From the NCBI RefSeq assembly GCF_036669915.1, contig NC_089319.1, positions 16,988,012-17,052,011 of the forward strand: DNA of 64,000 nt, in the 5' to 3' direction. The position numbers and the translations under genes are program-made. The notes below the pieces were generated by a model. That model was not told the origin of the DNA. It did no database searches and saw only the letters and a list, made by a program, of their open reading frames with translations. Shown in pieces: positions 1 through 64,000 of the stretch (the stretch's first letter is position 1; every line of letters begins with the position of its first letter). The stretch is from Pocillopora verrucosa (lineage: Eukaryota > Cnidaria > Anthozoa > Scleractinia > Pocilloporidae).

Positions 1-171
1 TTCTCCATACTGTTCTCTGTATATTTCCTATCCTGCTGATAAGGAGAATGTGTTTAACAATCAAGAGCTTCTTTAGTTGTTGATCATTTCCTTTATTCTC
101 ATGACCATGATTCAGAAGTGATATTGTGAGGAGAAATTAGATGCTGGTCACTCTAAAGGTCAAAGAGTTAA
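1..171 (+). repeat. MITE family B copy, cut by window edge
   Basis: This is the first of about eight copies of a ~200 bp interspersed repeat (called family B here). Shared blocks are a 'TTCTCCA.ACTGTTCT' start, a central 'AAGGAGAAT.TGTTTAA' block, 'CATTTCCTTTATTCTCATGA' and an end like 'GAGAAATTAGATGCTGGTCA' before a TTAA. Other copies lie near 2940, 4508, 4708, 20272, 35640, 39742 and 58279. It has no coding capacity. The TTAA ends and CCCTTT-like termini of the better copies suggest a piggyBac-type non-autonomous element; this is inference. Confidence 0.7.
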
Positions 172-2577
172 GCAGCCGACTCAACCCTTGTGTTTCCAGA
201 GGGTTTCTTGAACGGGAAACATCATCCATTTCTGGGTGACGTGCTTCTTTAAATTACAAACATAGCAAAGATAGTCTCGCATCATAATTGTGATCAAGCT
301 TTCCTACTTAGTTCAAGTAATTTAACACCAGCAGAGTGACGTATCCTGCTAGTTAAGCTTCCTGTTGCTAGTAAAAGTACAGTGATGTCTGGATTAGTTT
401 TTAGGTGCTTTAGTTATTACTCAGTAATTCAGATCAGTTGTTCTGTTACTCAGCTTGCTAGCACATATACATCAATTGTATTTGCCTTGTAAGCATCTAT
501 CTGGGTTTTCTTCCAGATGGCCTTTTGAATTTTTGTTTTGTTGATATTATGTTTGATTATTCTTTTATTATTAGCTTAAACGTATCAAATAAGAGTTGTG
601 TATTTGTGAAAATATTAGTTGTTAAGTAATCTTGTAACGATATAGACTGTCTTTGTCCCAAACATTAATTGCTTGGTGACTTTGTGTTATGGGTTAGAGA
701 TTTTACATTCATTTGATTTAGAAATTTTAGTTTGTAAAAACAAATTTCTGCTATCAAGAAAGACCTACCACACTGTCAGAAGTCTCTGGGATGTTAACAG
801 ACTTAATGCACACTTCCACTCCTGCCGTCTGAAAACGAGTTACAAACATTTGATTTTTATGTGAAGTGAAAAAAAGGATGACCAAAATTTCATTTGGTGC
901 AATTTTATTAGGGTGCAGTCTGTATATGATACAGACTCAGCCACAGTTTGAAGCTTATCTTAGTTTTCAACCCAGAGTCTAGCCAGAAAACAACAGAATA
1001 AGGAAGAAAACTGGCCACAGCACACAGGTTTTCCCTGCTCCCTAAAGGAGGATCAGCTACAAAAGGAATTGGTGGGAAGTAAACAAGATGGACTATTCTT
1101 GAAAGACCTTCTTCCTTGTTCCTTAGGTGCCCAATCTTCATAAATTTCATCTGCATCAAGAAATAATCAATCCCTTGATACCAATTTTACTCAAATAATC
1201 TATGCAGCCCCCTATTCCTTGCCCAACACAATATTCATGGGACTCGTGAGGTTCAAGTAATCAAATTCTCACAAGACCAGATAACCCCCGAGCTTACATA
1301 TAACTTGAGAGATATATCGTCATGAATAAAGCCTTTTTGGTGAATCATGATCCTCTTATAACAAAACTATAGAGAAAGCTTACCATTGTATAATTTTTCG
1401 GAAAGTGTGTACCATCGCTGTGAAATGTTTGTGTTAGGGCACTCTTACCCACACATGGGTCACCTGAAACACAGATATAAAATATATTTTATTGGCAGGA
1501 ATCAGCTCACAAACCGTTCCTTTCGATGTAGCTGTAATGTTACTGTACACCACATCGACAAAGATACAATGACCAACGATATAAGCACACGCTTTGAATT
1601 AATAACATGAATATAAAAAGGCGTTGGGTGCTAAGATAAAGCAAAGCTTCGTCAATTCAAAGCTAAATCTATATTTTCACCTGCAAAAATTACTTGGGCT
1701 CGAAGAACCACCATTTTGTTTTCTGCGAGCCAGCGCTATGTGTAGCGGAAGTCAGCTGGTTACCGGGACGACGTCTTGTAATCAGAAATACCTGAAGTGA
1801 CTTTTAGTTTTTCGACCAAACAATCGGTAGTTTACTATGAATTTATTTGCCATAGAATCCACTTGAGGTTCTAGATTGTCCACTTAGCAAAAATTTTGGA
1901 TGGCAAGCATTTATTTGCCTCCGATCGCTCGTAAAAAGAAGGTAGACGGCTACCCACGGTGAGTTTGACTTCGAACGCTTCTCTTCTAAATATTTAATAT
2001 ATTTAGGGTAAAATCTTCTCGGATTCTTAAGGTAAATAGAACTGTTTGTGGTCTGGTAATTGACCATTCATCTTCAATTAGGAAAGTGTTACTTTTAGAT
2101 CTCAAGTTGTCGTTGAAAGGGAAGGGAAAGCATACAGGTCTATTCTGGCGCCACCGCGCGCCTTTCGATTCTCCTAGTGCTGTATCCTAACAAATTGAGG
2201 TTTTTCATTTAACCTGCAAGGGCCTGTGCAATGAAATCGTAAACATGACAATATTCAACAGTCGTAGTCACATAAAACGCCTTTAGTTCTTAAAAATATC
2301 CTCTATGATGTGAAACCCAGGCTTTATTCCAGTTGTAATTCTCTACCTAATTTCGCACAGGTCATGCTAATTAATTAATCCTATTCATTTTTTTGTCTTA
2401 ATTATTTCGAAATACCGGCTGGACTTTCTATTTTGCTGATAGAATAGAATGTGGAAATATTTTAAGTTGTCTTGTCGCAGTGTTAAGGGGTGCGAGTCCA
2501 CTTCGCTGTTGCTTTTCATTTCGATCGAGTAGAATTTTGGATAAATTTCCTGTTGTGTAAGAAAGAGGTTGCTAACG
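172..2577. other. Non-coding stretch, no supported gene
   Basis: I see no ORF with coding character here. The ORFs present (63-83 codons) have no recognisable motif and no convincing splice sites. A GC-richer patch near 2145-2165 and an ATG at 2578 followed by a good donor (GGTGAGT at 2605/2606) could mark the promoter and first exon of the plus-strand gene whose last exon is at 3214. The splice phase does not fit directly, so at least one intervening exon would be needed. Confidence 0.4.
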
Positions 2578-2939
2578 ATGGCAAAAATTGTTCCAAAATT
2601 CTTGGGTGAGTTTGTGCTTCTTGGCCTAAAAATTTCCAGGCCGTTTTCTTTGTACTTATATCTTAATCTGACACTTGTCTGGAGGTAATAATTATAAAAA
2701 TAAAAATAATGAAATAAATAATAAAGTAACGATCGTTAACAGCAGAATTTACAATAATGATTATAGTTATGATGCTAAGATCTACCTCAAACAGAAAGAT
2801 CAGTGGAGATACCATTTGGTACAAAATTTTTCATAAAAAGATGTAAGTTAAAAGCTGTGGAATAGCTATATACTATTAATTTTGATAATAAGATAATTAT
2901 CTAAAAACTTTATTTTCCACATATCATCTTTGGCACTGG

Positions 2940-3145
2940 TAATCCTGTACATCCTAACATTAGAATTATCATTCTCCACACTGTTTTTTTTAAATTTATA
3001 GTACTGACATGGAGAATTTGTTTGACAAATGAGAACTTCCAAAATTGATGATTATTTTCATTATTCTCATGACCTTTACATCTGATTCATTAGTGATACT
3101 GTGAGGAGAAATGAGAAGCAGTAACTCTTAGGGGTATAAGGGTCA
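2940..3145 (+). repeat. MITE family B, degraded copy
   Basis: This matches the family B blocks: 'ATTCTCCACACTGTT', 'GGAGAATTTGTTTGACAA', 'CATTATTCTCATGACCTT' and 'GTGAGGAGAAATGAGAAGCA'. It lies just upstream of the 3214 exon, probably in the preceding intron. Its TTAA ends are no longer intact. Confidence 0.65.
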
Positions 3146-3213
3146 TTGGTGTGTTATGCTTATATTTGGGTACGACCTTTGTTTACAATTTAATGATTTT
3201 ATTCTATTTGCAG

Positions 3214-3937
3214 TCATGACACCTCCAGGGTTTTTGCTGATCTGCAAGTTAACTATTCACCTGGTCAAACAAGCTATGATGCACATTATATTGGACATGC
3301 AATTTTATCCCCTCAACAGAGTACAAAGTCTGGTCCAAACAATAAACCTCACCCCACTAATGTGACTTTTTTGCGCCAAAATCCACGATTTATTTGTGAG
3401 CCAATCTGTTATGTGAAGACCAGTGTAGATTCCCCCGTGAAATACCCATCATGGTGGCCAGAAGAATTGCCAGAAAAATCCACCAGGATCCCTCAAAAAA
3501 GCTTTGATTCAACTGCGCGCTCAGATTATCGTCCTCCACCATTCTCCCCTGGAAAGATAACAAGGTACAGCAGTAACCTTGCCCTGCAAGTGGTACCTGC
3601 AGGGGCCTCTGGGATCCTACCTCAAGCTGCATATAAAACAGGACATACAACACCAAAGGTTGTAGAGAAAATCTCTTATGAACATCAGTTTAACTCAAGA
3701 TTGGATCCCAGTCACCCAATAAGAGGGCGTCGACATGGTAGCTTTATATGGAAGGTTGTGTCTGATTTTGGCAGAAAAAATAGGAAAGGTAGCAAGCCTG
3801 TGGAGTATGCATACATGAAAGATGAATCGGCAGATACAGAGACTGCTCAACCTGCCACAGGAAATGCTGAGAATGGGGAGAAAACTGTAGAGGTTAATGA
3901 TCCAGAAGGGACCCTTCCTTCATCTGATGAAAATTGA
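3214..3937 (+). CDS. Terminal coding exon of a Trp/Pro-rich, possibly axonemal protein (partial)
   Basis: The exon starts after a clear acceptor (TATTTGCAG, ending 3213) in phase 2 and runs open for about 240 codons to a TGA at 3935-3937. The protein begins HDTSRVFADLQVNYSPGQ and includes SPVKYPSWWPEELP, SFDSTARSDY and DPSHPIRGRRHGSF. It ends in an acidic Glu/Asp/Thr tail. The S..STARSDY phrase and many Pro/Tyr/Trp turns resemble small ciliary or microtubule-inner proteins of the uncharacterised C2orf73 type; that assignment is from memory and tentative. Upstream exons are unresolved. An ATG at 2578 with a donor at 2605/2606 is a candidate first exon, but it leaves phase 1 and so needs another exon in between. 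Not a shadow: the reading frame has sensible composition and the opposite strand does not. Confidence 0.6.
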
Positions 3938-4215
3938 GTCTTGGCTCAAAATTACAAACTTTAAGTTGTGTGAAGTGACTGAAATTAGAAGCAAATATCT
4001 GACTACATTAAAATGGTATGGTTGTGGTGCCTGTAAAGTATAAAACCTAGTGAAACTCTAATTCTGAACTAAAAATTATTTTATTCCACCCACAACCCTA
4101 AATGTTTTAGGAATCATTTTTTTTCTCTTTTCAATTTTGTACTAGTTTTTATTAAAACTCATACTTGTTCATGCTGTATTTACCAACAATATTTGATAAA
4201 CAGTATATTTTCAGT

Positions 4216-4221
4216 AATAAA
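4216..4221 (+). terminator. Candidate polyadenylation signal
   Basis: An AATAAA hexamer lies about 280 nt after the stop codon of the plus-strand exon at 3214-3937. The site is AT-rich on both sides. No cleavage-site data are available, so use is inferred from position only. Confidence 0.4.
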
Positions 4222-4507
4222 AAGTTGTGAATTAGGTATGGGAAAGAGTTAAACCAAATTTTACCAACAGCCCCTAATTATGAACAACAAACAAAGCTTA
4301 TTATTAAAAATTTTTTCCAGCACAAGCTTTCATAAAGTCAATCTGATTTGAACATGAAAAACTTCAATTTATCACTTGAGCTATTTGCCAGCCAGAGGAA
4401 ATTTTTTTCTGAGGAGAAAATAACAACCAAAATTCCAGGTGAGGAGTTTATCACCAATGCTCAGGGATGTTTTTGTTTCAGGCTGTTACTGAAACTGGGC
4501 TATTAAT

Positions 4508-4918
4508 GAAGCCCTTACACCCTAAGATTAGTTTCCATATTCTCCATACTCCTCTCTATACAGTTCCTTTTGGTACTAGCAAGGAGAATTTGTTTAATAA
4601 TCAAAGCCTCTTAGGTTGACAATCATTTCCTTAATCCTTGTAATCTCAATGAATGAGTCTGCAGTGTTACCATAAGGAGAAAGTAGATGCTGGTCACTCC
4701 TACAGGTTACCTCTTCACACCCTAATGTCAGTATGCAAATTCTCCACACTATTCTTTATACATTTCCTAAGGTGCTGACAAGGAGAATTTGTTTACCAAT
4801 CAAAAGATTCCTTCCCTGGTGACCAATTTCTTTATTCTCATGACCTTGATGTGTGATTCAGAGGTAATGTTGTAGGGAGAAATAAGATGCTAATCACTCC
4901 TAGGGTTTTAAAGGTTAA
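4508..4918 (+). repeat. Two head-to-tail MITE family B copies
   Basis: Two copies lie in tandem in the same orientation, about 4508-4707 and 4708-4918. Each has the 'CACCCTAA' start, a 'CAAGGAGAATTTGTTTA' centre and a 'AGATGCT.... CACTCCTA' end; the second ends in TTAA at 4915-4918. The pairing resembles the tandem pair of family A at 14503-14914. Confidence 0.7.
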
Positions 4919-6422
4919 GGGGTGAAAATGACATTTATACTGAATTTTGAAGTCAACAGGCAACCCAACAAGGACATCTCATTTCATTTTGTTCAGTATT
5001 TCCCAACACCTCATTTGCAAGGTAGAGAAACAGGTCATCCAAACTCCCATATTTAAATATGCCACCTACTTATTTTTAGACCAACAGCTCTCTCCCTTAT
5101 TCCAAGTTGTTAATGCAAAACTCCTTCCTTTGAAAACTGTTCATCTCCTCTGTATTTCAAACCGGAAGCATCGAGTTTGCAAACGTTCATACCTAAAGTA
5201 ATTTGCGCTTATGGTGGTGAGCGCCATTGTAAATATCAGAGCTCCTTTATTTTCAGAAAATTCTAAAAGGTTCGGGGTGATGGTAACTTTGGAGGAGCAG
5301 GGAATTTCTTCCAATCATCAGGCACAGTTCGAAACCCGGAAATGTACAGCGTACAACTGGAGAATGAAATTATTTGATATACATTTGTGTTCTGATTAGA
5401 TGCATTTATCTGACAATGGAAAGGCGCATGAATTCATCTTGAGAGAAAAGCCAAAAGTGAGTTATATTAAGAGAGGTAAACTTCGGCAGCGCCTAACTTA
5501 ATTAAATAGTATACAGCAATAGCCACGCCCAAAATCGGACATGCTCAAGACATATTGAAGGGAAAAGGTTGTTTTATCTAGCCACGAGATTGAAACTGCC
5601 GGCTTAACCCAGATTAAAATGAACGATTAAACATGCGCAAAGTTAAAATGTTTTCCATCGAGAACTTAGTAAAAATCAAACGCCAAGCTCCGGGATAAAA
5701 GCAGTTGGTCGGCCTTGAAAATTCGCGCCATATTTCTTATCCAATCAGATGGACAACAAATACGCATGGGGACCTTAACTCGCGTTTCCCACGCCCGCGG
5801 TAACTTTGACTTCTGCCTTATTCCTTATCAAATGTTCGAAATTCCTCCTCTCCGCTTGGCTGTTTCGTGGTTAGTGTTAATTCGTTTCCGATACACAATT
5901 ACAAAGTCTACAAAGTGCTCTCGCATAGCTATTGTAAACTTTATCACTATTTTTCATTAAGTACTGCCTTTGTTCAAAATATAAAGGTGAGGAAAAGCTT
6001 TCGTCACAGACTTTATTTTCTACTAGATTATTCATCATCGTATGTATCACAATTGTTCAAAGAACTCGAAGGGTTATCAAACTTTAGAATCAAATCCATC
6101 GCCACACCATTGCATTAGTCTAGAATATTACTATCTGCGATGTTTTCACACTTTCACACTGACCATCCGCTTTCAGAGGTCGTCATAAGCGCCGACCTCA
6201 CAATACTGCGAGGAAAAATTTCGACGAAGTAAATATAGAAAGAAAGTGTTTTCGTTCATTTCTGATCTTCTGTATAAAAGAAATTCGCCTTCCGGTGTTC
6301 ATTATACAGATTATACACTTTTTCACACTACTTTGCACATGTCAACAACGATCAAAAAATTTCAGTCCATGTGCTTTAGTTCTTTCATCTGTCTCCAAAA
6401 CTGTTTACAAATTTCGTGGCTT
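4919..6422. other. Intergenic region between the plus-strand exon and the BCCT gene
   Basis: There is no supported gene. The part nearest 6422 is likely the 3' UTR of the minus-strand BCCT gene: a minus-strand AATAAA (TTTATT at 6012-6017) lies about 400 nt past its stop. Around 5735-5830 a CCAATCAGATGG block and nearby GC-rich words look like a worn copy of the CCAAT-rich MITE found elsewhere in the window. Confidence 0.4.
6012..6017 (-). terminator. Candidate polyadenylation signal of the BCCT gene
   Basis: TTTATT on the plus strand reads AATAAA on the gene's strand, about 400 nt past the stop codon. It is supported by position only. Confidence 0.35.
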
Positions 6423-9189
6423 TTACAACGCAGTTGTTACTGATTTATCATCTAAGCCGCCTTCATAACAGGGATTGTCGCTGGCCTTTCCCTGTTCTAC
6501 GTCTTCTGCATTCTTTTTCATTTGATGATGCGATGTGTGTCGATCCATTTGAAAAGCTGCAAACGGGTACAGAAACATCACGACGAAGAAATCCTCTGCC
6601 ATGCTGCCATGTATTCCATCCTCTAATCTCATTCCCGTTCTGATGGCTGTTGCTACACCAAAGAACAAAAAGAGAACTGCCCATCCGACATAAGAGATTC
6701 CTTCTACTGGAATCAACTCTGCTACCATCATGGCAATCCAGGAATAAAATGGCACACCCATGAGGACCATGCGACAGGCCAAGGCTAAGGGGCTAATGCC
6801 TTTCTTCCTGTCTTCTGCAATGGCTATCACGTACCAGGGAGCAACAATGGCGAGAAAAAGTTTGAAGAAACCTCTACTGGAAGGTCGAGAGATCGGATGG
6901 AACAAAGTCACGTTGAACTGTGGACCGTTTGCATCCAAGTCGCCATCTTCCATTTGAACAGCTCGCCACAATGCCACACACATGAAACACAATAGGATGG
7001 TGTAAGGAAGGCCAACTACAATGGACACTGCTTGTAAGGCGTTCAGAGCATCTGTCCCTCCAGCATACAGCAGAGCAGTTGCGGTAGCACCCTCCGTCAG
7101 GGCCCAAAAGATACGTTGGGGTATGGGGGGGTCGGGATCACCGTTGGCAGAGAGGCAATCTATGACCAGTGAACCACTGTCCGAGCTGGTGACAAAGTAA
7201 AGAATTATACCAATTAAGGACACGATGGACAAGAAGTCTCCAAGGTCACCATACTGGTCCATCAGGTCGAACCACATGTCATTCTTTGGGCGACAGGAGA
7301 GTCGGTAAAAGCCTTGAAATGACTTTGTGGCAGTTTTCCCTCCGAATGGCGACGAGCAGGTGACGTTCGCCAAGGCTGCGTTTCGTTCCATTCTTATCCC
7401 TGCTCCACCGAAAATGGTGAGCCACAGAAAGGTGTAGAAGATAGGTGCAGTGAGGGTAGCATTGATAAATTCTCTGATCGTTCGGCCTCGTGAAATCTTC
7501 GCGATGAACATTCCAACGAAAGGGGACCAAGCAATCCACCAACCCCAGTAGAAGATGGTCCAGTCATTCATCCACTCAGCGGCTTCGAGTTTATCTGGGG
7601 CATTACCGAGTTGTGCAAAAGCATCTGTGTGGAATCCAACCTGTACAACATACTGGAGATAATATCCAATGCTCTGAACATAGAGGTTGAGTAGATACCA
7701 TGTATCATCGTAGAACAAAATAATCAACATCAGCATCATACCGATTACAAAACATAGTTCGCTTAGCCGCCTGATGCCAAGTTTCAAACCACTGATGACA
7801 GATAAAGTTGCACAGGCTGTTACTCCCCAGATGGTGATGATTTGATTAGTAGTACTGAAGGTGATGTTCTTGTTGAGTCGTCTGAAACCAGCGTTGAGCT
7901 GTATGGCACCAAGACCAAGACTGGTGCAGACCCCAAACATGGTGCACACCACTGATAGGATGTCGATGAAGTCGCCAACCCATCCGAATATTCCGTTTCC
8001 AAGTAGAGGATAGAAACAGGATCGCATTGTCATCGGAAGACCCTTTCGGTAGCTGAGGAAGGCTAGGAGAAGTCCAACCACTACGTAGACAATCCATCCG
8101 TGAATTCCCCAGTGAAAGAAAGTGAGGTTCATGGCATCCTGGGCCTGTTGGTTGTCGGAATACCTAACGGAAAGATCAATGTTTGAATATCAGTGGTTCG
8201 TATTTTTGTTTACTTATGACCTCAGGGACCGAGCAAGGGGGTGGGGGGAGGTTGGAGGTCTCTTTTGGGGGAGGGGATCACAAGGTTTTCAGAGGAAAGG
8301 GATGGGGGGGTGGACTGTAGAAAAATGAATGCCAATTAACTGCCAGGAGGGGGGAGGAATTATAGGGATATCACAGAGCCATGTGCAGGAGGGGTCAGAA
8401 TTCAGGTAAGTTTTATCTTTAGTCGTTGGTAAAAGTGATTACGGTGCAAATGAAATGTAATTTGGATTGAACACAGCAAAAAGCGAGGATCATTAATAGA
8501 ATTACTTTTGTCCGAGCAGACGTAAACTGACCTATTCTAGGTTACCACAACCATCGTCTTAAAGTATTGTTATAGTTAAGAGAGGACTTACCTTGCATAA
8601 TATCGATTTCCATAATGTCCAGGTGCATAATGCCAAATGGGCTCCGCTTTTGACAGAGATAAAACAATAGAATAACATAACTCGGTCAACTTCTCTACCT
8701 AATGCTCTTTCGTAAAGCATGGGTCATATTGAAACGATCATCGTACAATGCATGTTTCTGCAGTTAATTTGTCTATTATTTACCTACTCCAAAGTAAAAG
8801 AGACCAATTCCGATACCAGCAGCAAATAACATCGTGAAGTACGTAGCATCGTTGAATTCCGGTTTCTCGTGCGATTTTCCTAGCTTCATTTTGGAATACT
8901 TAGAGAAATAGAGCACAACTATGAACAAAGCCCACGCGTCTTGAGTTCCGATGTAAAGCCAGGTGCATTTCAAAGTTATCCATCTTCGCCATTCGGTCAT
9001 GTCTTCGTTGGCCGCTTTCGCCTCCAATACGCACCATACCACAAAAGCCCAAATAATGAGGGCGGAAAATAGAGAAACAACTGGGTTGAGACGAACACTG
9101 AATGAACAGCTCAGTCGGCCGAGTTGGCAACAAGGAATCTTGAAACGAAACCATCGACATTTCTCTGATGCCCTTTCTTTGACATTCAT
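6423..9189 (-). CDS. BCCT family transporter (betaine/carnitine/choline type)
   Basis: A sodium-coupled plasma-membrane importer of quaternary-ammonium osmolytes is the expected role; the exact substrate cannot be read. The CDS is complement(join(6423..8163, 8592..8646, 8784..9189)), 2202 nt, 733 aa. All junctions are GT-AG and in phase. The start is the ATG at 9189, with an in-frame stop 24 nt upstream. Residues ~33-54 (LNPVVSLFSALIIW) are TM1. The glycine-rich TM3 segment AAGIGIGLFYFG then VAEPIWHY spans exons 1-2. The family signature WTIFYWGWWIAWSPFVG, with the Trp cluster that binds betaine in BetP, is at ~355-371, followed by ISRGRTIREF. Length fits BCCTs (about 500-700 aa) plus a ~60-residue charged C-terminal tail. 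BCCTs are mainly bacterial but also known from cnidarians. Neighbours show no functional link. Confidence 0.95.
8225..8400 (+). repeat. G-rich interspersed repeat in BCCT intron 2
   Basis: A G-run-rich stretch ends in a block 'GCCAATTAACTGCCA' followed by more G-runs and 'GATATCACAGAGCC'. A similar arrangement lies at about 44245-44420 (G-runs, then 'ACCAATTAACTGCCA', then 'AACGCAGCC'), so this is a dispersed element and not simple low complexity. No ORF is supported. Confidence 0.5.
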
Positions 9190-9516
9190 TCTGCGATTTT
9201 CCTCTTGAGTTTAAATTAAGTATGTTATGCGCATTTTTATTTATAAGCAGCGAGGATCATAAGAGTATTGCAACACAGGCATTTTTGTGAAAGTTATTAC
9301 AAGCAATAACTGGTTGATATTGCAGAAATTACCATTTCAATGTAAATCTCGGCACCTAAGACAAATGGAAAATCAATTCTCTTACACAGTTCTACTAGCA
9401 ATTGACGAAAGAAATATTCCGTCCAGTTGGAAAGTGATGACATTCCGATGTCTTACCTTCTATCTAACCTTGAGTCACATGCCTGTCGAAACAGGAGATC
9501 CATGCGCCAGTGATTG

Positions 9517-10084
9517 TTACGGAGCCCAATAAATGCCATCTCGTATTTCTTATCAACTTTTTTTTTTCACGACGTCAACTTTTTTACGCGCCTATAACTT
9601 TTATTCACGACTTCAACCTTTTTTTCGCGACTTTGGCTTTTTTTCACGACTTCAACTTTTTTCCATGACTTCAACATCCCGGCACGACTTTAACTTTGCG
9701 GTACGACATAAACATTCCGCCACGACTTTAATTTCCCGGAACTACTTTCTCTGGTCTGTTATTCAACAGTACCTACAAATGTTTACCTTAGGATTGAAGG
9801 TCACCTTGTCCAAATTTTATGGGCAATAAGCTTTAGTATAATTTTTTTAAGTTTTGTGACGGTTAAGAAAGAATCAAAGCCAAAGGGATTATTCTAGTAT
9901 TATAGTTATTCTATTGAAGGTAAGGCCAAGAGAAAGTCGTGCCAAGAAAAATGGCGCGGCGGAAAATTAAAGTCGTGCCGGAATGTTGAAGTCATGAAAA
10001 AAAGTTGAAGTCGGGAAAAAAAGTTGAAGTCGTGAAAAAAAAAGTCGACGAGAAATACGAGATGGCACTAACTGGGCTCCGTAC
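9517..10084. mobile_element. Fold-back element with ~130-230 bp inverted terminal repeats
   Basis: The left arm (9517-~9745) begins TACGGAGCCCAATAAATG then CCATCTCGTATTTCT and continues as imperfect ~20 bp tandem units of the form CACGACTTCAACTTTTTTT. The right arm (~9945-10084) is the inverse: units GAAGTCGTGAAAAAAAGTTG, then AGAAATACGAGATGGCA and GGGCTCCGTA. The middle (~9745-9945) is unique and has no ORF of note. Terminal inverted repeats built from internal tandem units are the hallmark of fold-back transposons. ORFs called inside it are repeat artefacts. A target duplication is not obvious. Confidence 0.75.
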
Positions 10085-11178
10085 TTGCACTTGTACTTCG
10101 ATTGACAGGTAACAAGAGAAAACAGTGGGACAGAGGAGGCGCTTGCCAGTCTCTCGATGGGAAGTGGTTTTTTTCGAGACGTCCGCATAATAGTGAACAT
10201 CTATCTGCTGAAATTTCTTTGCATGATTCAAAGTTAATTTCAATCAGGCGGAGGCTTTTTCTCAGGGCTATAAGGAACACGAAACTTGAAACGAAACGTA
10301 GCTCGTGAAGCCACTCTCTAACAAACTTTTGAATAAGCGAAACACAACTCTGGCTTTCTAAGAAATATCAGAAAACCACGATGTGGACGTCTGAGGAAAC
10401 AGAATTCCCTTCCTGCTCGCAACTAAAAACAACTTCAGTGGAATCGACATTTCGCGGCCGACGCAATGATTTTCTCTCTCTGTCCCCTTATTTTCTCCTG
10501 TGACTACGTATTCCAGTAGGGAAAGTGACTGATTAATAACCTATAGGAACATCAATAGCGGGGTTAAAGAAAAAAGTTTACAATGAAGACAAGAATCCCA
10601 CAGTAAGTCTAAGAAATATATATATATTTATTTTTGGACACTATCGAAGTGCCACATTGTAAGCATTAGCACAATAAATTCTCCCGTTAATTTTCTAGCA
10701 GGCCTTTACCCAAAAACAGCAACACATACTCTTAAAAATATCAATTGGAGACTATTTTTTGGTTCTGTACAAGATAAATAACGGCATTTTCAACCTCGTT
10801 ATCGGTCCTCTCAGTTTCATGATCAAACTTGGAGACTTGGCCGGGGTGCAAGAGAGGAAAAACGAAAGAGAAACAAAGAAACGTCGAGGACTGTAGAATG
10901 TTGAGTATGCCAAAATGTAGGTTATGATTCCTTAATGAATATATACAATTATACAATTTGCACTAGAAAGATATTGAGGTTAAAATTGATGTGGGGATAA
11001 AACTATTGAACCGATAGATAGGTATTTTCGACACACATGCACTAAAATATAATTTTGCTTGGATTCGTCGATGTGATCGCACAATTTAAAAATGCGAGAC
11101 TCGTAAACAAAAGATTCAAGCCATAGTAAAGAGCAGAGATAAAGAAACGGGCGCAAAATACTAGCCACAAAGGCAAGT
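10085..11178. other. Likely 3' UTR and flank of cyclin F
   Basis: No ORF is supported. A minus-strand AATAAA (TTTATT at 10627-10632) lies about 550 nt past the cyclin F stop, in an AT-rich context, and would make roughly 10630-11178 the 3' UTR. The rest up to the fold-back element is unremarkable single-copy-looking DNA. Confidence 0.4.
10627..10632 (-). terminator. Candidate polyadenylation signal of cyclin F
   Basis: It reads AATAAA on the minus strand, about 550 nt beyond the cyclin F stop codon. It is inferred from position only. Confidence 0.35.
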
Positions 11179-14100
11179 TCATTGAGCGACTGATTGACTC
11201 CAAGCAGAAGTTCTTCGCTCGGATTTCAAAGAAATAGGAACCCCAGAAGGGACATTGTTGTTCTCGATACATCTTAAGGGCCTGCGTCCCAGACTTGAAG
11301 CCGATGGTTTCGCACAATTTTCCACTACCTCCATATTTTCATCTGGCTCTAGAACTACTGGCACGCACACTTCGCGCGCGCTGTGAATACCATTGTCTAT
11401 ATGCACGGGTTCTGAGTCTGTCTCCATGTCTTGCACTTCAAAATCAAACCCATTTTGAAATCCAGCTGGATGAAGAATACTCGGCGTTGAGCTTGTTCTA
11501 GGAAAATCCTCCCAGTTAAGGAAGGAAGAGTCCCTTGATTGCTTGTTTAACATGGCGTGTTCACCATCAGCTAGCTCACTAAACAATTCCTCGTCAAGAA
11601 GAGGATCATCAATGTTATGTTCACCTTCATCTTCCATATCTCCCTCGTAACCACTCTCAGACAAACTGCTGATACTCGTATTCAAAATACTGTCGTCAGC
11701 ATTGATGTGCTGCGCAAGCCCAACATGCTTCGCCACTGCTTGACCGCGAACAGAGCGTTTTCCACAGAGCGCTTCAGAATGGAGAAAACGACGTAACTCT
11801 TCTCGGTTGGGAACCTGGGTACAATGTTTAAAACAAAAATTTAAGATCACCTAATTTTAAAAACGTCATCCGTCTTTCCAGTGGGTAAATAATTTTTTCT
11901 TGTAGCTATGCTGAAATAAAATTAGGGATTTTCTCGGAAGTGATGTAAAGGCGGTCAAAACTGTCGCCAAAAATCTTCGCATGGATAAGAAACAATAATT
12001 TAGCAAATGACACAATACACATCTGAGGCGGCATTAATATTCGTGAATGTACGAAGTTGAAAACATACCTTTATTTCGCTAACTTTCAAGAACCTTTCAT
12101 CTGAATATCTACAAGGTAAAAGAAGCACTAAATGTTTTAAAACCGAAAATACAAAACCAAAACAAACAAAAAAACTAAACTTAACAATACTAAAAAACAG
12201 CAAATAAATCAGCCAAAAAACCAAGATGGCTTTCAACATATGTAAAGGTAATACTTAATCACAGAAAAAAGATAACAACACAAAAACTAAGACAACGAAC
12301 AGCCCTTCTTCGAGTCCTTCGCGCGAGTAAAAAAAAAAAAAAAAATTAAAATCGGCAAGAGAAAAATTGATGTTGGCACGCCGTCATAACTTCAATTTTT
12401 TCTTTCACTAGCGTAGCTGACCTCGCCGTAAAGTAAGGACGGTTCATAGTCTCACAAGAAAGAAGAGCATAAAACAAACCTTTGTTTAATAGCTTTCAGC
12501 TTTACATTTCTATGATCTGTAGGGCAATCATCAACTAGGCTAAAATCAATCAGAAACAACACCTTTCATCAACTGAACAATATATAAGAAAGAAATACTT
12601 TATACCGTACTAACGAGTTGTTGACGAGCTATCCGAGTTTGCATTGGTTTCTCTATACATCGCTCTGTGATTGGCCAGCCTTAACCAATCAGATACCTTA
12701 ATCGAGTCACGATTTGGTCGCCCGCAATTTCCCGCGGTTTTCTTTGTTTCACTTTGAGTTCTCATTGACTCACAAAGGTATTTTCCCTTTTTCTGAAATT
12801 CTGTTGTGATTACAGTGATTTTGGTTTTGCGACGCTCGATCAAAATTCGCTCTAGCTCTACCCAATCAACAATAAATGTAAGCAGTCTTCATAACGGACC
12901 GAAAAAAGTTGTTACCATTGTTGATGTAAATGAAGAGTACAATCCTGAAGATCCACAAGACTGAGGCCAGTCATTTCATGCATGTGTAGTGGCCATGGTG
13001 TTGCTGTTGTGAAAAGGCAATGAAAAAATATAATCCTTTAATTAGCAATATTTTTCAAAATCAGTAATCTGGTATTGAACTGCTTCTATAAGAATTAATG
13101 CTACAAGTCTGAGGGATAATGTCCAACGTAAAATTAAAGTTGTTGTTGTAGTTTTTTTAAGAAGCAAAGTGATACTCAAATAACAAGGCAGCATTAAAAA
13201 AATGTTGTAGCTGGAGATCAGTGAGAAGTGACACAGAACTTTCTACACACCTGAATAAAACTAATTCAAGCCATTTACCTTGAGAACTCATCTTAATAGT
13301 GAAAGGATTCGGTGATACATGATGACTTACATTCTCCTTGGAAGTGGCTTGAAAACTTAGAGATATCCTAATACTATCCACTTTAAACATTGTTTTGGAA
13401 GAATGTACTTGGAGAAGGTTAAGTTTTAGGGTAAAATTCAAAGGGAAAAGTAGCGGTATTCAGTTGGTTGAGAAAATTTGGAACACCTTGATTAATCAAG
13501 AAGAGTTGTCCACCATGAATATGAGAATTGTTTCAATCTGTAAAAAGTTGTTATATACACTTACCAATTTGTTGAATTGCATTTGCCAACAAGACTGATG
13601 ACGCAGCTGTCACAGCTGGTGAGAACCTAAAATGAATGAAATACAAAACAAATTAGAGTAAATGTTTGAAATAAAAGAAGGAATTATTAACTGACTTGAT
13701 AAGTACTTAACAGGGAAAACTTACCTTCCACATTCTGTATGAAGAATGGACAAATCTGCCACATACCCTGCAATACATTCAGTCTTTTGACTAACCTGAA
13801 ATAAAACATACCAATCAGAAATATAAAGTTTATCTTTCATATGAAACTTGAAGATATTCCATGTTTGTATGTGTTGAATTGTTTTCACATTAATTCACTC
13901 TGATTGCTGTTGTTCTATGCATGTTTCTTCCTAGCAAAAGTTAAATAATAACACTTTGGAACACTTACTGCTGCTAAGGAACAAAACAGCTGTAGAAAAT
14001 CGGGAATGGTGAGGACCTGTGGACAAATCCAAGCATTACTCATCACCAATCTGACGACCAGTTAAAGACTAAGAATATAAAGTGCAATGTACAGAGACAA

Positions 14101-17100
14101 GAGGGAAAACAGCTAACAGTTATTACACTACTGTTACTAAAGAAGTTTACTACTGTTAGTAACAGATATCAGAAAAACTTACCCTGACTTGACCCTTGAT
14201 AGAGGACATCACCTCACCCATCATTCTGAAGATGAAACAAACAAAAATCAATTCTCTTTAAAACAACTGCCCAATACCATGAGAAGTCTAGACATGTGGC
14301 TTAATGTAGAGTCTTTGTGGCTTGGTGGTAGAGCTTTATAGTATTGAGTGTTAGGGTTTGAGGCTTGATTCACGAGTTTTTTCTCTTTATCCCAAGCTCC
14401 TGATGAGACCAAAAAACATCATCCCCTTTCTTAGGGTCAAACCTCAGACCTCTTATATTTTTCACTCAAAGCTTGCACACCCTGAATATCTGTTTTCTCC
14501 CTTTAACCCTTTCACTCCCACAAGTGATCAAGACAGAATTTCTCCTTACAATATCAATACAATATCAAGCAGGCAAGTGATGAGAATAGAGAGGAATGTC
14601 AATCATGGGATGATAAGTTGATCCAATACCAAATTCTCTGAACCAACATCATAAGAATTGTATGGCAGATAGTAAAGAGAATTACTAATTAGATCTTGGG
14701 AGTGAAAGGGTTAACTCCCAGGAGTGACCAAGAGAGAATTTCTCCTTACAATATCAATACAATGTCAAGCAGACAAGTGATGAGAATAGAGAAAAATATC
14801 AGTGAGGGAATTATAAGTTGATCCAATACCAAAATCTTCAAACTAACATCACAAGAACTGTATGTCAGACTGTAAGGAAAATACCTAATGAGATCTTAGG
14901 AGTTCAACGGTTAACATTATTTATGGACCCTTCATTTCCAGAAGTATTGTTTGAAAATCTTCTCATTCCAAATAACAGTATCAGTATTGTCAAACTAACC
15001 TTACTACTTCTTCATACTTGTAGGTGCCATCAGTTAACCAGGCAGCTTCCCTTATGGTGACAATATCTGTTCCTTGAAACCTGTGGAGATTGTAAATGTT
15101 AAGATCAGATATAAAACTATAAAACAATGTGGCTCAGTACAGCAAGTAACCAAGCTGTCATTATTACTACCTCAAAACAAGTGTTTCTTTGCCCTAAGAA
15201 AAGTTTGAGACCTGATGAGCAATTGCAATTAGAGAGAGGTCTGCAAGGGCTCTCTTGTTATTACTAAATGGCCAGATCCCTTACAGAACTCATGCTGGCT
15301 AGCTTTCTTCAAGGCCTTAAACTTGCATTGTACTTGTGCACAAAAAAAACACTCATGCAGCAGCATCAATAATGAGGGCATTTTTGTAAGCTTGGTTCAC
15401 TACCAGTACAAAAGAATGCTTCAGTTTAAAGAGATGTGACATACCTTGCTGCTATTAACATGCAGGTGATTCCAAGAAGTTGCAACTCTGATCTCTGCAC
15501 TTTGCGTTGCATTAAATATTGATCTACACAGCTAACAGCGATATGAACTATCTGACTCGGAAAATCCTGTTTGACAAAGAGTAAGTGGATGTCTGAGTGC
15601 AGTGTTGACTCACAATGTCAGATCTGTCACATCACACTTTAAATTCAGGAGACTTAGAGGTAAATTAAAATTACAAATACCTTCATCACAGCTACTTCTA
15701 CAAGCCAGTCAACTAAGATATATCTGAAAGTCAACAAGCAAAATTACTTTGAACTTTGAGACCAGAGTTCGGTAACAATGGCACAATTGTATTTTAGCCA
15801 GCCACATAGAAAATGAAGGTATCAAGACAAAGTTGGTAGTTTTATATAAAAGTTAACATAAAAATTAAATTTAAGAATTTGATGATGTAATGAAGCACAA
15901 AAAATGTCTCCCTCTTAGCCTCATGTCTTCAGGCTTTACAGGGCCATGTTTCATCTAAAGACGTATTCAACCTTATTTGAAATGCATCACTATCACTAAA
16001 GAACACTGGTTGAAATTCAATGCATTGTGATCAACTTAATCTATGTATGGAAGTAAATCTTTACCTCATTGTGCTATTCAGTTCAGTTTGAAACTTAAAA
16101 AGCTTGTGGCTATTAAGTGGCCTGGATCTTGAGACAAACTGCATGGAAGCAAAAAAAAAAAAAAAAAGGAAAAAAAAAAAAAGGAAAAACACATTAGACC
16201 TTTACAGGGCAGTTTATTTCATATGTCTGGAAATACATGCAGTAATGAATATGGTGAAAAAATTGTCAAATCTGCCAGGTTGATTTTGCTTTGAAGAATT
16301 TGATTAAAAAATTTGTCAAAATTGTCAAATTCATTAACATTCCCTTGGTTTCATGGAATTTTGTTAAATCTGCAATTTTCATCGTTGCATACATTTCTGG
16401 GCACAAGTGAAGTGGATATTTCACAGGATCATGGCATATATTTTAAAAAATGGAACATATAAACCATTCCATACAGTGGTATGCAAGTGTGATCATTTTT
16501 GATCATTTTTGACCAGAGCTTGAAAAATACTAAGGTTTGTGCATGGATTTACCTGTAATGTAAATTCTGCCACTTGTGTTTTAGTGACCCCACCCAGATT
16601 TCCTTTAGCATATTCAAGGGCTAAGGTGAGTTGAGCATCAGGATGACTGGTTTTGGCACAGTCTCGCAGTTCACGTAGTCTCTCCAGTTTTGAGTAAGGT
16701 TCCATTGGACCTTCGCAAAATCTTAATTTCCATAGATCATATGCAGCATGACAAGACCCTTGCTTTGCAGCATTTTTCAGCCATTGCAGACTCTCTTCTT
16801 TTTTCTGCCCATCCTGAAATATAAGTAAAATGTACTTATTGACATAAGAGGTGGGCTGGAAAGGAAAATATTTGGCCTGCATTAAGGTGCAAATATCATG
16901 ACTTAGTGCCAAAATTTTCCCATCTGGCTTGATGTAACTCAGTCTCTTTCAACTTGCATTGAGGGACTGTATTGTGCTGTGCCCCTTTTATGGCAGCTTA
17001 GGCTCTATCTGGGCCATTGCCTTTGACTTATATACAGGAACCTTCCCAAATTTCTCAATAGCAGTGTGTACAGGGATTGACAGGTTAGGGATTCTTGGAG

Positions 17101-19132
17101 CTTCTAATTGACTGATACATTGCTTAGCACACTGCGATCTAGTCTAGGATTGATGCTTAGCCATTAGTATTCTGACCTGCTGGAAATTTTAAAAATAGGA
17201 TTCACTCTGTGCAATTACATACCTCATGCAAACTAAGGATTTTTCCTACACTGTACAACATTGAGTTATTGACCTGAAAATAGATAAATATCACTTATTA
17301 AATATGTTATGGGGGAAAAGTGTGTAAGAATTACTTCTTTAGTCTTCCCCACTGAATGGTCTACAGAATCTGGGGTCATTGTTTTGTGTTCATGAAAGAG
17401 ATTCATGACACTGGTGGTGCCTCTCTCTGGTTGAGAGTATCAATAATTGACAGAAAACTGCCAGGGAGACCTACTGAAATGCTAAGGGTAATCTGCAATG
17501 GACTTCCACACCTTCAAGGGAGGAGGGGGGGGGGGGAAAGAAGCCTGGCACTGGTAGATAGAGCAGAATCTCTGGCAGAGTGGGAAACTGTAAATGACTA
17601 TAGAATCATAACATAAAGGACTAAGAGAACAGGCATTATTTGATGCTTTGGGGGGGGGGGGGGGGAGAGGGTGGAGGGTCAGAGGATTTTGGCTACATCC
17701 CAATAATATTTACCTGATCCACCCATAGAGCTCTGTAATATTCATACAATACGCCCTCATTGGCAGTCAATTTCATATATGACTATCCCCTTCCCCCCTA
17801 CTTTGCAATAAATGATTACTGGTTCCTAACTATATGTTTCCCATAAACTGTATAGCTCACCACTGGATCTGAACAGAGCTCCACCATACTATTGAACACA
17901 CAGGATTTACAGCACACACCAGAAGGTGCCCATGGAGGACGCACAAAAAACCATGTAAATGGTGCACCATTTTGAATGGTACTTTCAGCTTTAAAGAAGA
18001 ATTCTGCCGCCAGACGACCGTTTTCTTTTGCATTGACACCTTTCTCTCCATTCTCTGAAACTGAAATTGACAGTTATTATTGGTGTAAAAATTTTGGAAA
18101 ATCAGCTGTTGTAGCTCAGAAAGGTGATACATTTTGTAAGAATACTATATACCATGTTCATCTCTTTCAAAATAATTTTTTTTGTGCTCGTTTTTAAGGG
18201 TCGTGTATGATAAAATCTATAACAAAAATAGCACGCGTGGTTTTAACCGATACAACAAATACTGTCTAATCAAATCACTTATAACGTTGACATATTTAAA
18301 AGGGTAATTAATATAGACGGATATTTTAGTTTTCTCAAATATCATTTCAAAATTTATGACGCTTCAGTTATTTTCTATGACAGAAAAACATTATACTTAT
18401 TATATTAATCTTCTTTAGGGGTAATGCTATTTACAGAAGGTCCTGCGTTCCACTGTACGTTAAAATGATCACATACTTCCTTCGTTATACAAATGAGCGA
18501 GTCCAAGCTTGATAAGAGCTTCTGGATTCCCCAAATTGGCTGCCCTATAAAATATTAAGAATAAATAACATAAAACTGTCACATACAAAAGCTTATGATG
18601 GATCAAACACGACTCGTCTATTCTGTTGTTTAGTGGAGTTCACTCGTTGGAAATGGAGGGAAATTCGAATGACGCGCAAAGCAACCGAATTCCGTTACAC
18701 GAGTCGTTCAACAAACCTTTGAAGAAGAGGCAGATTTTTGAGTGATGGCCAAACTCCAAGAAAAGAAGCTGAAATCCAGAGGCTGGATGATTCGTCTACG
18801 AGTATCTTGAGTCTAGAACAAACCTACAAAATGGAGAAAATAAAGCTGGGAAATCAACAACAAAACGAACGATCGATCAACGGTCAGAGAAAGGCCACCG
18901 TGTTTGTACGGCGAACGACTCTCCAACGGTCATACAGCCTTGGATAGTTTTGGATAAAACAAATGAAGGACCTCGCATCTGTTTAGAATAAGGGTTAGCC
19001 GAGTCTACTCACCATTCTCAGATTCATTAATTCGTTTGCTGTAAAACGCTTGAGAATGAGGAGGATGACTTCCTCTGGTAAGGCGAGAAGTGAGGCCCTC
19101 GCTCGTGATGGAATTCGCGTTCGAAGCTTCAT
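11179..19132 (-). CDS. CCNF: Cyclin F (F-box protein of the SCF ubiquitin ligase)
   Basis: Substrate-receptor subunit of an SCF E3 ligase, binding substrates through its cyclin domain. Nineteen phase-consistent exons: complement(join(11179..11814, 12069..12108, 12480..12539, 12916..12960, 13251..13278, 13565..13626, 13725..13795, 13969..14016, 14183..14225, 15000..15080, 15445..15566, 15681..15723, 16065..16138, 16553..16813, 17223..17273, 17861..18060, 18477..18544, 18717..18823, 19013..19132)), 719 aa (human 786). F-box at ~18-75 (LPEEVILLILKRF). Sel1-like repeats follow (AANLGNPEALIKLGLAHLYN; GAPFTWFFVRPPW). The cyclin box starts near 290 (STMRYILVDWLVEVA). The C-terminal tail keeps SGYEGD at ~562, also present in human cyclin F. 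The weakest part is the 28-nt exon 13251-13278, chosen because phase and a Trp fit. Start is the first ATG of exon 1. Confidence 0.93.
12655..12853 (+). repeat. CCAAT-rich MITE (family C) in a cyclin F intron
   Basis: It contains the family C blocks 'GTGATTGGCCAGCC', 'AACCAATCAGAT', 'TTTGGTCGCCCGC', 'TTTGAGTTCTCATTGA', 'AAAGGTATTTTCC' and 'TGATTTTGGTTTTGCGACG'. The same order of blocks occurs at 58733-59025. It lies between cyclin F exons 12480-12539 and 12916-12960. Confidence 0.65.
14503..14914 (-). repeat. Two adjacent MITE family A copies sharing a TTAA
   Basis: The first copy (14503-14714) starts TTAACCCTTTCACTCCCA and ends GGGAGTGAAAGGGTTAA, a matching terminal inverted repeat. The second (14711-14914) begins at the same TTAA and ends at TTAA 14911-14914. 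Internal blocks are 'AATTTCTCCTTACAATATCA', 'AAGTTGATCCAATACCAAA' and 'AAGAA.TGTATG.CAGA'. Other copies are at 28515, 30927, 34602 and 39221. TTAA target sites plus CCCTTT termini point to piggyBac-type mobilisation. Both copies sit in a cyclin F intron. Confidence 0.8.
16149..16187 (+). repeat. Poly-A tract
   Basis: Two long A runs are split by GG pairs, next to cyclin F exon 16065-16138. On the gene's strand this is a T-rich polypyrimidine tract 10-45 nt before the acceptor at 16139, so it may simply serve splicing. Confidence 0.6.
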
Positions 19133-19603
19133 TTTTCGAAAGCGCGGCTAAACTATTTTGTGCTAGACGATAGCGACTAATTTATAACTATTCTTAGAAA
19201 GGAAATCTGTTGTTTAGAGCACAGATTCTGTCCCAAACTACCGATGAATTAGAGAGGCACATGCAACGGCTGGTTTTCTGAGAGATTTGATACCGTTGGT
19301 GATAAACGCTCCGCGCTGTCAGTTCACGCTCCGCATCGCACAATCTGATTGGTTGCTTAGGACTCTGGGGCCTCCCCTGAGACTCAATCGCGTGCTCTAG
19401 GAAGGAAATTAGCAACGGAAAGTTTTAATTTTACCTTCCCACGCTGTTATATATTATTTTTATTTTAACTCAGACTTAAATTTTTATTTGGTAACAAAAA
19501 GAAAAAGTAAGTCTTAGGATAACAACCAACCGTGAACGAAAACCAGCTTAACACGTTTGCTTCTTGATTAAAATAGATAAATTTACCCTTATGTCGTCGT
19601 GAG
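19133..19603. other. Cyclin F 5' flank and promoter region
   Basis: This holds the probable 5' UTR and promoter of the minus-strand cyclin F gene. A word GATTGGTTGC near 19348 carries an inverted CCAAT box. The TTAGAGGTTTCTGA-type elements of cell-cycle genes (CHR: TTTGAA/TTCGAA) cannot be confirmed by eye. No ORF is supported. Confidence 0.4.
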
Positions 19604-19677
19604 GGCGCCGTAGCTCAGTTGGTTAGAGCGCCTGTCTAGTAAACAGGAGGTCGAGGGTTCAAATCCCTCCGGTGCCT
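19604..19677 (+). tRNA. tRNA-Thr (anticodon AGT)
   Basis: A full cloverleaf is present. The acceptor stem GGCGCCG (19604-19610) pairs with CGGTGCC (19670-19676). The D arm is TAGCTCAGTTGGTTAGAGC. The anticodon stem CCTGT/ACAGG encloses loop CTAGTAA with anticodon AGT at 19638-19640. The T arm is GAGGG-TTCAAAT-CCCTC. Box A and box B are therefore intact, and a T-run (TCTTTTTTC) a few bases downstream can act as the Pol III terminator. No intron and no encoded CCA, as expected for a nuclear eukaryotic gene. Unlike the SINE heads elsewhere in the window, both halves of the acceptor stem are intact, so it looks functional. Confidence 0.95.
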
Positions 19678-20718
19678 TTACATCTTGTCTTTTTTCTTTT
19701 CTCTTCTTTTACAAGAACGTCTACTTTGGGGGCTGAGGCTGAATTTTCTTTTATTCGACGATTTGGGCCTGAGAACGTTCTTAACATGTTCCTGAAGCTG
19801 TGTAGAATGATATCCTATCAAGTGAAAACCGCATTGTTAATGTTAAAAAAATTCCCGTAGTATTTGAGTTAATTTTCCTTTTAGAACACAGCTTTACTTT
19901 TACCTTCATTTTATATTTCCCTAATATAATTTAAAAGCCAACCTCTAAAGTCTTTGTTATCGAATGCAATTCATTCTAAAATCAGTTTATAACCGGCTGT
20001 TCATCTAATGGAGAAAATCCTTACTGAATGTTCATTTGACTATTAAGGAAGATTTAACGACAATTAGCCTCAAAGTACGAGAAAAATAGTTTCAATTACT
20101 CAATTAAAAACCTGAATAATAAAATAATGCATTGCAAAAATTTTGATTGGTTTGTATTGGCAATGTAAACTTTGCCGTCATTGGAGTGAGCTTTCCGTCA
20201 ACTTAGGAGTTACTTGCACATTACAATCCCATTCTTTTTTCCTAGTCAAAGTAACAAGCTTTCTTCCTAAACCTTTGACTCCTAAGAGTGACTAGCATCT
20301 AATTTCTCCTTTCAATGCCCTCCTGAATTAAACAATTAAACATAAAGGTCACAGGAATAAAGGAAATGATCACCAGAAGCTCTTTATTGCTAACCGGATT
20401 CTCCTTCTCCGCGCCTTAAGAAATATGTTGAAAACAATATGGAGAATATGCAGACTCAAAATCTTCTCCAGCAGGATGAGACCTTCGTTCGCTCAAGCTG
20501 TAACACCTTTCCTTCTCACCCCTTATCACATCTTCAATTGAAACCTTCCCTTCTCCTAAGTCCCCCCTGATAACAAGAAATCTGCCCCCTTAAGGTCGGC
20601 GAATAATCATGGGAAATAGTTTCCGGAGTCTGTGTACCTGCCATCCATTGTTGACAATTGTTAATCAAGTTTCGGATTCCGAGAATTCATTTTAAGGTCA
20701 CTGACCACCGAGAGTTCA
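19678..20718. other. Intergenic stretch between tRNA-Thr and the TECR-like gene
   Basis: No gene is supported. It contains the tRNA terminator T-runs, AT-rich DNA, one MITE family B copy in reverse orientation (about 20272-20460) and the likely 3' UTR of the TECR-like gene. Confidence 0.4.
20272..20460 (-). repeat. MITE family B, reverse orientation, worn
   Basis: It reads as the reverse complement of family B: 'GAGTGACTAGCATCTAATTT', 'AGGAATAAAGGAAATGATCA', 'CCGGATTCTCCTT' and 'ATATGGAGAATATGCA' in order. The TTAA ends have decayed. Confidence 0.65.
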
Positions 20719-21543
20719 TCAAAAAATGAATGGAATAAGAGCTCTTCTATTTCTTGGATAAAGTTCTTTACCGGCTAGTCCGTCAAATTCTTGTTGATAT
20801 GCTCTGTGCTTTTTGTATGAATACGTTATCAGTGTTATCAAAGTAGCAAAAAGAAATATGGCTGCTGGCAAAACCCACGAAGTCAAGAAAAATCCCAGCC
20901 ACGATAATATTTCACATAAATAGTGCGGGCATGACACCAGTTCAAACAGACATCCACGCGGCAAAACATGGTGGGATTCGTTAGAAAAGGAATCCTCGCG
21001 TTTCTCCCTTCGAAACTTCCGAAGTTTAAGATGGCAGAGGCCATTACCAAACTCGCCCAACATGAAGATGACAGAGCCAGCCACGACAAGCGCTAGAAAT
21101 GTTTGTCTGTATCCGTTGTCATGGCGTACTGAAATTCCAATCCAGAAAGCGAAGAACCAATAGTAGATAGGTGCTCCTATACTCTCTATGATAGACATTT
21201 TTCTGCGGTAGTCGTGAACAAAGAGAACTTCGATCGTTCGGCGTAAAAAGTGCAACGACCAAAGCCCCACGAAAAGGTACTCTAAATATCGATTTTCGGC
21301 AAATTTCGCATCGTTTGAGACTAGGAGACAACCTGTTGCGGGAAATTTCTTTATGGATATCCCAGGTACTTTCAGAGCTATAAAAAATGCAGCAAGGGTT
21401 CCAATGTAAGTAACACTATTCACAACTACAGGGTTAAATCCATGTCCACTGTTCGCCATGACTGACCTTGAGTAAAGCGATTGCGTGACAAGAATGAAAG
21501 TTACATCAAAATTCACATGGCAACCAGAAGGACAATCAGACAT
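20719..21543 (-). CDS. Intronless TECR-like trans-2,3-enoyl-CoA reductase
   Basis: 274 aa in a single exon, from ATG at 21543. It is a multi-span ER-type membrane protein of the steroid 5-alpha-reductase/TECR superfamily. TECR does the last, NADPH-dependent reduction of very-long-chain fatty acid elongation. Visible signatures are HFLRRTIEVLFVHDY (~98-112), then YYWFFAFWIG (~127-136), then FELVSCPHYLCEI (~200-212), whose Tyr208 matches the catalytic Tyr of human TECR in LVSCPNY, and a C-terminal KKHRAYQQEF...IPFIF. It is shorter than human TECR (308 aa), and I do not recognise the N-terminal ubiquitin-like domain. A second Met at residue 29 could be the real start. Lack of introns among intron-rich neighbours suggests a retrocopy. 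It could also be a different SRD5A-family member. Confidence 0.85.
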   Translation of the reverse strand: MSDCPSGCHVNFDVTFILVTQSLYSRSVMANSGHGFNPVVVNSVTYIGTLAAFFIALKVPGISIKKFPATGCLLVSNDAKFAENRYLEYLFVGLWSLHFLRRTIEVLFVHDYRRKMSIIESIGAPIYYWFFAFWIGISVRHDNGYRQTFLALVVAGSVIFMLGEFGNGLCHLKLRKFRREKREDSFSNESHHVLPRGCLFELVSCPHYLCEILSWLGFFLTSWVLPAAIFLFATLITLITYSYKKHRAYQQEFDGLAGKELYPRNRRALIPFIF

Positions 21544-22863
21544 GGTTTGATGCTACTTTTAAGAAAAATCTGAAAATCGGAATGAGCAATGTGGAGAAAA
21601 TACATCTTGTCGGTGCACCTCTTGGAAACAAAACCTCAGAATTTTTTGGTCTGGATCTCCCTTCATTGCAGTATTATTTCAGGTGAATTAAAAATGTAAA
21701 CAGAACAAAAGAATAGCCCATATGTTCATTATACACAAATTTATTTGAATAAATGAACCCTACAAAATTTTTGGAAAGGGGGGTAAGGATCCCTTACAAA
21801 GTTTTTATTCGGTACTTTGTAATTTTGAATAAAACTGTATTCTTTTAGTAAACCTGAAAAAACTGCAATCTCTTTACTATCCCCCCAAAAAGTTTTGAAA
21901 TGAAAGAAAGGCAAAAGCAAAAGTTAGACGACACAAAGTCTTGTGACTAATTAATCAAAGCTATTAAAATTTCCGAAAACAACAAATACATTTAGGACAA
22001 ATATCTCCGTTCAGGAGCTTATTAAGTAATGGGCTCCTGTCCGGTAGAGACATTGTCTAAAGTAAAAAATTCCTCCATTTTGGAAATTCCTTAGGTTTTT
22101 TTTAGGATAAGTGGTTATTGTGATCAATTTAATCATTGGTGAATTTGGCTGAGTGTACTTTGCAGAATTGGCTGCTTCAAATGTCCGATTACAGCCAGAT
22201 GTCCGATTACAGCCAGATGTCCGATTACACTGTCCCTTTACACTGTTTGATTACAGCTGTACAGAATGATTAGTGAAAAATAAAGCAGTTAATGCACCAT
22301 TCACATTTGAGGAAATTGTAATAATTGCGATAAATGGTGTTGGCGGCTCACGCGGCATTACCTCCAGAGAACATTTCTGTCACATCCCTTTTATAAGTAA
22401 CCATTCGGTAATGACGTTTCAAGCACGGATTTTTCGATTATATTTCTAATTTTCGAGACGTGTCGCAACCATAAGCGAGCGAACGACCATGTATTCTATT
22501 TTGTCACGCCACGCTAGATGGATTGAGTTTCAAATGCCCACGCCACGTCGGACTTTTTCGTTTTTTTTTTTTTCATTTTTTTTTTTTTTACATTCTTGGT
22601 TCCTGATGACGCATTCTCCCAGCTAAGCGACGTCAATTTCGCTAAGTAAGAGAAAGTCTACTTTCGACCCCGCTAGTGTTGCTTGATAAACAGCATGGGC
22701 GCCAAGATCTAGATTGTCTCAACACAGCAGGATCGGTGTCGTTGCTATACGGAAGGTGGAAATGTTCTGATTGGTTTCGCGGGAAAAATAGCAAGACGAA
22801 TTTGGCGATTTCGCGCCATTTTGCGTCTTACCGCTGGAGCTATGTACCACTGGCTTACACAAG
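21544..22863. other. Intergenic stretch
   Basis: No gene is supported. It holds a short tandem repeat at 22181-22230, T-runs at 22559-22591 and, near the right end, a GC-richer segment ending in an AAGATGGCGAC start-like motif at 22861. That could be a TSS region for the candidate small ORF. Confidence 0.4.
22181..22230 (+). repeat. 18-bp tandem repeat, about 2.8 copies
   Basis: The unit ATGTCCGATTACAGCCAG is repeated exactly twice, then again in part. It is a minisatellite seed; a diverged 'TTTGATTACAGC' follows at 22248. Confidence 0.85.
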
Positions 22864-23370
22864 ATGGCGACTGAAGAGAGGAAAGTATACATTGGTTCCC
22901 CGACGAATTCTGCCAAAGATATCGCCGCTTTGGCAAAGTAATTAGTGCAGTTATATCGTGTCATGCCACTGCAATAGGATTATCTCGGGGAAACTACATA
23001 CGATAAGGAAAATTTAGTTAGTCTGCCACGGTCCGCCACGGTCCGCCACAAATTGACCGAATGAGTAACTATTGGATCTCAAGTTTATTTTTTTTCATCT
23101 TTTGAGGATAAATTATCCAAACGAAATATTATTTGGCGTTGAAAATCTTTATTACTGTTGTCTTTGTGCATGTACCGACTCACTTTGAGTAAATCAAAAT
23201 AGCTTCAATTTGGGAAAGTTTTCCTTATAATAGCCTTCTGGACATACCCTTCATTAGCATGCAATTCCACACATTCCATGGCATTACGAGTTTTTTTTTC
23301 CAGACTGCTAGCAGAATCATCAAAGAAAAAAAATTCCAAGAAACTGCAACGAGTCTGTTTCAAGACCTAG
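22864..23370 (+). CDS. Candidate small spliced ORF (46 codons), unproven
   Basis: An ATG in good context (CAAGATGGCGAC) opens a frame that ends after 25 codons at 22939-22941. A donor GTAATT at 22938 and a strong acceptor (TTTTTTTTTCCAG, ending 23303) would instead join 22864..22937 to 23304..23370. The joined product of 46 aa includes SAKDIAALA-KLLAESSKKK, which reads as one amphipathic helix across the junction. In another frame the second exon is open for ~80 codons to 23549 (FQETATSLFQDLGVS...), so frame choice is uncertain. I do not recognise the product. It may be a non-coding transcript. Confidence 0.25.
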
Positions 23371-23940
23371 GAGTTTCCACAAAGAGTGTCCGATCTGTAA
23401 TAGACTTAGTGTCAAGTGCTGCAAATATAATCTTAGAGGCAGTGGGCCACGTTTACGGCAGCTTGCCTTTACATTTCGTGTTGGGGATCACTCCTTTTCT
23501 TACACTGGTTGTAGACTTTGGAATAGTCTCCCACAAGATGGGATGCTAGTGGTATTTCCAAGTTACGAAGTTGGAGAAACTAGAACTAAGTGACGTAAAT
23601 TGTAATTGCACCTCATTGTGCGTTCACCTCAACACTGGATCTCGCATGTTTGCCTCCAGTTCATTTAAAGAATTGTATGTAGCGAAGTATTTAGGGAACA
23701 GAAAGAGGTGGGGAGGCAGTACAAATCACATCAGATCCATTCTTTCACCCTTAATTTTCCTTGCTACTCTACCAATGCAAGACTGATGTTGTTGATTAAC
23801 AATCTTTTAATAGGTAATGTGATAAATAATGAATACAACATTTGCAATGCATGTCAAGAAAAGCAAAAGCAATTGTTTTTATGACCATTCTAAAATAGAA
23901 AAAGGCATATAAATATATACATTAACAAAAAGGCTTAAAC
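23371..23940. other. Intergenic stretch and ATF4 3' flank
   Basis: No supported gene. An open frame continues to 23549 (see the candidate small ORF). The right part is probably ATF4 3' UTR on the minus strand. Confidence 0.35.
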
Positions 23941-25294
23941 TTAATCAGAAGCCAACAGAGATTGCTTCTGCAGCTTTGTTTTGTATACTTCAAGCATCAA
24001 GTTTTTCAAGTACTCAATCTCCTTAGACAAAGAATTAACTTGTTCTTTGAGTTCACCATTATCCTTCTCAAGCCCAGCAAGTTCTTTTGCTATGACATCT
24101 TGCTCCTCACGCTTTTTGACCCGGTAACGAGTGGCAGCATCTTTGTTCTGCTCCCGCTTTCTTTTCCTTTGCTGTGGAGTTTTAGCCTTTGTTGGTTTGT
24201 CTTTTGGATATGGTGCGTAGTAGTTGACCTTTACACAAGTCGTTGTTGTGGGAGAAATTTCCACAGTCTTCTTGACTGGTGTTTCAGGGGATGAGGGGTT
24301 AGAGAGGCTCTCTTCACTAAGAGAGGCCACTGGGGTTGTTGCCTCGAATAGATCTGACCCAGGGGACAAGACAGAGGGGTGAGACCCCATGTCAACATCA
24401 GGAACACTCTGCAAGGGTGATGTAGGACCAACTTGTTCCTCTGTCACTATTTCTGTGTCAACTATGCATTTATTAGTGGTGAGCAGCTTCCTGAGAATTT
24501 CATCCACATTTGCAAAGAGGTTGCCATCAGAGGATTCTTCTGATACTGGTGAATCTGCAATTTCTGAAGTGACAACACTTTCTGGCTCACTGGAAATACA
24601 TGGTTCTGAAGACGTGAATTCAAAATCCCCAAGGTTCACCAAGTCACCACCATCAACTGAGAGAATTGACTCTGTGCTATGGAACTCGAGTTTCTGTGTC
24701 ATCCAGTCAGAACCTAACAGGCCTCCACCACCGGCTGAAATTCAAAAGAAAACTTTTTGTTAATACTTCAGCACAGACCCTAACCGATAAAAACATCTCC
24801 ATGGCTCTGAGCATCAATGATTCATAATAGAAAATAAGCTGTACAATATTTGATCTCAGCTTACATAACAGAACTGATGCAACAACATGATGCAATAAAA
24901 GTCAGTTGATGAGAAACCTCACTAATTTATTGCGAATAAATTTCTTGTTACACGTATGGACTATTAATGATCAACTCGTGGGGAAATTAGTTTCAGTTTC
25001 GTCCTAAAGGAAGACGGCAGTCATCAATTTGTTCAGTGCCTAGAAAAAAAAATACTGACCTTCAACATCGAATTCCTCAAGTAGATCTGTCGCCGATAAA
25101 CTGAGCGGTGACGAGGCATCGAGTTGATGCTTCAAGGAATCTGTCTCTTCTATGTACACGTCACATTGTTCAAGAGTTCCGCTTTCCCCGAAGATCGGGA
25201 ACGAACTGAAGAGCTCCAGCTCTTCCAGAGTCTGAGATGTCGAAAATAATGAAATGTCTTCCATGTTCTTGGTTTCGTGATACGTTCTGGCCAT
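23941..25294 (-). CDS. ATF4: ATF4 (bZIP activator of the integrated stress response)
   Basis: CDS complement(join(23941..24734, 25060..25294)), 342 aa; junction phase 1. ATF4 is the nuclear bZIP factor made when eIF2-alpha is phosphorylated; it drives amino-acid, redox and ER-stress genes. The C-terminus has a basic region KRKREQNKDAATRYRVKKRE (~268-290), very close to vertebrate ATF4 (EQNK.AATRYR.KKR), followed by a heptad zipper (LEKDNGELKEQVNSLSKEI). LLGSDWMTQKLEF (~84-96) parallels GTDWMLEKMDL of human ATF4. The middle is Ser/Glu-rich. Start is the ATG at 25294; the Met at 25264 (AACATGG) has better context and cannot be excluded. The leader carries two uORFs annotated separately. ATF5 is the only close alternative. 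Confidence 0.93.
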
Positions 25295-25677
25295 CTATAA
25301 TCGATGTAAGAGAGAGAACTCGGGCGCGTTTAGGGAAACTGAAAGTTAAAAATCGAAAACCAACGTAAGTACACGAAATTCGCACGCAATCGAGTTAACA
25401 CTTTTAAATTTAAGTTTCAGAGGCGATTTCGTTCTACATCAACCATTTAATCAACCATATTTAAGATAAGATGCACTTGAATGTTCCTTAGTCGTCTAAC
25501 AGCGATTTTTTTCATCTTCAATTAAGTTTCGTAGTAAACTTAAGAGTAAACAAAAGAACGAAGACACGTTGTTCCAAGGCGATTTTTCTTTTGCGTCGAG
25601 AACTCGCCAAAAAGTTAAATTACTCTGAGTTCCTAAGAATCGGGAAGTATACACATTGACTGAAGTACTTACTCCAT
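25170..25677 (-). promoter_or_regulatory. ATF4 uORF2, spliced and overlapping the main start
   Basis: An ATG at 25677 in optimal context (ACCATGGA) is cut after two bases of codon 2 by a donor GTAAGT (exon end 25673). An acceptor TAACTTTCAG places the next exon at 25338. The joined frame, complement(join(25170..25338, 25673..25677)), encodes 57 aa (MDFPKRARVL...) and stops at 25170, about 125 nt inside the ATF4 CDS in another frame. Human ATF4 uORF2 is 59 codons and also overlaps the CDS out of frame. Such a uORF blocks ATF4 translation when initiation is efficient. Confidence 0.7.
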
Positions 25678-25727
25678 GGTTGTACTGGTGCAAATAAATT
25701 GCACGGAAAGGCTTAGCAGAGAAGCTT

Positions 25728-25739
25728 TCACACCGCCAT
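25728..25739 (-). promoter_or_regulatory. ATF4 uORF1 (three codons)
   Basis: ATG GCG GTG TGA lies on the minus strand in strong context (GAAAATGGCG, purine at -3, G at +4), in the presumed first leader exon. Vertebrate ATF4 also has a three-codon uORF1 that lets ribosomes resume scanning. The match in length and order is seen directly; the function is inferred. It needs a TSS upstream of 25739. Confidence 0.6.
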
Positions 25740-25930
25740 TTTCACAAGGGATGATGAAATTTATCATGAAAGGGTCGTGCCGCGTGTCTTGAAGCCTTGG
25801 CTGATGCAACACCACGCCATAATTAGCAACTGACGTGTCTCTGACCAATCAGCAGCCAGATTTATTTTGAGACAACCAATCAGCGTCAAAACGTTTGACG
25901 TAAGTGAGCTTGACTTACCAGTTGTCAAAC
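25740..25930. promoter_or_regulatory. Putative ATF4 promoter with CCAAT boxes and ATF-type sites
   Basis: Upstream of the leader are TGATGCAAC at 25802-25810 (fits the C/EBP-ATF composite TGATGNAAN), TGACGTG near 25832, ACCAATCAG at 25842 and again at 25875, and TGACGTAAG near 25897. The density of CCAAT boxes and ATF/CRE half-sites suggests stress-responsive autoregulation. These are motif matches only. Confidence 0.45.
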
Positions 25931-26039
25931 TGGTTTCACGTGGACTTTGCACGCCTTTCCACCTGGCTTACGTAGGTGATCCCGTGTTCTCCGTGGGATC
26001 TAGTGTTTGGCGGGAATATTTGGCGGCAAAGAAATGTGG

Positions 26040-26470
26040 TCGAATCTGTAATAAGCGGTCACCCACGCGGAACGGCGCTTAATACGGGTTAACTGGTAAA
26101 TACAGGTTGCACAAAATGGGGGCGTTTTAGAAATCGCCATTTTACGCCTTGGTTGACCATATAATATACAACAACTCGATCATTATTACTGCTAACATTG
26201 ATTTCCGACGATAAAAATGGAGTGAAATATAATTGAAAGATTATTGTTATTTTTATATGAGTGGTTCTGCTTAATTTACCGTTCAATACAGGTGGAGGAC
26301 ATTACAAAAGGGTTGTTGGGACTGAGTAAAGGGTGACTGCGTTCGCTTTAAGAGAGGTGAAAATTACAGTTATTAACGGGTCACAATCTCGGAACTTTGA
26401 AAACCGACTGCTTACTACAGGGTAACCGCTTAATTACGGTGCCGCTTAATACAGGTTTGACTGTTGAAGT
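26040..26470. repeat. Interspersed element with inverted GCTTAATAC ends
   Basis: Words 'AATAAGCGGTCA', 'GGCGCTTAATACGGGTTAAC' and 'AAATACAGGTTGC' on the left recur on the right as 'AACCGCTTAATTACGGTGCC' and 'CGCTTAATACAGGTTTGACT'. This type of CGCTTAATACAGG repeat looks like a decayed MITE. It has no ORF of note. Confidence 0.45.
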
Positions 26471-26824
26471 GTGGCAGCTTGTTAATCGCCAACTTACAGA
26501 ATCACTTCTTCACAAAGAATCACTTGATCTGACAAAGATTCTTTAGTAGGATTAATTGAGATAAAAACAAAGATAGTTCAAATTTTCAAAACTTTGCGCC
26601 ACAGCTGAAGGACAGACAAAACAAAACAAAAAAAAACTGTGAATAGGACAACTCTTTGCAAAAGTTTTGTTTATTGATTTCCCAAAGCACTAACGTATGC
26701 GGCCTTGAATTTGATTTGCAACGAAATTAGTTCTGTTTATCAGTGGTAAAGAGAAACGTTACTCTTAACATCCGATTTGGAAAAAGTGTTCCCTTGCTAC
26801 AAAATAAGAATGTTATTGGACAGT

Positions 26825-27093
26825 GTTTTCAATTGAGTGTCGAAAAACCAAGTAATCGTAGCGACCAGTCTGAACAAAGGTCTACATGATCGTTCGCCAA
26901 TGAGAACTCAAAGTGAAATCAAGCAATCCACCTGAAGCGTGGGAAAACGCAAATGGCCAAGTCGCGATGGTTTTCTTTGTTTTGAATCTGATTGGCTGAG
27001 AGGATCGATGGCGCAAGTTTTCTGGACCAATTACAGAGCAAAGTAGGTAAAACCAAAGCAATCCCAGAAAACTTTCGACACTCAATTGAAAAT
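26825..27093 (-). repeat. CCAAT-rich MITE (family C) with intact inverted ends
   Basis: The left end TTTTCAATTGAGTGTCGAAA and right end TTTCGACACTCAATTGAAAA are a perfect 20-bp terminal inverted repeat. Inside are inverted CCAAT boxes (CTGATTGGCTGAGAG), 'GGACCAATTACAG', 'GCGTGGGAAAACGC' and 'CCAATGAGAACTCAAAGT'. This is the best preserved of at least four copies (12655, 51040, 57285, 58733). Confidence 0.8.
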
Positions 27094-27794
27094 TGCTTTA
27101 TTCAAACTACGGCTAATCTCAAAATTCCCCCGTTATGGGAAAATTAACGGCGAGTCTCGATCTGGATAGACTTTATGTATTTACAAAGAGCGCAAATTTA
27201 TATCACGATTAGAGCTATGTTTCAGATAATGTCGATAAAAATGCCCGCATTTTCTAAAGACGCTTTATTGGACCAATTTCCTCTGATCATACGAACAATC
27301 TGTAATTCCACTATGCATTCAAATTGTAAATTAATATGAAGAAGTCTTGTACAACAAGCAACGATATAATAAATTTTGATTAGAAGACTGGTTTCATTGT
27401 AGTTGACACTGCCATTAGGACCAAGTTACAACAGGTAAAAGAAATGTGGTGCTTTGCGACACTACAACAATAAAATAAACTTCGTGCAATATCAAGTAAG
27501 TTTGTATCATTTATCCTTATTTAAAATTTGGGATTTTTATACAAACAGTAAGATAAGTTCTTATACTGGCAGATCTTAGAAGACAAATGAAGGTGATAAG
27601 CCATCGATTGCTAAATGACAACGTTTCTCTAAGTGAAAGAAGTAAAATTTTTTTTACTAAGACCCAGAAGCGAAACAGCGGCCATGTCTCCCAGTTTACA
27701 ATCTTGCTTGGTTTTTCTTCTCTTACCAACCCCACCCCTAACCCCCTCCCCCCAGACAAATGATCTTCACTACAACCTGTCCCGACGACTCCCC

Positions 27795-30700
27795 TCAAGT
27801 GGACAATCTCTGGTACTTTCGGGATGAATGCGATTTACTGAAGTGACTCTGGCGGGAATGGCGATGTTTAGAAAACGGCTTTGAAAAACGCTCCTTGGAT
27901 TCCTGGAGAAAAAAAAAAAACCGTTACAAATCTAATACAGACTCACACACAAAAAGCTGCGTTGAACTGCATGTATATTAATGAGAACACTTCGAGATGT
28001 TTTAGGTAAGTTTTTATGATGTGTGAAACTACCTCCATCTTGAAGGAGACTGGTGAATACAAGTTCTTAAGACAGGTAAAAGCAACAGAAGCGTTATAAA
28101 ATCAGCATGAAAACAAGGATTGCTCTGAAAGAAGAACATTAAAAGGGATTGCTTATGACGACCTTTTTCGGCTACATTTTTCAATGATATGAACTGACCG
28201 TGACCTAACTACATCAACGGGTGCTTTCAGCTATATGGCTAATAAAAGACCGAGAAGTTGACATCGAACCTAGGCATCTATGGAGCTTACCTGTTTAGAC
28301 TTTCGTTTGTTATGTTCTCGCTGAAATGGATTACCACTAAAACGTCTTGCGCTTGTATCTCTGCTGTTCTTGACCTTCTTTACCTGGATTGGAAATAAAA
28401 AGAAATATAAGTTGATTGCAAGAGAAATAAATGACAGACTGATTGATTGACTGACCGACTCAGTTGGTTGATCATCAAATCAAAATTTGATAACTATGTG
28501 TAATAATATTAATATTAACCCTTTCATTCCCAAGGTCTCTTCAGTTATTCTCCTTTCTGTCTTCAGACAATTCTTACGATGTCAGTTCCGAGATTTGGTA
28601 TTGGATCAACTAATAAACCCCCAACTGATATTTTTCTATACTATCATGACTTGTCTGCTCGATATTGCACTGATATTGTGAGGAGAAATTCTGTCACGAT
28701 CACTCATGGGAGGTATAGGGTTAAACTGCTAACGTTTCGGCTGTTAGCGAATCCTAAACCTAGACGAGAACGCAAATGACATGTGCTAAAACGAACATTG
28801 ACGGTACTGAACACCACTGTCACCCTATAGGGGTAAAAATGACACAAATTCTCCCTTACTTTTCCTCGGTCGTAATCTTCGTCCCACGGGTCTTGTCGCT
28901 GTCGTTTCCTGTCTGATTTCCCGCCACTTCTATCTACAGTGTTTTCGCCGCCATCCCATGACGTCACTGAAATTTGAACAATGAGCGGTAGAGGGTTTAG
29001 TAAATGAATAGGGCGTTAGCTGGCAATGCAAAATGCACAATTATTTTTTCCCCGGCCCCGCTGTCATCATGGACGTTTTAAGAGAGAGATAAAAAAACGC
29101 ACTCTTGTTACACCCATAATCAACAACGAATCACCATATTATTATGCAAAGAAGGCAAGGATTTACAGAACCAACCTGAACTGCCATAACCATGGAGACC
29201 TTTACTGCTGCTTAGCAACTGAGCTACGGTTGATGAATCACGTGAACCATCCCAGGTTGCTCTACGTGTAGCGTTTGTTTTCCTTGGTTCATCCTCGTGA
29301 ATAACCGGAACTGGAAGGAAAAGATTTAAAACTTGAATATTTGCCAATAGCAGGAAAATATAAGGAGACAATACTGGTGTCGAGAAAGAATTTTTTTTCA
29401 TCTTGTCACGAGCGTAGGCGAGGCGAGGAACCAATCATAACTCAGATCTCAAAGAGAAAGTGGAGATGGATAGGTCACATCCTAAGGAAACCGGCTAACA
29501 ACATCACCCGGCAGGCACTACGTTGGAATCCCCAGGGCAAGAGAAAGAGGGGTCGTCCCAGGAACTCCTGGAGAAGAGGTGTAGAGTCCCAAATGAGAAA
29601 CTGGGGCCACACTTGGGCCACTTTAGGAAGATTTGCCCAGGACAGAACCCGATGGAGGACGGAAGTGGTTAATGGCCTATGCTCCAACCGGAGCTAAGGG
29701 CGAAACAACAACAACAACAACGAGCGTAGGGCAAAGAAAAAAATTTTGATCCTCCATGAGGAGAAGAGCCTCAGGCCTTTGGATTCCGCGCTCCAATGCT
29801 CTGCCATGGAGACACAGAGACTCTACGGTGAGCCAGGCCATTACGACGCTCAAATGTAACACACGTCCAGCACACTGCTAGGATTACTAAAGTCTAAAGC
29901 GTGGGAATTACATGCGCTTTCAATGCAAGTAGTTCCACGCATGCAGCAATTGTTTTTTTTTTTACATAAAACTTGCTTAATTGGGTATTATTGAAAATAA
30001 AAAAAACAACAACAACAACAGATATTTCGATCAATGATGATGTACTCACCTCTGGACTCAGTCGTAGTTCTCCTGAAGTCTACATTTGCAGATTTCCCAG
30101 CTTCTCGGCCACGGTTGAGCTTCTCACTCTCTGAACCAGAGCTGCTGTCATCATAGCAAACCAACTTGGGTTTCTTACTTGGAGAGACGTCGCCTTCGCG
30201 GCATTTAATTTTGTGTTTTTTGCTTTTAGACTTTTCTACTGATTTCCTTTGTTGGCTCGGTTCATTCGCATCTTTTTCTGCTGCAGCCTTTTTCTGTTTT
30301 CTCTTCCTTGTTTCCTTTTTATCCACCTCGTCATCATCAAGTAATGCACTTAGCTTCTTATGCTTTTTCTTGCTCTTTTCCTTTCTCTCCTTCTTCATCT
30401 TCTTTTCTTTCTTGTGTTTTTTCCTCTTTTTCTTCTTGTCGCTCTCTTCCTTCTTGTCGCTCTCTTCGTCAATCTTGCCACTATTTTCCTCTTTCTGTAC
30501 AATCTGCGATTCCTTTTTCTCCACCTCAAATTTCTTTGAAACTTGCCACCCTGCATGCTGCCTCTCTGGGAGCCTGGGTCCTGGTGTAAGGGCTGTCTTA
30601 TCAGACACAGTCCACTCGCCAGTTTTACCCATCATGCTAGAGGTGCTGCTAGTGTCTGATATGGCTGATGACGGAGAAGGCTGGGGTGGAGCGACTCCAG

Positions 30701-33700
30701 GAGGAGGAGGTGACATGGGGCCAAACGGTGGTTCTGAAGTTGTCTTTGGTGTGACTGTCCATGGAGTGGTAGATTTTGCTGTAAGATATCAATATTATGT
30801 TACTACATGGAGGATCCATGTAACTGTCAGCTTTTCCCTCCATGAATGCATTTTGTAAAAACAAACCAAAAAAGTAATTTTAACAAAGGAAAAAACCAAA
30901 AGATGGCAGCTAAAAACAAAAACCAGCTAACCCTTTCACTCTCGAGATCTCATTAGTAATTCTCCTTACTGTCTGCCATACAATTCTCATGATGTAAGTT
31001 CAGAGAATTTGGCATCGGATCAATTAATAATCCCCTAGTTGATACTTATCTTTATTCTCATTACTTGTCTGCTTGATATTGTATTGAGACTGTAAGGGGA
31101 AATTCTTTCAAGGTGTAGCACACTTGAATGTGCTCACAAAAGTTTAAGTTTGAGCGGGAATTTGTGCAGCTCCAAATTGGTTAAAAAAGGAAAATCTTTG
31201 TTCCCTTGAGAACAAGAAATAAAAAGATGTAACTTACGTGTATGGCTGGGCATTCCTTTCCCTTGGACTAGTGGCCTGGGGATAAACAACGGTGGCGGAC
31301 GAGGTTTCTTAGGAGATAGCTTTTTTTCTTTGTTTTCCTTCCTCAGTGGGAGACCTTCGTCTGAGGTTTCCTTGATTTTATCTTTCTGGCCTCCCAAAGC
31401 TTGACCTTTTACCTCAACTGAAGAGCCGTCAGACTTGCCTGGAGATTTTGAAGTATCAGGCTTTGAAAGAGTCTCCGAAAATTTTCCCAACGAAGAGATT
31501 GGAGATTTGGTCTCAGAAGAAAGACTATCAGTGCTAGGGTTAATAAATTTTTCCTTTAGTCCATTCTTGTCATATTTCTCCTTTCCCTCGTGTTTAGCTG
31601 TGCTTGATTCTGTCTTGTTTCCTTTATTACCAGGAGAGATGTTGAACGTAAACTTGGGTCTCTGTGATGGAGGTGCCAGGGGTAAGGACGGGGCGTGGTT
31701 TGATGTTGGTGTAGCTGACGGCTTGGTGACTGTAGAGGTTGATGATGACTGTCTATGAAAAGTTATTCCAGATTTGACAGGAGTACCAACATCTGAAAAA
31801 AGGGAAGATTTTAAACAATGTACTTGGTTCCAGAACATTGCAAGGTGTGCATTGTGTTCTATTTGCTACAAAACTCACCATATTTTTTGAACATGGCAAG
31901 GAAACACAGAGGAGCCATGTCAAGTGAATCAGTGAGATCCTCTATGAGTTTAGAGGCTGATTCTTGCTTAACCCTAACCTTAACCTGAAGCAGGCCCGTG
32001 CTGTTTGTAATTTGCACTCAAATCACAACTTTGCACTTGTGTTCCATGAGAATGCACTCGCTTTCAGTCAATCTAAAGGGAGTAGTTTTTCAATGTATAT
32101 TATTATACCTTAAACCCTTCCATTCCCAAAGTTTCAAAATCACTATTCCTTACAGTCCACATACATTTCTAATAACCTAAATTCTGAAGACATTATTGCT
32201 TGAGTTAAGCAGATTTCCAGGACTTTCCAGGACCTGTAGTCTTTTCCAGGACTATCAAATTAAAATTGTCTTGAATAAATTTTTGGTTAAGAATACAATC
32301 CCAATAACTGCAAGTAGTGCAATATTAAAGAAAACTCACCATTTGATTGGATGACTTTTGGCAAATTGTCTCTTGGAATAGCAGAAGTTCTTTGTATAGA
32401 AACAGTCTTCGGCGAGGTCAGAGGGGACTTGAAAACACAAAAAAGGATAAGGATAGGATGTAAAACAATAAATAACTACACAATTAATCTACAGCACTGT
32501 AATATCAAAATGTAATTCCAAGCTTCCTGAGTGAGACTTTCATACAACTTAAGATATGTTTAAAAAACACTGGACCAATCATTTTAAAATCTATCCATAT
32601 GCAATCTACTCTATAATTTTCCTGTTTTGCCCACCACACCTATTTTGGCCTTTGGACATTTTTCCCTTTACAACACTTTTTCTAACAAATAAAATTTTAG
32701 TTACATCATTCTATAAACATTCAATCAGTGCTTAAATCTTGAACAACTCTGCAGCCAGGCCCTTTGGTAAATAATTAAAATAAGTCTCTTTTACTTCCAG
32801 TATTCAAATATGAAACACTTTTCTTATATCAGGTCTTCAATCAAACAAAGTCCCTGTTGAATAGATTTTTCTCTCCTCTTATCACTTTCCTTATTGAAAA
32901 AAAATTTGATACTGTCTACAAAAATTGAATGTTAGTGTTACGAGTGTCGATGTAGAGCAGGGTTGTTCCTAGAAAAAACTCAGGATTGTTGGTAACAGCA
33001 ACAAACTGATTTATTTCCACGTAATTAACTTCTTGACTTTACAGCACTAAGCTTCTTCACAATTCTCTCTGTTTTTTCAATAAAGTACAAGGATCTAGAA
33101 ACTTCTCTAAAGAACTAAATTTAGTAGATTAACACGGTTTCTAAATCTGAGTAATTACATAAGAAATAGAATGTTCCAGAATGTCCTTATACAAGAAGGT
33201 CACGTCTGGATGACTTAGGGTTCTAGACTGTTCTATAGAATGTTCTAGGACTTAACTTATACAATTTTTTGTAACAGTTAGTCACTCATGACAGTGAAAG
33301 GGTAAATATTATATTACAATTTGGAATAAATACCTTTAATTCCTGTTTGGAAGTCTGTTTGATGTAAAACAACAGATATGCTTGTTGAGAGAGAACTGCT
33401 TTCAGGGCAACTTGTCTGACCTGTCGGAAAAATGAGAAATAGAAAGATCCTTCTTATGAGATACTACAAAATTTTGGCAGTTTCTTATCACATACTGACA
33501 ACTCTGCCCAGCTGAGGGGTACACTGTGTTCTGGGAAATCTAGAACTAAGTAACTTTCTGCTTGATTGCCAAATTTAACAACAATAGTAATAAAGTTAAA
33601 AAAGCATTATTTGCTCTCCAACAGAAATAATATGTACCTATTGAGTGAGTAGGAGTGCTGGATGAAAAAACATTTGGCTTGAGGTCACAATACATTGACC

Positions 33701-36700
33701 AAACACAGCGAAGTTTGTGCATCATGACCAAGAGCCAATTATTTTCCTGTGCCACCTGACCCAACTCAGTCTATAAGCATTTTATCATATGACCACTGAG
33801 TTTTGAAAATTTCAAAAATCTTGTTTCAATCTAATTAGCACATGATACAAAGGTGCACGAGGGACTAAAAAGATTCTACAATATCAACTTTTCCTTTGTA
33901 TTTTTGAGTCAGAACAAGAAGCTCACCATTCCTCGAAAATGCAATTTTGTTTTACTTACTTCACTTTTCTGTTACGTTTTTGCAACAAATCCATGTGAAT
34001 GGACAACTTTTAAAGGACCAACTCATGTTAAACCCTTTTCAACATGCTAACACACATACAGCAAACTGGTAATGTGGACTCTCTCCACACACACTCAATA
34101 TCAAGGAATGCAAGTCTTGGCTTTCCTCACTTTTCTCAATATTCCACCCCCTCTGCCCAACGTCCATGAAAATGATACCCATGGCATCAAATTGACAGCT
34201 ATGTGGCAGAAAACCTCACCCTTTCACAGCAAATCAACTTGAGAGTACTGTTAAGGTTTCAAATAGAAGGACACTATACTAAAAATTGCAAGACAGAATC
34301 AGGTCTCACCATAGAATCATTCATCTGGTACCAAGTGCCATTAGAAGCTCTGACGTAGCAATAGTAGTGACCAGAGTTTGAAGAGTACCCAGAATGCACC
34401 AGTACAGAGTATAAACGGTACTTTATAGGTGGACCCTATATTTTTTAACATAAAATAGAAAAATTCTTTTATCATTTGCATTACAACAAGAACATGTAAT
34501 TGTTATTGCCAATTCAGGAATTAAAGTGTACTTTTCAATAATTTTGTTTGTAACTTGAGGTTCAATTTTTTCCTTCACATTTGATTCAAATATTCTGATT
34601 TTTAACCTTTTAACTGCCATAATTGACCAAGACAAAAATTCTCCCTATGGTATCAATACAATATCAACCAGATAAGTGATGAGAACAAAGAAAAATATCA
34701 ATTTGGGGATAATTGGTTGATCCAACACTAAATTCTCTGAACTAACATTATAAGAATTGTATGGTTGACAGTAAGGAGGATTAAAAATTTGATCTGGGAG
34801 TTAAAGGGTTAATTTGAAGCAAAAGAAAATAGAGATCAAACTGGTTTTGAAAAGTTCTGATTCAAGAAAAAACTTGAATGAAATGTTACATATTCTACAG
34901 TTCCCTACTATACTGGAATCAAATTTGAAAAATTCTAATCCACGAAAAATGAATTATATGCTACATGTTATATGCTTTAATACTATCCTTGAATCAATTT
35001 GAAAAATTCTGATCCACGAAACATCTTGAACTATATGTCTCATATTCTACAGTTCCCTTCAATCTTTGAATCAAATTTGTTTTTTTTACCTGGGATGTCA
35101 TAAAAGGTCTTAGGTTCAGATATTCTGCATACTCAACATGTTTTGATATTTTTCCTCCAAAACTTTGATTGTAGTCAAACCTGCATCACAAAGAATCAAC
35201 AAAAATGAAGAACTAAAGTCAGATCCATGCTGCCACAGAAACACAAATTTTTTAAGCCATGACAATTAAACATGATCAAAGCAAAGGCAGGATAATTTTG
35301 CTTCCATACCTTTTGAGTTGCAAAGTTAAAATGTTTGGTGCACGATGAATCAGGAACTGTTTGTGGGCAGGGACCTTTCTTTTGCATCTAAAAATAACAT
35401 CACCAACAGGAGTTATTGAATGTAAGTTGGTATTTTTATTACAAATAACTAATTGGTCCCTGGGAGCCCAAATGCATTTAAGCAATGAACATCCATTTCT
35501 GTCAAAGCCTCTACCTTCATGTACAGTTCATTACCAAAGCAAAATAAACTTTCATAAATGGAAATTAAATTTCCCCCTAACATTTTCTTTTTTAACTGAA
35601 AACTGATGCTACTGTTGTGTCTCTCTTGCTTTCAAAAATCAACCTTTTGAACCCAAAGAGTGACTAGCATCTCACTTCTCCTTACAATATAACCTCTCAA
35701 TCACACATTAAGGTCATGAGAATGAAGGAAATGATCTCCAACTAAAGAAGCTCTTGATTGTGAAACAAATTCTCCTAGTCAGAACCTTAGAAAATGTATA
35801 AAGGACAGTGTGGAGAATATGCATACTGATGTTAGGCTGTAAAGGGTTAAAACCTATGTAACGTTTATAATAAAGTCAAACCTTGGACACATGTAAAGGT
35901 TCTCCCCATCCAGTAACTCCAGTTTGACAGATCGCTGAAGAGCTTTTTCCACTGAAGGCACATGCTGGAGAAAGAAAGAGAAAGCACACGCATTGAAAGA
36001 GAAGACTACAACATAAATCTTTTTAATAAACTTTGAAATTGTAGCCATTGTTGACACCAATTTTCCAGCTCTACAGATCTTTGACCACATTCAGTCTGCA
36101 TGCTGTGACATTAAAAACAAAGAACTTTTGCTAAGGGGGTAATCAGAATTTTATCTGACATAAAAAGGAACTGAATATGAGCGTGATCTTTGCAGTAATG
36201 AACAGTAGTGAAAATAGGACCTGAAATTGAACATATTTTCTCAACTTCTTATAATAAGTAATGTTCATTATCATGAAGATTGCTTTTATATTCTCTTCTC
36301 TATCCACAGTTCACATATATGATTTTCATATATTCACAGTCTTATGAAAAGGAACCATTGACGAAATTAATCAAAATGAATTAAGTATTCACATGTTCAA
36401 GTGCAAGTGCTAATCTCTATGATGATGGCTTTAGTTTTGCATCACACCATCCAAGAAGATAGTGCAAGTGTTCAGGACTCAGCCAGGGAGTGAAGAAAAG
36501 AAAAAAAAACATAACTCCATTCCAAATCACTTTTGATTTTCAATTCAATATTGCTCTGAAAATTCCTAACTTTATGCTGCAAACTTAACAGGATGGCAAT
36601 GTTGATCTACTTCCGCAGATGAATACTCCAATATCTTTAATTTTACTACTACATGCAAAAATTAATAATGATCCACTTGCTAAGTCACTGGATATCAAAA

Positions 36701-39700
36701 TCCACTTGTTTACCTTGATATCCAACATAATATCCATGAGTGGATCAAATGTGTTTGAGTTGTTCTTGCATTTTAAACAGCGAACTAAATATAGAGAGAA
36801 AAAATTGCAATAACATTTATATTATTAAAAACTGGATCATTGGATCCAATCACATTCAAAGTCGTAGTGTAATCAACCAATCACAATAATTTCAATTTCA
36901 GAGCGACATTAAATAATTTATGCTTCCTTTGTCAGTCTTTTATAACAAATCTTCCCTTTCTTTCATAAATTAGCTATTCTTCTTTTCTCAGAAATGATAA
37001 CTTTTATGATTAATTGGTAATAAAACTTTGTGTAGTCTAATTGGGTCTGTTATCATACTTAAAATAAACAAATCAGATTCCGGCTGTGTGGTAATCCAAT
37101 TTTTGTCATAACACCTATGATTACTGACTAAATTGGACTCCACTCAGTCCCATTACCATTACATATCAAGATGATAACCTCCACTTGATAAGTCTGACTA
37201 TTCTCAATACATTTCCAATATTGTTCTGACGAAGGGCTAATGCTCGAAACCTCAGCTTTTTTACTCTTTACGGTAGCCAATTTATGTTTTCAACACAGTT
37301 GTTAACGCTAAATTACCTGTTATACTCTTCCACCGACGCAGCACTACAGTTTCTTTAGAAAATTACCTCCTTTACTCTCAGTATATTTTAGCTAAATAAT
37401 GTGTTGACAGAAAAAGGGTTAAAGATTGAAACATCAAGCATGTGCATACCTTGGCTTCTGTAGTAACCTCCAAACACCTGGTGCACCATTGTTGTTTGTT
37501 TCGACATTCTGTCAAGTCTGTATCCAAAAAAAAAAAAATCATTGTACATATGAAGCACAGTCACCACTTGAGTCTTCTTACTACATGTAAATAATTTGAG
37601 GCTTGAAAATTATTAATCTGACCAGATCAAGCAAGACATCTGCTCAAAAACCTGGAGACCCAAACCTCTGGTATCCACGGAATGTGGAAACTAAGGATAT
37701 TGATCTACCACCACCCCCTTTTTTTGTATTTGTAAAACACCTGACCCACTCACAGTACCTTCCAGTAAACCTTCCAGTATACTTCAAGGTTTCCTTAGCA
37801 ACTGTATTCCTGGGCCCAGAAAGAGAGACCATAAGAGCAAAGTATTCTACTCAAGAACACATTGTAAATGGCCCCATCAAAGCCATCAGATGATCTTTGC
37901 CTTTTCAGTTGGAAATTCACTGTATTAACAGTTACACTAATAAGTCTCCTTGGAAGTCTCTGATAGAGACTTTTCTTAAACTTATAGTATTTTTTTGTAT
38001 ACTCACTTTTCTGTATAGCCATCAGCTGCCAAGCAGCTCTTCTGCATGCCATCAATTACATATCTCAAAAACTCATGGGCATCTTCCTGATGTCCAAATC
38101 TTAAATGTTTGGCAATGACTACAAGAATAAAAATATCATTACATCTCATAGTTAGTACATAAACCATGACTGTTCAATATCAGAGGCCATATTTCACTGT
38201 ACAGCCCACTAAATATTGTACTACCCTTTGTTTTCTCAGTTTGTGCTTTAAGTTACAGAGCCTCACTTTTTTTCTTCTGGGATTTATGGCCTACATGAAC
38301 TAAAACTTGGGCAATAAATCCAATTGGAAAAAATTAGTCTGTAACTTACAGTTAAGACCAAGAAGATAAAGTTAGCATGAGGTATTTAAAATTAAATTCA
38401 AGAGGAAAAATTTGAGGTTGCTTAGTTAGTAAAATAGACAATTATAATACATAGCTGAATGATAGATACCAAACTTATCTGCAAGTGTAGACAATATCTA
38501 TCTCAAGTGAGCAAAGTAAACAAATGCGAGATTTAACTCACAAAAGATGACCAATTCATATCCACAAGATGACATGAAATGTTTTGTTTACAGATTAATA
38601 TCAATTATATATCCAGTTCAAAGATGACAGACTAAAAGAAGAGTACCAAATGCTGAGATTGCCTGCACCTAAACTCAGCTTGATAAGAAGCTACTTCTGT
38701 CAACTTCCAACACAAAAATGACATAAGTTCTCATTACACAAAAAATGTATTCCTTTCCAAATAAAAGTTGAGCCAACCTTATATTCATAAATTAAAAAGA
38801 GAAACCCTTTTTCCAGAGGTAAAATCAATGTGTCCATAAACCTGGTTATCATGACAACATTGTTTTCTTTGCCATGAGATACATTAGTATGTATGCTGCA
38901 ACCTGAGATGATACACATAAACTTACATTTGAGTTTCTGAATGATTGCCATTGGTTTGATTGCTTCTCCTTGATGGTGACCAAAACTTCGCACAATGTGT
39001 TTTTGTAATTCACACAGCATACAAAAACCAACTGAACGACCTGTTGTAATAATATTTATTACATTATAACAAAACAGCGTTAATTCACACTTAACAGGGA
39101 ATAAACCATTACATAAAAAATTATCATGTTTTAACAGATAAAAGTTTAAATTCAGTATTCCTTAGTCCTCAAAAAACTGGGTGTTCAGCCTTTGGCTAAT
39201 CTTTTCAAAGGAAGGTGATATTAACTCCTTTCACTCCCAATATCTCGATGAAAATTACTGCCTACCATACATTTCATACTAAGTTTGTTCTGAGAATTTG
39301 GAATTAAATCTAATGATAATTCTCTTGTTAATATTTTTCGACATTCTTATTACTTGGCTGCTTGATATTATATTGATACTGTATGGAGAAATGATGTCTT
39401 GGTCACTTATGGGAGTACAAGGGTTAATCACAACCAGGACATGACTGTTGAAGGGAGAAAGGTGTAAGGTTGAAAATTTTATTGGGTTATTGGAAAAATT
39501 CCATAGTTGTGGCTTCTCTGACTGATGTTATGGTGATAATGATTGTTTTTCTCATACTGTTTTTTACTACATATCCTTCTCAAACGTGTACAATAGATCA
39601 TAACCGACAAAAGACAGAGAGATAATGACCTCAGGGATTTAATGGCTCATCTTACTGAATATCTGTTGTGTTAATGTGCCTTAAGAGAATTGAAAACATC

Positions 39701-41305
39701 TTTGTGACCATAAGAAATTTATTTGTTCCTTTCTCAACCGTTAATCCCTAAGACTGACTAACATCTAATTTCTCCTTACAATATCACCTCTGAATCACAC
39801 ATCACGCTCATGAGAATAAAGGAAATGATCACTAACTAAAGAAGCTCTTGATTTATCAGACAAGTTCTTCTTGTCAGCACCTTAGGAATTGCATAGAGAA
39901 CAGTATGGAGAATATGCATACTGATGTCAGGGTATAGAGAGTCATGGTTACATGAGGCCAATCCTTTACACAAATAAAGCAGCACCAGATCTAAGCTAAC
40001 TCAAATTGTTAATAGAAAGATAATAGGGAACTTGAGTCAGTTTATACTGAAATGATAAAAAAAAATGTAACTTCAGAGGAAATGGCAAAGTGGAAACTAG
40101 CAGTTTTTAATTTCTTCTAAATCTTCAAATTAGACCAGTCTTGGAGGACAGGGGGTAGCCAGGATTTTTCATAGTGGGGGCTTACACACAGGGTGCTAAC
40201 CAGATTCTCATGTCCACATCTATTCTGTAGTTTACTCAATGGGACAAATCAACGCTTACAAAGGGGAGTCACAGGCACCCCAGGACCCCCTTGGCTATGC
40301 CCTTAGTGAAGAGTGACAAAACAATCCAAGATGTACAGACCCATCGAATTAGAAAACGTTTTGCAAAACAAGATTTGAAAACGGTGCCAAGACTGCAACC
40401 TTCTGAATTCATAGGAACTTCATTGGATATACTCAAAAGTCATCAAACTTTTTGGAAATTTAGGAAGAGGGGATGCTTGTATCTGATGCAGGAGAACCTG
40501 GCAGGTGTTTAAGTGTATTGTTTTCCATCAATTTTTCAGTTGCTCCTTGACAGAGCTATACAAAATAGTGTTTCAAGAAAGAAAGTTGGAGAAAAATATC
40601 TAACAGTTGGATTCAAAACACTGGTAAATCATTCAAATAAAACATGTTCAGACAGGCAGACGATTAATTCACTAATTGACCCCTGGTTCATCAGTGAAGC
40701 ATGTTAATTATAAACTGATTGGATTATCAACAATGTGAATGACAAGTAAACATTTCATATTATTAGGAACGAACATTTACACATTAAATATGAAATTTTC
40801 CCAAATGCTTAAGAAACATCTACCCAGTAGAACACTTACATTTTTCGCTGTGAGCTTTCGACGCCAGATAATTCACCAATGGTGCAGTGTAGGTGAGAAC
40901 TTGGAGAACGGAATTCAAGAAACATGTATTTCCCATGTTGCTCAATCCTGGCCCGACTCTTCGAACCTGCTTCCAGTATAACTCAACGTTTTCCACAGGA
41001 AATAAAATCACCTTTGGCGAGGGCATCTCCTCGTTTGAATTCTTATCCGGAGATCGCAACTGTTCCTTGCAATGGCCGTTTGCATGATTTGTTAACGGAG
41101 AATTTGCCGGAACATATTTCTTCCTCAGATTCTCGTATTGTTCATCAGGTTTAGAAGCCGGTTTGAATTCAATTCGTTGAAGCAGAACCTTTTTTGAGGA
41201 CGAAACAAGCTTGGCATCGAGATCTGACGCTAGTTTGTTCGTGATTAGCGAATCTTTCGAAAAATTCGTTACCGACGGCATAACTTGAACTGCAACGGAA
41301 CTCAT
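27795..41305 (-). CDS. USP36: Ubiquitin-specific protease of the USP36/USP42 type
   Basis: A cysteine deubiquitinase; USP36 acts in the nucleolus. Seventeen phase-checked exons: complement(join(27795..27902, 28291..28383, 28860..28966, 29176..29310, 30050..30778, 31238..31792, 32340..32427, 33334..33420, 34310..34435, 35090..35180, 35310..35387, 35882..35964, 36714..36784, 37450..37517, 38007..38118, 38927..39040, 40840..41305)), 1036 aa. The Cys box [12 protein letters not shown] has catalytic Cys128. Zinc-binding Cys pairs are RCLKC and MCPRCKRK. The His box SGHYYCYV has His384, and NDS carries Asp401. A long Ser/Pro/Lys-rich tail follows, with a poly-Lys block ([19 protein letters not shown]) typical of nucleolar targeting. 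Near the end ATWDG, SWDGG and [11 protein letters not shown] match the USP36 C-terminus, favouring USP36 over USP42. Start is the ATG at 41305; the upstream GTG codon is not used. Confidence 0.93.
28515..28724 (+). repeat. MITE family A copy with TTAA ends
   Basis: It begins TTAACCCTTTCATTCCCA (28515) and ends GGGAGGTATAGGGTTAA (28724). Internal family A blocks are present, such as 'GGTATTGGATCAACTAATAA' and 'GTGAGGAGAAATTCTGTCA'. It is in the USP36 intron between exons 28291-28383 and 28860-28966. Confidence 0.8.
29380..29850 (-). mobile_element. tRNA-derived SINE split by a LINE fragment
   Basis: Read on the minus strand, a tRNA-like head (GTAGAGTCTCTGTG...GGCAGAGCATTGGAGCGCGG) is followed by a body TTTTTTTCTTTGCCCTACGC and, after the LINE interruption, TCGTGACAAGATG. 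The same body occurs at 46329-46397 and 46518-46645. The element is cut at the ACGAGCGTAGG duplicated site. It lies in a USP36 intron. Confidence 0.75.
29419..29719 (+). mobile_element. 5'-truncated non-LTR retrotransposon 3' end
   Basis: The frame encodes the typical C-terminus of LINE endonuclease/reverse transcriptases: [13 protein letters not shown], then [20 protein letters not shown], then FAQDRTRWR, and a stop. It ends in an (AAC)n tail. It is flanked by an 11-bp direct repeat ACGAGCGTAGG at 29408-29418 and 29720-29730, the target-site duplication. Only ~300 bp remain, so it is dead on arrival by 5' truncation. Confidence 0.9.
30927..31112 (+). repeat. MITE family A copy, right end lost
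   Basis: It starts CTAACCCTTTCACTCTCGAG and continues 'AATTCTCCTTACTGTCTGCC' and 'TTCTCATTACTTGTCTGCTT'; it fades after 'GTAAGGGGAAATTCTTTCAA'. It is intronic in USP36. Confidence 0.7.
32113..32240 (+). repeat. Short repeat related to 60375-60490
   Basis: 'TTCCCAAAGTTTCAAAATCA', 'CTATTCCTTACAGTCCACAT', 'TAAATTCTGAAGA..TTATTG' and 'TTTCCAGGACTTTCCAGG' recur in the same order at 60375-60510. This is a third short repeat family, intronic in USP36 here. Confidence 0.6.
34602..34812 (-). repeat. MITE family A copy, reverse orientation
   Basis: Bounded by TTAA at 34602-34605 and 34809-34812, with 'AAATTCTCC', 'GTTGATCCAACACTAAATTC' and 'AGAATTGTATGGTTGACAGT'. It is intronic in USP36. Confidence 0.75.
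35640..35850 (-). repeat. MITE family B copy, reverse orientation
   Basis: 'GAGTGACTAGCATCTCACTT', 'AATGAAGGAAATGATCTCCA', 'AAAGAAGCTCTTGATTGTGA' and 'GTGTGGAGAATATGCATACT' end in AAAGGGTTAA at 35850. It is in the USP36 intron between exons 35310-35387 and 35882-35964. Confidence 0.75.
36285..36345 (+). repeat. Tail fragment of the 42565 SINE family
   Basis: 'CACATATATGATTTTCATAT' is shared exactly with the 3' part of the SINE at 42565-42755, with matching bases on both sides. The tRNA-like head is absent. Confidence 0.65.
37223..37330 (+). repeat. Dispersed repeat 'GACGAAGGGCTAA..CTCGAAAC'
   Basis: Matches 57842-57930: 'CGAAGGGC.TAA.GCTCGAAAC', 'TCAGCT', 'ACTCTTTA.GGT.GCCAATT' and a block near 'CAACACAGTTGTTAA'/'AACTCAGTTGATAA'. 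It has no coding capacity; probably the 3' end of a retroelement, class not decided. Intronic in USP36. Confidence 0.6.
39221..39427 (+). repeat. MITE family A copy
   Basis: TTAA at 39221-39224 with CTCCTTTCACTCCCAATA and TTAA at 39424-39427 after GGGAGTACAAGGG. The internal blocks are diverged ('CATTCTTATTACTTGGCTGC'). Intronic in USP36. Confidence 0.75.
39742..39947 (-). repeat. MITE family B copy, reverse orientation
   Basis: 'GACTGACTAACATCTAATTT', 'AATAAAGGAAATGATCACTA', 'AAGAAGCTCTTGATTTATCA' and 'GTATGGAGAATATGCATACT'. Intronic in USP36, between exons 38927-39040 and 40840-41305. Confidence 0.75.
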
Positions 41306-42564
41306 TATCACACGTGGACAGAGATTTACGAGGCAAACCAGCGTAGAATAAATTGATTTTCTCCTCGAGAGAAAGCTATTTGGTATACCATTTCAAATTT
41401 TTCGCTTATATAAGTACCAAACGGCCAAGCTTCTTCAAAGTTTGAGCTTGATGTTTCTTGTTGTCTTCTTCAGTTGTCTAACCACTTCTAGAAGTTCCTT
41501 CCGATTTCAAATGCGGCTTGTAGTGTTCCTCGTTTTAAATCCAAAGATTGTTTTTGTTGACACGGCTCTCAATCTAAGAGCAATGTGATTTCCGCTAAGA
41601 ATACAGTTATTGGGCCAGATAATTACATGAAATATCTAAAAAAACTTAGCAACCGCAGGAAACTGGCAAAAAAATCCGTCGAAAAACAATATAAATAAAC
41701 AGTTGAGATCTCGATACTCGATAGTGAAATGGCCGCTGGTAGTCCCATGATGCTTTACTTCGTACTGACCACGCGCCACGCGAGTCCACACACACGTGTG
41801 TAGCACAGAAGACAGTAACAGCAACAATAGTAACAACTAAATCAACAGCTGTTTAGAAATGAGACATCAGCACTCGACAACAATTGAATTATGATATTTT
41901 GTCTCCACTACACAACAAATAACACAGTAGTGTACACCAAATAAGTTTATTTAGGGAAGCCTGCCGAGAACCAAGCCGAGGCATATATAGCCCAGGGCAT
42001 GCATACATACATATATTCGCAACTGATATACCATATATAATCCTGATATACAGTCAATTCCTTACACATTTTAAAAAAAAGGTATACATTACTAACATGC
42101 AAACTTCACCAAGTCTGGATTAACAGAGATGGGCAACCGCTTACAAGGACATAACTACGGTTATACAGAGGCCAGAAAAAACCTGCCAGAAAAACCCCTT
42201 TGGGGAAAAAACATGACAGGAAATCTGGGTAGGAACCATGGCCCAAACTCAATGCAGTTGGCAGCCCATCCTACGAGGCTTCACAGCTAAAGAAAATATG
42301 TTTTCAAACTAAAATAAATTTGTCATCAGCCAGAGGTGAACGGTTGGTTCTGAGGCCTAGATGGACACCACGTGCTATAATTTCCTTTATATACCACTGC
42401 ATCATTACCCATGATGCTCGGGCCTAAGGCCCAGGCCTTGTCGTATCTCGTGCCGACAAAATATTTATTTCTGCCTTATTCGCAGACTCATTCGTCAGAA
42501 ATACCATTTTCCACGAACCAAAGATAAACGAAAAAATTCCCTTTCAGTTGACTAAATCGTTAAC

Positions 42565-42755
42565 TTGTTAGCTCAGTTGGTAGAGCACTGCACTGGTATC
42601 GCAAAGGTCATGGATTCAAATCCCGTACGGCCTAAATTTTTTTCAGGTCTTATTTCAACTACTAGTTCAGTAGTATTCATAACTACGGGGATCTCTTATA
42701 TTCGTTTCTTCACCGCAGTGCACATATATGATTTTCATATATCTACAATCATTAT
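42565..42755 (+). mobile_element. tRNA-derived SINE
   Basis: The head TTAGCTCAGTTGGTAGAGCA (box A) and GGATTCAAATCCC (box B) is tRNA-like, but the acceptor stem does not pair, so it is not a tRNA gene. The body continues 'TTTTTTTCAGGTCTTATTTC', 'CTACTAGTTCAGTAGT', 'TTCGTTTCTTCACCGCAGTG' and 'CACATATATGATTTTCATAT'. A tail fragment of the same family is at 36285. Confidence 0.8.
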
Positions 42756-44244
42756 TCCCTCTCAGTATTTTTTTTTTGCGAGAAAATCACGCGTGTTCCT
42801 CTCTCGAGACATCTCTCAAAAAGAAACCAGGCTATAGAAGTTTCGATATTATTTTCAAATAAATGTTATGGCTCAATTTACAAAACTTTGCTTTCGATTT
42901 TCCAGTTATATTAATTGATTTGTGTAGCCCTCGTTTCGAGTAGATGAACGTGCTCGCACAGGATTTTATGACAAATGCGCGAGGCACCTCAAGTACAAAA
43001 CGACAGAAATATGGTAGAAATTTTGCCTCCAATTCTCAACTAAACTGATGATGTTATCTCGGTGCGTGGGTCAGCCGAGCGATCGAGCCATTTAGTTAGC
43101 CTCGACATAAGTGCAAATGCAAACTGCATCAAAAACAAACAAACAACAGATTTACAGCTGAGCACGTAAGCCCCCTAAAAACCAGCAAGCGAAGAAAAAC
43201 AGAACGTGTTTTCAGGCCAGTGGTCCAACCCAAGAGATCTCTGGGAATCCTGATTACAATGACGAGCAAATGTAACTATACGCAAAATCTAATTCCTGGA
43301 AGAGCATTATTCCAACGTCTCTCGGGGAATCACTTAAACACTCCTGAGTTAGTCCCATTTCCGCAATCAGTAATTCATATCGGCTTAGACACCCCAACAT
43401 TTTTAGATGTGACCCCCCCTCCCCCCCTTGTAGGTAATCCTCAAGTCTCATTTAGAAGAAAGGACCCCATTTTTTTTGATAACGATTAAAGAGAAATGCT
43501 CTTAAATTGTATGGCGCTTTGCATTTTATTAGCTTTCAAGTTTTCATTGAACATGATTATATGATAAACTGAGTTATAAACCCATTTTGATTAGTACTTA
43601 CTCATGATCTATCGGAGGAAAGACGCACAGATGACGTCACCATCGACAAAATTTTCCTTTTTATCGCATAAAACAAACCGTATTCCATGTTTCCGTGCGT
43701 CTGTAGAGTAATAGATCACGGAAGACCTCATAATGTGGTAAAAAAATCACTGACACTCTCGGCTGCGCCTCGTGTGCCACGTTTTTATTCTAACCACATT
43801 TGACGTCATCTGTGACTTATTACTAAACAGACGTATGGAAACACAGAATCTATTTCTTTAAAAGCGCATGTCTTGGATTATCTCAAACGTTCAGGGCTTT
43901 TCCCTTGATCAGTAATGGGGAAAAAGACAAGTAAATTGGATAAGGTCGCTGTAACACACATGTTAGTCTTTTCTACCCTCAGTAATCCTCGTCTCTTAAG
44001 AGTTTATTCCTTTTCCGTTGATTTTTATTTACTCCCACAAAAAAATATGTCAAGGTTTTATTTCAATAATAAAAAACGATAAAAATGTATCGTCAGGACG
44101 TAGCTGCCCTTACAATAAATTCCAGAAATCAATTTTATTTGACCATGTTCCTCAAAGATGACTTTACATTCAAGTGTCACGATGCTGAACCGTGATAATA
44201 ACATGTTTAACTTAAGAACACGTGACTGTTTGTCGCCTGCGGTT

Positions 44245-44420
44245 GGAAGGGGGGGGGGGTTGGGGGTGGGGCGAAAGATGTTGGGGGATCACATGGTTCT
44301 TGGGGGGAACGGAGGGGAATTATTCGTCGACCAACAGATTACTAAAGGGGGGGACCATGAAAATTTAATTACCAATTAACTGCCAAAGAGGGATGACTGA
44401 TGATAAGAATGTAACGCAGC
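44245..44420 (+). repeat. G-rich interspersed repeat, second copy
   Basis: Shares the G-run-rich start, 'GGGGATCACA', 'ACCAATTAACTGCCAA' and 'AACGCAGCC' order with 8225-8400. Dense G3+ runs could form G-quadruplexes on the plus strand. Confidence 0.5.
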
Positions 44421-44585
44421 CTTAAGGGGATCAGGTAAATTCTATTGTGACACAACCAATCAATAATGCAATAAATAAATAAATAAATAATAAATAAATA
44501 AGGCAAAAAAAAAATAATGAGAAGCGAAAACCAGTTGATATTCTTTTGATGATGACGAGTCCCATAGCAATAATAGTTTATGTCA

Positions 44586-47500
44586 CTACAGATTTATTTT
44601 GTAGACGAACACTGCCTTTTTTCCAGTCCCAATGCCTTTGCCGTAACAGCTGTTGCATTTGCGAGATTTCCTAGCGCTGTTGAAATAACCTTCCTCTTTG
44701 CCGCTTTGGGTTGTAACACAATGTTTAAAGTTCAAGATACCAAAAATTTCCACATGATCTTCGGCATTTTGTCGGCACTCCTTGTATATGGCCAAAATAT
44801 CTGGGAGCTTCTTCACGATTTTGCCTCCAACTGTATGATAAACCACAGGAAGAAGACGATCTTTCTTGGAGGTTTGCTCAATGAAGCACCCCATTGGTTC
44901 TGTTGAGTCATCTGGATCTAAACCTTAAGAACATATTTCATCAGTCAAATATATTTGTCTCTTTACTTTGCTAGAATTGTGGGCCACGTACAGACTGTTA
45001 TTTGCCTTAACTCTTCAAGGATGAAAATAAGAAACAGACCAGTGTCACCAGTGATCGAGCGAAAGAGGGCGACAAGATGGTCTCTAATTCTGTTAGATAC
45101 AACATTTATCAAGGTCACGTGTGAAATAATGCATCATAGGGGGGGAGGGGAGGGATGACCTTGGGGGAACAGAATGCATTTGGGTTTCGGGTGGTCGACA
45201 AAGAAGATTCTAGTCCAATAACACAGTAGTTTTATTCGAGATGGCGTCACCCACATGGCATAAAGTCGTCCAACGTGCATTCGCGTGTATGTGCACCAAA
45301 CACTAATAATGTTGCAATTGTATTCAGTATAGCTATTAAATATTCGATTAAATAACTATCTGTTTGCTTGGGCTCTAACGTGTGGCTCGTCGTTGTTTTT
45401 ATGGAATAAAAAGTTGAAAGATCTCCTTGTGAGCTTTTTTGAAAAACTATATAGCCTTCAGCACGGCTCTGCGGTATTGCCCTTGGCATTCTTATGGCGA
45501 TGCTCGCGAGATTGAAGATCAAACTTAAGCGTGGCCTTAAGCTTTGAATTTATACTAAAATATTTAACGAGCTTGGTGGCGAGTTTACATGTGGCGACTT
45601 GGTGGTGGCGAGATTGCCTTGGTGGCGAGCTCATTGATTGCGAGTCTTCCTTTGCTTGCAGTATTTCATTAACTTGTTTATTGTCATTTGCATGGCTAAC
45701 CTGCATCACTGTAGAGCTCTACTTTACCACAAGGACGGGATTTCTTTTCTTCGCTCCAAAAACACATGAGCAAATGGAATCTAAAGAAACGAGCTGTGAC
45801 TGGAGGAGTGATGAGTGCCTTATAGTTTGCATCAAACTCCTGAAGATTAGAATAAAACACAGCTTGAAACCAATGCCCGTACACACTTAGCGCCGAAATG
45901 CGACAAAATGCATTTTACTGGTGATCAGTCGTTCTTTGTTCTAGGAAGCGCAGTCGTATAGAAGACCGAACATCGAATTGTTTTGGCAGCCGCACTGTCG
46001 CGCAACTTCCAAAACAATTCGATGCGACACTGTTCATCGCGATCATCACACAAATGTAAACACGTTTGAATTTTTGCGTCGTGTTTCCGGGACAAATTTC
46101 TATGGCAAAGACTAAGTTTTTTATCCTTTTTTATCCTAAGTTATATTGTCACACAGATAGAATTGTTGTTGCGATTTGACCCCGAATCTCAGAGACTTGT
46201 CGTCCCTAGTTTGTATTGGCATTAAATCCCTGGGACTGCGTTTTAGATGCGTGTGTATTGGCACATGCTATCGATTTGTAAGAGAGACGGTAAGTTATTA
46301 TGCACTTCATATGACACGCGTCCTGCATACATGGGGACTCAGAATTTTTATTTGTCCCATGCTCGTGACAAGACGAAAAACATCTTTCTCTATTTCTTTA
46401 CCGAGCTCAAAACTTACCATCTCTCTTATTCTACTTACAAACACGGCGCTATCGACATTGCTGATCCTAGCAGTATGCAGGACGCGTGTCATATGAACTT
46501 CGTAATAGACCACGCTCACCGTGGAGTCTCTACGGGTTACTGGTAGAGCATCGGAGCGCGGATTCCGAAGGTTCGATTCCTCGTGGGAACTTAGAATTTT
46601 TCTTTGTCCCACGCTCGTGACAAGGCGAAAAACATATTTCTCTATACTATCGATTATTGGTAAAACTTCGTGTCCTGGTTGTCTAACGAACTAGCTTGTC
46701 TGTCAGCAAATAGCAAATTGAGAAAAAACTGGGTTTCTGCTATAAACGCGATTTTGCATCCAGTTTTTATGACTAAGGATGTATTAAACGTCGACAGATT
46801 ACAGTGACGAGCTGAATCGAAGTAGAAAATGAAAAGTTGTTGAGCAAGGGAAGGGTCCAACGAGTCTAAACATTTTCTCAATCTGTCTACGCGATTTCTC
46901 GTTCATAACTGCTCCAAAAAACCTTTACCTCCATATAATAGTGAGTAGTATCATTTGTAGACAACTTCTTCCAATTTTTTTTGTCGATGGAATACTCGCC
47001 AGAATAAGTCATCAAGTTCTCATCTTTAGACTCCACCGTACAAATTGATCGCGGGCATCCCAAGTCCACTAGGACGTACTCTTTCGCATAGTCAGCTTCT
47101 AGGGGTGGGCGTTCTGCCGGGCACCAGGGCGTGCCCGGAGTGAAACGGAGATTAAACGCGTCCTCCTTCAATGAAGTGGCAGAAAAACGCCTTTTGGGAA
47201 GATTTTGAATAAGAGGAATGTTACACCCTAGAGGTTGTAGAGAAGACATATTAAAGAAAAATTGAGAAAAATAACCACTTATGTCTTTTGGAATCGTGGA
47301 TTGTCATGCATTTGTGGACAACTTTTCATAGATTCGAAATCATTCCCTATCGTTGAAAGTAACCCACCGTAAAGACAATGAAAAGTTCGAAGTATATTTT
47401 TAAGCCATATTTCATTTGATTTTAAATACAGATTAAGGGTTACAGCAGCACAGATTAAAAAAAAAAATACTGCAAATATAAAACGCAGAGCAGTTAACTC

Positions 47501-48273
47501 ACTTACTGATAATTATTCTACCAAAAATATTGTAACATCAAATATAGAACAAAAAACGGCTCGAGACAATTGCGATGTAAGTCGTCGATGGACGAGTTAT
47601 TCGACAGCTTTTCTCATTTGACAACAATTTTATTTTGTTAGCACACTGACACTTAGCAAATTATTACATCTAACCCAGATACACCCTGGGAAACGACGGG
47701 TTTTAATCAAAATTCGTGCATGCATTGCGGGCCTACATACGTACTCTTGATCACTCACTCATTCACTCACTCACCGACGACGGCAATATGGGTAATGTAC
47801 TTGTAGTGTACTACCCACAAAAATAATCTTTCTGCTTCAAGGTCGATATTGGGCAGAACGTGAACACCGTTAATTGAAAAAAAAAAACAACCAAAAAGGC
47901 AAATAAAACAGATATATGATTGATAAAAAAAAAACAACAACAACAACAACAACGAAAAAACTATAATAAAATAGAAAAGACTGAGAAAAAAACAAGATTC
48001 TTAAACCAAAGACACATCATGTAAAAGAGAACCGTATTGTGACAATACTTCGGATTAAACAAGGAAATAATGTAACCGTTGATATACACACAAATTTGCG
48101 AGAAGTGCTCTACTTTAATTGTACAATTCATTGTACAATTCATTCATACTAACTTAAGCATTGTAATGTTATAAGAACTGCCCATGAATCATAGGTTCAA
48201 ACAACTCACCCGCAGCAGTTAAGTAAAATTGTGACGTTGTTACCATCAAGATGAGCTTTAGTTTGAACAGCAT
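44586..48273 (-). CDS. Secreted protein with an F5/8C (discoidin) domain
   Basis: CDS complement(join(44586..44923, 45701..45839, 46929..47227, 48210..48273)), 840 nt, 279 aa, all junctions GT-AG and in phase. Exon 1 (MLFKLKLILMVTTSQFYLTA) is a signal peptide. Residues ~22-167 form a discoidin/F5-8C fold: GCNIPL start, FTPGTPWCP, EYVLVDLGC, TYSGEYSIDKKNWKKL, ITPPVTARFFRFH and RPCGKVELY. Such domains bind glycans or phospholipids outside the cell. The C-terminal ~110 residues (GLDPDDSTEPMGCF..., KHCVTT, KCNSCYGKG) are Cys/Lys-rich and I do not recognise them. Start is the first Met with a hydrophobic core directly after it. No membrane anchor is seen after the signal peptide. A SINE cluster sits in intron 2. 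Confidence 0.85.
45971..46024. repeat. Perfect 16-bp inverted repeat (hairpin)
   Basis: CATCGAATTGTTTTGG (45971-45986) and its exact reverse complement (46009-46024) are separated by a 22-nt GC-rich loop. It is in the second intron of the discoidin gene. Confidence 0.8.
46304..46499. repeat. 26-bp inverted repeat enclosing a SINE body fragment
   Basis: TTCATATGACACGCGTCCTG (then CATAC) at 46306-46330 recurs inverted at 46473-46497. A second weaker pair lies inside and outside it (GTAAGAGAGACGGTAAGTT near 46277 against AACTTACCATCTCTCTTA near 46412). A SINE body fragment (46329-46397) fills the left half. Confidence 0.7.
46518..46645 (+). mobile_element. tRNA-derived SINE copy
   Basis: GTGGAGTCTCTACGGGTTAC, GGTAGAGCATCGGAGCGCGG, a box-B-like GGTTCGATTCCTCG, then body TTTTTCTTTGTCCCACGC and TCGTGACAAGGCGAAAAACA. 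It is the same family as 29380-29850 and 46329-46397. Confidence 0.75.
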
Positions 48274-50852
48274 GATAATAAAATAAGCGACCTGCTTTAG
48301 ACAAGAGGAAATGAAGAAATAAATGGACAATATCTCCTGATAGTCCCCTTTACAGGTGTACGGATCCAAAAGCAAATCAGTTACAAGAAATGAAGACTGC
48401 TGCTCTAGAACAGTTTCAAACTGAAATATCCGCGAATTCCAGAGTGGAATTTCAAGAGCCACGTTCTAAGATACTTTACACATGTATATTCAACTGTGAA
48501 AGACATTGTGAATGTTTCTTAGTACAGATAATTTCGTCAATACCTTATCAATTGTTAAAAATCAAAATAAACATATTTAAATAGATGAACATTTATATAT
48601 ATAAATTTCAGTCGGGGGAAAAGATTTAAGCAAACCTGTTCAGTCGGATATAACTTTCTACTGTGAATTAAGTAAATTTGTCCCCCAAAGGTGCTTGTCT
48701 AATTAAAATATTACTTGCTCCCCGTGAACCCTGAGAGTTAAAATAAACTCTGAATTCATGCACATTGTACATTTACCTCTCGTAATTCCAGCAAATGTCG
48801 GCACTTTCAGTCGTTATAGCCAGCCAGAAGATTGGTTTTGGTTATAAAGACTGTACACACTGTAACTGTAGTTAAGGCAACGGCGATATCTTGGAAAAAA
48901 TTGCCATTGAGATGCACAACACATTGACAAGTTTTAAAAAGAGCTGCTATATGGTGAAATTTGCAAAACTGATGACATTGTACATCAAAAAATACATAGG
49001 AAAGGGTTAAATCTGTGTAAAGAAAATCTTCCACCCTTCCTTCTCGTGAAGAGTTTCCATAGGAAGTGTTATATGGGATGTTAATGCGTTGCATTTCATT
49101 CACCACAATCACATCGCGCTCGAACCTCAAGCGTCATTTTGCGTGGGATGTTACCTGGTTTCTGGTTTTCTTAATTCTAGTTTCTGTGACGAAGGTAATT
49201 TTAAGATACCACTATTTTTATAAATATCTGTTAATTCCTTTTCATGTTATTCATGGTGCTCGCGAAGTTATGAATACGAGAAACGAAAACTCTCACGTTT
49301 TCTTTTACAGTCAATTGCGAGAGAAAGAGACGAATATCGCGATTCGCGCTCGAGCTCATTTTAAGAAGTCTATTTCTTTATTCACTCAACCAGTAGAAGT
49401 AACAAGTGCACCATTAGTAATTTTAAAAGATTATTCAACTTTGTATTCCTGATTTCGAATGAATCAAAGAAACAATTGCTTTGTTTTTCAGCCTATAAAG
49501 GTTCCACCGCTTGAATAAGCAACCAAATATCTTAATTCCTGCGCGCACCATACGCACGATTCAAAGTTCAAAACTGATACGACAATGATCAGACAGAAAA
49601 TAACAAAATTTATTTGCTTCGTCACTGATTTTGACAATGATATTATCATAGTCTTTTATTACATATTTAGAAAGTATAAAAAGCCTTGACACGTTCAAAT
49701 CTCATTTAGTTGGATAACTTAAACATAAAAAATGCAAAAGCGTAGTGTGGTCATTTTTTTATGAAATATAGTTCGACAGAATTTCGTAATTTTGAGGTAT
49801 TAGAGATTCAAATATAAGAAAGACGGAAATCGAAAAAAAAAAAGGAAAAAAGTTGAAAAAATTAAGAATTAGACACCAACAGAATGAAAGCCAACCCTAT
49901 CTAAAAAAGCAAGTAAAAAATTAATATTTTTCTATACTAATATTCATCTATAAAATGTTGAATTCAATTTCAAATTGAAAGTTGTCGGAGGCCCCAATAC
50001 CATCATCTTTCTCAACTCTTGATTCGGAGAAAAACGTATTAAAACATTAAAACGAACTTTTGCGATATCTAATTTCTTAATAAAAACGCACTTTTCGCAA
50101 ATTAAAATGTCGCAACCATAGAGGTTCACAATAGGATAAATTTTTATTTTCCTCGTATGCATGAAACCTTGAAACGTATTCGTCAAACAGAAATAATCAA
50201 TCGGTTCTCGATTTGATGAGTGAGAAAATGTTACTTTTAAACTTGAAGATACATTTGATGATCATGTTCTGACCTCTCCTTACTGTAATCGTATATTTGT
50301 TTTGGTAATGTTAGGAGAAATACGCCGCTGATCATTGCTGCAACTTCATGATGGGTGAAATTGTACTCATAAGCCATTGTAATTTACTGAACGTTTTCTC
50401 CCTGATGTGGTCTCTTTCTTTGTTTTTTCTGGTGGGAAAGGGTCTCTGTAAACAAAGAGAAAATTTCTTCATTGAAATAAAAATTGAAAAAAGTTCACCT
50501 CGCCTACGTGAAGACCCTCGTTATTTTAAAATTAATATCATTAAACTATTATTAAAACAGTACTGCAGGACGCGCGTTTTCCACCCATGAGAAGATTCGA
50601 GACGAGTCGGGAAGAGGTTTGCTGGGGGCCTGACATGTCTAGCTAAACCCCTTGCTACTCTGCTTTTTCAATTTTCCACAATTTGATTGCAACAAAACTG
50701 CACCACATGTTTGAGAAGACACTTTACGAGGGCTTTAAAAGACAAAGGCAGTTTACGAATAGGGCAAAAAACATACACAGTGCTTTCCTTGGTTCACAAC
50801 TCCTTTCCGGCCTTGACACTTGATAAAGGAATACAAGGTTGTTGTTTGCTAC
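48274..50852. other. Intergenic between the discoidin gene and SNX29
   Basis: No gene supported. A 128-codon plus-strand ORF at 49066-49452 has no recognisable motif. The right part is probably SNX29 3' UTR. A fragment 'CTCTCCTTACTGTAAT...GTTAGGAGAAATACG' near 50275-50325 may be a remnant of a family A/B MITE. Confidence 0.4.
50540..50640 (-). repeat. Repeat copy that could supply an alternative SNX29 last exon
   Basis: On the minus strand 'CCAGCAAACCTCTTCCCGAC', 'TCGTCTCGAA' and 'GCGCGTCCTGCAGTACT' match the plus strand at 53288-53350. A splice from GTAAGT at 50856 to 50629 would be in phase and open to a TAA at 50521. Because the sequence is repetitive, I treat it as a possible exonisation only. 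Confidence 0.5.
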
Positions 50853-52367
50853 TTACGCAAAGAAAGGAAGAATTTGTTGTAGGATGTTTTTCGTGGTTTC
50901 GCTACGAAGTTCCTGGTTTGTTGTTACGTGCAAATTTACGACTCTTCTGACGTAATCCTGTAACATTCTTCTACGATCCTCCACAAACCGAGCATCCTAT
51001 ATGAAAGAAAAAAATCAAACAAAAGTTTGAATACCAGGGAGCGCTTTTCCACCGAGTGTCGTAAAAACTAAAACCAAGGAATTTACAGAGGCCAATCAGA
51101 AGATAGCAAAATTTTACTGAAGAGCCAATCAGAACTCAAAGTAAAAACAAGCAAAATCAAAAGCGCGGGAAAACGCTGGTAAACAAGTCATGATTGGTTT
51201 TCGTTTTGCAGCTGATTGGTTGAGAGAGTGGTGTGAGTTTCTGGACCAATGCAATCTCGAATCACTCCCAACATTCAATTGAAAATTTCTCCATGTGTGC
51301 TGCGATCCATTCTTTGACAGTAGCGTTTAGTTCACGAGTAGATGTGTACGTAAGTAACATAAAATAACTTTATGCCTGAAATATAGTTTGGATAGTTAAA
51401 TTGAATAGTCTAGTTCCTTTATAATCCTTTTGAGCTCCAGCACTCAAAGGGCTGTTGCAGATAATCTTGTCGCTGGTGAAAAAAGGAGAAAGGTGGAATT
51501 CACCAGATACAAAATGATAAATACAGTTACATTTACCTTGTTTCCTATCGTCTTCTTGGGTGGAAATTTGAAGCTGTCCACAACAGGAAATTTTCGACGC
51601 AGCTGCAGAAACAGGCAAAATAACAAATTAGCGAGGAAAGACAAAAATTACTCTCATTACCTCGAATGTAGTTAATTGAAAACATCCGCATACTAAGATG
51701 TACCATCAATTTATTCTCATTCCAGACAGGGAGGTCATTCACACGGTATCTCTCTCCACACCACCCCCCCCCCCCCCCCACCTTGAAGATGCAACCCAAT
51801 TTATCACACCGAATTTCATACGAGATAAAATAGCTGATTGCTTAGCCTATAACTATTCAGAAAGCCACGTCTCCACGGTCCAGGTTTGAGCCCCGACACT
51901 TTGTTCTTGAACAAGGCATGTTACAGGTTAGCACAAGAGGCTACTTAAATGAACCGGCACTTGAGCCACTTTTCTAAGGGAATTACACAGAAGATTAATT
52001 CGTACCGTTTTATGCAGTACAAAGAATTGTGAATATCTACGATAAACGTTCCATTCGTCATCTTTTATCCGCACGTAGACCTAAAAGATAAAATACAGAA
52101 ATCGGGTAAACTGGAGAAATTACATCACTAAATTATTATCAGTTTCTTAGCCTGCAGTTGTTCTGTCGTTTGATAGGTAAGTCAGTATGTAAATCCGTCA
52201 GTTAGTCCGCCAGTAAGCCATTAGTCAGTCAGTCGGTGGGACTGTATTTTCAAATGTAAGTTAGTCCGCCAGTTCGTCGCCCTCTTCGTCCCTCATTACA
52301 TTCGTCTGTCATATGGCCAGTGAGCATATTAGAAGGAAAGCTGGGAGGTTGGACAATCAGTCAGTCA

Positions 52368-52400
<33 letters not shown>

Positions 52401-55400
52401 CAAGTCAGTGAGTCGGTCAGTAAGTTAGTCAGTAAGTCAGACAGTCAGTCAGTCGGTCAGTCAGTCAGCCAGTCAGTCAGCTCATCGATTAGGTCAGTCA
52501 GTCAGTCAGTCAATTAGTCAGTCACAATTAGTCAGTCAATCAGTGAGTAAGTCATTCAATCAGTAGGTCAGTCAGTCAGCTCATCAATCTTTCAGTCAGT
52601 AGGTCAGTTAGTCAGTCAGCCAGCTCGTTAATCTGTCAGTCAGTTGGTCAGTTAGTCAGTCAGTAAAGTCAGTCGGTCAGTCAGTTAGTCAGTCAGTCAG
52701 CTCGTCAATCTGTCAGTCAGTTAGTCAGTCGGTCAGGTAAACGAACATCTTACCTGATACACGTGGTGGACATTCGATGCCCCCCCTCTGAAAAACACAG
52801 ATGGTATCCACACATTCACTAAAGGTCTGGTACCGACTGATATCACCGTAGGATCAAATTCTGAAAGGCTTGATGAGTCGTCAGGAGTTTCCAGATCTTC
52901 AGGAAGCTAGAAAAAATAAAAAAAAGCTTCGGTTTGAACGCTAGGATTAAACAATGATGTCTCTAGAGGCAGCAATTTCTTTTATTTTGACTCGTTGGTT
53001 GGCCTAGTCACCATTTGAAGAACAAACACTACTCATGAAACACACTCAAGAGAGGATGACTGTGCAAAACATTCTATCCTTCCCTCTTCCTTTTCCCGGC
53101 TGAACTAATTAGAGGCCATATTTAAAGATTTTCCTTGCGCATTGTAGCACTGGTTGAAACTAGCCTGTGAGGTGGCTCTCATTATTAGTCCTTCAGCAAG
53201 AACGTTTCCTCGCACGCAGGAAATTTTGAACAACGCAAGCCGGTGAGAGGTCTGTAAGGGGTCTGGCACTGATAATTATTAGTGCCAGATCCCCAGCAAA
53301 CCTCTTCCCGATTCGTCTCATAGCTTCCAGCAGGTGAAGAAATGCGTCCTGCAAGGGTAATAAAGAATGAGGGCCTGTTCCCAAACTAAGTTCCCCAAGG
53401 AGAATAGAGCCGATGCAGTCTAATTTCCCAGCTGCCAATTTGTTTTTGTACGTTAGCCGTCATTTCTCCCTCGTTTGGTTAGTTAACAAGTCAAAGTAAC
53501 AATGTATACATAATCATATGTTTCAGTCTCTCGGCAGTTCGCTGTCTTTTATTGTAACCATTCTCGTCACAACCTAACTAGTTCCGTTCTTAAACTCCTT
53601 ACCGGGCCTCTTAGGTTCACAAGCTCTTCTCGTAATCTCCTCACTTGATACTGGTAACGGTTCACTTGCTTGTGAAGTCGCTCGTTAAATTCTAGCAGTT
53701 CTCCATGTAAATCGGCGACCTGGAATAGAAATAACTATGGTTGGAACTCGGAGCCGAAACAAATACCTCGTGCTACGGTAACAGCTTGAATTCCGAAGCT
53801 CAAGACAGAATTTACTTCTTTTTCGCCGAATAAAACTGTACGAATGTCAAATTGGAGGAGACTACAAAATAAGAACATGGGATTGTATCGCCCCATCCCT
53901 ACCCCTCTCCCTCCTTTTGACTGTCGCTCACCCCCCTGACACAAATTTCTTTCCCCAACCTTCCACTTAAGTAAAAATCAAACACGGCAGCTATAATCTC
54001 CACGAAGAAAAAAAAAACCAGATTACACCTTCTCTTCAGGCTACTAAAGCCGCGACTGTAATGACTTACAGCTTGGCCGCGCACTTGGCGTTTTCTCACC
54101 TGAATAAGTTTCCTTTTATATTCCTCAGCCTCTTCGCTACAAAACAACAAACAAGACATAAAGGACGCTAATAACAATTTAAACAGGATGTCAGTGAACT
54201 TTTTTCTCCAGTGTCTAACGTGGCCCGGGATTTCACTGGTTTTGCTTAACAGTCTGCCCTGCGATTGGCCAAGAAACCTCGCGCCACTCTCCCAGCCAAT
54301 CAGATGCATTACTGAAACCGGTCGCTATATGGTTATTGAGGTTTTCCACGCTTGATGCCGCTTACATGAATTTACGTCAAGTTCTTATCAATTCTCTTCG
54401 TACTTCGTTTCGTTTCAACCCCATATACAGATGCACCTCACACAAGGAAGAAAAAAAACAAACCTTTGTTGAAGGTGTTCTGTGAATCTTTCTGGTGGCA
54501 AAGGAGGTAACACGTCATCTTGTCTAATTCCAGACAACGCTGTCACAGCAAAGGAAACGGAGTTATTAATATCAGGACATATACGCCTTTCACAACAATA
54601 GTTCACAAATGGAAAACTTTGGATCCCATGGTAACCAAAATGATAAAAGTCTAAGTTTGAGCGGTCGCATTCGTCAACAGTTTACCACCTGTTTAATTTT
54701 CGAGTATCAGGGCCCTTAGAGTATCAGGGCCCTTAGAGAGACAGCGAACGCGAACATATACAAAACGTACAAAATAAGAGGGAAAGGAGGAACATATAGA
54801 GAAAGTCACACCCTATAACATAACGATCTCCTTTCGCCATCAGGCCTCTCCCTGGATTCGGTAAAACAATCTCAATTTTTTTGCAAGTTTATGGCGCACA
54901 GGTCACAGGCATCGTTTCCGATGATGCGTTACCTTCGGTTGTTTCAGATGACTTGTTGCGCAGATCGCTTCTCAGCGCTTGTACAGCTCCGACGTATTTT
55001 TTCAACTGATGCTTTAGTAACTCGTTTTCTCTGCAAATAAGGTAATCAAACACTTCAGTTCATCAACAACTTTAAGAACTGTCCGAAAATGGAGGGAGGT
55101 GGCCAAATCGGCCAGAAGTAAACGAAATCGGACAGAGGTTCGTAATTGGACGGAAATGTCCGAAACCAGATAGAACCGTCCGGAAATTACGATAGTGTCC
55201 GAAGTTAGATTGAACAGTCCAAAAATGAGGGGAAATACCCAAAATCAGGCGGAATATTTAAAAACAAGACAGAACCTTCCGAAAATTACCCGGAATCGGC
55301 TAGGAGTTTCCAAGCCAATGCATTGTTTAACAAATAGAGAAGCCTTGACTGTGCTCTGTTCTGTTATAAAGCACGCAGGAAGCGGCTAGAGCACGAAAGA

Positions 55401-58400
55401 AGTGTAGGGAGAAACACGAGACGTAGTCGAGTGTTTCTTCCCACTTCTTTAGTAAGAATCCGTTAAATTACCCAAGCATTACTTTCAATTTTCAAAACAA
55501 ACTTTATTTCCAAAGCGAACAACAATGTCGTCAGCATGCTCTATACTCTCATAAAGCACGCTACAAAAAGCCAATCAGAATCCTTGTTAGAATGGTTCAA
55601 ATAATCTGATTGACTGTACAAGACTAAAGCTGTCAAAAGTGTCAAACCATCAAAGTTCAAAAACCATCAAAGTTCACATTCTACGATAGTTTACAAACTA
55701 AAATAGTTCGGCAAGTCGAATTTAACACTTTTGCCTAAAGTTTTTAAGTCTCTAATACAGAATCTTGAAGTGAAATGTTCAGTGAACTTCAGCCGAGTTA
55801 TGGCTCATAAAAACACGCGAGTTTTTTCCACATGACAAGGTAGAAAACAAACAGTTCAAGGCGAGTGTTTTTTTGAATGAATGACAGCCGAATTCACCGG
55901 AACATGAAGATCGCTCGTGATGACAGCGCCGCAAAACTCGGCTGCAGTGACTGATGTGAATTGCCACTCAACGTATTGGAAAAGATACCAGAGCAAGCTC
56001 TTATTTTTTCACTCGAAGGGCGGCCGATGTAGTTTCTGAGGCTTGCTTTACTGTGATGACCGGAGATCGCCATGATGAGCGAGCCGCGATGAACTTCAGC
56101 ATGATCATATTCGCTCAGACACCGTCATGATTAGTATGAATTTTAACAACTATGCCAGTTTGGTTATATTTTATATCATTTCTTTTTTATTCTATTTTGT
56201 TTTTGAACACTGAACTTTGTTTTTGAACACTATACTCTATACTCTCATAGAGCACGCTCTTTCAACCAATGACAACGCGCGTTATATCCGAACTTTATTA
56301 TAAATAAAGATAAAAAGTGTTCGATACTCAGTTTAAGTTGAGTGTACCTGGATAAAGACCGTATTTTAGCTGCGTTCAAGTTCTCTTGTCTTTTTATTTC
56401 CTCCTTGAGGTCCTCAGTCTCTGTATGAAGTTGAAGTGATTTCTGGCGCTCTTCCGCAAGTTTATTTTGAAGGGTCCTAAAACCATGAATAAGCGAAATT
56501 GTTTTACAACGACAAGGACAACTACCTCTTCTCAAATTTTCACATAGACATGCCTTGCACAGGATCACGGGGAAAATCCTCTGAAGGCTATATTAAGCTT
56601 TCGGAGAAGCAAAACCATGTCACCATATTCACCAGGAGCCAGTTGTATAAGCGAAAGAAAACGCTTTTCAAACGAATAAATTGTTATCCAGCGGATAAGT
56701 GATAGATAGCAAAACGTACTGCACTATTCATCTGCAGGGTCCAGTTGTATAAAGGTCGAATAACGCTATCCAATGGATAAATCGCTATCCAGCAGATAAG
56801 TGATAGCAAAACATAAGTGATAGCAAAACATACAGCGTTATCCACCGGATTGAGTTTTATCCAGTGGATAGCGCTATCCAAACTTCGAACAACCGGGGCC
56901 TGATAAAGATTTATCCTATGGATAGCGTTATCTAACCTTTGAACAACGGGGGTCAGGAGGAAAGATAAGCTTATTAGTCAAGTTATAAATAAGGGAAAAA
57001 TTTGTGAAAAAGTTCTTTGGTCTTTTTGGATAGAAATTATTACTGACTTACAAAACTATCATGGTGTTTCTGGAAGCTTCGGCCGCTGAAAGCGATTTTG
57101 AATTCATTACTAATAAAAGACAAAGTATATGAAGAAGTTATCATTCTTCAAGCAGAATCTATGCAGAAGATTTTTTGTGATTCAAGCACACCAAAAACTT
57201 ACGTAGCAATTTGAAAGATTAGGGATAGTAAACGCGACAAGAAACTTCAATAATATTCCTCAGAAACATTAAAATGAGCTCTACAGTTTTCTATGATTAC
57301 GTTGGTTTTGCTTCTCTTCGCCCTATGATTGGCTAAAAACAAGGTCCACCTTTTCAACCAATCAGATGCAAAAACCAAAACCAATCATGTTTCTTAATCG
57401 CGCACGTTTTCCCGCCCTTCAGGCCGGATGCTTGTAGTTCTCATTCCCCTCACTCATCTCCTCAATTTGTTTGGTCGTCGTCTTAGTCGTCGTGATTACT
57501 TAGGTTTTGGTTTACCGGCATTCAGTAGGAGTGCACTTTAGAAGTAACAAACCACTCTGACAAGTTAACTTACCTGTTATTTTCTTCCATTTCATCTTTT
57601 CTCAGCATCATGGATACAATCGCCTGCTTTAGTTCACCTGTTGAAGAAGCAAGAATCAACTCAAAATTAAGACATTGGATGTTGAACTCAATTGAAGACG
57701 CGCATCAACATAACTAAACCCATCATATATTTTCACCAACGCGCGGGCGCGGGGATTAAAACGTTACCATGTTCACCAATAGCGTAGCTCCATCTTTCTG
57801 CACATGACTCACACACAAACCACAATTCCTCTATTCGCTCTAACGAAGGGCATAACGCTCGAAACGTCAGCTAATAGAAACTCTTTATGGTGGCCAATTA
57901 AATTATAAACTCAGTTGATAAAACCAAATTACACTAGTTATTTAGTTACCTTTGCTCATTCCATCTTGTCTGCTAGAGAAGTCTCTCTGAAAGGAAACAT
58001 TTACACTTTTTAAATGTACTTTAAAATACTAAAAAATGTAAGTGAAAAATAAACAAATAAAAACAAAATAACTTACGTGCCCAGCTTGATTTTCCATAGA
58101 TGCAAATCCCCTGAAAAAATTACAAACATCTCATGGGCCAGAAAATATTTGAAAGTCAAAACTAAGAAACCAGCGCTAGGCGCGGGAAAACATGAAATCT
58201 ACGTTAAGCGAGGGGAAATTTGCATCTTACTGTGAATGCTAGAGAAATGGTACATACATTTCCTTTGGTGTTTAAAGGGAGATTTTTTTTTAACATCAAA
58301 GCTTCTTCATTTGGTAATCATTTCCTTTATTCTCGTGACCATAATGTGTGATTTAAGGTTGATATTGTTAGGAGAAATTAGATGCTGGTCACTCTCAGGG

Positions 58401-61400
58401 TTTAACGGGTTAAAGAAAATTTACCGCGTCATAATGTCCATTCCTCTCTGAGCATCGGTACAAGCTGCAAGGGCAGCGGTAGCTGCAGAAACATCCGGTG
58501 ACGTCATGGAACGCGCTCGTCTGTTGTCATTGTGAGGGGAACCATCCTTTAGTTCAGGGAATTCTTCGGCATCCTCCAAGTTGGACCAGCTGATAGGGTT
58601 GGGAAGGAAATTGTGTTGGAGAATTAATTTTATTCGCATAATTCTGCTGGAAATTTCCATTTAGCAGTATGGGAATTGTCCCGGGAAAATAAGTTCTTAT
58701 GAGAACGTCGTACCTTTTATGGTAATTGATCAGTTTGAATTGAGTTTCGAAAATAATCCGGGATGGGATCAGTTTTGCTTTAATTTCTTACTTCGCCCTG
58801 ATAATTGGTCCTGAAGACTCGTGCCACTTTCTCGACCAATCAGATGCAAAAATAAAACCAATCACGACTTGGTCACCCGCGCTTCCCCGCGCTTTAGGCT
58901 GTTTTTTGCGTTTTTGTTACTTTGAGTTCCCATTGGCTCTTAAAGGTATTTTCCTGTCTTCCGATTGGTCGTTGTGATAAATTTGGTTTTGGTTTGACGA
59001 TATTCAATCGAAAAGCGCTCAAATTGGTGATTTGGTACAGCTTAGAGTTGAAAGACAATGTTTGGTTCGTTTACAGTTTATGAATCTTCAGTCAAATGCT
59101 CCTAAACTATTTCTTGTGGTGTCTGTGAGAGTATTTGGGTGTTGCTTGTAATAAACCCAAGTTGTGAACTAGAGAACTAGATCAGTTTTATCTTCACCAA
59201 CAACAAGACGTAAAAAAACATAAAGAGAAGTCAGGATTTGACTATTTAGGGTCAATTTGTCCCTTTAGATTATTTTTGGGGGGACATTTTCCATTTCTGA
59301 GGGTCGCTTAAGCATAGGGAAAATTCCAAACTGAACTAAAATTTTAAACATTTAATGAAATAACAACAAGTTACATTGTAAGGTGGCATGCTTCTTTTTA
59401 TCTTTCTCTGTAAACTCTTAACTGCATGATTCTCTTACAACCAGCAGCTGATCATGGCCACTAAAATAATTAAGAAAGTGACTATTTGTAAAAGAACAAG
59501 ACCAACAACTCTGTTGTGCCATTATCATTTTAACAATATCATATTTGTTCTTGCTTCCACATTTCATTGCAGATCCTTCTTAGTTAATTAACATCTTACA
59601 TATACATGTATAATAGCAGTATTTCACGATTTCAAAATTCTCCTGTTCTTTTTAGCCCACTCTTCAAGCTAATGAAAAATCAAGCGAGAGCATGAAATGC
59701 TTTGGGGACAATTTCGGGGGAAAAAGCCGCAATTTTGAACATTTTGTCAAAGTATCCAGTATTGGATGAAACACTACTAAAGTGGTTTTGGGAGAAGAAG
59801 AGTCAGGATAAGTCTAAAAGTCTTTTATTTTGAATCACTATTTTGTAGTTTAAAAAAACAACGCTTTACTCAGCCGATTTCTGTCAGATCGTGTTGCAAT
59901 GTTTACACAAGCCGTGGGAATGACTCCTTCTGATTGGTCAGTTTCCGATGTTGTCAAAATGAGACAAAACAAACATCTAAATCTTGCTTCTCTTATCTTT
60001 CACAAAAATTGCTGTTAGCGTATCAATTCTGCGGCTAAAACCAAATTGTTTATTGAAAAATTGTGCCGTTTATAGTCGAATTTATGTTGAATTTCAACTC
60101 TTGCGATTTTTTTTTGGGCACAAATACTTCAGTAAAATTTATCGCAAAAATCGCTCGCTTTTTTAGGGGATAAATTGACCCCTGAATCATTTTTGGACGG
60201 GACATTTTAAATTTTATTGCGGGATTGGCGCAATGGCGCGGCCTGGCTCAAACCCTGGAGAAGAAAAATAGAGGGCGTTCACTCCCTCCTAAGGGTTCGA
60301 ATCCTTTTTCAGAAAAAAATTTCAAGGACTTTCCCAAGACTCAGATTGATTTTTCCACGACACCAAACTTTGCCTTAAACCCTTAAAAATTCCCAAGATT
60401 TCAAAATCAATTCTCCTTACGGTCTTCATGCATTTCCCATAACGTAAATTCTGAAAATTTATTGCTCGAGTTAAGGATATTTCCAGGACCTGTTGTCTTT
60501 TTCCAGGACTTTCCAGTTCTGGAAAATGTCAAATAAAATTTTACGACTTTCCAAGTTTTCCAGGACCCTGCGAACCCTATCACCGTTTCCTAATTTCGCG
60601 GATTTCATCTTGTCCCGCTTATAACTTTCCAATTTAAAAATTCCAGGGAAAATAATTTCTCCTTTCACTAACCTTGACAATGAGGTAGAATCGCGGTCGT
60701 TTTCCATTGAAGCATCAGGCGCACAATAAAATGTGGACCGTGTCCCAGTTTTCGCTGTAGTAAGGTCACCCTCGGTCAGGGGAACTAGGGATTCTCCGCT
60801 GTCCAACAACACCACGGGTTCAAATGTACCAGGCTGCAATTCAGCACCAGTTGTAACTTCGTCATAATCGTTGGAATCATTTCTAAACTCTTCATTATCC
60901 AAATTTTCTTGACCATTCATTCTTTCTACTATCCCACTTGGACTATATCTTAAATCTGGCTGTTCCTTTGCAACAAAGGAACCATTTTTCATGTCCACTC
61001 TCTCGATCAGGTTTAAAGGGGTAGAACTCTTTGGCGGCGCCGCGGCATCAACAGCTGGTTCAGTAGCAACGGCTTCTCCTTCCTTAATATTTATCTCAAC
61101 TACTTTAGGAACTTGAAACTGCGCCATTGAAAAGTTTGCGTCAGTCTCACTGTCGTCCTCTGTTAAACTATAAACACGAAATGAATCTTCACTCGTAAGT
61201 CCTTGATTCAAATCATCTTTTTCTTTAGAAAAAAAACTTGCTTTCACAGTCGAAGAACCATCACTGAAACGTTTACTCTCGAAAGAATACAAATCGTTTT
61301 CACTTAGTTTGAAATCATCTTGAGGCAGAAGCACAGGTTCACTACTTTCCCCATAGACAGTTGGTATGTCTGGGGATATCTGTTTCTCGTTGTGATGTTC

Positions 61401-63964
61401 CGTTTCATATTTTACCTCCTGTGAGTTTGTTTTTCCTTCGTCCATCCTGGGTTGCGCACGCAAAAAATCGACAGTTTCCAAAACAAAATTTTCCGTATCC
61501 TCTCCTGCAGGGGATTCCTGTATACCCTCCCGATTAGAGACATACTCAGATTCCGCTGTCATCTTTCCTGGAACCTCTTCCAAATCAAAGCTGTTGTTTT
61601 TACTCCCTTGCGGTGCAATCTCGACAACGTTTTCTACAGGCAAAGAGTTGTCAGGCAAAGAGATGGATTTTGTTATATCGGTAAATGCTTGTTCATTTAC
61701 ACGCGATTTCACCTCTGCTGAACCTTCAGTCACCAGCGGGAAGTTACCTGGAAAGGAGGAAGCACGGGTGTGGCCTAAACTCGAAGTCTTCGAGGCAGAA
61801 TTTGAAGTAGGTGTTTCCTGCTTCACTGTTGAGACATTAGGAGGTAAATCTTTTCCATCCGTTGCACTGTTCAGTGGAAAATTGTCATCATCTTCGATGG
61901 CAACAATAGCAGCATTTCGTTTCTTCTTCTTCTTCTTTTTCTTCTTTTCTGTTTTGGATTCATCTGTTGAAAACGAAGTCGATCAGTCAGTAGATCAATC
62001 GGCCATTTGTTGGTCAGTTAGTAGGTCAGTCAATTGGTCAGTCAGTGAGTTCATTCATCAGTGACTCAGTGAGTGGGTAGGTCAGTCAGTCAGTCAGCGG
62101 ATCTGTCAGTCAGTCCATCAGTCAGTCAGTTGGTCAGTTAGTCGGTCACTCAGTCAATCAATCGGTGATTCAGTGATTGAGTAGGTGAGTCAGTGAGTCA
62201 GTCAGTTAGTGAGTCAGTCAGTTAGTGAGTCAGTCAGTGAGTGAGTAGGTCAGTCAGTCAATCAGTCTGTTAGTAAGTCCGTCCGTCAATCAGTGAGTCA
62301 GTCAGTCAGTTAGTCAGTCTGCCAGTCAGTCAGTCAGTCAGTCAGTCAGTCATCCAGTCATTCTGTCAATCAGTCAGTCAATCCATCGGTCATTTAGTGG
62401 ACCACTCAGTCAGTCAGTTGTTCAGTCAATTGCTCAGCTAGTAAATCAACCAGTCAGTGAGTCAGTCAGTGAGTTAATCAGTTAGTCAACCAGTCAGTAA
62501 CCAGTCAGTGAGTCAGTCAGTGAGTCAGCCACTGAGTTAGTCAGTAAGTCAATCAGTCACTAAGTCAAACAATGAGTCAATCAGTGAGTCAGTGAGTCAG
62601 TGAGTGAGTGAGTCAGTGAGTGAGTGAGTTAGTGAGTGAGTGAGTTAGTGAGTGAGTGAGTGAGTCAGTAAGTCAGTGAGTGAGTGAGTGAGTGAGTCAG
62701 TGAGTGAGTGAGTGTGTGAGTGAGTGAGTCAGTCAGTCAATTAGTCAATTAGTAGGTCGGTGAGCTGGAGAGTTGGTGAGTCAATGGGTGAATCAGTCAG
62801 TCACTCTATCAACCAATCACTCACTCAATAGCTTAACCAATCTATCAATTAACCAATATCTCCATTGATCAATCAATCAAAAATGATTTCTCTACAATGA
62901 AGAACTGATACAAGTCAGTAACTCAGCACTGGAATAAAGAGGAACAGGAAATTGCTTAATCTGGGATTTTTGTTCACGATTTCTACATGTTAACTCTCCC
63001 AGGTAACAGGTTGATGTTTATTATTACAGGAATACTTGTTTTACTGGATATTGTTAGGCCTATTTCCACAGTCTCCTTAAAAACAATTTGATATTGATCT
63101 TCTTCATGTCAGAGTTTGTTTAAAGATTGTTTCAAAGACCCAAAGTTCAGTTTAACACAACAGACAGATACTGACCAGTGAGTTCAGCAGAGTACACTGG
63201 GAGAGGTTCCACAACAGGTTTTTGTGGGAAAGATGGTAAAATATTATTGAAGACATCTTTGTTGATTGTTAATGCTGGGGCCTGGAGGAAATGAGAACAT
63301 CGCTGGATTAAGTTTGCCATAGTTTTGTTCATAGGCAACAAAAAACAGTCTCATGATTAACATATCCAACAAAATTTATTTTCTGCAATACTGTGGCTGT
63401 AGTACTTGCCTGTTTTACAATGTTTAGTTCCTCACTATCAACAGTAAGGGCAAACAGAATGGAACTCAACCCTGCCAAGATACAACATCAACAAAAATGA
63501 TATCAGAATGACAATGAACAATTCATGAGACAGCAAATCCTATTGGCCACGTACTGCCAGAGCAGTTTTATTAGTATGAAAAATACAGGGGGGGAGGGGT
63601 ATTTATAACCTTTCTTGGAAGGAATTGGTGGATAGCAACCCAAGCAATTTACCAAGTCTCTTTGTTTGCAGTCATTCATTTAGACCCTGGATGGATTGAG
63701 GTTCTTTGAGAACAAAGCACATTGCACATTGACTTGGTCAAGTGCACAAACCTGGCCCATTCCAACCTGAGTCTGGTAAACCAGTTAACTGACCATTAAC
63801 CTCCCCTCCCCAGTTACAACAGACTCACCTGCAGCAATCATGGGAAGCATACTGGCTCGTTCTTGATCCATAAAGAAAGCTTCCTTCTCATAAAATTGAC
63901 TGAGGAATTCCAAGAATCCAACATGAATTTGAGTTAATCTCCTAACCACATGCAATGTTGAAGA
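50853..63964 (-). CDS. SNX29: Sorting nexin 29 (RUN, coiled coil, PX), 5' partial
   Basis: A membrane-traffic protein with a phosphoinositide-binding PX domain. Eighteen exons... of which the 17 in the chosen model are complement(join(50853..50996, 51537..51602, 52006..52080, 52754..52906, 53603..53719, 54100..54136, 54464..54539, 54933..55030, 56348..56476, 57574..57637, 57950..57986, 58077..58110, 58425..58589, 60673..61963, 63176..63281, 63410..63471, 63829..>63964)), 929 codons in the window. The first exon (FFMDQERASMLPMIAAG, then GLSSILFAL) is the end of the RUN domain. A KKKKKKKRNAAIVAI basic patch opens a 430-residue acidic exon. Coiled-coil exons include ELKQAIVSMMLRKDEMEEN and ENELLKHQLKKYVGAVQ. 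The PX domain runs LVNVWIPSVF to VEDRRRMLQDYVRRV, with RRYSQF. Stop is taken as the TAA right after ILPFFA. Intron 63409-63177 to 63410 uses a GC donor at the exon ending 63410. Confidence 0.92.
51040..51292 (-). repeat. CCAAT-rich MITE (family C)
   Basis: 'ACCGAGTGTCGTAAAAACTA' at the left and 'CAACATTCAATTGAAAATTT' at the right correspond to the family C termini. Inside: 'GCCAATCAGAACTCAAAGTA', 'GCGCGGGAAAACGC', 'GCTGATTGGTTGAGAG' and 'TTTCTGGACCAATGCAA'. Lies in an SNX29 intron. Confidence 0.75.
52175..52740 (+). repeat. TCAG tetranucleotide array in an SNX29 intron
   Basis: Almost pure (GTCA)n from 52357 to 52738 with single-base variants (GTTA, GTAA, GTCG), preceded by a degenerate part from 52175. 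It ends about 14 nt inside the intron from the donor of exon 52754-52906. The 65-codon ORF over it (QSVSQSVS...) is a repeat artefact. Confidence 0.9.
53257..53350 (+). repeat. Palindrome-headed interspersed repeat
   Basis: TCTGGCACTGATAATTATTA continues to GTGCCAGA, a near-perfect 28-bp palindrome at 53263-53290, followed by 'CCAGCAAACCTCTTCCCGAT' and 'AATGCGTCCTGCAAGGGTAA'. The second block recurs inverted at 50540-50640. In an SNX29 intron. Confidence 0.65.
54190..54345 (+). repeat. Likely partial family C MITE
   Basis: 'CTGCGATTGGCCAAGAAACC', 'CGCGCCACTCTC' and 'CAGCCAATCAGATGCATTAC' match the left half of the copies at 57285 and 58733. The right half is missing. Intronic in SNX29. Confidence 0.5.
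55080..55320 (+). repeat. Degenerate 20-27 bp tandem repeat
   Basis: Variants of 'GTCCGAAA...AGATAGAAC' recur: TGTCCGAAAATGGAGGGAGG, CGGACAGAGG, TGTCCGAAACCAGATAGAAC, GTGTCCGAAGTTAGATTGAA, and CCTTCCGAAAATTACCCGG. Upstream of SNX29 exon 54933-55030 on the gene strand. Confidence 0.6.
55395..55450. repeat. Imperfect hairpin, ~24-bp arms
   Basis: AAAGAAGTGTAGGGAGAAAC (55397) faces GTTTCTTCCCACTTCTTT (55433-55450) across a short ACGTAGT spacer. Probably the end of a mobile repeat. Intronic in SNX29. Confidence 0.6.
55538..56275 (+). repeat. Element bounded by direct repeats 'CTCTATACTCTCATA'
   Basis: 'GCTCTATACTCTCATAAAGC' at 55538 and 'ACTCTATACTCTCATAGAGC' at about 56230, each followed by ACGCT and a CCAAT word, sit ~690 bp apart in the same orientation. 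No coding frame between them. Could be a non-autonomous element or two copies of one repeat end. Confidence 0.45.
56680..56945. repeat. Palindrome-rich repeat of TATCCAGTGGATA units
   Basis: Multiple near-palindromic units occur in 260 bp: TTATCCAGCGGATAAG, CTATCCAATGGATAA, CTATCCAGCAGATAAG, TTATCCACCGG, TTATCCAGTGGATAGCG, TTATCCTATGGATAGCG. The ends 'CCAGTTGTATAA.G' and 'ACCTTTGAACAACGGGGG' look like inverted termini. In an SNX29 intron. Confidence 0.75.
57285..57530 (+). repeat. CCAAT-rich MITE (family C)
   Basis: 'GCCCTATGATTGGCTAAAAA', 'TTTTCAACCAATCAGATGCA', 'AAAACCAATCATG', 'GCGCACGTTTTCCCGC' and 'TTGTTTGGTCGTCG', ending near 'TTAGGTTTTGGTTTACCGGC'. Same order as 58733-59025. Intronic in SNX29. 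Confidence 0.7.
57842..57930 (+). repeat. Dispersed repeat matching 37223-37330
   Basis: 'ACGAAGGGCATAACGCTCGA', 'AACGTCAGCTAATAG' and 'CTCTTTATGGTGGCCAATTA'. Intronic in SNX29. Confidence 0.6.
58279..58413 (+). repeat. MITE family B, left-truncated
   Basis: 'AACATCAAAGCTTCTTCATT', 'CATTTCCTTTATTCTCGTGA' and 'AGGAGAAATTAGATGCTGGT' end with TTAACGGGTTAA at 58413, only 12 nt from the SNX29 exon end at 58425. Confidence 0.75.
58733..59025 (+). repeat. CCAAT-rich MITE (family C)
   Basis: 'GTTTGAATTGAGTTTCGAAA' at the left and 'GATATTCAATCGAAAAGCGC' at the right. Contains four CCAAT boxes in either direction (TAATTGGTCC, CGACCAATCAG, AAACCAATCACG, CCCATTGGCTC). In the SNX29 intron before exon 58425-58589. 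Confidence 0.75.
60375..60510 (+). repeat. Short repeat related to 32113-32240
   Basis: 'CCAAGATTTCAAAATCAATT', 'CTCCTTACGGTCTTCATGCA', 'TAAATTCTGAAAATTTATTG' and 'TTTCCAGGACCTGTTGTC' parallel the copy at 32113 in order. Intronic in SNX29, downstream of the donor at 60672. Confidence 0.6.
61977..62800 (+). repeat. Second, larger TCAG/TGAG tetranucleotide array
   Basis: About 820 bp of (GTCA)n and (GTGA)n variants, starting 14 nt from the SNX29 acceptor at 61964-61965 and filling most of that intron. On the gene's strand the unit reads (CTGA)n. The array is the main content of the intron before the 1291-nt exon. Confidence 0.9.
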
Positions 63965-64000
63965 CTAAAACGGTTTACTAGAATAAGGCTCACAAATGTC

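Follow-up and report, generated by a model that had tools for sequence, protein, structure and literature searches.

A paired-uORF leader in the ATF4 gene of the coral Pocillopora verrucosa, very probably a member of the known ATF4 switch

The ATF4 gene of the coral Pocillopora verrucosa has a leader with the paired-uORF layout, a reading that is well supported by the sequence given a predicted splice junction (25673/25338). Very probably, the locus is a coral version of the established ATF4 paired-uORF switch, an ordinary but functionally important feature. The two-uORF layout had been proposed in an earlier sequence-only reading of the same DNA, and in this central point that reading stands. 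The window, meaning the whole stretch of DNA analysed, comprises 64,000 nt (GCF_036669915.1, NC_089319.1:16,988,012-17,052,011) and carries ATF4 on its minus strand; all positions below refer to the window, and the features are collected in Table 1. Published leaders are compared on the basis of excerpts from the cited papers.

The main ORF behind the leader encodes an ATF4-type bZIP. The predicted protein, 342 amino acids long, carries a bZIP_1 domain at residues 266-323 (E 3.5e-11); among solved structures, ATF-4 matches it best (PDB 1ci6, E 2.7e-12). When 14 candidates were scored in the 353.4-Mb assembly, the bZIP of this gene was the sole match at E<=0.001, with no second ATF4 bZIP at that threshold. 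Likewise, the assembly yielded no second copy of either 25170-25860 or 25678-26000, and none of the 37 pattern matches returned for leader relatives in viral contigs was confirmed. The acceptor at 24734, which opens the last exon, was picked from three candidates that preserve the frame. Near the CDS start there are two in-frame AUGs, M1 (TTATAGATGG) and M11 (AAGAACATGG), the latter in the better context. The CpG observed/expected ratio is 1.09 to 1.79 across 25600-25001 and goes down to 0-0.55 across 25000-23801, a profile that would fit a 5' end free of methylation followed by a methylated gene body. Elsewhere the window holds ORFs for a BCCT betaine/choline transporter, a 3-oxo-5-alpha-steroid 4-dehydrogenase-like protein and ciliary microtubule inner protein 6.

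Table 1. Features of the ATF4 locus and other ORFs of the window
Feature	Position	Strand	Details and basis
Last exon of ATF4 CDS, with bZIP domain	23941-24734	-	Sequence, domain and structure matches, splice scores
First coding exon of ATF4 CDS	25060-25294	-	M1 at 25294 (TTATAGATGG); in-frame M11 at 25264 (AAGAACATGG)
uORF2, remainder in exon 2	25170-25338	-	57 codons overall; 125-nt overlap with CDS
Predicted leader intron	25339-25672	-	334 nt, GTAAGT...TTTCAG; interrupts uORF2 codon 2; from sequence only
uORF2, first five bases (ATGGA)	25673-25677	-	End of predicted exon 1; AUG at 25677, context ACAACCATGG
uORF1	25728-25739	-	ATG GCG GTG TGA (ATGGCGGTGTGA; peptide MAV, then stop); context GTGAAAATGG, with A at -3 and G at +4
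CARE/AARE-like site	25752-25760	-	TGATGAAAT on + strand
18-codon ORF farther upstream	25764-25820	-	AUG context CTAATTATGG, with A at -3 and G at +4; relevant only with an mRNA start upstream of it
Upstream AUG, weak context	25765-25767	-	CCTTTCATGA; in uORF2 frame; 87-codon ORF through uORF1 if in mRNA and used
Second CARE-like site	25802-25810	-	TGATGCAAC on + strand
UPRE-like site	25831-25838	- (gene strand)	Motif match
Two inverted CCAAT boxes	25843-25882	-	25851-25843 and 25882-25874
Strong donor-like site, CTG|GTAAGT	25913-25918	-	Top score in 26000-23800; an alternative first exon free of AUGs might end here
Other ORFs (BCCT transporter, steroid dehydrogenase-like protein, ciliary protein, respectively)	6423-8132, 20719-21543, 3362-3937		

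Both upstream frames were reproduced from the sequence. The three-codon uORF1, placed correctly by the earlier reading, lies within the permissive size of two to three codons given in the excerpt of PMC4176352 and starts in good context. The order of the two frames and the uORF2 AUG were also read correctly; only the distance from the uORF1 stop to that AUG needs amending, from 51 to 50 nt. As had been claimed, uORF2 is split after five bases, ATGGA being followed directly by the GTAAGT of the predicted intron, and the spliced frame has 57 codons and passes out of frame through the ATF4 start. After splicing, 49 nt separate the uORF2 AUG from the CDS AUG, and the uORF2 stop ends at 25170, which gives the overlap of 125 nt with a CDS that begins at 25294. 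Provided that the predicted junction is used, uORF2 is therefore a long frame overlapping the CDS out of frame.

The leader intron deserves separate consideration. Splice sites were scored with a generic weight matrix and ranked among the 7115 GT and 7712 AG sites of the window. The leader donor (25672) falls within the top 3.7% and the acceptor (before 25338) within the top 5.1%, whereas the sites of the CDS intron score higher (top 1.1% and top 1.8%, respectively). Judged in this way, the leader splice sites appear plausible, if not outstanding. The sequence-only reading had suggested that the intron would allow alternative splicing to disable uORF2. Indeed, in an unspliced leader uORF2 shrinks to ATG-GAG-TAA; however, intron retention also brings in AUGs at 25656, 25515, 25458, 25446 and 25439, with ORFs of 7, 22, 3, 9 and 1 codons, respectively, all of which terminate before 25294. 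Since a leader with a series of short uORFs differs from one devoid of uORFs, these five additional AUGs led us to reject intron retention as a clean off-switch for uORF control.

We then asked how readily such a layout arises by chance. A loose layout was defined as a uORF of at most 4 codons followed by a uORF that overlaps the CDS out of frame by at least 80 nt. The strict layout, defined after the sequence had been seen, has exactly two uAUGs, both with a purine at -3 and G at +4, and a first ORF of at most 4 codons. Dinucleotide-shuffled leaders combined with synonymously shuffled CDS, 20000 for each assumed start, gave the loose layout 833 times for a start at 25766 and 754 times for a start at 25772. 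The strict layout appeared in 0/20000 for each start, but the zero for 25772 is not a fair one, because with that start the real leader has three uAUGs and fails the strict test too. Placing 138-nt stretches of the window before the ATF4 CDS produced 658 loose and no strict layouts among 6388. The frequency of loose layouts follows from the CDS itself: its two out-of-frame frames extend 125 and 145 nt into it, so that out-of-frame uAUGs tend to overlap it far. In 5000 synonymous shuffles, the uORF2 frame stayed open for at least 125 nt in 6.8% of cases. Taken together, the layout is partly beyond chance.

By analogy with published mammalian and fly ATF4, we consider it probable that the leader of this cnidarian gene acts by delayed re-initiation. 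Ribosomes would translate the 3-codon uORF1, after which 40S subunits would go on scanning. With plentiful eIF2-GTP-Met-tRNA they would re-initiate at uORF2 and be carried past the ATF4 start out of frame. Under stress, with eIF2-alpha phosphorylated, more subunits would pass the uORF2 AUG and reload on the 49 nt leading to the ATF4 AUG or, alternatively, ahead of the in-frame AUG at 25264, whose context is better. We favor this mechanism because of the reading frames and their contexts, the identity of the gene as ATF4 and the absence of the strict layout from both chance tests (0/20000 for a start at 25766 and 0/6388), and also because of the reading phase shared with other animals, the GCG codon in uORF1, the eIF2-alpha block around Ser51, the GCN2-type matches and the pair reported in Hydra. 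Against it speaks the short spacing, 50 and 49 nt, in comparison with mammals, where the two uORFs lie about 87 nt apart and the scanning distance from uORF2 to the CDS is 97 nt, roughly twice that of the coral. The AUG at 25767, the chance frequency of loose layouts, a DENR-like exon that stays below its family cut-off and a promoter region lacking the motifs sought in it (TATA box, full CRE, ERSE) also count against it.

Several components of such a switch were sought in the assembly. An eIF2-alpha is encoded there with the block SELSRRRIRS around the serine that we take to be Ser51, and a GCN2-type domain has two matches above the family cut-off. These two HGTP_anticodon2 matches lie 24 kb apart (C13:5691047 and C13:5714983) and are perhaps a tandem pair. 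A DENR-like exon (E 1.6e-14) stays under the whole-family cut-off in a search that matched 4 of 14 control genomes. Five W2-domain matches may stem from eIF5, 5MP or others; two W2-domain exons with identical scores, at C8:16682118 and C8:23680970, are 7 Mb apart on opposite strands and may reflect a recent duplication. For PPP1R15 the assembly gave no match, which shows nothing because none of the control genomes matched either. As a side observation, 74 GFP-family matches were counted by exon in the assembly; those listed are all on C1, many contain stop codons, and two large clusters lie near 28.36-28.79 Mb and 0.67-0.88 Mb. One of the matches resembles the fluorescent proteins amFP486 (best), Dronpa and Azami-Green, which we take to be anthozoan proteins.

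Compared with mammals, the coral gene shares a short uORF1 with a GCG codon, an overlapping uORF2 in the same phase and, according to an excerpt of PMC12839439, a good context of both uORF AUGs. Like its human counterpart, the coral CDS has a choice of in-frame AUGs close to its start, but the human AUG1 and AUG2 are both described as being in medium context and leaky-scanned (PMC11058473, in part), whereas the coral M11 is better than M1. In a short human uORF, a GCG codon leads to DENR-dependent re-initiation (PMC7494916); the "uORF2" of that paper is taken here to be the classical 3-codon uORF1. The coral uORF1 has the same GCG codon, while its last codon, GTG, is not named in the section of PMC7494916 consulted. 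A further difference concerns the stem-loop SL3 that the excerpt of PMC11058473 places in the uORF2/ATF4 overlap of vertebrates: in the coral we found no unusually stable counterpart (z 0.17 for the fold of 25338-25170), and synonymous shuffling gave equal stability to that of the best short hairpin, -10.4 kcal/mol, in 39 of 300 cases. The 40 nt at 25222-25183, which fold into two hairpins at -17.7 kcal/mol, were considered as an SL3-like element and discarded, as short hairpins of equal or greater stability occur in other 125-nt tiles of the CDS. The coral also differs from mammals in its predicted intron within uORF2 codon 2. The literature searched, as far as excerpted, gave no position of a mammalian leader intron relative to uORF2, and part of PMC12839439 describes an internal leader segment that is present in the mammalian V1 variant and absent from V2.

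Outside vertebrates, Drosophila ATF4 (crc-RA) has two uORFs, with an overlap between uORF2 and the CDS of 125 nt, the same figure as in the coral; the uORFs have opposing roles in a reporter, and the excerpt of PMC4433282 from which these statements come mentions no uORF2 intron. The overlap phase is 2 modulo 3 in the coral (125), the fly (125; PMC4433282) and mammals (83; PMC5666893), so that uORF2 and ATF4 stand in the same relative frame in all three. However, because the fly and mammal may share this phase by descent, the agreement of the coral amounts to a 1-in-2 event, and the shared phase is a weak argument for common origin. Hydra is another cnidarian with the paired layout, a likeness that draws on its mention in the text of PMC4176352. 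Yeast GCN4 is alike in its control by uORF re-initiation, but uses four short uORFs instead of a short and an overlapping one (PMC5972666, in part), and we claim no kinship with it. Among the literature matches listed, no title was evidently on the ATF4 uORFs of corals or of Nematostella, and the part of PMC7530721 consulted holds no cnidarian ATF4 result.

Upstream of uORF1, the locus has several promoter-like features. Two CARE-like sites were found where 0.13 would be expected from the whole-window rate, and one UPRE-like site where 0.02 would be expected. By their sequence, these sites may point to transcriptional self-regulation of ATF4 or to an input from the UPR, and the CCAAT boxes together with the CARE-like sites would fit a promoter just upstream of the uORFs. 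A motif scan between 26100 and 25678 returned no TATA box, full CRE or ERSE. This region also contains AUGs at 25767 and 25820, both overlooked by the sequence-only reading. Since the former is in the uORF2 frame, the two-uORF switch would require an mRNA start between 25766 and 25740, or else a bypass of this AUG. Ribosomes are likely to pass over an AUG that lies only a few nucleotides from the cap.

If, on the contrary, the AUG at 25767 were part of the mRNA and used, it would merge with uORF2 and engulf uORF1; the inhibitory unit would then be a single 87-codon ORF, uORF1 would rarely be translated and induction would depend on leaky scanning only. The shared frame makes this arrangement conceivable, and the spacing of the CCAAT boxes would permit a slightly more upstream start, but the context of this AUG is weak, and we regard the scenario as improbable. 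A weak AUG at this place is in any case compatible with delayed re-initiation, because arthropod ATF4 leaders, too, carry an AUG of weak context ahead of uORF1, which has to be skipped or else excluded from the mRNA (PMC4176352, in part). About equally doubtful in our estimation is the idea that the ATGGCG of uORF1 serves mainly as a YY1/TISU core-promoter element just past the start site, with uORF1 as a by-product and control exerted through uORF2 and leaky scanning. Taking the TISU consensus to be SAASATGGCGGC, the uORF1 AUG region (GAAAATGGCGGT) fits at 10 of 12 positions, in a window that holds 12 matches of at least 10 on both strands. TISU is a YY1 site that follows the start site, at positions up to +30 (PMC2518114, in part), but here 10 of 12 falls short of a full match and the start position is a predicted one; moreover, the element and a translated uORF1 are compatible, and both can hold. 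That the upstream AUGs are a chance arrangement with no regulatory role seems very unlikely to us: chance does yield loose layouts in 4 to 10% of cases, but neither of the two tests that used a 138-nt leader gave the strict layout even once, and ATF4 is the gene in which this layout works in flies (PMC4433282, in part) and mammals.

A further possibility complements delayed re-initiation instead of replacing it, namely that the gene has two first exons. A proximal start would give the paired-uORF mRNA, while a distal start, spliced from 25918 to 25338, would give an ATF4 mRNA free of uAUGs and independent of eIF2. The earlier suggestion that the choice of first exon might disable uORF2 thereby gains a concrete donor candidate, on a sequence basis only. 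This donor scores 10.6 bits, against 5.9 bits for 25672, and is the best of 26000-23800; 18 donors as strong occur on both strands of the 64-kb window, or about 0.04 expected per 300 nt of one strand. The tract 26137-25821 has no ATG on the gene strand, so that in a leader running from 26136 with the 25918 donor joined to 25338, the first ATG is the CDS start. Shuffles of 26136-25919 were ATG-free in 4.8% of 5000 cases. A mammalian short variant without uORF2, arising from an alternative promoter or splicing, is mentioned in a review (PMC13163986, in part). On the other hand, the odds of both observations are each about 1 in 20 and were examined post hoc, and the CCAAT and CARE-like sites, lying downstream of 25918, point to the proximal start. 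On balance, we consider two first exons rather unlikely. An elaboration that we hold to be speculative and fairly improbable would make the uORF2 codon-2 intron a promoter-selectable joint, in which the proximal exon would be stress-gated, the distal exon ending at 25919 would be uORF-free and constitutive, and the CARE-like sites would close a feedback loop. If this were true, the choice of ATF4 control would be made at the transcriptional level in addition to the translational one, and the uORF-free isoform would depart from the textbook switch.

Returning to delayed re-initiation and the paired layout that it requires, the sequence-only reading had dated the switch to before the split of cnidarians and bilaterians. 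This is probably right for the paired-uORF layout, but it is not new, because paired ATF4 uORFs across Metazoa except nematodes, with Hydra named, were reported in 2014 (PMC4176352, in part). The argument from size that accompanied the claim is weak. The mammalian uORF2 is given as sixty codons, taken here to include the stop (PMC12839439, in part), and overlaps the CDS by 83 nt (PMC5666893, in part). The likeness of 57 to 59 codons therefore counts for little, because the totals are made up of different parts, 49+125 nt in the coral and 97+83 nt in mammals.

What is specific to the coral locus is thus the position of the intron within uORF2, the paired layout itself being known already, and it is the codon-2 intron together with the strong upstream donor that appears worth following. 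The mapped leader allows the direct design of a reporter for the ATF4 stress response in corals. With it, an anthozoan case probably joins the reported hydrozoan one, and both the reading phase and the intron position can be compared across cnidarians.
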